A DNA stretch of 45,167 bases from Sphaerotilus sulfidivorans (lineage in GTDB: Bacteria; Pseudomonadota; Gammaproteobacteria; Burkholderiales; Burkholderiaceae_C): positions 1 to 45,167 of the forward strand of contig NZ_JACCPY010000031.1 of NCBI RefSeq assembly GCF_013426975.1, in the 5' to 3' direction. Position 1 is the stretch's first letter. Every line of letters begins with the position of its first letter. Positions 1 to 45,167 of this stretch are shown piece by piece. A program made the position numbers and the translations under genes. The notes below the pieces were generated by a model. The model was not told the origin of the DNA. It did not search any database and was given only the letters and a program-made list of their open reading frames with translations.

Positions 1-1093
1 AACGAGGGTGGTGACCGAACCCTTGTCCGGATCCGCCGCAATCGCCTCGAAGCCGCCGCCGGTGATCTCGCCGACCGAGATGGTGATGCTTTCCGAGCCC
101 TCGGCCAGTGCGTCGTCGATCGTGCTCTGGTCGAAGTCGACCGAACTCTGCCCGGCCGGAATGGTGACCGAGGTGACGGCGGTGTAGTCCGAACCGTCCG
201 TGGCGGTGCCGGAGTAGGTGAGCTTGATGGTGACGTCAGTCGCGGCCGGCTGGCTCAGCGAGACGGTGAACTTGGCCGTCTCACCCTCGGTGACCGAGCC
301 GGAAGCCGGGCCGGTGATCGAGACCAGACAGGTGTCCTCGGCGCCCGGCGTGCCGCCGCCCGGGCCGCCGACATCATCGGTAACGAGGGTGGTGACCGAA
401 CCCTTGTCCGGATCCGCCGCAATCGCCTCGAAGCCGCCGCCGGTGATCTCGCCGACCGAGATGGTGATGCTTTCCGAGCCCTCGGCCAGTGCGTCGTCGA
501 TCGTGCTCAGGTCGAAGTCGACCGAACTCTGTCCGGCCGGAATGGTGACCGAGGTGACGGCGGTGTAGTCCGAGCCGTCGGTGGCGGTGCCGGAGTAGGT
601 GAGCTTGATGGTGACGTCGGTGGCTGCCGGCTGGCTCAGCGAGACGGTGAACTTGGCTGTCTCGCCCTCAGTGACCGAGCCGGAAGCCGGGCCGGTGATC
701 GAGACCAGACAGGTGTCCTCAGCTCCAGGCGTGCCGCCGTCCTTGCCTCCGACATCATCGGTAACGAGGGTGATGACCGAACCCTTGGCCGGATCCGCCG
801 CAATCGCCTCGAAGCCACCGCCGGTGATCTCGCCGACCGAGATGGTGATGCTTTCCGAGCCTTCGGCCAGCGCGTCGTCGATCGTGCTCAGATCAAATTC
901 GACCGAACTCTGCCCGGCCGGAATGGTGACCGAGGTGACGGCGGTGTAGTCCGAGCCGTCGGTGGCGGTGCCGGAGTAGGTGAGCTTGACGGTGACGTCG
1001 GTGGCGGCAGGCTGGCTCAGCGAGACGGTGAACTTTGCGGTCTCGCCCTCGGTGATCGCGCCGGAAGCCGGGCCCACCAAGCCGACGAAAACC
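1..1093 (-). repeat. 381-bp tandem repeats encoding adhesin domains
   Basis: The same sequence recurs at a fixed period of 381 bp, seen for example at plus-strand positions 231, 612 and 993. Copies cover roughly 1093-713, 712-332 and 331-1, the last cut by the window edge. They differ by scattered single bases, many silent, and 381 is a multiple of 3, so copy number can change without breaking the frame. Each encodes one 127-residue Calx-beta-like domain. The copy nearest the N terminus diverges most at its start (VFVGLVGPASGAI instead of CLVSITGPASGSV). Confidence 0.9.
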
Positions 1094-1647
1094 GTGCTGC
1101 TGGCCACGGGGTCATCTGCCGGCGTGTCCGTTTCAAGATCAGGCTCGTCCGAGGCGCTGGCGATGCTGATCTCTGTGTTCTCGATCTCGCCGAGGGTGCC
1201 GGCTTGCTCGTAGGCGAACTGGTATTCCTGCGGCGTGACCACCTCGATGATGCGGTCGACCACCACGCCGGGTTGCAGGCTGCCCTCGCTGCCGCCCAGG
1301 CCGGCGCCGGGGGCGATGTCGATCTCGCCGTTGTCCAGGCTGGCGATCAGCTGGTCGAGTCCGTCGCCCTTCCCGGGACGGGCATTGGTGGCCACGGCCG
1401 TGCCGCCGAGACTGATCTCGACGACGCCGTTCTGTGCCGTCAGCAGCACGTCGCCTTTCGTGACCACGTCGCCGAGCTGCAGCGTGCGGGCGCCGCCGTC
1501 GTCCTGGCGCATGACCGCATCGCCCCACAGCCCGACGACGATGCCGGCCGGCAGCCGGCTCGGCACGTAATGGATGTTCAGCTGCGGCATGTCGCGGACG
1601 GCGCTCGACGGGGCGGCAGAGCTGGACGGGGGCTGGGAGGCGGGCAT
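1..1647 (-). CDS. LapA-type giant adhesin, N-terminal part (runs off left edge)
   Basis: An open frame of 549 codons runs from an ATG at 1647 off the left edge. A Shine-Dalgarno-like AAAGG lies 6 nt before the ATG. Residues about 20-150 resemble the retention module that opens LapA/RTX adhesins: a small beta domain (GDVVTKGDVLLTAQNG, then VEISLGG), then a Gly/Pro-rich stretch IAPGAGLGGSEGSLQPG and VDRIIEVVTPQEY. From about residue 185 it consists of 127-residue Calx-beta/Ig-like repeats (TEGETAKFTVSLSQPAATDV and DDALAEGSESITISVGE in each). In the LapA family the retention module holds the protein in the outer-membrane type I secretion pore until the protease LapG cuts it. The C-terminal secretion signal would lie outside the window. 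No lapD/lapG or secretion genes are seen here. The family call is from motif memory; partner genes would settle it. Confidence 0.8.
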   Translation of the reverse strand, partial: MPASQPPSSSAAPSSAVRDMPQLNIHYVPSRLPAGIVVGLWGDAVMRQDDGGARTLQLGDVVTKGDVLLTAQNGVVEISLGGTAVATNARPGKGDGLDQLIASLDNGEIDIAPGAGLGGSEGSLQPGVVVDRIIEVVTPQEYQFAYEQAGTLGEIENTEISIASASDEPDLETDTPADDPVASSTVFVGLVGPASGAITEGETAKFTVSLSQPAATDVTVKLTYSGTATDGSDYTAVTSVTIPAGQSSVEFDLSTIDDALAEGSESITISVGEITGGGFEAIAADPAKGSVITLVTDDVGGKDGGTPGAEDTCLVSITGPASGSVTEGETAKFTVSLSQPAATDVTIKLTYSGTATDGSDYTAVTSVTIPAGQSSVDFDLSTIDDALAEGSESITISVGEITGGGFEAIAADPDKGSVTTLVTDDVGGPGGGTPGAEDTCLVSITGPASGSVTEGETAKFTVSLSQPAATDVTIKLTYSGTATDGSDYTAVTSVTIPAGQSSVDFDQSTIDDALAEGSESITISVGEITGGGFEAIAADPDKGSVTTLV

Positions 1648-1677
1648 GGGGAGCCTTTCGACGGTCGCGACATCACG

Positions 1678-1700
1678 GAGGCGCACGTGGAGTGCGCCTC
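1678..1700 (-). terminator. 9-bp perfect hairpin downstream of the phosphodiesterase gene
   Basis: GAGGCGCAC (1678-1686) pairs perfectly with GTGCGCCTC (1692-1700) around a 5-nt loop. It lies about 85 nt past the stop of the phosphodiesterase gene and about 30 nt before the adhesin start. There is no T-run on either side, so it is either a Rho-dependent or mRNA-stabilising structure or a fold in the adhesin leader. Confidence 0.35.
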
Positions 1701-1784
1701 GCCGATATCGGAGGCGTCAGACAGGCTCTTGAGTCGTCGTGCCGGCGCGCGAAAAGCCGGCCGGCAGGCGAGGCGGGCCGCGCT

Positions 1785-2594
1785 TCAGTCGGCTGGCACG
1801 AAGCGGTCGACCTCGTCGCTGATCAGGCCGTCGATGCCCAGCTCGATCAGCTCGCCGGCGCGGCCGGGGTCGTTGACGGTGTAGGCCAGCACGCGCAGGC
1901 CGTCGCGGTGCAGGCGTCCGATCAGCTCCGGCGTGATCGCCGATTGTTCGAGCACCATCGCGCTGCAGCCCAGGCGCTCGGCGATGTCGATGCAGTCGGG
2001 CCACAGCGTCTCGACCAGCAGTGCGCGCGGCAGCTCCGGCGCGGCCTCGCGCGCTGCGGCCAGCGCCTCGGGTCGGAAGGAACTCAGCAGCGGCCACACG
2101 GCCTGCTCGTCATGGACCGCCTCGCCCCACAGGCGTCGCACCGCCTGCGCGACCAGCCGGCCGGTGCGCTCCTCGTCACCCGGCGCGGGCTTGAGCTCGA
2201 TGTTCAGCGCATGGCCGTTGCGCAGGATGAAGGCGGCGATGCCGTCGAGGCTCGGCAGCGGCTCGCCGGCGAAGATGCGTCCGTGCCAGCCGCCGGCATC
2301 CAGCAGCGACAGCTCGGCCCAGTCCAGCTCGAGGGCGGCGCCGGCCGCGTCGGTGGTGCGCTCGAGCGTGTCGTCGTGCAGCAGGAAGGGCAGGCCGTCG
2401 GCGCTGAGGCGCACGTCGCACTCGAAGGCACGCCAGCCCAGGCTGGCGCCCAGGCGCATCGCGGCCAGCGTGTTCTCCGGGGCGTGCCGGCCCGCACCCC
2501 GGTGCGCGAACCACAGCGGATAGGGCCAGGGTCGGGCCGGCGTGGCGGGCTCGGCTTCGTCGTCGGGCGTCAGGTCGTGATGCAGGCTGCTCAT
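1785..2594 (-). CDS. ugpQ: Glycerophosphodiester phosphodiesterase
   Basis: A 269-residue cytoplasmic enzyme of the GDPD family (TIM barrel), which hydrolyses deacylated phospholipid headgroups such as glycerophosphocholine to sn-glycerol 3-phosphate and an alcohol. The family signatures are clear: HRG at residues 31-33 followed by APENT, then [11 protein letters not shown] with the metal-binding Glu and Asp, FLLHDD with the second catalytic His, and NIELKP. No signal peptide is seen. The ATG at 2594 is chosen because GGGGAG sits 5 nt before it; an upstream in-frame ATG at 2645 would add 17 low-complexity residues and lacks such a site. The gene is transcribed away from the FAD oxidoreductase gene across a 208-bp divergent region. 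The ugpQ symbol is by family; there is no ugp transporter beside it. Confidence 0.9.
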
Positions 2595-2802
2595 CGTGCT
2601 CCCCTCGTGCGTGCCTACCTGTGGACGGGCGGATGCCCCCTCCAAGATTGCGCCGCGGCGATGTCGGGGTCAAGACAGCTTTTCGTGGCAGGCCGGCCAC
2701 GGGGCCTGCGGACGGGAAAGGACGTGCCGCGGCGGGCAAAACAGCTGCTGCGGTAGGATTGCCGGTCCTGCGCGCGCCTCGCGCTGCTGCCTTCGCGGCC
2801 CC

Positions 2803-5800
2803 ATGAACGCACCGCTCCCTCCCAATCCGCTGCTCCAGTCCGTCGGCCAGGACCTCGATCCTGCCCATGCCGAACCTCGCCTGCGCGAGATTCCGTACAA
2901 CTACACCTCCTTCTCGGACCGGGAAATCATCATCCGCCTGCTGGGCCCGCGCGCCTGGGAGCTGGCCGACCAGCTGCGTGGCGAGCGTCGCACCGGCCGC
3001 TCCGCGCGCATGCTCTACGAGGTGCTGGGCGACATCTGGGTGGTGCAGCGCAACCCCTATCTCGAAGACGATCTGATCGACAACCCGAAGCGGCGCGAGA
3101 ACCTCATCGAGGCCTTGCACCACCGCCTCGCCGAGGTCGAGAAGCGCCGCACGCCGGGCGTCGACCCAGGCCGCGACGCGCTGGTCGGCGAGCTGATGGC
3201 GATGGCGCGCGGCGCGGTCGAGCGTTTCGCCGAGCGTTTCCGCCAGGTGTACGACCTGCGCCAGCGCACGAAGAAGGTGCTGGGCCGCCACACCCGCGCC
3301 GACAACCTGAAGTTCGACGGCCTGAGCCGCGTGGCCCATGTCACCGACGCCACCGACTGGCGCGTCGAGTACCCCTTCGTCGTGCTGACGCCCGACACCG
3401 AGGCCGAGATGGCCGCGCTGGTGGCCGGCTGCGTCGAGCTGGGCCTGACCATCATCCCGCGCGGAGGCGGCACCGGCTACACCGGCGGCGCCGTGCCGCT
3501 GACCTGGAAGAGCGCGGTGATCAACACCGAGAAGCTCGAGCAGATGACCGAGGTCGAGTTCGTCGACCTGCCGGGCCTGTCGCACAAGGTGCCGACGATC
3601 TGGACCGGCGCCGGCGTGGTCACGCAGCGCGTGGCCGATGCGGCCGAGCGCGGCGGCCATGTCTTCGCGGTCGATCCGACCTCGGCCGAGGCCTCGTGCA
3701 TCGGCGGTAACATCGCGATGAACGCCGGCGGCAAGAAGGCGGTGCTGTGGGGCACGGCGCTGGACAACCTGGCCAGCTGGCGCATGGTCACGCCCGAGGC
3801 CAAGTGGCTGGAGGTCACCCGCCTGAACCACAACCTCGGCAAGATCCACGATGTCGAGGTGGCCAGCTTCGAGCTGAAGTACTTCGATGCCTCGGGCCGC
3901 ACGCTCGAGCGCACCGAGCGGCTCGACATCCCGGGCCGCATCTTCCGCAAGGAAGGCCTGGGCAAGGATGTCACCGACAAGTTCCTCGCCGGCCTGCCCG
4001 GCATCCAGAAGGAAGGCTGCGACGGCCTGATCACCTCGGCGCGCTGGGTGGTGCACCGCATGCCGGCGCACACCCGCACCGTCTGCCTGGAGTTCTTCGG
4101 CAACCCGAAGGACTGCGTGCCCTCGATCGTCGAGATCAAGGACTTCATGTTCGGCGAGATGAAGAAGCCGGGCGGCGCGATCCTGGCCGGCCTTGAGCAT
4201 CTCGACGACCGCTACCTGAAGGCGGTCGGCTACGCGACCAAGAGCAAGCGCGGCGGCACGCCGAAGATGGTGCTGATCGGCGACATCGTCGGCGACGACG
4301 AGGACGCGGTCGCGCGCGCCACCAGCGAGGTGGTGCGCCTGGCCAACGGCCGCTCGGGCGAGGGCTTCATCGCCATCTCGGCCGATGCGCGCAAGAAGTT
4401 CTGGCTCGACCGCAAGCGCACCGCCGCCATCTCGAAGCACACCAACGCGTTCAAGGTCAACGAGGACGTGGTGATTCCGCTCGAGCGCATGGGCGAGTAC
4501 ACGCTGGGCATCGAGCGCATCAACATCGAGCTGTCGCTGCGCAACAAGATCGCGCTGCTCGACCGGCTGGAGCAGTTCTTCCTGGCCGGCAACCTGCCGC
4601 TGGGCAAGACCGACGATGCCAGCGAGATCCCCAGCGCCGAGCTGCTGGGCGACCGGGTGCAGCGCGCACTGGCGCTGCTGCGCGAGCTGCGCGCGCAGTG
4701 GCAGCAGTGGCGGGACGGCCTCGATGTGGTGCAGCCCGATACCGGCCGCAGCTTCTTCGAGCAGATCCAGGACAACACGCTGCGCGCGTCGTGGAAGACG
4801 CAGATCCTGAAGGTCTTCCAGCAGCAGCTCTTCGCCGGCGCGGCCTTCGCGCCGCTGATTGAGGCCTGCAGGAAGATCCACAAGGAGGTGCTGCGCGGGC
4901 GCGTCTGGGTGGCGCTGCACATGCACGCCGGCGACGGCAATGTGCACACCAACATCCCGGTCAACTCCGACAACTACGAGATGCTGCAGACGGCGCACGA
5001 GGCGGTCGCACGCATCATGGTGCTGGCGCGCAGCCTCGACGGCGTGATCTCCGGCGAGCACGGCATCGGCATCACCAAGCTGGAGTTCCTGACCGACGCC
5101 GAGCTGGCCAACTTCGCCGCCTACAAGGCGAAGGTCGATCCGGAGGGCCGCTTCAACAAGGGCAAGCTGCTGCGCTCGCAGGACCGGGTCACCGACCTGG
5201 GCGCCGACACCCGCGCCGCCGACCTCAGCGAGGCCTACACGCCCAGCTTCGGCCTGATGACGCATGAGTCGCTGATCATGCAGCAGAGCGACATCGGCGA
5301 CATCGCCGCGTCGGTCAAGGACTGCCTGCGCTGCGGCAAGTGCAAGCCGGTGTGCGCCACGCATGTGCCGCGCGCCAACCTGCTCTACAGCCCGCGCAAC
5401 AAGATCCTGGGCACCTCGCTGCTGATCGAGGCCTTCCTGTACGAGGAGCAGACCCGCCGCGGCGTCAGCCTCAAGCACTGGGAGGAATTCGAGGACGTCG
5501 CCGACCACTGCACCGTCTGCCACAAGTGCTTCACGCCGTGCCCGGTCAAGATCGACTTCGGCGACGTGACGATGAACATGCGCAACCTGCTGCGCAAGAT
5601 GGGCAAGAAGAGCTTCCGGCCGGGCAACGCCGCCGCGATGCTGATGCTCAACGCCACGAACCCGGAAACCATCAAGATCGCCCGCTCGGCGATGGTGGGC
5701 GTCGGCATGAAGGCGCAGCGCCTGGCGCATGACGTGCTCAAGCTGGCCTCGAAGAAGCAGACCAGCGCGCCGCCGGCGACGGTGGGTGCCGCTCCGATCA

Positions 5801-6726
5801 AGGAGCAGATCATCCACTTCGTCAACAAGAAGATGCCCGGCGGCCTGCCGAAGAAGACCGCACGCGCGCTGCTCGACATCGAGGATCGCGACTACGTGCC
5901 GATCATCCGCGACCCGAAGGCGACCACTGCCGAGACCGAGGCGGTGTTCTATTTCCCGGGATGCGGCTCGGAGCGGCTGTTCAGCCAGGTCGGCCTGGCC
6001 ACGCAGGCGATGCTCTGGCATGCCGGCGTGCAGACGGTGCTGCCGCCGGGCTATCTGTGCTGCGGCTACCCGCAGCGCGGCTCCGGCCAGTTCGACAAGG
6101 CCGAGCAGATGATCACCGACAACCGGGTGCTGTTCCACCGGGTGGCCAACACGCTGAACTACCTCGACATCAAGACGGTGGTGGTCTCGTGCGGCACCTG
6201 CTACGACCAGTTGCAGGGCTACCAGTTCGACAAGATCTTCCCCGGCTGCCGCATCATCGACATCCACGAGTACCTGTTGGAAAAAGGCATCACGCTGCAG
6301 GGTAAAGGTAACTTCATGTACCACGATCCCTGCCACACGCCGATGAAGCTGCAGGATCCGATGAAGACGGTCAAGGCGCTGGTGGGCGACGGCGTGGTCA
6401 AGTCCGAGCGCTGCTGCGGCGAGTCGGGCACGCTGGGCGTGACCCGGCCCGACATCTCGACGCAGATCCGCTTCCGCAAGGAAGAAGAGATCCGCAAGGC
6501 GGAGTCGACGCTGCGTGCCCAGGGCACCCAGGGCGATCTGAAGATCCTGACCTCCTGCCCGAGCTGCCTGCAGGGCCTGTCGCGCTATGGCGACGATCTG
6601 CAGAACGGTCTGCTCGAGGCCGACTACATCGTCGTCGAGATGGCGCGCCAGATCCTGGGCGAGAACTGGATGCCGGACTATGTGGCGCGGGCCAACGCCG
6701 GCGGCATCGAGCGGGTGCTTGTCTGA
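2803..6726 (+). CDS. Large FAD-linked oxidase / Fe-S oxidoreductase (DUF3683 family)
   Basis: A 1307-residue multidomain flavo-iron-sulfur protein. In order: an N-terminal DUF3683-like region (1-~130); a PCMH-type FAD-binding domain ([11 protein letters not shown], then [17 protein letters not shown] near residue 220); the FAD-oxidase C domain ([12 protein letters not shown] near 708, [10 protein letters not shown]); two 4Fe-4S motifs ([11 protein letters not shown] near 841, [14 protein letters not shown] near 903); and a GlpC/GlcF-like cysteine-rich CCG region (FYFPGCGSE near 1049, [13 protein letters not shown] near 1173, CCGESG, SCPSC). This is GlcD-GlcF or D-lactate-dehydrogenase chemistry in one chain, probably passing electrons from a 2-hydroxy acid to the quinone pool; the substrate is not known to me. 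The start follows the conserved opening [10 protein letters not shown]. No good Shine-Dalgarno is present. It is one of the longest genes here and looks intact. Confidence 0.9.
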
Positions 6727-6738
6727 GGCCTCGCTGAT

Positions 6739-6756
6739 CCTTGTCATGGGACAAGG
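6739..6756 (+). terminator. 7-bp hairpin after the FAD oxidoreductase gene
   Basis: CCTTGTC (6739-6745) pairs with GACAAGG (6750-6756) around ATGG, 13 nt after the stop codon. No T-run follows. A second inverted repeat, GGGCC/GGCCC, lies at 6787-6801, and a -10-like GATAAT at 6811-6816 could serve the DUF971-ubiE genes. Confidence 0.35.
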
Positions 6757-6864
6757 TGAGCGGCGTGGCTGCGCTGGCACGCCAGTGGGCCGGACAGGCC
6801 CGTCGTCGCGGATAATCGCCCGGATCCGCCGCCTTCTCCGCGGCTTCTTCCGGACGAATCCCCG

Positions 6865-7287
6865 ATGACCCACCCGACCGCCGCCCCCCAGCCCACCGCC
6901 CTGACGCTGCACCAGCAGTCGCGCGTGCTGGAGATCGGCTTCGATGACGGCCAGCTCTTCCGTCTGCCCTTCGAGCTGCTGCGCGTCTATTCGCCCTCTG
7001 CCGAGGTGCGTGGCCATGGCCCCGGCCAGGAGGTGCTGCAGACCGGCAAGCGCGAGGTCGGCATCGTCGACCTGCAGCTGGTCGGCCACTACGCCATCCA
7101 GCCGGTCTTCAGCGACGGCCATGACAGCGGTCTCTACACCTGGGAGATGCTGCACGATCTGGGCATGCGCCAGCAGGCGCTGTGGCAGGACTATCTCGAT
7201 CGCCTGGATGCGGCCGGCGTCGACCGCGATGCACCGATGCAGAGCGCCGCGCCCGCGGGTGGTGCCTGCGCCTCCCATGGCCACTGA
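6865..7287 (+). CDS. DUF971 (gamma-butyrobetaine hydroxylase N-terminal-like) protein
   Basis: A 140-residue protein. Residues about 15-105 match the DUF971/GBBH-like N-terminal fold: LEIGFDDGQLFRLPFELLRV, SPSAEVRGHG, VGIVDLQLVGHYAIQPVFSD and SGLYTWEMLHDLG. In eukaryotic hydroxylases this fold is a zinc-binding accessory domain, but here it stands alone and the metal ligands are not evident. Stand-alone DUF971 genes beside ubiE are common in Betaproteobacteria; the biochemical role is not established. It precedes ubiE by 63 bp on the same strand and is probably co-transcribed. The C-terminal tail is poorly conserved in appearance. The start is the first ATG and lacks a strong ribosome-binding site. 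Confidence 0.8.
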   Translation: MTHPTAAPQPTALTLHQQSRVLEIGFDDGQLFRLPFELLRVYSPSAEVRGHGPGQEVLQTGKREVGIVDLQLVGHYAIQPVFSDGHDSGLYTWEMLHDLGMRQQALWQDYLDRLDAAGVDRDAPMQSAAPAGGACASHGH

Positions 7288-7350
7288 GTTTCCGGTGCGT
7301 TCGGCCGGGCACGCAAGCTGCTCCATTTCCGCCCCGACATTTTCCTGCCC

Positions 7351-8082
7351 ATGAGCGATACCCACTTCGGCTTCAAGACCGTCGACGAGCAGAACAAGGC
7401 ACGCATGGTGCGCGGCGTGTTCGACTCGGTCGCGGCCCGCTACGACCTGATGAACGACCTGATGTCGGGCGGCATGCACCGGCTCTGGAAGGCCTACACC
7501 CTGGCGGTGTCGGGCGTCCGCGAAGGCCACCAGGTGCTCGACATCGCCGGAGGCACCGGTGACCTGAGCCGCGCCTTTGCGCGCAAGGTCGGCCGCAGCG
7601 GCTGCGTGGTGCACACCGACATCAACGAGGCGATGCTGAGCCGTGGCCGCGACCGCCTGGTCGACGAGGGCCTGTCCCTGCCGACGGTGCTGTGCGATGC
7701 CGAGAAGCTGCCCTTTCCCGAGGCGCGCTTCGACATCGTCTCGGTCGCCTTCGGCCTGCGCAACATGACGCACAAGGATGCGGCGCTGGCCGAGATGTGC
7801 CGGGTGCTCAAGCCGGGCGGCAAGCTGATGGTGCTGGAGTTCTCCAAGGTGGCCGCGCCGCTCGAGAAGGTCTATGACTGGTACTCCTTCAGCGTGCTGC
7901 CTAGGCTGGGCCGGATGGTGGCCGGCGACGCCGAGAGCTACCGCTATCTGGCCGAGTCGATCCGCATGCATCCCGGCCAGGCCGAGCTGAAGGCGATGAT
8001 GAAGACCGCCGGCTTCGGCCATGTCGATGTGCACAACCTGACCGGCGGGGTGGTGGCCCTGCATGTCGGGCTGAAGTGCTGA
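7351..8082 (+). CDS. ubiE: Ubiquinone/menaquinone biosynthesis C-methyltransferase
   Basis: A 243-residue SAM-dependent class I methyltransferase that performs the C-methylation step in ubiquinone synthesis. Motifs: [15 protein letters not shown] and [17 protein letters not shown] at the N terminus, SAM-binding [10 protein letters not shown] near residue 62, [32 protein letters not shown], and [14 protein letters not shown]. Length and motifs are those of full-length UbiE. In many relatives ubiJ and ubiB follow; here 349 bp of non-coding DNA and the exopolysaccharide genes follow instead. The ubiE link to the upstream FAD-linked dehydrogenase is at most functional (quinone supply). Confidence 0.96.
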
Positions 8083-8431
8083 CCTCCGGCCGAGGGGGTG
8101 CCTGAAGTGCGCAAATCACATCTTTGCGTGACGGTATGTATCGGGCGCGGCTTGCGGAATTACTTCTTTTGCCATATCGGGGCATTCCTGCAAACTGAAG
8201 ACACATGCTGATTTGTACGCATCTGTTGACGCAGTTGGTACAAGTCTTCACTCTCACGTCAATACGTCACACAATCGTGCTCCAGTCTCCCCTGCATGGG
8301 GGAATGAGGGCGCCTGTGCATCAGGTGTCAGGGAGCCAGGGTCGAAAATCAGGGGGTCAGCAATGATGGCTCCAGTCCTGCGCAAGTGACGCGAGACGCA
8401 TTGCCAGTGTTTTGCCAAGGGGGCTGTCAGA
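8083..8431 (+). promoter_or_regulatory. Non-coding region upstream of the exopolysaccharide genes
   Basis: 349 bp without a credible gene, clearly less GC-rich than its flanks. It holds an interrupted inverted repeat, TTGTAC (8213-8218) and GTACAA (8238-8243), whose 19-nt spacer contains TTGACG (8226-8231), a good -35 candidate; no convincing -10 lies at 17 bp. A second inverted repeat, TCCCC/GGGGA, is at 8288-8303. CGTCA occurs twice near 8256-8270. It is the probable site of transcriptional control for the block. The start of the first gene has a GGGGG Shine-Dalgarno about 8 nt upstream. Confidence 0.4.
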
Positions 8432-9841
8432 ATGTTTCGAGTTTTCCAGCACCGATCGTCGGGAACGCACTTCGTCGAGCTGTTCGCTGACGGTCTGCTG
8501 TGCTTCATCGCTGCGCTGCTGTCGGCGGCCACGCTGGCCAGTCCGCTGCCCGGCGTCAGTCCGCTGACCCAGATCATCACGCCGACCATCCTGCTGGTCG
8601 CCTTTTCCTTTGCGCTGGTGATGGCGCTGCTCTATTCCTTCGTCGGACTCTATCGGCACCGCAATCTCGGTCTGGTTCCGATGGTCCTGCGCATCGGTTT
8701 TGCGTTTCTCGTCGGGGGTTACATCACTTACCTGACGCTGAAATACATCAGCTATGACGGTTACGCCGGCAGCCTGGTCGGATATTCGCTGGTGTATCTG
8801 CTGGTCGGCCTGATGCTCTACCGGGGCGTGGCGTGGGTGGTCCGCCAGGCCGTGGGCACCCGCCGCGTGCTGATCGTCGGCACCGGCCCGGATGCCCGTC
8901 AGGTGTGCACCGACCTGCGCGCCGGCGGCCAGTGGGCCGGCTACGACGTGGTCGGCTTTTACCCGACCACCGAACAGACCGACCGCGCCGCGCTGCGTGG
9001 TGCCGCCCATGTGTTCGACGCCCGCCAGAAGCTGGTCGATCTGGTGCGCGAGCACCGCATCAACGAGATCATCGTGGCGGTGCGCGAGCAGCGCGGCGGC
9101 GGCGTGCCGATGAACGATCTGCTCGAGTGCCGCATCGGCGGCGTGCCGATCATGGATCTGGCCTACTTCTACGAGCGCACCAAGGCCGAGGTGCCGGTCG
9201 ACAGCCTGAAGGCCAGCTGGCTGGTCTATGGCGACGGCTTCGTCCAGGGCCATGCCCGCGAGCTGACCAAGCGCCTGTTCGACATCGTCAGCTCCTCGGT
9301 GCTGCTGATCCTGGGCGCGCCGGTCATGCTGATGACCGCGCTGATGATCAAGCTCGACAGTCCTGGCCCGATCCTCTACATGCAGGAGCGTGTCGGCCTG
9401 GGCGGCAAGGGCTTCATGTGCATCAAGTTCCGCAGCATGCGCACCGACGCCGAGAAGGATGGCGTCGCTCGCTGGGCCTCCAAGAACGATTCGCGCATCA
9501 CCCGCGTCGGCGCCTTCATCCGCAAGACCCGCATCGACGAGCTGCCTCAGCTCTTCAGCGTGCTGCGCGGCGAGATGAGCATGGTGGGCCCGCGTCCGGA
9601 GCGCCCGTCCTTCGTCGCCCAGCTGCGCGAGCAGATTCCCTACTACGACCTGCGCCACACGGTGAAGCCGGGCCTGACCGGCTGGGCCCAGGTCCGCTAT
9701 GCCTACGGCGCCTCGCTCGAGGACGCCCGCAAGAAGCATCAGTTCGACCTGTACTACGTCAAGAACAACTCGCTGCTGCTGGATCTGCAGGTGCTGATCG
9801 AGACGGTGAGCGTGGTGCTGTTCCGCGAGGGGGCGCACTGA
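8432..9841 (+). CDS. Undecaprenyl-phosphate sugar phosphotransferase, XrtA/PEP-CTERM type (TIGR03013-like)
   Basis: A 469-residue polyprenyl-phosphate hexose-1-phosphate transferase that loads the first sugar on undecaprenyl phosphate at the inner membrane. Four or five hydrophobic segments lie in residues 15-140, then a nucleotide-binding-like CoA_binding_3 region (RRVLIVGTGPDARQV), a transmembrane anchor near 285-310, and the catalytic bacterial-sugar-transferase domain (KRLFDIVSS, DSPGPILYMQERVGLGGKGF, KFRSMRTDAE, KTRIDELPQLFSVLRGEMS, MVGPRPERP, GLTGWAQVRY). The family name is recalled from the TIGRFAM set for exosortase-linked exopolysaccharide clusters, and the five following genes belong to the same set, supporting it. 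A GGGGG ribosome-binding site supports the ATG. Confidence 0.92.
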   Translation: MFRVFQHRSSGTHFVELFADGLLCFIAALLSAATLASPLPGVSPLTQIITPTILLVAFSFALVMALLYSFVGLYRHRNLGLVPMVLRIGFAFLVGGYITYLTLKYISYDGYAGSLVGYSLVYLLVGLMLYRGVAWVVRQAVGTRRVLIVGTGPDARQVCTDLRAGGQWAGYDVVGFYPTTEQTDRAALRGAAHVFDARQKLVDLVREHRINEIIVAVREQRGGGVPMNDLLECRIGGVPIMDLAYFYERTKAEVPVDSLKASWLVYGDGFVQGHARELTKRLFDIVSSSVLLILGAPVMLMTALMIKLDSPGPILYMQERVGLGGKGFMCIKFRSMRTDAEKDGVARWASKNDSRITRVGAFIRKTRIDELPQLFSVLRGEMSMVGPRPERPSFVAQLREQIPYYDLRHTVKPGLTGWAQVRYAYGASLEDARKKHQFDLYYVKNNSLLLDLQVLIETVSVVLFREGAH

Positions 9842-10136
9842 GCACATCGAACATGTCGTGCACGCCACAGTCGCCGGGCCTGGCCTGAGGGCCTGCGGGA
9901 CGACAGAAGCTCCAGACCAGAGGACAGCGCACGGAATGCTTTCGTGCGCTGTTCGTGCTTCAAGGCGTGTTCATTTTTATCATTTTCATGATCTGCCCGA
10001 TGCGCGTGAATGCGCGGGTCATGAATGCTGTTCATGATGATGAACTTGTAAGGAATTCTTGCGCTGCAGCGGTACGATCGGGTTGCGTGCCGCGCGGAGA
10101 CCGCAGGGTGCTGGAATGATCAAGAGAGGATTTCGC
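9842..10136 (+). promoter_or_regulatory. Non-coding region with long hairpin and TCATGA-rich inverted repeats
   Basis: 295 bp between the sugar transferase and the export lipoprotein. A perfect 10-bp stem, ACAGCGCACG (9924-9933) with CGTGCGCTGT (9943-9952), is followed after some 20 nt by a T-rich stretch (9969-9976), so it may act as a terminator or attenuator. Downstream lies an AT-rich segment with TCATGA three times between about 9985 and 10037 and an inverted repeat GTTCAT-GATG-ATGAAC (10030-10045). A -10-like TACGAT is at 10073-10078. It looks like an internal control point in the exopolysaccharide block. Confidence 0.45.
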
Positions 10137-10772
10137 ATGAGGATCGAAACGAGCCGTCTGTCGCGTGCGGCCGCCTTGCTGCTGGCGTCGGTGATGGCGG
10201 TCGGCACCCTGTCGGGCTGCGGCAGCATCGGTCGCCATCCGCCGGCGCCGAAGTCGGCGGAGACGCCGGATCACCGCTACAAGATCGGTCCGCTGGACAC
10301 GCTCAACATCGTCGTCTGGCGCAACCCCGAGCTGTCGGCGACCGTCACGGTGCGCCCGGATGGCCGCATCTCGACGCCGCTGGTCGAGGATCTGCAGGCC
10401 TCGGGCAAGAACCCGTACGACCTGTCGCGCGAGATCGAGAAGGAGCTGAGCAAGGTCATCCGCGACCCGGTGGTCACGGTGGTGGTCGGCTCCTTCCAGG
10501 GCGTCTACAGCGAGCAGATCCGCATCGTCGGCGAGGCCGCGCGTCCGCAGAGCGTCGCCTTCCGCCAGAACATGAGCCTGCTCGACGTGATGATCCAGTC
10601 CGGCGGACTGACCGACTTCGCCGACGGCAATGCCGCGGTGCTGGTGCGTGGCGCCGAGGGGGGCAAGCAGTACAGCATCCGCCTGAAGGATCTGCTCAAG
10701 CGCGGCGACATCTCGGCCAACGTCGATGTGAAGCCCGGCGACATCATCATCGTGCCGCAGAGCTGGTTCTGA
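10137..10772 (+). CDS. Exopolysaccharide export lipoprotein, XrtA/PEP-CTERM type (Wza/EpsE-like)
   Basis: A 211-residue outer-membrane polysaccharide export protein. The N terminus is a lipoprotein signal ending in the lipobox LSGC (Cys28). It is followed by a poly_export domain (YKIGPLDTLNIVVWRNPELS, TVRPDGRISTPLVEDLQASG, VVTVVVGSFQG) and a SLBB-like domain (IRIVGEAARPQSVAFRQNMS, GDIIIVPQSWF). It should form or gate the outer-membrane channel for the polymer. The ATG at 10137 is preferred because AGAGAGGA lies 6 nt before it and it gives a proper lipoprotein signal; an in-frame ATG at 10116 is possible. The length is short for Wza but normal for the exosortase-linked family (TIGR03027, recalled). 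Confidence 0.92.
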   Translation: MRIETSRLSRAAALLLASVMAVGTLSGCGSIGRHPPAPKSAETPDHRYKIGPLDTLNIVVWRNPELSATVTVRPDGRISTPLVEDLQASGKNPYDLSREIEKELSKVIRDPVVTVVVGSFQGVYSEQIRIVGEAARPQSVAFRQNMSLLDVMIQSGGLTDFADGNAAVLVRGAEGGKQYSIRLKDLLKRGDISANVDVKPGDIIIVPQSWF

Positions 10773-10869
10773 GCACGCCTGCCAAGCACGTGGCCGTGTC
10801 CGTCGCGCCGCCCGCCTGCTGCGGGGGCCCGGACCGGTCAGAACTGACGATTACAGGTAGACAGCCGGT

Positions 10870-12411
10870 ATGAACGATTTCACCCGACAGGCTGCGATCC
10901 TGGCCGCGAGCGTCTGGCGACACCGCTGGACCGCCGTGGCCGTGGCATGGCTGGTGGCCATCCTGGGCGCGCTGGTGGTCATGGTGGTGCCCGAGCGCCG
11001 CGAGGCCCGCGCCAGCATCTATGTCGACACCCAGACGGTGCTGCGGCCGATGATGGTCGGTCTGGCCTTCCAGCCCGACATCGACCAGCAGGTCCGCATG
11101 CTGGGCCGCACGCTGATCTCGCGCCCGAACGTCGAGCGTCTGGTCAACAACCCCACGATCGGTCTCGAGAAGGTCGATCCCTCGCAGGTCGACTCGCAGA
11201 TCGAGACCCTGATGAAGACCATCAAGGTGGTCCAGACCGGGGGCAACAACCTCTACGCGATCAGCTACCGCGATGTCGATGGCGAGCGTGCCCGGCGTCT
11301 GGTCGAGGGGCTGGTGGCGCTGTTCATGGAGAGTGGCGTCGACTCCAAGCGCAAGGACTCCGCCGAGGCCAGCCGCTTCATCGACGAGCAGATCACCGCC
11401 TACGAATCCAAGCTGACCGAGGCCGAGAACCGGCTGAAGGAATTCAAGCTGAAGAACATGAACGTCGCCTCGACGCAGACGCAGGACTTCTTCGGCCGCA
11501 TCCAGTCGATGACCGACGAGGTCAACCGCCTGAAGGTGCAGCTCAGCGCCGCCGAGCGCTCTCGCGACGCGATCCGGCGCGATCTTGAGTCCGAGGAGCC
11601 GCAGCTGCCGATGGGCGCCGCCTCGGCGGTCTCGCTGACGCCGGATCTCGACGAGCGCATTCGCACCCTGAAGCGCCAGCTCGACGACATGGAGCGTCGC
11701 TTCACCGACAACCATCCGGATGTGCGAACCACCCGCCGCATGATCGGCGAGCTCGAGCAGAGCCGCCGCGACGAGCTGGCCCGCCTGCAGGCCGAGAATC
11801 CGAAGCGCCGTGCCGCCGCGACCAACCCGGTCTACCAGCGCCTGCGCAACAACCTGTCGGATGCCGAGGCCAGCGTGGCGTCGCTGCGCGGCCAGCTCGA
11901 GGCCCAGGTCGCCCGCCTCGAGGAGATCCGCTCGCAGGCCAACCAGGTGCCGCAGGCCGAGGCCGAGCTGGCCCAGCTCAACCGCGACTACGAGATCATG
12001 CGTCGCAACTACGATCAGCTGGTGCAGCGCCGCGAGGCCGCCTCGCTGGGCGTGAAGATCGACCAGACCTCGTCGATGGCCGACTTCCGCCTGATCGAGC
12101 CGCCGCGCATCCTGCCCTCGCCGGTCTTCCCCGGCAAGCTGCAGATGGCCGCCGGCGTGATGCTGCTGGCCCTGCTGGCCGGCGGGGCGGTGGCCTATGC
12201 GATGACGCTGCTCAATCCGACCTTCTCGAGCGAGCGCGAGCTGCGCGAGTTCACCAAGCGTCCGGTGCTCGGCAGCCTGACCAAGATCGAGGATCCGCGC
12301 GATCGTGACCTGCAGCGCCAGGACCGCATGAAGCTGGCCGGCGTGATGGGCCTGTTCCTGCTGGCCAATGTCGGCTGGATGGCCTGGATCTCGACACGCA
12401 CCGCGAGCTGA
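10870..12411 (+). CDS. Polysaccharide chain-length determinant, XrtA type (Wzz/GumC-like)
   Basis: A 513-residue inner-membrane co-polymerase. A first transmembrane helix (TAVAVAWLVAILGALVVMVV) lies near residues 20-40 and is followed by the Wzz domain (RREARASIYVDTQTVLRPMM). A long coiled-coil periplasmic region spans about 165-385 (YESKLTEAENRLKEFKLKN, DLDERIRTLKRQLDDMERR), then the GNVR-type PQAEAELAQLNRDYEIMRRN, then a second helix near 425-445 after PRILPSPVFPGKLQ. The C-terminal kinase domain of Wzc is absent and is supplied by the next gene. It matches the family recalled as TIGR03007. It is 97 bp after the export gene and 11 bp before the kinase gene, so they are co-transcribed. Confidence 0.93.
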   Translation: MNDFTRQAAILAASVWRHRWTAVAVAWLVAILGALVVMVVPERREARASIYVDTQTVLRPMMVGLAFQPDIDQQVRMLGRTLISRPNVERLVNNPTIGLEKVDPSQVDSQIETLMKTIKVVQTGGNNLYAISYRDVDGERARRLVEGLVALFMESGVDSKRKDSAEASRFIDEQITAYESKLTEAENRLKEFKLKNMNVASTQTQDFFGRIQSMTDEVNRLKVQLSAAERSRDAIRRDLESEEPQLPMGAASAVSLTPDLDERIRTLKRQLDDMERRFTDNHPDVRTTRRMIGELEQSRRDELARLQAENPKRRAAATNPVYQRLRNNLSDAEASVASLRGQLEAQVARLEEIRSQANQVPQAEAELAQLNRDYEIMRRNYDQLVQRREAASLGVKIDQTSSMADFRLIEPPRILPSPVFPGKLQMAAGVMLLALLAGGAVAYAMTLLNPTFSSERELREFTKRPVLGSLTKIEDPRDRDLQRQDRMKLAGVMGLFLLANVGWMAWISTRTAS

Positions 12412-12422
12412 GGAGTCCCCAG

Positions 12423-13406
12423 ATGAACACGATCGAGCAGGCCGCCAAGCGGCTCGCTGAACTCAAGCGTGCCGGCTACGACGTGCCGGTGCCCGATGTC
12501 CCGGGCACGGCGGCGGCGCAGCCGGCGCCTGCCGCGGCTGCGGTGCCGCCGGCAGCTCCGGTCGCACCGGCTGTGGTGGCTCCGGTCCCCGCGCCTGCCT
12601 CTGCACCTGCACCGGTGTCGGCCGCCACGCTGCCGACGGTGCGCAGTGCCCAGGTCGAGATGCTGCCCACCGCCGGCCGGCGCTCCCGCGAGGTCCGCCT
12701 GGATCTGGAGCGGCTCGAGCGCGAAGGCTACCTGGTGCCCTCGCAGGCCCGCTCGCAGCTGGCCGAGCAGATGCGCATCATCAAGCGCCCGCTGCTGGCC
12801 AACGCCCGCGGCGAGTCGGCGCAGCAGATCTCGCGCGCCAACCTGATCCAGGTGGTCAGCGCGATGCCGGGCGAAGGCAAGACCTTCTTCGCGGTCAACC
12901 TCGCGATGAGCATCGCGATGGAGGTCGACCTGTCGGTGCTGCTGGTCGATGCCGACGTGCTGCGCCCTTCGGTGCTGGCGCGCTGCGGCGTCGAGCCTTC
13001 GCGCGGCCTGATGGACGTGCTGAAGACGCCCTCGCTCGATCTGGCCGACGTGATGCTGCGCACCAATGTGCCCAAGCTGACCCTGCTGCCGGCCGGCACC
13101 GCCAACTCCCAGTCGACCGAGCTGCTGGCCAGCACGGCGATGGAGCGGCTGCTCGACGAGCTGGCCTCGCGCTTCCCGGATCGCATCATCGTCTTCGATG
13201 CGCCGCCGCTGATCCCGACCACCGAGTCGCGCGTGCTGGCCTCGCGGGTCGGCCAGGTGGTGATGGTGGTCGAGGCCGGCAAGACCACCCATGCGCAGGT
13301 GACCCAGGCCTATGCCGCGGTCGAGCAATGCCCGGTGGTGCTTTCGGTGCTGAACCGCGCCAGCGGCAACTCGGGCGAGGCTTATGGCTATTACTACGCC
13401 TCGTGA
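12423..13406 (+). CDS. Tyrosine autokinase of the exopolysaccharide system (CpsD/CapB-like)
   Basis: A 327-residue BY-kinase. After a short N-terminal helix comes an Ala/Pro-rich linker (about 25-75), then the kinase domain with Walker A SAMPGEGKTFFAVNLA near residues 146-161, Walker A' LLVDADVLRPSV and Walker B IIVFDAPP. The C terminus ends in a tyrosine cluster, EAYGYYYAS, the usual autophosphorylation site. It works with the preceding chain-length protein, which lacks a kinase domain, to control polymer length. The last 23 bases overlap the start of the next gene, which begins inside the Tyr-rich tail codons in another frame. Family recalled as TIGR03018. Confidence 0.93.
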   Translation: MNTIEQAAKRLAELKRAGYDVPVPDVPGTAAAQPAPAAAAVPPAAPVAPAVVAPVPAPASAPAPVSAATLPTVRSAQVEMLPTAGRRSREVRLDLERLEREGYLVPSQARSQLAEQMRIIKRPLLANARGESAQQISRANLIQVVSAMPGEGKTFFAVNLAMSIAMEVDLSVLLVDADVLRPSVLARCGVEPSRGLMDVLKTPSLDLADVMLRTNVPKLTLLPAGTANSQSTELLASTAMERLLDELASRFPDRIIVFDAPPLIPTTESRVLASRVGQVVMVVEAGKTTHAQVTQAYAAVEQCPVVLSVLNRASGNSGEAYGYYYAS

Positions 13407-15099
13407 GCGGCTGAAGCTCCTTCGACCGGCGCCGGTCGCGCTGCTGGCGACCGCGCTGCTGGGCGTGGCCCTGCCGCTGCAGGCCCAGCCGGTCGATGCG
13501 GCGGCAGCCGCTGCCGCCGGGGGCGCTGGGGCGGTTCCTGCCTCGCGGGCCACCCAGATCACCACACCCGATCCGCTGCAGGGCCTGGCCGGGCCGGGCG
13601 CGGCGCCGATGCCGGCGGCCGCCTCCGCACCGGCGCGCGGCTGGCGCGTCGCGCCGGCGGTCAAGGCGGTGGTCAACGCGACCAACAATGTCGGGCTGCA
13701 GTCGAGCGACCGCGCCTACGGCATCGTCACGACGGTCACGCCGCAGCTGCAGCTGCTGGGCACCGGTCCGGACTACCGCCTGAACGGCAACCTCGCGGCC
13801 GATCTGGTCACCTATCTCGGCCGGATCGGCACCGACCGCATCTTTCCCCGCGGTCAGATCACGCTCAACACCCGGCTGGTCGACCGGCTGTTCTTCGTCG
13901 ATGCCGAGCTGGGGGCCGACACCACCTCGTCGACCCCCTTCGACCTGATCGGCGATGGCACGACCGTCTACACCGGCAGCAATACCGTCACCCGCCAGCG
14001 CCTGAGTCCCTACATCGACCGGGAGCTGTCGCCGACCTCGCGGCTGGTCGCGCGCAGCGACAACACCTGGTCGCAGGGCAACGGCACCGGCACGGCGGCC
14101 GCGCAAGGGGCGGACGCCGATGCGCATGTGCGCACCGACACGGTCCGCTTCGACGAGCGCCCGCTTCCGGCGGGCATGCGGGCCGAATACAACCGCCAGG
14201 CCACCCGCTACCGCGACGGCGGCAGCGGTCTGGTGCTGGCGACCGGCCGGCTGTCGCTGCTGTATGCACCCGATCCGGTGCTGACGCTCGGCCTGACCGG
14301 CGGCACGGATTCGGCCAACTACGGCACCAACCAGGTCAGCGAGACGCTGCGTGGCGTGGCGCTGCGCTGGGCACCCTCGGAGCGCACCGTGTTCGACTCG
14401 CTGGTCGAGAAGCGCTTCTTCGGCACCGGCTGGAATGCCGCGCTGACCCACCGTTCGCCCTTCATGGCGCTGTCGGTGGCGGCGACGCGCCAGGCCTCGA
14501 CCTTCGCGTCGCGGCTGGGCACGCTGCAGGCCGGCGGCGATGTCGCCTCGATGATCGATGCGATGCTGCAGACCCGCATTCTCGACGAGGCCACCCGCCA
14601 GGCGGCGGTGCAGGACCTGATCGCCAAGCGCGGCCTGAGCAGCTCGCTGGGCGGACCGGTCGACCTGTACTCGCGCACGGTGCAGATCCAGCAGGGCCTG
14701 AACGTGACGCTCGCGCTGGTGGGCGTGCGCCACACCGTGACGATGCGGATCTACCAGACGAAGCTCGAGGACTACCGCGGCGCCACCGAGGATGCCAACA
14801 GCGTGCTCGGCCTGGCCAGCGACTCCATCCAGCGCGGCATGACGATCAGCCTGGGGCGGCGTCTCGATCCGGACACCACCGCCACGGTCACGCTGACCCG
14901 TGCACGCGCCGAGGGCATCGGCGCGAACGCCTCGCTGGGCACCCGCAGCGGAACCATCCTCCGGCTCGGTCTCTCTCATGCCCTGTCACCCCGCACGACG
15001 GTCACCGGCGCACTGAGACACCAGAACGGCTCGACCTCCCTCGTCGGCAACGACGCCAGCGAGACCGGCCTGTCGGCCGGCGTGCTGCACCGCTTCTGA
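13384..15099 (+). CDS. Outer-membrane beta-barrel-like protein of the PEP-CTERM exopolysaccharide system (TIGR03016-like)
   Basis: A 571-residue secreted protein with a signal peptide (VALLATALLGVALPLQAQ, probable cleavage near residue 33) and an Ala-rich stretch. The rest has alternating hydrophobic/polar strands typical of an outer-membrane barrel (LTLGLTGGTDSANYG, TVTGALRHQNGSTSLVG) and ends in an aromatic residue (VLHRF), as many porin-like proteins do. The gene overlaps the kinase gene by 23 bp. By its place in the block it probably takes part in polymer export or anchoring at the outer membrane; its biochemical activity is not known. The family assignment rests on position, length and barrel features. 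Confidence 0.8.
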   Translation: MAITTPRERLKLLRPAPVALLATALLGVALPLQAQPVDAAAAAAAGGAGAVPASRATQITTPDPLQGLAGPGAAPMPAAASAPARGWRVAPAVKAVVNATNNVGLQSSDRAYGIVTTVTPQLQLLGTGPDYRLNGNLAADLVTYLGRIGTDRIFPRGQITLNTRLVDRLFFVDAELGADTTSSTPFDLIGDGTTVYTGSNTVTRQRLSPYIDRELSPTSRLVARSDNTWSQGNGTGTAAAQGADADAHVRTDTVRFDERPLPAGMRAEYNRQATRYRDGGSGLVLATGRLSLLYAPDPVLTLGLTGGTDSANYGTNQVSETLRGVALRWAPSERTVFDSLVEKRFFGTGWNAALTHRSPFMALSVAATRQASTFASRLGTLQAGGDVASMIDAMLQTRILDEATRQAAVQDLIAKRGLSSSLGGPVDLYSRTVQIQQGLNVTLALVGVRHTVTMRIYQTKLEDYRGATEDANSVLGLASDSIQRGMTISLGRRLDPDTTATVTLTRARAEGIGANASLGTRSGTILRLGLSHALSPRTTVTGALRHQNGSTSLVGNDASETGLSAGVLHRF

Positions 15100-15124
15100 C
15101 GGCCGGACGACGGCCAGCTCCACG

Positions 15125-17542
15125 ATGTACGAATCCCACTTCGGTTTCAGCGGCCCGCCCTTCCAGCTCAACCCGGATCCGGCGTTCTACTTCAACAGCC
15201 GCGGCCACGGCCGCGCGCTGGCCTACCTGCAGTACGGCGTCGCGCAGGCCGAGGGCTTCGTCGTCATCACCGGCGAGATCGGCGCGGGCAAGACCACGCT
15301 GGTGCGCATGCTGCTCGACGGGCTGGACCGCCAGAAGGTGCTGCCGGCGCAGATCGTCAGCACCCAGCTGGAGTCGGGCGAGCTGCTGCAGTCGATCATC
15401 ACCGCCTTCGGCATTCCGTCGCAGGCCAGCAGCTCCAAGGCGCACCTGATCGCGACGCTGGAGGCCTTCCTGACCGCGCTGGCGGCGCAGGGGCGCCATG
15501 CGCTGCTGATCGTCGACGAGGCGCAGAACCTCGACCCGCGCGCGGTCGAGGAACTGCGCATGCTGTCGAACTTCCAGCTCGGCAACCATGCGCTGCTGCA
15601 GAGCTTCCTGGTCGGCCAGCCGGAGCTGCGCCGCCTGCTCGAGTCGCCGACGATGGAGCAGCTGCGCCAGCGCGTGACCGCGTCCTGCCACCTCGGGCCG
15701 CTGACGCTCGCGGAGGCGCGCGACTATGTCGAGCACCGGCTGCGCCATGTCGGCTGGGACGGCCGCCGTCCGGCCTTCGCCGACTCCGCCTTCGACAGCC
15801 TGTTCCGCTGGTCCGGCGGCGTGCCGCGGCGCCTGAACCGCCTGGCCAACCGCTCGCTGCTGGCGGCCTTCCTCGACGGCGTCGACACCCTCGATGCCGA
15901 TCTGGTCGAGCGCACCGCCGCCGAGCTGCGCAGCGAGATCGGCGAGGGCGACCTGACGCCGGTCGAACCGCTGGCGGCTCCGTCGGCGGGGGCCGTGCCT
16001 GCGCCGGCCCCCATTCCGGTCGCCGAACCGGTGGCGCCCCCGTCGGCACCGGTGCTGCAGTTCATCGCGCCGCCGGCTCCGGTTCCAGTGCCGAGCCCGA
16101 CGCCGATGCCCGAGCCTGCACCGACAGCTGAGGCGCCCGCATCCGCCGCGATCGAGCTGGACGCGCGTGCACGTGACTCGCTCGAGCGCGAGCCGCTGCC
16201 CCGCATGGCGCTGCCGGCGGCCCGTCTGCAGGCGCTCACCTCCGCGATCCGCGCCGCACGCAGCCATGCCGACGGCCTGCTGGCGCGCCGCGCCAGCCGC
16301 GACGTCATGCTCTGCCTGGCCGACAGCACCAGCGCCGCGCTGAAGTTCGCCGCGCTGGCCGAGGCGATGGCCGAGATCGGACGTGCGCCGCGCATGGTGC
16401 TGGTCAGCCTGGGGCCGCTGCCGCTGGTCTGGCCGTGGCATGGCATGGGCCGGGTGCTGCCCGCGCTCGAGGTCGGCCTGGATCTCGAATGGGTGCCGGG
16501 CGACATCGAGCAGAGCCTGTCGCGCATGGTCGAGGGCCTGGGCCAGTTCATCGAGGAATTCGAGCCGATGGCGGTTCTGAGCCTGGGCTCGAGCGACGCG
16601 ATGACCGCCTGCTGCCTGGCCGCGCACCAGCGTGGCCTGCCGCTGCTGCGGCTGGAGGCGGGCATTCGCGCCACCGGCCCGCAGGCCTGGAACGCGACGA
16701 TGATCGAGCAGGCGTCCGACGTGCTGTTCGTGCCGGGCGAGGCCGCCCCGATGGGCCAGCTGCGCCGTCAGGGCCTGCAGCCGGACCGGCTGTTCTGCGT
16801 GCCCGACCGACTCGAGGCCGATGCGCTGGCGCGGCTGTGGCCGGAGGTGCCGGCGCCGTCCGGAGCCTGTCTGCGCAACGGCCTGCCGATGTATTTCGGG
16901 CCGACCTGGTCGGTCAACGGCGTCGAAGGCGAGTCCTTCATGCTGGTGGTGGTCTCGCTGCTGGGTCATCCGGCCGAGGCGGCGCGCCGTCTGGTCGATG
17001 CGCTGCTGGGCGCGGGCGGCTCGATGCGCCAGCTGTGGCTGATCGACGCGCCGACCCGCGAGGCCCTCCAGACGCTGCTGGCGCAGGACGCCACGCTCGA
17101 CGGTCCGGTGCTGCTGATGCCCTCCAGCGGACCGCGCCCGGCCGGCCTGCGCGAGCGCATCGATGCGGCGCGGCTGCTGTGCTGCGAGATCGGCTCGCTG
17201 ACCGAGCAGCTCGGCCTGCTGTGCGGTGCCAGTGCCACGCTGGTCGAGGAGGGCCATGTGCTGGCCGATGCGGCCGCGCAGCTGGGCATCTCGCTGGCCG
17301 GGGTCGATCTGTCGCGCGGCGTGCTGCTGGGGGCGATGCCGGACGGCCCCGCATCCGAGTCGCCGCTGGAGGCCGCCGCCTTGTCGGCCCTGCTGGGGCT
17401 GGATGGCCGCATCATGCAGCCGGCCGGACCGGTCGAGCCGGTGAGCGCCTCGGGTGCCTCGGTCGAGATCGCCAGCCATCTGCAGGCCTGGATCGACCGG
17501 CTGATGTCGGACCGCGACGGACCGCTGCAGCCGGCCGCCTGA
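15125..17542 (+). CDS. Exopolysaccharide-system AAA ATPase fused to a degenerate UDP-GlcNAc-2-epimerase-like domain
   Basis: An 805-residue two-part protein. Residues 1-~275 are an ExeA-like ATPase of the XrtA set (TIGR03015-like): it opens YESHFGFSGPPFQLNPDP, has Walker A GEIGAGKT at 50-57, Walker B LLIVDEAQNL and the C-terminal GGVPRRLNRLANR. A Pro/Ala-rich linker spans about 280-355. Residues about 370-790 look like a GT-B-fold UDP-N-acetylglucosamine 2-epimerase (LEAGIRATG at 510, then DVLFVPGEAA), but residues expected in active WecB are changed: the HGD motif reads LGS, and the PEE..R segment reads AWNATMIEQ. So the second half is probably a non-catalytic sugar-nucleotide-binding or scaffold domain. 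It is the last gene of the block. Confidence 0.8.
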   Translation: MYESHFGFSGPPFQLNPDPAFYFNSRGHGRALAYLQYGVAQAEGFVVITGEIGAGKTTLVRMLLDGLDRQKVLPAQIVSTQLESGELLQSIITAFGIPSQASSSKAHLIATLEAFLTALAAQGRHALLIVDEAQNLDPRAVEELRMLSNFQLGNHALLQSFLVGQPELRRLLESPTMEQLRQRVTASCHLGPLTLAEARDYVEHRLRHVGWDGRRPAFADSAFDSLFRWSGGVPRRLNRLANRSLLAAFLDGVDTLDADLVERTAAELRSEIGEGDLTPVEPLAAPSAGAVPAPAPIPVAEPVAPPSAPVLQFIAPPAPVPVPSPTPMPEPAPTAEAPASAAIELDARARDSLEREPLPRMALPAARLQALTSAIRAARSHADGLLARRASRDVMLCLADSTSAALKFAALAEAMAEIGRAPRMVLVSLGPLPLVWPWHGMGRVLPALEVGLDLEWVPGDIEQSLSRMVEGLGQFIEEFEPMAVLSLGSSDAMTACCLAAHQRGLPLLRLEAGIRATGPQAWNATMIEQASDVLFVPGEAAPMGQLRRQGLQPDRLFCVPDRLEADALARLWPEVPAPSGACLRNGLPMYFGPTWSVNGVEGESFMLVVVSLLGHPAEAARRLVDALLGAGGSMRQLWLIDAPTREALQTLLAQDATLDGPVLLMPSSGPRPAGLRERIDAARLLCCEIGSLTEQLGLLCGASATLVEEGHVLADAAAQLGISLAGVDLSRGVLLGAMPDGPASESPLEAAALSALLGLDGRIMQPAGPVEPVSASGASVEIASHLQAWIDRLMSDRDGPLQPAA

Positions 17543-17551
17543 GGCGGCCGG
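17531..17551. terminator. Hairpin with the stop codon in its loop, between convergent genes
   Basis: CCGGCCGCC (17531-17539) pairs perfectly with GGCGGCCGG (17543-17551), and the 3-nt loop is the TGA stop of the ATPase-fusion gene. ftsY ends at 17562 on the other strand, so the element lies between convergent genes and may end both transcripts. There is no T-run. Confidence 0.4.
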
Positions 17552-17561
17552 GCCTGCCGGC

Positions 17562-18665
17562 TCAGCTCAGCAGCGCCTGCGCGAACTCGCGGGCGCTGAA
17601 GGTCTGCAGATCCTCCAGCTTCTCTCCGACGCCGATGAAGTAGACCGGCACCGCCGGCTTGCCCTGCGCGACGCGCTCGCGCACCCACAGCGCGATGGCC
17701 GCCAGCACGCCGCCCTTGGCGGTGCCGTCGAGCTTGGTGACGATCAGGCCGGTCAGGCCGATCGCCTCGTCGAAGGCCTTGACCTGGGTGAAGGCGTTCT
17801 GGCCGGTGTTGCCGTCGACCACCAGCAGCACCTCGTGCGGCGCGCCCTCCATCGCGCGGCCCAGCGTGCGGCGGATCTTGCGCAGCTCGTCCATCAGGTG
17901 CAGCTGCGTGGCCAGCCGGCCGGCGGTGTCGGCGATGACCACGTCGCAGCCGCGCGCCTTGCCGGCCGAGACCGCGTCGAAGCAGACGGCGGCCGGATCG
18001 CCGCCTTCCTGGCTGACGATCTCGACGCGGTTGCGGTCCGCCCAGACCGCCAGCTGCTCGCGCGCGGCGGCGCGGAAGGTGTCGGCCGCCGCCAGCAGCA
18101 CCTTGCCGTCCTGCTCGGCCAGATGGCGGGTGAGCTTGCCGATGCTGGTGGTCTTGCCCGCGCCGTTGACGCCGGCGACCATCATCACGGTAGGCTGGGT
18201 CGCGCCGATCTGCAGTGAGCCTTCCAGCGGCGCGAGCAGCTCGGCCAGCACCTCGGCCAGCAGCGCCTTCACGCCGGCCGGATCGGTGCAGCGTGTGTCC
18301 TTGACGCGCTTCTTCAGCTCCTCGAGCAGGTATTCGGTGGCGCCCACGCCGGCGTCGGCCATCAGCAGCGCGGCCTCGAGTTCCTCGTAGAGCGCGTCGT
18401 CGATCTTCGTGCCGGTGAAGACCTGGGCGATGCTGGAGCCGGTGCGCTGCAGCCCGGCCTTGAGCTTCTGCAGCCAGGAGCTGCGTGCGGCCGGGGCCGG
18501 TGCGGGCTCGGGCGCGGCGACAGGTGCCGGCAGGCTGGCCGATGCCGGTGCAGGTGAGGGCAGGGCAGCGGGCGACTCGGCGGTCGGGCTGTCCTGCGCA
18601 AGCTCCGGTGCGGGTTCCGGAGCCGGAGACGACGAGAAGAGCTTGCGACGGAGGAAACTGAACAT
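17562..18665 (-). CDS. ftsY: Signal recognition particle receptor FtsY
   Basis: A 367-residue SRP-receptor GTPase that docks SRP-ribosome complexes at the inner membrane. It starts MFSFLRRKLF, has an acidic/Pro/Ala-rich A domain to about residue 95, then the N domain (SSWLQKLKAGLQRTGSSI) and the G domain. G-domain motifs are GVNGAGKTTSIGKL near 165, ADTFRAAAREQL, IADTAGRL, TKLDGTAKGG and the closing FIGVGEKLEDLQTF. The start is fixed by the conserved MFSF opening; the frame continues upstream but without conserved residues. It is divergent from rsmD, a frequent arrangement in Proteobacteria. Confidence 0.97.
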   Translation of the reverse strand: MFSFLRRKLFSSSPAPEPAPELAQDSPTAESPAALPSPAPASASLPAPVAAPEPAPAPAARSSWLQKLKAGLQRTGSSIAQVFTGTKIDDALYEELEAALLMADAGVGATEYLLEELKKRVKDTRCTDPAGVKALLAEVLAELLAPLEGSLQIGATQPTVMMVAGVNGAGKTTSIGKLTRHLAEQDGKVLLAAADTFRAAAREQLAVWADRNRVEIVSQEGGDPAAVCFDAVSAGKARGCDVVIADTAGRLATQLHLMDELRKIRRTLGRAMEGAPHEVLLVVDGNTGQNAFTQVKAFDEAIGLTGLIVTKLDGTAKGGVLAAIALWVRERVAQGKPAVPVYFIGVGEKLEDLQTFSAREFAQALLS

Positions 18666-18784
18666 GCGGGCGGAGGCCGGTTGAGGGGCCGGCAGGGAGT
18701 CGGGCGGGGCCGGTGCCGGCGCCGCGCGAGGCGGGCAGCAGACGGCCGCAGGATGATGGTCCGATTGTAGGCAGCCCGCCTGAC

Positions 18785-18788
18785 TAGA

Positions 18789-18790
<2 letters not shown>
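18785..18790 (+). promoter_or_regulatory. -10-like TAGAAT at the rsmD start
   Basis: TAGAAT overlaps the first possible ATG of rsmD (18789). A transcript starting about 7 nt downstream would begin at the in-frame GTG at 18798. No Shine-Dalgarno precedes either codon. The -35 match is weak (GATTGT at 18763-18768, 16-bp spacing). This suggests a leaderless mRNA. Confidence 0.4.
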
Positions 18791-20254
<1,464 letters not shown>

Positions 20255-20256
20255 AG

Positions 20257-20274
20257 TCCGCCGAAGTCGGCGGA
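20257..20274. terminator. Inverted repeat between convergent ferredoxin and pth genes
   Basis: TCCGCCGA (20257-20264) and TCGGCGGA (20267-20274) form a perfect 8-bp inverted repeat immediately after the ferredoxin stop and before the pth stop. The two inner pairs would open to give a hexaloop. No T-run is present, so the terminator role is a guess. Confidence 0.3.
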
Positions 20275-20305
20275 ATCCGCTGAGCACTTTGCAGTGCAGG
20301 GCGGT

Positions 20306-20935
20306 TCAGCCGCCTTCGGCCGGCGCCGCTGGCGGCCTGGGCGGGCGCGGTGGCTTCGGGCGCTGCGGCCCGGCATGCAGCAGCGCGGTGGCCTTGGGCA
20401 TGTCGCCGGCAAGCAACAGGTCGAGCGCCTCCATCGAGCGGTCGATGCAGCCCTCGATCAGCTCGCGCTCCGACGCCGGCGGCTTGCGCAGCACATAGCC
20501 CGCGACCTCGGCGCGGTCGCCCGGATGTCCGATCCCGAGGCGCAGCCGCCAGAAGGCCGGCGAGCCGAGCTGGGCCTGGATGTCCTTCAGGCCGTTGTGG
20601 CCGGCGGCGCTGCCGCCCTGCTTGAGCTTCATCTGGCCGGGCAGCACGTCGAGCTCGTCGTGCACCACCAGGATTTCCTCCGGCGCGATGCGGAAGAAGC
20701 GCGCGAGCGGTGCCACCGACTTGCCCGACAGGTTCATGTAGGTCTGCGGCTCGATCAGCCAGATCGGGCCGGTCGGACGGTTCACCCGCGCGACCAGACC
20801 GTGATAGGCCTTGTCGGCGCTCAGATGCGCGCCCAGGCGCCGTGCCACGGTGTCGATCCACCAGAAGCCCGCGTTGTGGCGGGTCGCCTCGTATTCGGGG
20901 CCCGGATTGCCCAGGCCGACCAGCAGTCGGATCAT
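20306..20935 (-). CDS. pth: Peptidyl-tRNA hydrolase
   Basis: A 209-residue enzyme that releases peptides from stalled peptidyl-tRNA. Motifs: [20 protein letters not shown] with Asn10 and catalytic His20, [22 protein letters not shown] with the catalytic Asp, and GHNGLKDI. A Pro/Lys-rich tail extends beyond the usual end. The ATG at 20935 has GAAGAA a few bases upstream, and no conserved residues lie before it. It follows rplY on the same strand, but an apparent intrinsic terminator ends only about 19 nt before the start codon, leaving no room for a separate promoter. Confidence 0.96.
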
Positions 20936-20954
20936 GATGTTCTTCTTCCCACGC

Positions 20955-20979
20955 AAAAAAGCCCCGCAGGGCGGGGCTT
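20955..20979 (-). terminator. Rho-independent terminator between rplY and pth
   Basis: On the minus strand AAGCCCCGC-CCT-GCGGGGCTT forms a 9-bp GC-rich stem followed by a T-run (six A in a row at 20955-20960 on the plus strand). It lies 34 bp past the rplY stop, the best intrinsic terminator in the window. pth must be expressed by read-through. Confidence 0.85.
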
Positions 20980-21013
20980 CGTGTCGGAGCAACAGCAGGT
21001 TGCCGGGCAGGAA

Positions 21014-21637
21014 TTACTTCTTGCCCTTGCCCTTCTTGCCCTTGTCGGCGGCCGGAGCGGCAGCGACGACGATGACTTCCTCGACGATCTCCACCGGGGT
21101 GGCGATGACCGGGTTCTTGCGGCCGTGCGTGCGGACCTTGATGCTCGGGTCGAGCACCAGATCGTCGACATGCAGCGACTTGCCCTTGGTCATGCCCTTC
21201 AGGTCGACCGTCAGGAATTCCGGCAGCTGCTCGGCCAGGCACTCGATGTCCAGCTCGGCCACGACGTGGTTGATCGTGCACTTCTCGAGCTTGACGGCCG
21301 GCGACTCGGCCTCGTTGATGAAGTGCAGCGGCACGCGCTTGTGGATGCGAGTGGTCGAGTCGACGCGCTGGAAGTCGACATGCAGCACCAGCGGCTTGTA
21401 CGGGTGCATCTGCAGGTCACGCAGCACGACCTTGGTGGTCTCGCCGCCCAGTTCCATCTCGAGGACGGACGAGTGGAAGGCTTCCTTCTTCAGCGCGTGG
21501 TACAGCGCGTTGTGGTCCAGCTCGATCTGGGCCGGCTCCTTGACGCCGTAGACGATGCCCGGAACCTTGCCGGCATTACGCAGGCGGCGGCTCGCTCCGG
21601 TCCCCTGCACTTCGCGCGAGAATGCGACGAATTTCAT
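21014..21637 (-). CDS. rplY: 50S ribosomal protein L25 (TL5/CTC form)
   Basis: A 207-residue ribosomal protein that binds 5S rRNA. The N-terminal L25 domain ([26 protein letters not shown]) is followed by the beta-barrel TL5/CTC domain ([32 protein letters not shown]) and a Lys-rich tail ([10 protein letters not shown]). This is the long form usual in Betaproteobacteria rather than the short form of E. coli. A GGAG site 8 nt before the ATG supports the start. It lies 57 bp after prs and shares its direction. Confidence 0.96.
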
Positions 21638-21694
21638 GTGATTTCTCCAGAAAAAGGAAGGGTGCCCGCGACCAGGTCACCCGGGTGAGACGGA

Positions 21695-22657
21695 TCAGAA
21701 GTTGTTGTTCTGTTCCGCGAAAAGATCGGTCACCGAGGCGCCGTCCGAGATGCGGCGGATCGTCTCGGCAAACAGGAAGGCCACCGACAGCTGGCGGATC
21801 TTCTTGCACTCGCGTGCCGGACCCTGCAGCGGAATGGTGTTGGTGATCACCACTTCATCCAGCTTGGAGCCGGCGATGCGCTCGACCGCCGGACCCGACA
21901 GGATCGGGTGCGTGCAGTAGGCGTAGACGCTGCGGGCGCCGCGGTCCTTCAGGACCTCGGCCGCCTTCACCAGCGTGCCGGCGGTGTCGATCATGTCGTC
22001 CATGATCACGCAGTTGCGCTTGTCGATGTCGCCGATGACATGCATCACTTCGGAGACATTCGCCTTCGGGCGGCGCTTGTCGATGATGGCCAGATCGCAG
22101 CCGAGCTGCTTGGCCAGGGCCCGCGCGCGCACCACGCCACCGACGTCGGGCGAGACGACCACGAGGTTCTCGTAGTCCTTGCCCTTCAGGTCGCTCAGCA
22201 GCATCGGCGAGGCGTAGATGTTGTCGACCGGGATGTCGAAGAAGCCCTGGATCTGGTCGGCGTGCAGATCCATCGTCAGCACGCGGTTGACGCCGGCGGC
22301 TTCCAGCATGTTGGCGACAACCTTGGCGCTGATCGGCACGCGGGTCGAGCGCGGACGGCGATCCTGGCGGGCATAGCCGTAGTAGGGAATGACCGCGGTG
22401 ATGCGACGGGCCGAAGCGCGCTTGAGCGCATCGACCATCAGCAGCAGCTCCATCAGATGCTCGTTGGTCGGCGCGCAGGTCGGCTGGACGATGAAGACGT
22501 CGCGGGCGCGGACGTTCTGCTGGATCTCGACGGTGACTTCGCCGTCGGAGAAGTGGCCGACGGCGGCCTTGCCGAGTTCGAGGCCCAGATCGGCGGCGAT
22601 CTCGCGGGCCAGGGCCGGGTTGGCGTTGCCAGTGAAGAGAAGGGTGTCGGAGAGCAT
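21695..22657 (-). CDS. prs: Ribose-phosphate pyrophosphokinase (PRPP synthetase)
   Basis: A 320-residue class I PRPP synthetase that makes phosphoribosyl pyrophosphate from ribose 5-phosphate and ATP for nucleotide, His and Trp synthesis. Motifs: [84 protein letters not shown] and the PRPP loop [15 protein letters not shown]. The start MLSDTLLF fits the family. It follows the tRNA-Gln gene on the same strand, as in many Betaproteobacteria. Confidence 0.97.
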
Positions 22658-22747
22658 GTGCGTGCTGCCCGCAGGGCGCGGACTTTTCAGGCCATCAAGA
22701 AACAAGCGCCTCGCCGTGTGACCGGCAGGCGCTTGATGTGGATGGTT

Positions 22748-22824
22748 TGGCAGGGGAGGAAGGACTCGAACCCTCGCATGTCGGAATCAAAATCCGATGC
22801 CTTGACCAACTTGGCGACTCCCCT
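22748..22824 (-). tRNA. tRNA-Gln (anticodon UUG)
   Basis: A full cloverleaf of 77 nt on the minus strand with encoded CCA (22748-22750). The acceptor pairs A1GGGGAG with CTCCCCU. The D arm contains TTGGTCAAGGC, the anticodon loop TTTTGAT reads UUG, and the T arm contains GGTTCGAGTCC. The sequence matches bacterial tRNA-Gln. It sits between ispE and prs in the same orientation and is probably part of that transcript. Confidence 0.96.
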
Positions 22825-22867
22825 ACACTGGACTCGTCTGTCGACGCGCCCGAAAACTCTGTGCTTT

Positions 22868-23758
22868 TCAGTCTTTCACCCAATGCTGCATCGGATGCAT
22901 TTCCAGACTTCTGCACGTTCTTGCTATCCAGGATTCATTCGGTGTCGCCAAACTCCGAAGAATCTTTTCTGTCAGCTCGCCGTGCTTCGCACTGCATTCT
23001 CTCAGGACTTCCGGATACTGCGCAAACACTGCGCTTCCTGATCCGCTCATCCTGCTGAGCCCTAAATTATGCTTCAGAATTTCTAGTCCGTCAACTACTT
23101 GCTTGCTGTACGCTTCGGCGCCGGCTTGCAGATCGTTTTTCCCGAACTCGGGCTCTGCGAGAAAGACTGCCATTGTGGCGGGTTTCGTGTCCCTGCGCAA
23201 GAGGGGGCTCGAAAAAATCACGGCGGTGGGAATCGCCACCGGGGGTTTGAGGACCAGATAGCTGGCTGGCGGCAGCTCGATCGGCGTCAGGATCTCGCCG
23301 ATGCCCTCGACCCAGGCGTCGCGCCCGCCGATGAAGAAGGGCACGTCGGCCCCCAGTTTCACGCCCAGCTCCAGCAGCGCGCGGCGGTCCAGTCCCAGAT
23401 TCCACAGCCGGTTCAGGCCGAGCAGCACGGTGGCCGCATCGGAGCTGCCGCCGCCCAGGCCGGCTCCCCAGGGCACCTGCTTGTCGATCGCGATGTGCAC
23501 GCCCTCGCGGGTGCCGGTGGCCTGCTGCAGCAGGCGCGCCGCTCGTGTGCACAGATCGTCCTCGGGCAGGGCCGGGCCGAGATCCTCGCGGCTGACGACG
23601 CCATCCGAGCGCCGCTCCAGATGCAGGGTGTCGCACCAGTCGATCAGTCGGAACACCGACTGCAGCAGGTGATAGCCGTCGGCGCGTCGACCGATGACAT
23701 GCAGGAAGAGATTGAGCTTGGCCGGGGCCGGCAGGTCGTACAGGGCGGACAGGGACAT
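22868..23758 (-). CDS. ispE: 4-diphosphocytidyl-2-C-methyl-D-erythritol kinase
   Basis: A 296-residue GHMP kinase of the MEP isoprenoid pathway. Motifs: PAPAKLNLFLHVIGRRADGY, the ATP-binding loop VPWGAGLGGGSSDAATVL, GADVPFFIGG, KPPVAIPTAVIF and the closing LSRMSGSGSAVFA. The coding frame is intact, but base composition changes sharply. The first two thirds is about 75% GC by sample, while bases 22861-23100 count to about 49% GC and use ATA, AGA, TTA and CTA codons, rare elsewhere here. The gene therefore looks like a recombination mosaic. It follows lolB after 54 bp. Confidence 0.95.
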   Translation of the reverse strand: MSLSALYDLPAPAKLNLFLHVIGRRADGYHLLQSVFRLIDWCDTLHLERRSDGVVSREDLGPALPEDDLCTRAARLLQQATGTREGVHIAIDKQVPWGAGLGGGSSDAATVLLGLNRLWNLGLDRRALLELGVKLGADVPFFIGGRDAWVEGIGEILTPIELPPASYLVLKPPVAIPTAVIFSSPLLRRDTKPATMAVFLAEPEFGKNDLQAGAEAYSKQVVDGLEILKHNLGLSRMSGSGSAVFAQYPEVLRECSAKHGELTEKILRSLATPNESWIARTCRSLEMHPMQHWVKD

Positions 23759-23812
23759 GCGCGCGAGGAGGCAGGAGAGAAGGTGCAGGCAGAGAGGAGC
23801 GGTGATGCCCGG

Positions 23813-24364
23813 TCAGGACGGCGTGTCGAGGCGGATCCGCACGGTCAGCGCGGGCTCGGGCAGGCGTCGCTCGGCCACCAGCAGGCCGTCGGCCAGCCGG
23901 CCGGTGCTCACCTTCCAGCCGAGCTGTCGAAAGCCCGGGCCATCCACCTCGGCCAGCGGCCGGCTGGCTTCGTCCGGCCAGGGGCGGCCTTCGAGCCAGT
24001 CGAACAGCGCGGCCAGCGGCAGGGCTTCACCGACCAGCGCCTCCATCATCGTGTCGAGATGGTCGAAGCGCTGGGTCTGTGCGCCGCTGTCGAGCTGCAC
24101 CTCGCCCGGGCGCCACTGAGCCCGGCCCAGCGGCAGGCCGATCGGGCTGAACAGCGTCAGCTGGCCCTGCGCGGCCGAGCCCTCGAGCTCGAAGCCGGCG
24201 CTGAACGAGCGCGCGCTGTCGCCAGCCACCTGGACGGCGAGCCGGCCGACCCGTGCTCGACCGGCCTCGTCGGGCAGGGGCGCGGGCGGCTGCGTGGTCG
24301 CGCAGCCGCCGAGCAGTCCGGCGCCGGCCAGCATCAGCAGCGCGGCGGCATGACGACGCTTCAC
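23813..24364 (-). CDS. lolB: Outer-membrane lipoprotein-insertion protein LolB
   Basis: A 183-residue lipoprotein that receives lipoproteins from LolA and inserts them in the outer membrane. A lipoprotein signal ends LLGGC (Cys21). The mature part has the LolB beta-barrel features: VGRLAVQVAGDSARSFSAGF, GQLTLFSPIGLPLGRAQW and PLAALFDWLEGRPWP. Its ATGA start overlaps the stop of the TPR gene, so translation is coupled. The conserved order TPR-lolB-ispE supports the assignment despite low sequence conservation in this family. Confidence 0.9.
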   Translation of the reverse strand: MKRRHAAALLMLAGAGLLGGCATTQPPAPLPDEAGRARVGRLAVQVAGDSARSFSAGFELEGSAAQGQLTLFSPIGLPLGRAQWRPGEVQLDSGAQTQRFDHLDTMMEALVGEALPLAALFDWLEGRPWPDEASRPLAEVDGPGFRQLGWKVSTGRLADGLLVAERRLPEPALTVRIRLDTPS

Positions 24365-26274
24365 GGCCGCACCTTCAGCCGGCGCAGCGTTTCCTGCAGC
24401 ACCTCGTTGTCGGCGTCGCGGGCCAGCGATTCGCGCCAGATGCGGCGAGCTTCCTCCTGGTGCCCCAGCGCCCAGAGCACTTCGCCCAGATGGGCGCCGA
24501 TCTCGGTGTCGGGGCGGCGCTGGTAGGCCTCGCGCAGCAGGCGTTCGGCTTCCTCCCGGCGACCCAGGCGGAATTCGACCCAGCCGAGGCTGTCGGTGAT
24601 GTAGGGATCGCCCGGCGCCATCTCCAGGGCCCGGCCGATCAGCTCGCGGGCCTCTGCCAGGCGCAGGTTGCGCTCGGCCAGGCTGTAGCCCAGTGCGTTG
24701 AAGGCATGCTGCTGGTCCGGCTTGAGCACCATGACCCGGCGCAGCAGCTGCTCCATCTCCTCATGACGACCGAGCTTCTCGGCCAGCATGGCCTGCTCGT
24801 AGAGCAGTTCGGTGTCCTCGGGAAAGCGCTGGCTGGCCTCGGCCAGCAGCTGGTGGGCGGCCGGCCACTGGCGCGCGTCGCGCAGCAGCTGCGCCTCGGT
24901 CAGCACCCGGGTGCGCTGCTCCTCGGCGCTGCCCTGCGGCAGGCGCTGCAGCAGCGCGCGGGCCTCGGCGATGCGGCCCTGGCGCATCAGCAGCGAGGCG
25001 CGTCGCGTCAGCACGGTGACCGAGTCCTGATCGGCCAGGCGCTCCAGCCAGGCCTGGGCGCCGGCATAGTCGCGCAGCTGCTCGCTGGCCTGGGCGAGCA
25101 TCAGATGGGCCTGGGCACGCTCCTGGACGCGGTTGCGCCGGGCCGCCTGGGCGATCGGGTCGGGCAGATCCTCGTCGCTGTCTTCGGCCGCATCGGCCTG
25201 GCTGGCCGCATTGCCCGGAGCCGCGGCTTCGGTGAGCTGCAGATGGCGCAGCAGCGCGTCGCGCGCGGCACGCGGCTCGCCGCTCTCGAGCTCGAGCGCG
25301 CCCTGCAGCAGCCAGGCGCCGGCGTCGTCGGGCGTCTCGCGGGTCAGTCGGCGGGATTCGCTCAGGGCCTCGCCGTAGCGCTGGTCGGTCGACAGGCGCC
25401 GCACATAGGCGGCGCGCACGCCGGCGGCGGGTGCGGCCGAGGCCAGATGCGCGCGCACCAGCGCCTCGGCCTGAGGCTGGTCCTTCATCAGCTCGACGGC
25501 CAGCAGCGCGGCGCCCGGATCGGCCGGATCACGCTGCACCGCCTTCGTGACGAACTCGAGACTGCGGCTGCGGTCGCCGGCGGTCAGCCAGCCGGCGGCG
25601 GTGGCATTCAGCGCGCTGGCCGCGGTGGCGGCGCGCTGGCGCCACGGTGCCAGCGTCTCCTCGAGCATGCGGGCGGTGGCCTGCGGCTGCTCGCCGCCGA
25701 GCACCAGCCGGGGCAGGCTGCTGATCGCCGCCGGCCGCGCCGGCTCGGGCGTCAGCTCGATGAAGGCCTCGAGCGCGCGGCGCGCCTCGGTCTGGCGACC
25801 CAGCGCGACCAGCATCTGCGTCTCGATCTCTGCCGCCTGGCGCGACTGCGGCAGGGTCTGGCGCCATTGCTTGAGCGCAGCGGCTGCCTGTTCGCCGGCG
25901 CGTGCGCCCAGCGCGATGTCGACCGCGCGGCGGAACAGCGCCTCGTCGCGGCTGCGCCGGGCCGCCTCCATCATGACCTGGTAGGCCAGCGGGGCGTTGC
26001 CGTCGCGCAGTTCCAGCTCGCTGACCAGCAGCTGGTAGAAGAGCACGCCGTCCATCGCGGATCGCACCGGGGCCGGTGCGGCGGGGGCTGCCGCTGCGGG
26101 TGCCGCAGCGTCCTGAGCGAGGGCCGGCAAGCTCAGTCCGGTCAGGCCGAGCGTGCCCAGCAGCAGTGCCGCCGCCGACGCACGCAGGCGATGGCCCGCG
26201 CGGCTGGCGGGCGCCGGAGTCGGCGGAAGGACGAGGGGCGGCGCAGGCAGCAGGGGCATCGAGGCGGACTCCAT
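24361..26274 (-). CDS. Exported tetratricopeptide-repeat protein upstream of lolB
   Basis: A 637-residue protein with an N-terminal signal ([23 protein letters not shown]) and many TPR-like helix pairs, clearest at the C terminus ([59 protein letters not shown]). It is the TPR protein commonly found before lolB in Betaproteobacteria, likely periplasmic or outer-membrane linked; its exact role is unknown. Start choice: in-frame ATGs occur at 26286, 26274 and 26259. TAGAAT at 26290-26285 overlaps the first and has no Shine-Dalgarno near it, so 26274 fits a leaderless transcript. The mutM gene diverges from it. Confidence 0.85.
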
Positions 26275-26284
26275 GTTCAGGGCC

Positions 26285-26290
26285 ATTCTA
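26285..26290 (-). promoter_or_regulatory. -10-like TAGAAT for the TPR-lolB-ispE operon
   Basis: On the minus strand TAGAAT overlaps the first ATG of the TPR gene and ends 10 nt before the second in-frame ATG (26274). There is no Shine-Dalgarno. The same arrangement is seen at rsmD. The -35 match is weak. Confidence 0.4.
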
Positions 26291-26322
26291 GGCCGCGGCG
26301 TTTGCCGGCCCGGCGACGCTTC

Positions 26323-26328
26323 GATAAT
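26323..26328 (+). promoter_or_regulatory. -10 GATAAT directly before mutM
   Basis: GATAAT ends 7 nt before the mutM ATG, so transcription would start at or next to the A of the start codon. A weak -35, TTTGCC, lies at 26301-26306 with 16-bp spacing. No Shine-Dalgarno is present. Confidence 0.5.
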
Positions 26329-26335
26329 TCCGCGC

Positions 26336-27166
26336 ATGCCTGAACTGCCTGAAGTCGAAGTCACCCGTCTCGGTCTGGTCGATCGCCTCGAGGGCGCGTG
26401 GGTGCGCGAGGTCCGTCTGGGCAAGCCCCTGCGCTGGCCGCTGGGCATCGATCCGCTGGCGCTGGCGGGCGCGACGGTCGGCACGATGCAGCGGCGCGGC
26501 AAGTACCTGTGGCTGCCGCTGGGCGCCTGTGGCGGACTGCTGCTGCATCTGGGCATGTCGGGCTCGCTGCGCTTCGGTGCCGCGTCCGCGCTGCCGCCGG
26601 CCGGGCCGCATGATCATTTCGAGATGGAGACCGACCGCGGCCTGCTGCGCCTGACCGATCCGCGCCGCTTCGGCGCGGTGGTGTGGTCGAGTGCGCTCGA
26701 CGCGGCGCCGGCGGCCACGCTGCTGGCGCGGCTCGGCGTCGAGCCGCTGCTGCCCGCCTTCAGCGCCAGCGTGCTGCAGCAGGGCCTGCGCGGGCGGCGC
26801 GTGCCGATCAAGCAGGCGCTGCTGGCCGGCGACATCGTCGTCGGCGTGGGCAACATCTACTGCTCGGAGGCGCTGTTCGCCGCCGGCATCGATCCGCGCC
26901 AGAGCGCCGGCACGCTCGACCGTGCGGCCTGCGAGCGGCTGGTCGGCACCATCCGCGAGGTGCTGCAGCGCGCGCTGGCCGCCGGCGGCTCGACGCTGCG
27001 CGACTTCCGCGACGTGCACGGCATGGGCGGCGCCTTCCAGCTGCAGGCGCAGGTCTACGGCCGCGAGGGCCAGCCCTGCCGGGTCTGCGCCACGCCGGTG
27101 CAGCGCATCGTGCAGGGCCAGCGCGCGACCTATCTGTGTCCGCACTGCCAGCGCCTGACGCCGTGA
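26336..27166 (+). CDS. mutM: Formamidopyrimidine-DNA glycosylase (Fpg)
   Basis: A 276-residue DNA glycosylase/AP lyase that removes 8-oxoguanine and formamidopyrimidines. It begins [11 protein letters not shown], giving the catalytic N-terminal Pro after Met removal and the catalytic Glu next to it. Further motifs are [50 protein letters not shown] and a C-terminal zinc finger with two CxxC pairs (CRVC, CPHC). The start is certain from the required PELPE sequence and lies only 7 nt after GATAAT, with no Shine-Dalgarno: a strong case for a leaderless mRNA. It is followed 116 bp later by the dynamin-like gene and mutY. Confidence 0.97.
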
Positions 27167-27282
27167 GGCCGTGACGCCCTTGGCGTTCCGGGCGCCGGAT
27201 CCGCGAATTCCCTGAGCTACCATGACTGACTGTCCGCGCCCCGCGCGGTACCCCTTGTTCCAGTCCGTCCAGGCGCACCGCA

Positions 27283-29373
27283 ATGAGCGAACATGACCGC
27301 GGCATGACCGCCTCCCCTTTGTCCGACGAACCGGTGCACGAAGCGGTGCATGAAGCGGTGCACGAGCCCTTCGTGCGCAGCCTCGATGCGCTGGGCCAGT
27401 GGCGCGCGACGCTGGAGGAGCGGGTGCGCGATCTGGCGCGCTTCCTGGGCGAGCAGGGCCTGCTCGACGAGAACGCCGGGGCGCTGCTGGACTCGCTGCG
27501 CCAGCGCCTGGCCGGCGAGAAGCTGGTGGTGGCCTTCGTCGCCGAGTTCTCGCGCGGCAAGTCCGAGCTGATCAACGCGATCTTCTTCGCCGATGCCGGC
27601 CGGCGCATCATGCCGGCCTCGCCGGGGCGCACCACGATGTGCCCGGTCGAGCTGGGCTGGGATCCGGAGGATGCGCCGGGGCTGGCGCTGCTGCCGATCG
27701 AGACCCGGCTGGAAGGCGCCTCGCTGACCGAGCTGCGGGCGCAGCCGCAGCTCTGGCGCCGCGTGCCGATCGATGCCGGTGATCCGGCCGCGCTGGCGCA
27801 GGCGCTCGACGCGGTGCGCGGCGTGCGTGCGGCCAGCCTCGACGAGGCCCGCCAGCTCGGCTTCTGGGACGACGAGCAGCCGGCCGACAACCCGCCGCTG
27901 CGGCCCGATGGCCAGGTCGAGATCCCGCTGTGGCGCCATGCGCTGATCAATGTGCCGCATCCGCTGCTCAAGCGCGGTCTGGTGGTGCTCGACACGCCGG
28001 GTCTGAACGCGATCGGCGCCGAGCCCGAGCTCACCGTCGGGCTGCTGCCCAATGCGCATGTGGTGGTCTTCGTGCTGGGGGCGGACACCGGCGTGACCCG
28101 CTCCGACCTCGAGATCTGGCGCGACCATCTGGCCTCGCAGGCGCTGACCCGCTATGTGGTGCTGAACAAGATCGATGCGCTGATCGATCCGCTGTCGCCG
28201 CCCGAGCACAGCCAGGCGCAGATCGCCCTGCAGTGCGAGCAGGTGGCGCGCACGCTGGAGATCGCGCCGGAGCGGGTCTTTCCGCTGTCGGCGCGCCAGG
28301 CGCTGGCCGGCCGGGTCTCGGGCGATGCGCAGGCGCTGGCCGACAGCCGGCTGCCGGCGCTGGAGCAGGCGCTGGCGCAGCAGCTGCTGCCCGAGCGCCG
28401 CACGGTGCTCGAGCGCATGACGCTCGAGGCGCTCGACGCGATCCGCGAGCAGATCCTGCGCGGTCTGCTCGACCTGCGCCGCCAGCTCGCCGAGCAGATC
28501 CAGGAGCTCGACGGCCTGCGGGGCAAGAACAGCGGCAAGGTCCGGCTGATGCTGCAGCGGGTGACGGCCGAGACGAACGAGTTCGAGCAGTGCACCGCCC
28601 AGATCCAGGCGCTGCGGCTGGTGCATGCCCGCGCGCTCAAGGCCGCGATGGCGCCGCTGGCCGGCGACGCGCTGCGCCGCCAGGTCGACGCGATGATCGG
28701 CTCGATCCGCGACTCCTTCCTGAAGCTGGGCGCGCGGCGCTCCTACACCCAGCTGTTCGCCGCGCTGCGCGGGGTGCTCGATTCGGCGCAGCAGCAGGGC
28801 AGCGATCTGCGCGATCTGCTGTCGGCCTCCTGCAACCGGCTCAACACCGAGTTCGGCTTCAGCCTGATGCTGCCGCCGGCGCCGGAGCTGGCGCGCTTCC
28901 GCGACGATCTGGCGCTGATCGAGCGCAACTACATCCAGTACCTTGGCCTGACGCAGGCGGTGCGGCTGGCGCAGCCGCGTTTCCTCGAGCAGTTCCGCCG
29001 CATGCTGATGTCGCGCCTGCGTGCGGTCTTCGAGGGGGCGGCCGGCGAGATCGAGCTGTGGAGCCGCACGGTGTCGGGCCAGATCGACGCGCAGCTGCGC
29101 GAGCGGCGCAAGTCCTTCAAGCGCCGACGCGAGTCGCTCGAGCGCATCCGCCTGGCGGCCGACCAGCTCGACACCCGGCTGGCCGAGCTGTCGGCGCAGG
29201 ACCAGCGCCTGGCCACCACCGAGGTGCGGCTGCAGGCGCTCGACGACCGGGTGCGCCGCGCCGCCACCCGCCACGAGCTGGCGCTGCCCAGCGACTTCTC
29301 CCCGCTGTCGCGGCCGATGCCGCTGGCCCCGGCTGCGGCGCCCGTGCCTGCCGTGGTGACCGGCGATGCCTGA
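27283..29373 (+). CDS. Dynamin-like GTPase
   Basis: A 696-residue dynamin-family protein. The GTPase domain has the P-loop EFSRGKSELINAIFF near residues 88-102, a switch-region Thr in SPGRTTMCPVEL, G3 DTPGLNAIG near 237 and G4 NKIDALIDP near 295. A long helical stalk follows (about 380-680) with coiled-coil stretches (RRKSFKRRRESLERIRLA, LQALDDRVRRAATRHEL). Bacterial dynamin-like proteins act on membranes; nothing here shows the target. The N terminus has a VHEA tripled repeat. Its 3' end overlaps mutY by 8 bp, so the two are translationally linked. Three in-frame ATGs occur within the first 30 bases or so, and the true start is uncertain. Confidence 0.88.
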   Translation: MSEHDRGMTASPLSDEPVHEAVHEAVHEPFVRSLDALGQWRATLEERVRDLARFLGEQGLLDENAGALLDSLRQRLAGEKLVVAFVAEFSRGKSELINAIFFADAGRRIMPASPGRTTMCPVELGWDPEDAPGLALLPIETRLEGASLTELRAQPQLWRRVPIDAGDPAALAQALDAVRGVRAASLDEARQLGFWDDEQPADNPPLRPDGQVEIPLWRHALINVPHPLLKRGLVVLDTPGLNAIGAEPELTVGLLPNAHVVVFVLGADTGVTRSDLEIWRDHLASQALTRYVVLNKIDALIDPLSPPEHSQAQIALQCEQVARTLEIAPERVFPLSARQALAGRVSGDAQALADSRLPALEQALAQQLLPERRTVLERMTLEALDAIREQILRGLLDLRRQLAEQIQELDGLRGKNSGKVRLMLQRVTAETNEFEQCTAQIQALRLVHARALKAAMAPLAGDALRRQVDAMIGSIRDSFLKLGARRSYTQLFAALRGVLDSAQQQGSDLRDLLSASCNRLNTEFGFSLMLPPAPELARFRDDLALIERNYIQYLGLTQAVRLAQPRFLEQFRRMLMSRLRAVFEGAAGEIELWSRTVSGQIDAQLRERRKSFKRRRESLERIRLAADQLDTRLAELSAQDQRLATTEVRLQALDDRVRRAATRHELALPSDFSPLSRPMPLAPAAAPVPAVVTGDA
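27333..27368 (+). repeat. Three tandem 12-bp units in the dynamin-like gene
   Basis: A GGTGCAYGAAGC-type unit is repeated three times in a row, encoding VHEA-VHEA-VHEP near residue 18. The unit is a multiple of 3, so slippage keeps the frame. It probably varies between strains. Confidence 0.8.
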
Positions 29374-30454
29374 GCGGCTGTCCTCCCTGCTGGTGGACTG
29401 GCAGCGCAGCCACGGCCGCCATGCGCTGCCGTGGCAGAACACCCGCGATCCCTACCGCGTCTGGCTGTCGGAAATCATGCTGCAGCAGACCCAGGTCAGC
29501 ACGGTGCTGGGCTACTACGAGCGTTTTCTGGCGCGGTTTCCCGATGTGCGCGCGCTGGCCGCGGCGCCGCAGGACGATGTGCTGGCGCTGTGGAGCGGGC
29601 TGGGCTACTACAGCCGCGCGCGCAACCTGCACCGCTGCGCGCAGCAGGTGGTCGAGCGCCACGGCGGCGACTTCCCGCGCAGCGCCGCCGCGCTGGCCGA
29701 GCTGCCGGGCATCGGCCGCTCGACCGCGGCGGCGGTCGCGTCCTTCTGCTTCGGCGAGCGGGTGGCGATTCTCGACGGCAATGTGCGCCGGGTGCTGTCG
29801 CGCGTGCTGGCCTTCGAGGGCGATCTGGCGCAGGCGGCGCAGGAGCGCGCGCTGTGGGACCGCGCCACCGCGCTGCTGCCCGAGGATGCGGCCGACATGC
29901 CCGCCTACACCCAGGGCCTGATGGATCTGGGCGCGACGCTGTGCATGCCGCGCCGCGCCGACTGCCTGCTGTGCCCGTGGCAGGCCCCGTGCCGGGCGCG
30001 CGCGCAGGGCCGGGAGCTGGACTTCCCGGTGCGCACCCGCAAGCTCAAGCGCGGCCGGCGCGAGAGCTGGTGCCTGTGGCTGCGCACGCCGCAGGCGGTG
30101 TGGCTGCAGCAGCGGCCCGACAGCGGCATCTGGGCCGGACTGTGGACGCCGCCGATGTTCGACGACGCGGCCGCGCTCGAGGCGGCGGTCGGTCGGCTCG
30201 GCGCGGGGCCGGCGCAGGCGCTGCCGTCCTTCGTGCATGTGCTGACGCATCTGGACTGGACGCTGCATCCGTGCCGGGTCGAGCTGGGCGCTGCGCTGCA
30301 GGCCTGCGAGCCGGGGCAGGAGCTGCCGCCGGCACCGCTGCCGGAGCTGGCGCCCGGACGCTGGTGGCGCCATGACGAGCTGGCGACGATCGGACTGCCC
30401 GCGCCGCTGCGCCGGCTGATTCAGCCACCGACTCAGCCGCCGACGATGCCGTGA
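29366..30454 (+). CDS. mutY: A/G-specific adenine glycosylase
   Basis: A 362-residue glycosylase that removes adenine mispaired with 8-oxoguanine. Motifs: LPWQNTRDPYRVWLSEIMLQ with the catalytic Glu and QQTQV, the helix-hairpin-helix LPGIGRSTAAAVASF, DGNVRRVLSR with the catalytic Asp, and the 4Fe-4S loop CMPRRADCLLCPWQAPC from residue 193. The C-terminal NUDIX-like domain recognises 8-oxoG (LQQRPDSGIWAGLWTPP, LTHLDWTLHP). Together with mutM, two genes upstream, it forms the GO repair pair. The start overlaps the dynamin-like gene by 8 bp, and the 3' end overlaps the convergent LON-domain gene by 22 bp. Confidence 0.97.
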   Translation: MPERLSSLLVDWQRSHGRHALPWQNTRDPYRVWLSEIMLQQTQVSTVLGYYERFLARFPDVRALAAAPQDDVLALWSGLGYYSRARNLHRCAQQVVERHGGDFPRSAAALAELPGIGRSTAAAVASFCFGERVAILDGNVRRVLSRVLAFEGDLAQAAQERALWDRATALLPEDAADMPAYTQGLMDLGATLCMPRRADCLLCPWQAPCRARAQGRELDFPVRTRKLKRGRRESWCLWLRTPQAVWLQQRPDSGIWAGLWTPPMFDDAAALEAAVGRLGAGPAQALPSFVHVLTHLDWTLHPCRVELGAALQACEPGQELPPAPLPELAPGRWWRHDELATIGLPAPLRRLIQPPTQPPTMP

Positions 30455-31128
30455 CGGCGCAGGAAGCCGTCGACCAGGCGCAGCCGCGCCAGCGGGTCGG
30501 GCAGCATCATCAGCTTGTGGCGGGTCGCCAGCGGGATCGGCAGGATCTCGCTCCAGCGGTTGGCCAGCCAGCCGGCGTCGTCGAGCCGGTGCGGCATGAA
30601 GAAGGGATGCTGGCCGCGCTGCGCCAGCGTCGCGATCGCGCGGCCGAGCGCGGTGGCGCAGGGCTGCAGCTCAGGGGGCAGTGGCGCCGGCGCGTCCTCG
30701 TCCTGCAGCACCGCATCGGCGCGCCACAGGCCGTCGCTGCCCTGGTGGGCCTGGCCGGCCAGCATGAAGCGGCGCGTGCCACGGCAGCGCACCTGCAGGA
30801 TGCCGGTCTGCTCGCTGTCGCAGTCGACCACCTCGGCCAGGCAGCCCTCGGGCTCGAAGCGCACCGTCTCGCCGTCGCGGCGCACCTCGCCGCCCTGGAT
30901 CAGCGCGACCACGCCGAAGGGCTCGCCGCTGCGCAGGCAGGCGGAGATCAGGTCGAGGTAGCGCACCTCGAACACCCGCAGCGGCAGCAGTCCGCCCGGA
31001 AACAGCACGGTGTCGAGCGGAAACAGCGGCAGCTGCGGCTGCAGGTCCGCGAACAGGCCCGGCGCTGACGGCGCCGGATCGGTGTCCTCCGACAGGAGGG
31101 GGTGTCCGGGGCGGGCGCCGCTGCTCAT
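30433..31128 (-). CDS. LON peptidase substrate-binding-domain protein
   Basis: A 231-residue stand-alone LON N-terminal (PUA-like) domain protein: LPLFPLDTVLFPGGLLPLRV, FEVRYLDLISACLRSGEPFG, GCLAEVVDCDSEQTGILQVR and CRGTRRFMLAG. It has no ATPase or protease domain, so it is not Lon itself; its role in bacteria is unknown. The ATG at 31128 has AAAGG 7 nt upstream. It lies 20 bp after rapZ on the same strand, so it is the last gene of a nadK-recN-rapZ group, and it overlaps the end of mutY. Confidence 0.88.
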   Translation of the reverse strand: MSSGARPGHPLLSEDTDPAPSAPGLFADLQPQLPLFPLDTVLFPGGLLPLRVFEVRYLDLISACLRSGEPFGVVALIQGGEVRRDGETVRFEPEGCLAEVVDCDSEQTGILQVRCRGTRRFMLAGQAHQGSDGLWRADAVLQDEDAPAPLPPELQPCATALGRAIATLAQRGQHPFFMPHRLDDAGWLANRWSEILPIPLATRHKLMMLPDPLARLRLVDGFLRRHGIVGG

Positions 31129-31148
31129 GATGGGCCTTTCTTGCTGCG

Positions 31149-32111
31149 TCAGTGCTGGGCGGCTTCTTTCGCCTCGAGCTCGCGATGTCGCACCAGCGTC
31201 GGGATGCGGTCGCGAAAGCGTGCCGCGAGCTGCTCGACCGAATAGACCGAGCGGTGCTGTCCGCCGGTGCAGCCGATCGCCACCGTCAGGTAGCTGCGCT
31301 GGTCCTGCTCGTAGGCCGGCAGCCAGCGGGCCAGGAAGCCCTCGATCTGCGCCAGCATCTCGGCCACCTCGGGCTGGGCCTGCAGGAACTCGATGACGCC
31401 GGCATCGCGGCCGTTGAGCGCCCGCAGCTCGCGCACGTAGTGGGGATTGGGCAGCACGCGCAGGTCGAACACCAGGTCGGCATCGCGCGGCACGCCGTGC
31501 TTGAACGCGAAGGACTCGAACACCAGCGTCAGCGACGAGTGCGCCGCGCCGACGAGCTGGCGGATCCACGAGCGCAGCTGCGTCGGGCGCAGGTCGCTGG
31601 TGTCGATCACGGTGCTGGCCTCGCGCAGGGGGCTGAGCATCTCGCGCTCGCGCTCGATCGCCTCGCCCAGCGCCGAGCGGGACTGGCCGCCCTGGCCGTC
31701 GTCCTCGCTGGAGAGCGGATGGCGCCGGCGCGTCTCGGAGAAGCGCCGCACCAGCGTCTCGGTGCGCGAGTCCAGGAAGATCATCAGCACCGGCGTGCCT
31801 TCGCGGCGCAGCGTGTCGATCATCGGCAGCAGCTTGGGCAGCGAGCTGGCGGTGCGCACGTCGGCGGCAATCGCCAGGCGGCGATGCGGGTTGCGGCCCT
31901 CCAGCCGGATCAGCTCGGGCAGCAGCTCCGGGGGCAGGTTGTCGACGCAGAAGTAGCCGGCGTCCTCCAGCGCATTGATCGCCACCGACTTGCCCGAGCC
32001 CGAGATGCCCGAGATGAGCACCACCGGTTGCGGTGTCGTGCCGGTGGTGGCGGCGGGCGCGGCGGGCGTGCCGTGCGGATCGGGATCGGGATCGAGTGCG
32101 GCTGCGGTCAT
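31149..32111 (-). CDS. rapZ: RNase adapter / nucleotide-binding protein RapZ
   Basis: A 320-residue protein of the YvcJ/RapZ family. In E. coli it guides RNase E to the small RNA GlmZ; the role in Betaproteobacteria is inferred. It has Walker A GISGSGKS at 35-42, EDAGYFCVDNLP, MIFLDSRTETLVRRFSETRR, ESFAFKHGVPRDADLVFDLR, LPNPHYV and the C-terminal IGCTGGQHRSVY motif. The first 28 residues are a low-complexity extension compared with E. coli. A common neighbour in Proteobacteria, hprK or the PTS genes, is not seen here. It is 31 bp after recN. Confidence 0.95.
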   Translation of the reverse strand: MTAAALDPDPDPHGTPAAPAATTGTTPQPVVLISGISGSGKSVAINALEDAGYFCVDNLPPELLPELIRLEGRNPHRRLAIAADVRTASSLPKLLPMIDTLRREGTPVLMIFLDSRTETLVRRFSETRRRHPLSSEDDGQGGQSRSALGEAIEREREMLSPLREASTVIDTSDLRPTQLRSWIRQLVGAAHSSLTLVFESFAFKHGVPRDADLVFDLRVLPNPHYVRELRALNGRDAGVIEFLQAQPEVAEMLAQIEGFLARWLPAYEQDQRSYLTVAIGCTGGQHRSVYSVEQLAARFRDRIPTLVRHRELEAKEAAQH

Positions 32112-32142
32112 GTCTCTGGCCTGTGGCTCTGGGCTGGGGTTG

Positions 32143-33852
32143 TCAGGGAACAGTGTCTTTTGCGGCCGGCAGCAAGGCCGCGGCCAGCATGTCCTGGGCG
32201 TGCGCCAGTCCGGCGCCGGAGCCGGACTGGCCGCCGATCATCCGGGCGATCTCGCCGACGCGCTGCGCGCCGGCCACCGGATGGATCTCGCTGCGGGTGC
32301 GGCCGTCCGCGCCGACCGCCTTGCTGACCACCAGATGGGTGTCGGCGCAGGCGGCGACCTGGGCCAGATGGGTCACCGCCAGCACCTGGCAGTCCTGTCC
32401 GAGCTGGCGCATCAGCCGCCCGACGGTGTCGCCGACCGCGCCGCCGACGCCGGAGTCGATCTCGTCGAAGATCAGCGTGCCTGCGCCCAGGCCGCGTGCC
32501 TGCCGGCTGCGGCCGGTGGTGACGGCGATGGCCAGCGCCAGCCGCGAGAGTTCGCCGCCGGAGGCGACCTTGGCCAGCGGCCGCGGCGTGCTGCCGGCGT
32601 GGCCGGCGACCAGGAACTCGATCGACTCCAGGCCATGCGCCTGCGGCTCGGCCAGCGTCTCCAGCGCGATCGCGAAGCGTCCGCCGGCCATGCCGAGCTG
32701 CTGCATCGCGGCGGTCACCGCCTCGGCCAGGCCGGGCGCGGCCGCCTGCCGGCGCGCCGAGACCTGGCGCGCCTGCGCGATGAAGGCCGCCCGCGCGGCC
32801 TCGGCCTGGCGCTGCAGCGTCTCGAGATCGGTGGCGGCATCCAGCTCGGCCAGCTCGGCCTGCCACTGCGCCAGCTGCGCGGCCAGATCCGGCGGCGGGC
32901 AGCGGAAGCGCCGCGCCAGCCCGATCCAGGCCGACAGGCGCGCATCCAGCTCGGCCAGGCGCTCGGGCTCGAGTTCGGTGCGGCGCAGCAGCGCCTGCAG
33001 GCTGCGCGCGGCATCGGCCAGCTGCGCCTGCGCGCCGGCCAGCACCTCGATGACCTCGGCCAGCGCCGGCTCGTAGCCGGCCACCGTCTCCAGCGCCTCG
33101 AGCGCGCGTGCGGCCTGGCTGCTGGCCGCCGCTTCGCCCTCATGGACTGCGTCGACCGACAGCTGCACCGCGTCCAGGATGGCCTGCGCATGGGCCAGGC
33201 GCTGGTGCTCTGCGTTGAGTTCGGGCCATTCGTCCGCGCCCGGCGCCAGACGCTCGACCTCGCCGATCTGCCAGACCAGGCGCTCGCGCTCGCGTTCGCG
33301 CTCGGCGCCCAGGCGCTCGGCGGCCTCCAGCCGTGCGAGCTGCTCGCGCCAGCGCTGCCAGGCCAGCAGCATCGGGCCGGTGTCGACCTCGGCATGGTCG
33401 TCGAGCCACTGGCGCACCGCCGCCGGCCGGGTCAGGCTCTGCCAGGCGTGCTGGCCGTGGATGTCGACCAGATGCTCGGCCGTCTCGCGCAGCTGCGCGA
33501 CGGTGGCGGCGCTGCCGTTGATCCACGCGCGGCTCTTGCCCTGCGCGTCGATCGTGCGGCGCAGCAGCAGCGTCGCCGCACCGGCCTCGTCGGCCGCGGC
33601 CAGTCCGGCCTCGTCGAGCCAGGCGGCCAGCGCCGGCGGCACCGGCTCGAACTCGGCGGCGATCTCGGCGCGGCTCTCGCCCTCGCGGACCACGCCGGCG
33701 TCGCCCCGGCCGCCCAGCACGATCTGCAGCGCGTCGATCAGGATGGACTTGCCTGCGCCCGTCTCTCCGGTCAGCACCGCGAAGCCGGGGCCGAAGTCGA
33801 CGTCGAGACGGCTGACGATGACGAAGTTGCTCAGGGACAGCCGGCGCAGCAT
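32143..33852 (-). CDS. recN: DNA repair protein RecN
   Basis: A 569-residue SMC-like ATPase for double-strand-break repair. Walker A GETGAGKS is at 29-36 after [34 protein letters not shown]-type residues read VDIHGQHAWQSLTRP. A long coiled-coil region occupies about 160-370, then the signature ASGGELSRLALAI, LIFDEIDSGVGGAVGDTVG (Walker B) and AVTHLAQVAACADTHLVV. The start overlaps the nadK stop by one base (TGATG), giving translational coupling. Length is normal for the family. nadK-recN pairing is standard. Confidence 0.97.
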   Translation of the reverse strand: MLRRLSLSNFVIVSRLDVDFGPGFAVLTGETGAGKSILIDALQIVLGGRGDAGVVREGESRAEIAAEFEPVPPALAAWLDEAGLAAADEAGAATLLLRRTIDAQGKSRAWINGSAATVAQLRETAEHLVDIHGQHAWQSLTRPAAVRQWLDDHAEVDTGPMLLAWQRWREQLARLEAAERLGAERERERERLVWQIGEVERLAPGADEWPELNAEHQRLAHAQAILDAVQLSVDAVHEGEAAASSQAARALEALETVAGYEPALAEVIEVLAGAQAQLADAARSLQALLRRTELEPERLAELDARLSAWIGLARRFRCPPPDLAAQLAQWQAELAELDAATDLETLQRQAEAARAAFIAQARQVSARRQAAAPGLAEAVTAAMQQLGMAGGRFAIALETLAEPQAHGLESIEFLVAGHAGSTPRPLAKVASGGELSRLALAIAVTTGRSRQARGLGAGTLIFDEIDSGVGGAVGDTVGRLMRQLGQDCQVLAVTHLAQVAACADTHLVVSKAVGADGRTRSEIHPVAGAQRVGEIARMIGGQSGSGAGLAHAQDMLAAALLPAAKDTVP

Positions 33853-34742
33853 CACTGGCCTCCGTCGCCGGGCAGTGCGCCCTCGTTCCAGTGCAGCTTG
33901 CGACGCAGCGTCGCGTAGTAGTTCCATCCGCGCGGATGAAGGAAGCGCACGCGGTGGTCGGAGCGCCGCACGGTGATGCGGTCGCCGATGAGCAGGCTGG
34001 CCAGCGATTGCATGTCGAAATTGACGGAAGGCTCGCGTGCCGAGACGATCTCGACGCTGATGCGCCCGTTGTCGGGCACGACGATGGGGCGGTTGGAGAG
34101 CATGTGCGGCGCGATCGGCACGATCAGCCAGCCGGCCACGCCCGGGTGCAGGATCGGGCCGCCGGCCGACAGCGCATAGGCGGTCGATCCGGTCGGCGAG
34201 GAGATGATCAGGCCGTCGGCGCGGAAGTTGGCGACGAACTGGTCGTCGACCTCCACGCGCAGCTCGACCATCGAGGTGGTGCCGCTGCGCAGCACCACGT
34301 CGTTCATCGCCACCGCCTCGTAGATCGACTCGCCGTCGCGCAGCACGCCGCCTTCGAGCATCGCGCGGTGCTCTTCCTCGTAGTCGCCGGCGACGATGGC
34401 CTTGAGCGCGTGCAGCACCTGCGCCACCGGAATGTCGGTGATGAAGCCCAGCCGGCCCTGGTTGACGCCGACCATCGGCACGCCGTAGCGCGCCAGCGTG
34501 CGCGCGATGCCCAGCATGGTGCCGTCGCCGCCGACGACGATGGCGATGTCGCAGGTCTGGCCGAGTTCGTCGGGCGTCAGCGCCGGATAGCCGGCCAGGC
34601 CGGTGTTGTGCGCGGTCTCGATCTCGACCGAGACCTCCAGGCCGCGCCGGGTCAGCAGGTGGGCGATCTCCTCGAGCAGCGGCCGCATGCCCCGGGCCTG
34701 GTACTTGCCGATGAGCGCGGCATGACGGAATCGGCTGATCAT
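33852..34742 (-). CDS. nadK: NAD kinase
   Basis: A 296-residue ATP-dependent NAD kinase that makes NADP. Motifs: [15 protein letters not shown] with GGDGT at 71-75, [41 protein letters not shown] and [15 protein letters not shown]. The ATG at 34742 is preferred over an in-frame GTG at 34748. TGTAAT on the minus strand (34756-34751) ends 8 nt before the ATG, and no Shine-Dalgarno is present, so the mRNA may be leaderless. It is divergent from hrcA and coupled to recN. Confidence 0.96.
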
Positions 34743-34750
34743 GGGCACAA

Positions 34751-34756
34751 ATTACA
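34751..34756 (-). promoter_or_regulatory. -10-like TGTAAT before nadK
   Basis: TGTAAT on the minus strand, preceded by TGG, ends 8 nt before the nadK ATG. No clear -35 is found at 16-18 bp. There is no Shine-Dalgarno, so it suits a leaderless transcript for nadK-recN. Confidence 0.4.
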
Positions 34757-34828
34757 CCACAGCACTTTGACAGTCCGCGCCGCGCCCCCATCGTCATGAA
34801 CGTCGGCGTTCCCTGCGCGCCTCCACCC

Positions 34829-34834
34829 TACAAT
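34829..34834 (+). promoter_or_regulatory. -10-like TACAAT before hrcA
   Basis: TACAAT ends 10 nt before the hrcA ATG (34845), leaving room for only a few untranslated bases. No Shine-Dalgarno, no good -35, and no CIRCE inverted repeat were seen in the 102-bp nadK-hrcA gap. Confidence 0.45.
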
Positions 34835-34844
34835 CGGTTTCACC

Positions 34845-35861
34845 ATGATGGATGACCGTTCGAAGCTGCTGCTGAAGACGCTGGTCGAGCGCTACATCGC
34901 CGACGGCCAGCCGGTGGGGTCGCGCACGCTGTCGAAGACCTCCGGGCTGGAGCTGTCGCCGGCGACGATCCGCAATGTCATGGCCGACCTGGAGGAGCTG
35001 GGCCTGATCGCCAGCCCGCACACCTCGGCCGGGCGCATCCCGACCGCGCGCGGCTACCGCGTCTTCGTCGACACCATGCTGACGGTGCGACCGGCGCAGC
35101 TCTCCTTCGAGGATTCCGCGATCGCGCCGCTGCAGCCCGACCAGCCCCAGCGCGTCATCGCCAGCGCGGCGCATCTGCTGTCCAACCTGTCGCACTTCGT
35201 CGGCGTGGTGACCGCGCCGCGCAAGGCCGGCGTGTTCCGCCACATCGAGTTCCTGCGTCTGGCCGAGCGCCGGGTGCTGCTGATCCTGGTCGCCGCCGAC
35301 GGCGACGTGCAGAACCGGGTGCTGTTCACCGCGCAGGACTACAGCCCGTCGCAGCTGCTCGAGGCCTCCAACTACCTCAACGCGCACTACGCCGGCCTGA
35401 CGATCGACGAGGTGCGTGAGCGGCTGCAGGGCGAGGTCGACCGCCTGCGCGTGGAGATCGCCACGCTGATGCAGGCCGCGGTGCAGGCCGGCAGCGAGGC
35501 CGCCAGCGACGAGGCCGCGCAGGTGGTGGTCTCCGGCGAGCGCAACCTGCTCGAGGTCAGCGACTTCGGCAACGATCTGGGCTCGCTGCGCAAGATGTTC
35601 GACCTGTTCGAGCAAAAGACGCAGCTCATGCGCCTGCTCGACGGCTCCAGCCGCGCCGAGGGCGTGCGCATCTACATCGGCGGCGAGAGCGGCGTGGTCC
35701 CGATCGAGGACCTGTCGGTGGTCTCGGCGCCCTACGAGGTCGACGGCCAGGTGGTGGGCACGCTGGGCGTCATCGGCCCGACCCGCATGGCCTACGACCG
35801 CATGATCCAGATCGTCGACATCACCGCGCGCATGGTCGGGCAGGCGCTGAGCCAGAAGTAA
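34845..35861 (+). CDS. hrcA: Heat-inducible transcription repressor HrcA
   Basis: A 338-residue repressor that binds CIRCE elements of chaperone operons and is kept active by GroEL. The N-terminal winged helix has [38 protein letters not shown] and [20 protein letters not shown]. The rest has the GAF-like dimer domain ([34 protein letters not shown]). Length and motifs are complete. It is transcribed away from nadK; the tRNA gene follows 56 bp downstream. In many Burkholderiales hemH follows hrcA; here the accessory island takes that place. Confidence 0.97.
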
Positions 35862-35900
35862 TGCACACCGCCTGAAACCGCAAAGCGCTGCCGCAACCAC

Positions 35901-35906
35901 TACAAT
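35901..35906 (+). promoter_or_regulatory. -10-like TACAAT of the tRNA gene
   Basis: TACAAT ends 11 nt before the tRNA 5' end, a suitable distance for a tRNA promoter. No clear -35 lies 17 bp upstream. Confidence 0.5.
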
Positions 35907-35917
35907 CGCGCTCCCAC

Positions 35918-35996
<79 letters not shown>

Positions 35997-36003
35997 ATCA
36001 AAT

Positions 36004-36045
36004 CAAGGGGTTAGCGCGGTGTCGTGCTGACCCCTTGGTGTTTTT
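36004..36045 (+). terminator. Rho-independent terminator after the tRNA
   Basis: CAAGGGGT (36004-36011) pairs with ACCCCTTG (36030-36037); a U-G wobble and AGC/GCT extend the stem to 12 pairs. A T-run at 36041-36045 follows closely. It begins 7 nt past the tRNA CCA. Confidence 0.85.
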
Positions 36046-36082
36046 GGAGGATCTGCAGGCGTCCTGCCGGCACGAAGGAGCC

Positions 36083-36098
36083 AGCGCGCCGGCGCGCT
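36083..36098. promoter_or_regulatory. 16-bp perfect palindrome before hsdM
   Basis: AGCGCGCCGGCGCGCT is a perfect dyad that ends 17 bp before the hsdM start codon. It could be an operator for control of the restriction system, or chance in GC-rich DNA. Confidence 0.35.
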
Positions 36099-36115
36099 GA
36101 TTCACCAGTGACCGA

Positions 36116-37733
<1,618 letters not shown>

Positions 37734-37744
<11 letters not shown>

Positions 37745-39077
37745 ATGGGCAAAGCCTGAGGCTATCTCGGAGTTGTTAGCGCGGCATGGCGGGTCAATCA
37801 AGACCGGCCCATTCGGAACAACGCTAAAGGCCAGCGAGTACGCAAGCGTCGGCGTACCTCTCATTTCCGTACGGGAGATTGGACATGGCTCCTTTCACGT
37901 CGATGCCAAGACACCTCGGGTAGATGCCGCGACCTTGGCTCGGCTTCCCGAGTACATCCTTGAAGAGGGTGATATCGTTTTCGCCCGCAAAGGCGGTATC
38001 GAGCGATGTGCTTTGGTACGGAAGCAGCAGGCTGGGTGGTTTCTTGGCTCCGATGGGATTCGACTGCGGCCACCGAAAGTCTGTGATGCACGCTTCCTCG
38101 CCTACTCATTGCAGACGCAGGCAGTGAAGGACTGGCTGGTCCAGCATTCGACAGGTTCCACGATGGCCTCGTTGAATCAATCTACGATTGGGCGTCTTCC
38201 AGTTGCATTTCCGTCCGTTTCGACGCAGCGGGCGGTTGCTGACACGCTGGAATTTTTCGACGACCGCATCGACCTCCTGCGCCAAACCAACGCCACCCTC
38301 GAATCCATCGCTCAAGCCCTGTTCAAGAGCTGGTTCATCGACTTCGACCCGGTGCGCGCCAAGGCCGAAGGCCGCGAGCCCTTGGGGCTGGATGCGGCCA
38401 CGGCGGCGCTGTTTCCGGCGGAGTTCGAGGAGTCGGCGCTGGGAGTGATTCCGAAGGGGTGGACGGTTCAGCCCATCGGCGACTTGGTCGAGACGGTTGG
38501 GGGCTCAACACCAGACACAAAGAACGAGGCCTTCTGGGAGCCTGCGGCCCACCACTGGACTTCACCCAAGGATCTATCGGGAGCTACCGCACCCGTATTG
38601 CTCGGTACGGAGCGGAAGGTCAGTGCTGCGGGTCTTGCCAAGATTTCATCGGGCTTGCTTCCTGTGGGAACGCTGCTCATGTCGTCGCGCGCGCCGATTG
38701 GTTATCTCAGCTTGACTCAGGTGCCGGTGGCCATCAACCAAGGCTACATCGCGATGCCTCCGGGTGGACGCCTGCCGCCGGAGTACATGTACTTCTGGTG
38801 CCAGCACAACATGGATGCCATCAAGGGCCGTGCCAATGGCTCGACGTTCATGGAAATCAGCAAGAAGGCCTTCAGACCAATTCCGTCGTTGCTGCCTGCA
38901 CTCGAGGTGATCGCGCGGTTCACTGATTTCGCTGCAATGACGTTCGAACGTATCACCATGAATGAGCGCCAAGCATTGGCGCTGGTCGAGCTTCGCAACA
39001 CGCTCTTGCCCCGCCTCATCTCCGGCAAGCTGCGCCTGCCGGAGGCGCAGGAACAACTGGCGGACGTCCTCGCATGA
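37734..39077 (+). CDS. hsdS: Type I restriction-modification specificity subunit HsdS
   Basis: A 447-residue DNA-recognition subunit with two target-recognition domains. TRD1 spans about 10-165 ([29 protein letters not shown]). The central conserved helix is [20 protein letters not shown] followed by [15 protein letters not shown]2 spans about 240-400 ([47 protein letters not shown]), and the C-terminal conserved helix has [17 protein letters not shown]. Each TRD reads half of a bipartite site; the site cannot be predicted here. TRD1 DNA drops to about 55% GC, as expected for exchanged domains. Overlaps: 11 bp with hsdM, and an ATGA overlap with a following 31-codon stub. Confidence 0.94.
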
Positions 39078-39169
39078 AAGCCGCGCTCGGCAAGCTGGAG
39101 CGCATCCCGCTGCGCAAGGCATGGGCGCAACTTCAAGTCGCTGTTCAAGGCGTTGTGTTGATGGTTTGA
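39074..39169 (+). pseudogene. 5' stub of a DUF4268-like gene after hsdS
   Basis: An ATGA overlap with the hsdS stop opens a 31-codon frame starting [18 protein letters not shown], which resembles the N terminus of DUF4268-type proteins often found in type I restriction loci. After that Trp-Ala the similarity stops, and the frame soon ends. In another frame the same DNA reads GRNFKSLFKALC then stop, like the end of some other gene. This suggests a deletion that joined the start of one gene to the end of another. Confidence 0.5.
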
Positions 39170-39170
39170 A

Positions 39171-40100
39171 ATGATTAATCAGGGGGCGACATTGAATTTC
39201 GATATAGAACAATATCTCTTGCCTAGGCCGAATCATCACGGCTGGGATCCGAGCGGGCTCATTGAGCTGCTTCCGCTTTTCAGGCGAGCGTATCCTGGAT
39301 GCATCGCGGATGATCTGATGTCGTTTCAATTGTCCCGCGATTCCTGGCCTGGGAGTGTTGATTACGGTATCAGGGCTGTCCGACCTGATGGTGATCAGGT
39401 GGGCTCCGCATTGGCAGAGTTTGATCGTGGCATCTACGGTCACTTTGAATTCTCGCCGAATCATTACCCGATCGACTTGATATATCGCCTTCTTGAGCCT
39501 GAGTATATTCATCATCTTCAAGAAGCTGTTGGTCTGTTCTCTCCGGCGGCATATGAGATGCTTTGCCGCTTTGTTCGTGAGCAAAGCACATGGCAACAAA
39601 CTGAATCTGCGGCCAAAGGAAATCAGGAGCGTGCCGACTTCTTCCGTGAAGTCGCCATTGAACTGGCGGAGCATCTGGCCAGTCCGGTCGACTTGGTGGA
39701 GCCCACGATCCGGGAGATCAAGTCTCAGGAATCCTTCGGCTTGAGAGCAGAGCAGGGGACATCGCGGTGGCGTGAGCTCGGAGCGGAGGCTTTCGAGCCC
39801 TCCCTGTTGCACGAGATTGCCAAGAGCGATGTGGAGTCGGAGATCTGGCAGCAGTTCTATGAGCTTCCGGAACCTGTGCAGCTGGCCGTATGGTTTTCGA
39901 CGGTGGTGGAGAAAGAGCTGCCGGGCGGAGACTGTTTGACGCAGTGGGATGCACCCTCGGAACCGCGCAAAGAGTGGAAGTTCTGGGGGCTGGATGACTT
40001 GTTCGACAACGTCTGCCGGCAAGTGATGGGGCAGGCCAGCGAGGATTATTTCTCCGCCAGAGAACGCGCCGCCACGATCGACCAAGACGAGGACGACTGA
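39171..40100 (+). CDS. Hypothetical protein, unknown family, within the restriction locus
   Basis: A 309-residue acidic protein I do not recognise. It is soluble, with no signal peptide or membrane span. Features: a Trp/aromatic-rich N half (RDSWPGSVDYGIRAV, YGHFEFSPNHYPIDLIYRLL) and a helical C half (ERADFFREVAIELAEHLASP, VESEIWQQFYELPEPVQLAV), ending in an acidic tail (TIDQDEDD). Two sampled 60-base lines count to 45% and 40% GC, far below the core genome, so it is recently acquired. It begins one base after the stub stop codon and ends just before an hsdR-like stub. Possible roles include an anti-phage or restriction accessory protein; this is location only. Confidence 0.75.
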   Translation: MINQGATLNFDIEQYLLPRPNHHGWDPSGLIELLPLFRRAYPGCIADDLMSFQLSRDSWPGSVDYGIRAVRPDGDQVGSALAEFDRGIYGHFEFSPNHYPIDLIYRLLEPEYIHHLQEAVGLFSPAAYEMLCRFVREQSTWQQTESAAKGNQERADFFREVAIELAEHLASPVDLVEPTIREIKSQESFGLRAEQGTSRWRELGAEAFEPSLLHEIAKSDVESEIWQQFYELPEPVQLAVWFSTVVEKELPGGDCLTQWDAPSEPRKEWKFWGLDDLFDNVCRQVMGQASEDYFSARERAATIDQDEDD

Positions 40101-40101
40101 A

Positions 40102-40188
40102 ATGGGTGCATTTCTTGAAGAGCACGGCGAACAGGCCACGCTCGAATGGCTGGCGGCTCAGGTCATGGCGGTTGGGGTGGCAGCATGA
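40102..40188 (+). pseudogene. In-frame remnant of a second hsdR 5' end
   Basis: A 28-codon frame, MGAFLEEHG followed by EQATLEWLAA, then unrelated codons to a TGA that overlaps the kinase start (ATGA). Its middle is 29 bp that match the true hsdR start region (41125-41153) with one mismatch and in the same reading frame. It is therefore a truncated copy of an hsdR N terminus, possibly from a different allele because the first nine residues differ. It may now act as a leader peptide for the kinase gene. Confidence 0.7.
40129..40157 (+). repeat. Direct repeat, left copy (hsdR 5' segment)
   Basis: 29 bp shared with 41125-41153, one mismatch at 40134, the last 23 bp identical. The copies are 996 bp apart and bracket the kinase and its partner gene. 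Confidence 0.85.
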
Positions 40189-40802
40189 CGGCGCAGCAAC
40201 CGCCCCGGCTGGTGGTGGTCGGCGGCCCCAACGGGGCAGGCAAGACCACGCTTGCATGCGCCTATGCTGACGCGCACGGCCTGCGTTATCTCGGCGCTGA
40301 TGACATCGCGGCGCAGTTGTCGCCGCAGGATCCGGCGGCAGCTCGCGTGGCGGCGGCACGGGGATTTTCGCGAGCGCTGCGGCAGGCCGTCGCGGCAGGC
40401 GAGTCGCTGGTGGTCGAGTCCACACTCAGCGGCGGCAGTCTGGGTGCGCACCTGGCGGCAGCGCGCCAGGCGGGCTATGCGCTGACCCTGGTGATGGTCT
40501 ACCTCGATTCGGTGGAACTGTGCCTGCGCCGCGTCGCCCAGCGCGTGGCCGCCGGCGGGCATGACGTGCCCGAGGCCGATGTGCGCCGCCGCTATGGCCG
40601 CAGCCTGCAACAATTCCTGGCGCGCTACCGCCTGCTGGCCGACGACTGGCTGGTGGTGTTCAACGGCGAGGCCGGCTACGTGACGGTGGCCGAGGGCTCA
40701 GGCGGACAGATGGCGTCGGTGCTGGATGAAGCCCGCTGGGCGCAACTGATCGAACAGTCCGTCGCCGGAGTGGCGCCGGACACGGAGGAAAAGCATGACT
40801 GA
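40185..40802 (+). CDS. Zeta-toxin-like P-loop kinase (COG4185 type)
   Basis: A 205-residue P-loop protein: Walker A GGPNGAGKTT at about 14-23, ADDIAAQLSP, VVESTLSGGSLGAHL, a hydrophobic strand VMVYLDSVELCLRRVAQRV, and HDVPEADVRRRYGRSLQQFL with the basic residues typical of zeta-like kinases. Zeta toxins phosphorylate UDP-sugars of peptidoglycan synthesis; COG4185 members are related, but their substrates are mostly untested. The start ATG overlaps the hsdR-like stub stop. Its own stop overlaps the next small gene by 8 bp. Its position between hsdS and hsdR is unusual and suggests a toxin, maintenance or defence role for the island. Confidence 0.8.
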   Translation: MTAQQPPRLVVVGGPNGAGKTTLACAYADAHGLRYLGADDIAAQLSPQDPAAARVAAARGFSRALRQAVAAGESLVVESTLSGGSLGAHLAAARQAGYALTLVMVYLDSVELCLRRVAQRVAAGGHDVPEADVRRRYGRSLQQFLARYRLLADDWLVVFNGEAGYVTVAEGSGGQMASVLDEARWAQLIEQSVAGVAPDTEEKHD

Positions 40803-41004
40803 AGCGACTCCTGTGCCGTCCCCCTCGGCGGCCGACACGCCAATCCCGCAGGACGTGCAGGCCCGCCGCGCCGACATCCTGCGCATCGGCAATCGCGCCG
40901 CGGCTGCGGTGCAGGAAGCCAACCGCCAGCGCGGCATCGCCAACTGGTACTCGCTGCGCGGACGCATGGTCAACGACGCTGTGTCCGCCGCATCAGGGAA
41001 GTGA
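40795..41004 (+). CDS. Small protein paired with the zeta-like kinase, candidate antitoxin
   Basis: A 69-residue protein overlapping the kinase gene by 8 bp, hence translated with it. A Pro-rich N-terminal 20 residues is followed by one or two helices (QARRADILRIGNRAAAAVQE, ANRQRGIANWYSLRGRMVND). There is no known DNA-binding motif that I can name. The tight overlap and small size suggest a regulator or neutraliser of the kinase, but this is inference. An intrinsic terminator follows directly. Confidence 0.65.
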   Translation: MTEATPVPSPSAADTPIPQDVQARRADILRIGNRAAAAVQEANRQRGIANWYSLRGRMVNDAVSAASGK

Positions 41005-41011
41005 TGACAGC

Positions 41012-41042
41012 ATCGACACGTCCTGGGCATGTGTCGATTTTT
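41012..41042 (+). terminator. Rho-independent terminator after the kinase cassette
   Basis: ATCGACAC (41012-41019) and GTGTCGAT (41031-41038) form a perfect 8-bp stem with an 11-nt loop, followed by TTTTT. It separates the kinase cassette from hsdR, which then needs its own promoter in the next 65 bp; ACATG/CATGT motifs occur three times there. Confidence 0.75.
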
Positions 41043-41106
41043 GAGCAAGAAATAAACATGTCCCGTCTTCATGTCGAAGGCGTGAACATGAGGGGAGTCT
41101 CTGGAC

Positions 41107-44100
41107 ATGACGGAAGCCGACGTTGAACACGCCACGCTCGAATGGCTGGCGGCGCTGGGCTGGGAGGTCGGGCATGGGTCTGACGGGTCGCCGCCGGATA
41201 CCAGGACGCCCGGCACCGAGCGCGACACCTACCGCGAGACGGCGCTGAAGCACCGCTTGCGCGACGCCATCCGGAGCCTGAACCCGCACATCCCCGCCAG
41301 CGCGCAGGACGAGGCGTGCCGGCAGGTGCTCAACCCCAACCTGCCCGGCCTGGTGCAGGCCAACCGCCAGATGCACCGCTGGATGGTGGAGGGCGTGCCG
41401 GTCGAGTACCAGAAGGACGGCGAGACCCGCGGCGACCGGGTGCGGCTGGTGGACTGGTCCGACGTGGCGCGCAACGACTGGCTGGCGCTCAACCAGTTCA
41501 GCATCCAGGGGCCGAAGCGGACCCGCCGCCCGGACGTGGTGCTCTTCCTCAACGGCCTGCCGGTGGTGGTGGTCGAGCTCAAGAACCCCGGCGACGAAAA
41601 CGCCGACCTGTGGTCCGCCTTCAACCAGCTGCAGACCTACAAGGACGACATTCCCGACCTGTTCCTGAGCAATGCGCTGCTGGTCATCAGCGATGGCCTC
41701 GAGGCCCGCGTCGGCTCGCTGACGGCCGACCGGGAGCGCTTCATGGCCTGGCGCACCATCGACGGCGAGACGGTCGATCCGCTGGGCGCCATGCGCGAGC
41801 TGGAGACGCTGGTGCATGGCCTGTTCCAGCGCGAGCTGCTGCTGGACTACCTGCGGCACTTCATCCTGTTCGAGGACGAGGGCCGGCTGGTCAAGAAGGT
41901 GGCCGGCTATCACCAGTTCCACGCGGTGCGCGCGGTGGTCGAGAGCGTGCTGGTGGCCTCCAGCCCCCAGGCCGAGGCCGCCCAGCGCGGCAAGGGCGGC
42001 GTGGTGTGGCACACGCAGGGCGCCGGCAAGAGCATCGAGATGACCTGCCTGGGGGGAAAGCTGATGCAGCACCCGGCCATGGGCAACCCGACCCTGGTGG
42101 TGGTGACCGACCGCAACGACCTGGACAACCAGCTGTTCGGCGTGTTCGCGGGCGCGGCCGAGCTGCTGCGCGAGACGCCGGTGCAGGCCGACACCCGGCC
42201 CCGCCTGCGCGAGCTGCTGAGCAACCGGCCCTCGGGCGGCATCATCTTCACGACCATCCAGAAGTTCACGCCGGGCGAGGACGAAGACAGCTTCCCGGTA
42301 CTCTCCGAGCGGCACAACATCGTCGTCATCTGCGACGAGGCCCACCGCAGCCAGTACGGCTTCAAGGCCAGCCTGCCCAAGCTGCAGAAGCAGATGAAGG
42401 CAGCGCGCAAGACCTCGGCGGCGAACGAGCCGATGGTGCTGCAGGCCGCCGAGCCGGTCGCGGACTACGGCCGGCTGCGCGACGTGCGCTACGGCTACGC
42501 CCAGCACCTGCGCGACGGTCTGCCGGGCGCCACCTTCGTCGCGTTCACTGGCACGCCGGTGTCCCTGGAGGACCGCGACACCCGGGCCGTGTTCGGCGAC
42601 TACGTGCACATCTACGACGTGGAGCAGGCGGTGAAGGATGGCGCCACGGTGCCCATCTACTACGAGAGCCGGCTGGCCCGCCTGGAGCTGAAGGAGGCCG
42701 AGACCACGCTGCTCGACGACGAGGTGGACGAACTCGCCGAGGACGAGGAAGACGACACCGCCAAGGCGGCGCAGCTGCGCCGCTGGGCTGCGCTGGAGAA
42801 GCTGGTGGGGGCGCCGCCGCGCCTGCAGAAGGTGGCCGCCGACCTGGTGGAGCACTTCGAGAACCGCCTGGCCAGCCTGGACGGCAAGGCCATGGTGGTG
42901 GCGATGAGCCGCGAGATCTGCGTGCACCTGTACGACGCCATCGTCGCGCTGCGCCCGGGCTGGCACGACCCGGACCCCGAGAAGGGCGTGGTCAAGATCA
43001 TCATGACCGGCTCGGCCTCGGACAAGGCGCTGCTCAAGCCGCACATCCACGGCCGGGACATCAAGAAGCGCCTGGAGCGCCGCTACAAGGATCCGGCCGA
43101 CCCCTTCAAGCTGGTCATCGTGCGCGACATGTGGCTGACCGGCTTCGATGCGCCGTGCATGCACACGATGTACGTCGACAAGCCGATGAAGGGCCACAAC
43201 CTGATGCAGGCCATCGCCCGGGTGAACCGGGTGTTCAAGGACAAGCCCGGCGGTCTGGTGGTCGACTACATCGGCATCGCCAACGAGCTGAAGGCCGCGC
43301 TGAAGGACTACACCCAGGCCAAGGGCAAGGGCCGACCGACCATCGCCGCCGAGGATGCCCTGGCGGTGCTGCTGGAGAAGATGGACGTGCTGCACGGCAT
43401 GCTGCACGGCTTCGACTACACCGCCTTCCGCACCCGGGCCTGGCAGCTGCTGCCCGGCGTGGCGAATCACGTCCTCGGCCTGGAGGATGGCAAGAAGCGC
43501 TTCGCCGATACCGTGCTGGCCGCCAGCAAGGCCTTCGCGCTGTGCTGCACCCTGGACGAGGCGCTGGCGCACCGGGATGAGCTGGCCTTCCTGCAGGCGG
43601 TGAAGGCCGCGCTGACCAAGTTCGGCAGCTCGGGCAGGAAGCTCAGCGACGAGCAGAAGGAGCACGCCCTCCGGCAGATCATGAGCAAGGCGGTGGTGAG
43701 CGCCGAGGTCATCGACATCTTCAAGGCGGTCGGCCTGAACCGGCCGGACATCGGCGTCCTGTCCGAGGAGTTTCTCGAAGACGTGCGCCACATGAAGGAG
43801 CGCAACCTGGCCGTCGAACTGCTGGACCGGCTGCTGAGGGACGACATCAAGGCGCGCTTCAAGACCAATGTGGTGCAGCAGGCCAGGTTCTCGGAGCTGC
43901 TGCAGCTCAGCCTGCAGCGCTACCGCAACCGTGCCATCGAGACCGCCCAGGTCATCGAGGAACTCATCGAGATGGCGAAGAAGTTCCACGAGGCTGCGCT
44001 GCAGGGCGACCGCCTGGGACTGACGCCCGACGAGCTGGCCTTCTACCATGCGCTGGCCACCAACGAGGCCGCGGTGCGGGAACTGGGCGACGCCACGCTC

Positions 44101-44301
44101 AAGAAGATCGCCGTGGAGCTGACGCTGAAGCTGAGGGCTTCGGTCACCGTGGACTGGTCGGTGCGCGAGACGGTGCGGGCCAGGCTCCGGGTGATGGTGA
44201 AGACCTTGCTCCGGCGCTACAAGTACCCGCCTGACAAGCAGGACGAGGCCACGGAGACGGTGCTCAAGCAGGCGGAGGCGCTGGCGGAGTCGCTGGTGTG
44301 A
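41107..44301 (+). CDS. hsdR: Type I restriction-modification system endonuclease subunit HsdR
   Basis: A 1064-residue motor/nuclease subunit. The N-terminal PD-(D/E)xK nuclease has RRPDVVLFLNGLPVVVVELK near residues 140-160. The helicase core has Walker A HTQGAGKSIEMT near 303, VTDRNDLDNQLF, the DEAH-type CDEAHRSQYG near 409, FTGTP (motif III), VRDMWLTGFDAPCMHTMYVD and GHNLMQAIARVNRVFKDKPG (motif VI, near 700). A helical C-terminal domain binds HsdM. The gene looks intact. A GGGGAG lies about 9 nt before the ATG. It is separated from hsdMS by 2.0 kb of other genes and has a terminator upstream, so it may be controlled separately. Confidence 0.96.
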   Translation: MTEADVEHATLEWLAALGWEVGHGSDGSPPDTRTPGTERDTYRETALKHRLRDAIRSLNPHIPASAQDEACRQVLNPNLPGLVQANRQMHRWMVEGVPVEYQKDGETRGDRVRLVDWSDVARNDWLALNQFSIQGPKRTRRPDVVLFLNGLPVVVVELKNPGDENADLWSAFNQLQTYKDDIPDLFLSNALLVISDGLEARVGSLTADRERFMAWRTIDGETVDPLGAMRELETLVHGLFQRELLLDYLRHFILFEDEGRLVKKVAGYHQFHAVRAVVESVLVASSPQAEAAQRGKGGVVWHTQGAGKSIEMTCLGGKLMQHPAMGNPTLVVVTDRNDLDNQLFGVFAGAAELLRETPVQADTRPRLRELLSNRPSGGIIFTTIQKFTPGEDEDSFPVLSERHNIVVICDEAHRSQYGFKASLPKLQKQMKAARKTSAANEPMVLQAAEPVADYGRLRDVRYGYAQHLRDGLPGATFVAFTGTPVSLEDRDTRAVFGDYVHIYDVEQAVKDGATVPIYYESRLARLELKEAETTLLDDEVDELAEDEEDDTAKAAQLRRWAALEKLVGAPPRLQKVAADLVEHFENRLASLDGKAMVVAMSREICVHLYDAIVALRPGWHDPDPEKGVVKIIMTGSASDKALLKPHIHGRDIKKRLERRYKDPADPFKLVIVRDMWLTGFDAPCMHTMYVDKPMKGHNLMQAIARVNRVFKDKPGGLVVDYIGIANELKAALKDYTQAKGKGRPTIAAEDALAVLLEKMDVLHGMLHGFDYTAFRTRAWQLLPGVANHVLGLEDGKKRFADTVLAASKAFALCCTLDEALAHRDELAFLQAVKAALTKFGSSGRKLSDEQKEHALRQIMSKAVVSAEVIDIFKAVGLNRPDIGVLSEEFLEDVRHMKERNLAVELLDRLLRDDIKARFKTNVVQQARFSELLQLSLQRYRNRAIETAQVIEELIEMAKKFHEAALQGDRLGLTPDELAFYHALATNEAAVRELGDATLKKIAVELTLKLRASVTVDWSVRETVRARLRVMVKTLLRRYKYPPDKQDEATETVLKQAEALAESLV
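41125..41153 (+). repeat. Direct repeat, right copy (within hsdR codons 7-16)
   Basis: The partner of the repeat at 40129-40157, in the same reading frame, encoding EHATLEWLAA here against EQATLEWLAA in the left copy. Confidence 0.85.
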
Positions 44302-44851
44302 GCTCAGTTTCGGCTGCGACAACCTGTTGACTGCATCGCGGGCAATCACTGCTGTGCATCCGTGATGCACTGTTGATCATCCGTGAATCACGGTTATTTT
44401 TCACCCTAAGTGATTGATTTGATTGGGGTGGGTGAGGCCCTGTCGATGTGTTCGACCCTTCCCTGGACCTTACTGGGCGCCAGTGGACGACGGACTACCG
44501 CACGGCCGGCGAAGAGTGTCGGTCGGTGATTCGGAGCTGGCTGCTCAGTGCTTCGATTGAGTTGATCGTGTCGCTTGAGCGTGTTCAGTGTGTGCGCATG
44601 TGCTGATCATGTGTGCATGGAAAGATAAGTGGAGTGCGTTGGGTGTGCGATGGTGTGCTGTGTGAGCTCACCATCGTGCTGGCGCTGTGTCAGTGCAGTC
44701 TGCCGGCCACCGTGCGGCACATGTCCAGCCCGACCGCTTCGTACGTATTCACCACCCCCTCCTTGACCCCCCCAGCCTCACGCATCCCGGCAAGTTCACT
44801 TGCCAGGACACCACGCACAGAAGGTCAGGAAGGTGAGCGCCGCCGCCGCGC
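44302..44851. other. Non-coding region between hsdR and the transposase fragment
   Basis: 550 bp with no credible gene and clearly lower GC. Just after hsdR are two hairpins: GTGCATC/GATGCAC (44354-44370, loop CGT) and CCGTGA/TCACGG (44381-44393), the second followed by a T-rich tail (44394-44401), a likely hsdR terminator. The segment 44560-44700 is markedly rich in GTG/TGTG. GGCAAGT and ACTTGCC (44790-44805) form a perfect 7-bp palindrome just past the transposase stop, a possible element end or terminator. Confidence 0.5.
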
Positions 44852-45166
44852 TCAGCCGCTCGGCAGCAGCGACGGCACCGGGCCGGAGCCCAGCCAGGCG
44901 CGCAGCGCCTGCTCCATCCAATCGCGCAGGTCGCGGCCCTGGCGGCGGCAGCTCTCCATCGCGGAGAGGCCCCGGGCGACGAACTGCTGGCCGCGCGTCG
45001 AGCGCGTCGGGCCGCTGATCTTGCGCTTGAGCACCACCGCGCGCAGCGCCTGCTCGGCGGCGTTGTTGGTGGGCTCGACGCCGGGGTGGCGCACGAAGGT
45101 CCACAGCGAGACCTCCTGCGCGAGCAGGTTGGCGCAGGTCTGCGCGGTGCGCCGGCAGCCTGAGCG
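44852..45166 (-). CDS. IS66-family transposase, C-terminal part (runs off right edge)
   Basis: 105 codons open at the right edge. The sequence CANLLAQEVSLWTFVRHPGV, EPTNNAAEQALRAVVLKRKI, SGPTRSTRGQQFVARGLS matches the end of IS66-type (DDE) transposases; the Glu in TNNAAE is the last residue of the DDE triad. No other element gene is in the window, so whether it is complete or a remnant cannot be told. It marks the right flank of the accessory island. Confidence 0.85.
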   Translation of the reverse strand, partial: RSGCRRTAQTCANLLAQEVSLWTFVRHPGVEPTNNAAEQALRAVVLKRKISGPTRSTRGQQFVARGLSAMESCRRQGRDLRDWMEQALRAWLGSGPVPSLLPSG

Positions 45167-45167
45167 C

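What the first reader, a model, noticed from the sequence alone, without database searches (positions are those of the whole stretch)
40102..41153. Second hsdR 5' end and 29-bp direct repeats bracket a kinase cassette
An in-frame fragment EQATLEWLAA matches hsdR codons 7-16 at the DNA level (28 of 29 bp) 996 bp upstream of the real copy. The cassette between them holds the zeta-like kinase, its partner and a terminator. The simplest reading is that a cassette entered the start of hsdR and that a second hsdR start was kept or rebuilt, possibly from another allele because the first nine codons differ. Recombination between the repeats would remove the cassette exactly and leave a working hsdR, and the spacing of 332 codons keeps the frame.
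Basis: partly seen in the sequence, partly recalled or inferred. Interest (0 to 1): 0.7.

Follow-up and report, generated by a model that had tools for sequence, protein, structure and literature searches.

The report
Fossil hsdR starts mark stacked cargo
In this bacterium's DNA-cutting defence operon, a short leftover of an older hsdR gene start sits in front of a newer toxin-like gene pair and a second, intact hsdR, and a few other genomes carry the same kind of leftover, which suggests that such operons collect extra genes one layer at a time.

Summary
40129-40157 repeats 41125-41153 (28/29, 996 bp apart), the only such pair in the window outside a 381-bp tandem repeat. The 28-codon frame at 40102-40188 is the 5' end of an older hsdR allele: it resembles a same-genus hsdR (41/48) more than the hsdR now downstream (36/48). 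The slot between hsdS and hsdR holds at least 600 bp in 57 of 63 loci, so a kinase there is not itself strange; in print the slot is already called a potential hotspot.

The less familiar point is that hsdR-start stubs recur. L238 has AAA/DUF4276 - stub - Fic - hsdR. L219 has DUF3800 - stub - Fic - stub - RAYT - RhuM-like - hsdR. Fic-hsdR and RhuM-hsdR run together in other loci, so new cargo probably arrives attached to an hsdR start and is joined inside the old one. The window also keeps a 19-codon stub of a DUF4268 cargo gene after hsdS.

Best reading: serial stacking by recombination anchored in hsdR, with a non-homologous left junction. Exact excision is formally possible but was not observed. 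The function of the kinase/partner pair is inferred.

The parts
36116..37744 (+). hsdM (type I modification subunit)
   Evidence: PF02384 2.4e-102, PF12161 1.3e-24
37734..39077 (+). hsdS (specificity subunit), overlaps hsdM
   Evidence: PF01420 6.9e-26, two stretches
39074..39130 (+). 5' stub (about 19 codons) of a DUF4268 cargo gene, start overlapping the hsdS stop (ATGA); first fossil
   Evidence: 18 aa at 83% to the start of the intact L148 gene (PF14088); DNA match ends at 39129
39171..40100 (+). orf309, first intact cargo gene, no known family
   Evidence: no hit in Pfam, NCBIfam, PADLOC, PHROGs; own genome only
40102..40188 (+). hsdR 5' stub, 28 codons; hsdR-like part about 40111-40176
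   Evidence: profile score 18.1 against null maximum 6.4; 41/48 to L146; extension to 40176
40129..40157 (+). repeat copy 1
   Evidence: 28/29
40185..40802 (+). zeta-toxin-fold kinase, 205 aa
   Evidence: PF13671 3.9e-13, PF06414 1.8e-10 on the 218-aa frame; invariant K20, T22, D39, E78, T80, R116, R120, R135 in the alignment of 20; model pLDDT 92; nearest solved folds AvrRxo1, epsilon/zeta, PezT
40795..41004 (+). partner, 69 aa, candidate antitoxin
   Evidence: no family; a small neighbour with the same motif (G[IV]xNxYSxxG type) in 6 of 70 kinase loci
41012..41038 (+). hairpin followed by four T, possible weak terminator or attenuator
   Evidence: not listed by the scan
41107..44301 (+). intact hsdR, 1064 aa
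   Evidence: PF04313, PF18766, PF22679, PF11867; PADLOC REase_I, residues 2-1061
41125..41153 (+). repeat copy 2, inside hsdR codons 7-16

Best explanation
The hsdS-hsdR gap is a cargo slot that has been filled more than once. The oldest visible layer is a DUF4268 cargo gene, of which only the start remains. It was displaced by orf309 followed by an hsdR whose start was MGAFLEEHGEQATLEWLAA... Later, DNA carrying kinase - partner - hsdR start was joined to that hsdR at about codon 22 by a non-homologous (or microhomology) left junction, while the right side recombined homologously in hsdR. This left the old start as a stub, placed the new pair behind it and kept one intact hsdR. Shown: the layers and their order in the sequence, the allele difference, and the same stub - cargo - hsdR pattern in two other loci. 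Inferred: the time order and the recombination mechanism. Also inferred: the stub, whose start lies one base after the orf309 stop and whose stop overlaps the kinase start, now passes ribosomes from orf309 to the kinase; and the kinase with its partner is a toxin-antitoxin-like, growth-arresting second line of defence carried by the restriction operon.
For: Stub is hsdR-derived and closer to another allele than to its own hsdR. L238: stub (own hsdR 44/54, best other 48/54) between AAA_21/DUF4276 and Fic; its segment 2398-3700 (Fic plus hsdR start) matches L167 at 80% over 1,328 bp and L171, L160, L159, L161 over about 1.3 kb as one piece running into hsdR, and in those loci no extra hsdR start was found; the listed matches of the stub itself are hsdR starts and one other stub, L227. 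L219: DUF3800, stub, Fic, stub, RAYT, RhuM-like, hsdR; the RhuM-like stretch lies directly before an hsdR start also in L204, L207, L234 and L235. Cargo in the slot is general: 57 of 63 slots are at least 600 bp and 28 of 63 hsdS stops lie in an ATGA; six of eight opened plasmid records show Fic, PD-(D/E)XK, ATP-binding, BstXI-family or HrgA genes there. A zeta-like kinase follows hsdS with an ATGA overlap in L128. The DUF4268 stub in the window is a second fossil.
Against: No donor with kinase - partner - hsdR was found, so the left junction cannot be read. The chimera evidence in the window's hsdR is weak: identity to L146 is 84-87% in the first 300 bp and 91-92% from 300 to 2850, but falls to 85% again after 2850, and pairs without the window also diverge more at the 5' end (ratio 1.11 to 1.94); the breakpoint test gave p 0.032 and 0.035 in two of five comparisons (columns 419 and 569) and 0.22 to 0.80 in three, uncorrected. 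Slot fragments are not only 5' ends: of 24 fragment matches in 73 gaps, 13 were 5', 6 were 3', 5 internal, some probably start-prediction artefacts, so a purely downstream-anchored process is not proven. The RhuM-like stretch is not next to hsdR in L209 and L231. Stubs are rare: 2 of 75 loci. For L219 stub 2 and L220 the own hsdR is the best match, so another-allele origin is not shown there. Toxicity, antitoxin role and translation coupling are untested.
Confidence: 0.55

Rival explanations
1. Two complete hsd operons once lay in tandem (hsdM-hsdS-orf309-hsdR, then hsdM-hsdS-kinase-partner-hsdR). One deletion from the start of the first hsdR to the end of the second hsdS left the stub in front of the kinase.
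For: Gives the same final order; in 28 of 63 loci the hsdS stop lies in an ATGA, the kind of junction the kinase has with the stub; L128 has a zeta-like kinase in that position.
Against: The bases between stub and kinase match hsdR (12/18), so no hsdS tail is needed; I noticed no tandem intermediate, but did not search for one systematically.
Confidence: 0.17
2. One reading: a mobile cassette inserted at the start of hsdR and the start was duplicated or rebuilt; the flanking repeats let it be excised exactly, possibly as a switch.
For: Repeats in direct orientation, spacing a multiple of three, recombination would restore a full hsdR frame.
Against: No inverted pair joining the ends and no recombinase family in the insert; the stub is closer to other alleles than to the own hsdR start; the repeat is a conserved hsdR stretch; no excised form found, reads not available.
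Confidence: 0.13
3. The stub is kept because it works: a short leader frame that couples translation of the downstream pair to upstream genes, or a start that limits kinase expression; its origin is secondary.
For: TGA-A-ATG junction before it and ATGA after it; in L219 stub 1 ends two bases before the Fic start.
Against: In L238 about 50 bases separate the stub's stop from the first listed Fic start, and in L227 the stub lies antisense to hsdR; coupling was not tested anywhere.
Confidence: 0.1
4. Assembly or chance artefact.
For: Draft assembly of 126 contigs; reads not available.
Against: Genes overlap tightly, frames are open, and two other genomes show the same architecture.
Confidence: 0.03

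Closest known systems
Defence genes embedded between hsdS and hsdR (DarTG2 in the RptR-controlled island; PMC12255303, passages read)
   Same: Toxin-antitoxin cargo in the same gap of a type I operon; the paper calls the site a potential recombination hotspot.
   Different: In the passages read I saw no left-over hsdR starts or stacked layers.
T6SS effector-immunity arrays formed by sequential displacement (PMC5361080, abstract and passages read)
   Same: New modules join next to a conserved anchor, old gene parts stay behind as a record; homology-facilitated illegitimate recombination proposed there.
   Different: There whole immunity genes at the 3' side are kept; here short 5' gene starts are kept and the anchor would be hsdR downstream.
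PrrC in a type I locus (review PMC12707154, passages read)
   Same: Toxin gene inside a type I operon.
   Different: PrrC is a tRNA nuclease; here a zeta-fold kinase with a small partner, role not shown.
Epsilon/zeta, PezAT and AvrRxo1:ORF2
   Same: Kinase fold.
   Different: 10-21% identity over the aligned parts in the rows listed; partner has no family hit and lies downstream; substrate unknown.

Membership tests
Type I restriction-modification operon | HsdM with N6-methylase and HsdM_N domains | tested here: met
Type I restriction-modification operon | HsdS with two target recognition domains | tested here: met
   PF01420 with two stretches
Type I restriction-modification operon | HsdR with HSDR_N, SWI2/SNF2 motor and C-terminal domain, uninterrupted | tested here: met
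   1064 aa
Zeta toxin superfamily | Zeta fold and Walker A with conserved acidic and arginine residues (which residues matter is recalled, not from a call) | tested here: met
   PF06414 41.1 bits against cut-off 22.3 on the 218-aa frame
Zeta toxin superfamily | Toxic kinase activity on a sugar nucleotide or NAD | not testable with these tools
   needs an assay
Epsilon/zeta or PezAT toxin-antitoxin system | Partner homologous to epsilon or PezA | tested here: not met
   no hit for the 69-aa partner in Pfam, NCBIfam, PADLOC, PHROGs; folds of the partner were not compared
Transposable or integron cassette | Terminal inverted repeats or recombinase within the inserted stretch | tested here: not met
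   no inverted pair joining its ends, no recombinase family among its two genes; attC sites not searched for
Product of homology-facilitated illegitimate recombination | One homologous end, one end without homology | tested here: inconclusive
   fits L238 against L167 and others; no donor for the window; chimera evidence weak

The most novel reading that the evidence does not exclude
The hsdS-hsdR gap of type I operons is a self-stacking cargo site: incoming cargo travels with an hsdR start, hsdR is the recombination anchor, and each event leaves the previous start as a short stub. Stub arrays are then a readable record of cargo history, and only stubs too short for efficient homologous recombination persist because longer ones would delete the cargo again.
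Probability: 0.3. Interest if true: 0.7.

Novelty: new variant of a known kind. Interest (0 to 1): 0.5.

Why it matters
Embedded defence genes in type I operons are known, but how they come and go is less clear to me from what I read. Left-over hsdR starts give a sequence signature that can be searched for by profile, that suggests a direction (older layers next to hsdS) and that ties cargo exchange to hsdR itself. It makes the mechanism testable by comparison of close strains and by a simple transformation assay.

Tried and rejected
Rejected: that the stub tail is the end of a donor hsdS. I considered this because hsdS stops so often lie in an ATGA (28 of 63), but the tail matches hsdR in register at 12/18. 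Led nowhere: orf309 (no relatives; single-sequence model pLDDT 38); partner in plasmids. Literature: searches list no paper that I recognised as reporting left-over hsdR starts between hsdS and hsdR; only listings were seen except for the papers named with passages, and the library holds open-licence papers only.

Not counted as cases: L223 (contig end); L222 (stub followed by a large antisense frame read by eye as a transposase); L221 and L229 (two hsdR starts, but hsdR damaged or unclear); L220, L226 and L227 (stub not in front of an intact hsdR on the same strand); L224, L225, L228, L230-L237 (broken, orphan or distant copies, seen as frames, some also).

Rows dropped: one search has 109 rows, the own locus included; 74 of the other 108 were fetched with upstream DNA, 34 were not. 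hsdS ends were found in 63 of the 75 loci. From I chose places by eye and fetched 20 regions. E <= 0.1 in those calls misses stubs as weak as the window's own (E 0.35). Of 216 matching plasmid records 8 were opened. In one search stub 1 of L219 was compared in the wrong register; one search has the right one (78/105 to the own hsdR). Before this filing I lowered the main confidence from 0.6 to 0.55 and raised two rivals slightly, because the hsdR identity profile falls at the 3' end as well and the RhuM-like stretch is not next to hsdR in L209 and L231.
Full report
Observation. The repeat is real: 40129-40157 and 41125-41153 match at 28 of 29 bases, 996 bp apart, in the same frame. Apart from a 381-bp tandem repeat at the window's start, it is the only same-strand 28/29 pair in 45,167 bases. 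The short frame 40102-40188 (28 codons) starts one base after the orf309 stop, and its own stop overlaps the kinase start at 40185 as ATGA. I take 40185 rather than the upstream ATG at 40146 as the kinase start because a close full-length relative, L004, begins MSHSPSPRLVLVGGPNGAGKTT.

What the stub is. Relatives of hsdR at 86-88% identity over the first 250 residues carry nearly the same bases there (L145, L146, L147), so the repeat is a conserved part of this hsdR family. A 20-residue profile of hsdR starts, scanned over the upstream DNA of 75 loci, gave two clear extra copies: 53.6 bits in L200 (the same place as L238) and 18.1 bits in the window; the next forward window scored 7.0, and the maximum of 511,267 reverse-strand windows was 6.4. 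By DNA the stub is nearest to the same-genus L146 (41/48), then L145 (39), L147 (38) and its own hsdR and L150 (36). After the strong block the next 18 bases match the own hsdR at 12/18 (null frequency about 0.001), the last 8 at 2/8. The stub is therefore about 22 codons of an older hsdR allele.

The slot. hsdS ends could be located in 63 of the 75 loci. Of these 63, 57 have at least 600 bp between hsdS and hsdR, 4 have 180 bp or less, and 28 have the hsdS stop in an ATGA. Among the closest relatives the cargo is Abi_C (L145), SLFN_AlbA_2 (L146), SIR2_2 (L147) and DUF4268 (L148). Eight of 216 matching plasmid records were opened; in six of them hsdS, cargo and hsdR are annotated in order: Fic plus PD-(D/E)XK, PDDEXK plus LprI-like (two records, one with a further hypothetical gene), an ATP-binding protein, a BstXI-family enzyme, and HrgA. 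In the other two no hsdS is annotated in the stretch shown. A paper on the RptR island states that DarTG2, and in four genomes another gene pair, lie between hsdS and hsdR and calls the site a potential recombination hotspot (PMC12255303, passages). So cargo in this slot is known; the left-over hsdR start is the unusual part.

Parallel cases. A profile of hsdR starts (A1) was run on 369 class genomes (71 with a match at E <= 0.1) and 397 family genomes (116 with a match); some of these matches are chance. The window's own stub is below that threshold (E 0.35), so stubs are undercounted. Twenty regions chosen by eye were fetched. In L238 the order is AAA_21 ATPase, DUF4276 (just below its Pfam cut-off), hsdR stub, Fic, intact hsdR. 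The stretch 2398-3700 of L238, Fic plus the start of hsdR, matches L167 at 79.6% over 1,328 bp and L171, L160, L159 and L161 over about 1.3 kb as one piece; the listed matches of 2291-2343 are hsdR starts and the L227 stub. In L219 the order is hsdM, hsdS, DUF3800, stub 1, Fic, stub 2, an IS200-like (RAYT; name recalled) gene with REP-like repeats (by eye), a RhuM-like gene (name recalled; HPFSDGNKRS motif read by eye, no Pfam run) and an intact hsdR. The RhuM-like frame overlaps the hsdR start in L219. The same stretch lies directly before an hsdR start in L204, L207, L234 and L235 and before a broken copy in L228, but not in L209 and L231. Thus cargo and hsdR start can travel as one piece while older starts stay behind. 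Together with the window these are three loci with four stubs before an intact hsdR; the homologous parts end at about codon 22 (window), 18 (L238), 36 and 42 (L219).

Other left-overs. The window has a second fossil: 39074-39130, overlapping the hsdS stop, encodes [18 protein letters not shown], the start of a DUF4268 gene that is intact in L148 (18 residues at 83%). L164, L185 and L188 also have DUF4268 starts of 31-34 matching residues; the one in L185 may be a longer, shifted remnant. A control over 73 gaps gave 24 fragment matches, 13 of them 5' ends, 6 3' tails and 5 internal; some of the 5' matches are probably start-prediction errors, and 13 against 6 is no firm bias. Damaged or orphan hsdR starts occur too (L220, L221, L222, L224, L226, L227).

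Mechanism. The data fit joining of cargo - hsdR start to an old hsdR near its start, with homology on the hsdR side. This resembles homology-facilitated illegitimate recombination (abstract start of PMC3240628 in the listing) as proposed for type VI effector arrays (PMC5361080, passages). The window's hsdR is closest to L146 in its body (91-92% from base 300 to 2850) and less so in the first 300 bp (84-87%), as a chimera would be, but identity also falls to 85% after base 2850, and pairs without the window show lower 5' identity too. The breakpoint test gave p 0.032 and 0.035 in two of five comparisons and 0.22 to 0.80 in three, uncorrected. I count this as a hint only. That only short stubs persist could be because longer repeats would delete the cargo again; this is inference.

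Function. The kinase model (pLDDT 92) is nearest to AvrRxo1:ORF2, epsilon/zeta and PezT at 10-21% identity, and the residues that I recall as catalytic are invariant in the alignment of 20. A small neighbour with the partner's motif stands beside the kinase in 6 of 70 kinase loci, found by a pattern; in none of the six was an hsd gene detected in the stretch held. A zeta-like kinase of 140 aa lies directly after hsdS by ATGA overlap in L128, before a DUF1016/YhcG nuclease and hsdR, so such kinases have probably entered the slot at least twice. A toxin-antitoxin-like guard role is likely but untested.

Verdict. Real feature, ordinary slot, uncommon fossil. Interest 0.5.

Noticed in passing
L037 about 1-1300: In a Rubrivivax MAG a CRISPR-like array (repeat GTGTTCCCCGCGTGTGCGGGGATGAACCG) runs directly into a 5'-truncated copy of this kinase (79% identity, residues 118-194) followed by the partner (75%).
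   Followed up: no
window 1-1074: 381-bp tandem repeat, 2.8 copies, 95% matches, at the window's start.
   Followed up: no
L219 9050-9583; L220 3505-4029 and L221 164-547 (these two on the reverse complement): IS200-like (RAYT) genes lie beside duplicated hsdR starts in three loci; in L219 REP-like repeats begin at the stub 2 break. Family confirmed by Pfam for L219 only.
   Followed up: partly
window 44852-45166: End of an IS66 transposase on the minus strand about 550 bp after hsdR.
   Followed up: no
window 39171-40100: orf309 has no relative in the collections searched for it.
   Followed up: partly
L227 about 10739-10791, minus strand: An hsdR stub of 53 bp in opposite orientation about 1 kb after an intact hsdR; its similarity to the L238 stub ends at about the same point as that stub's similarity to several hsdR starts.
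   Followed up: no
L115 8004-10039 (minus strand): Another zeta-like kinase directly beside an hsdM-like gene in a distantly related hsd locus.
   Followed up: no
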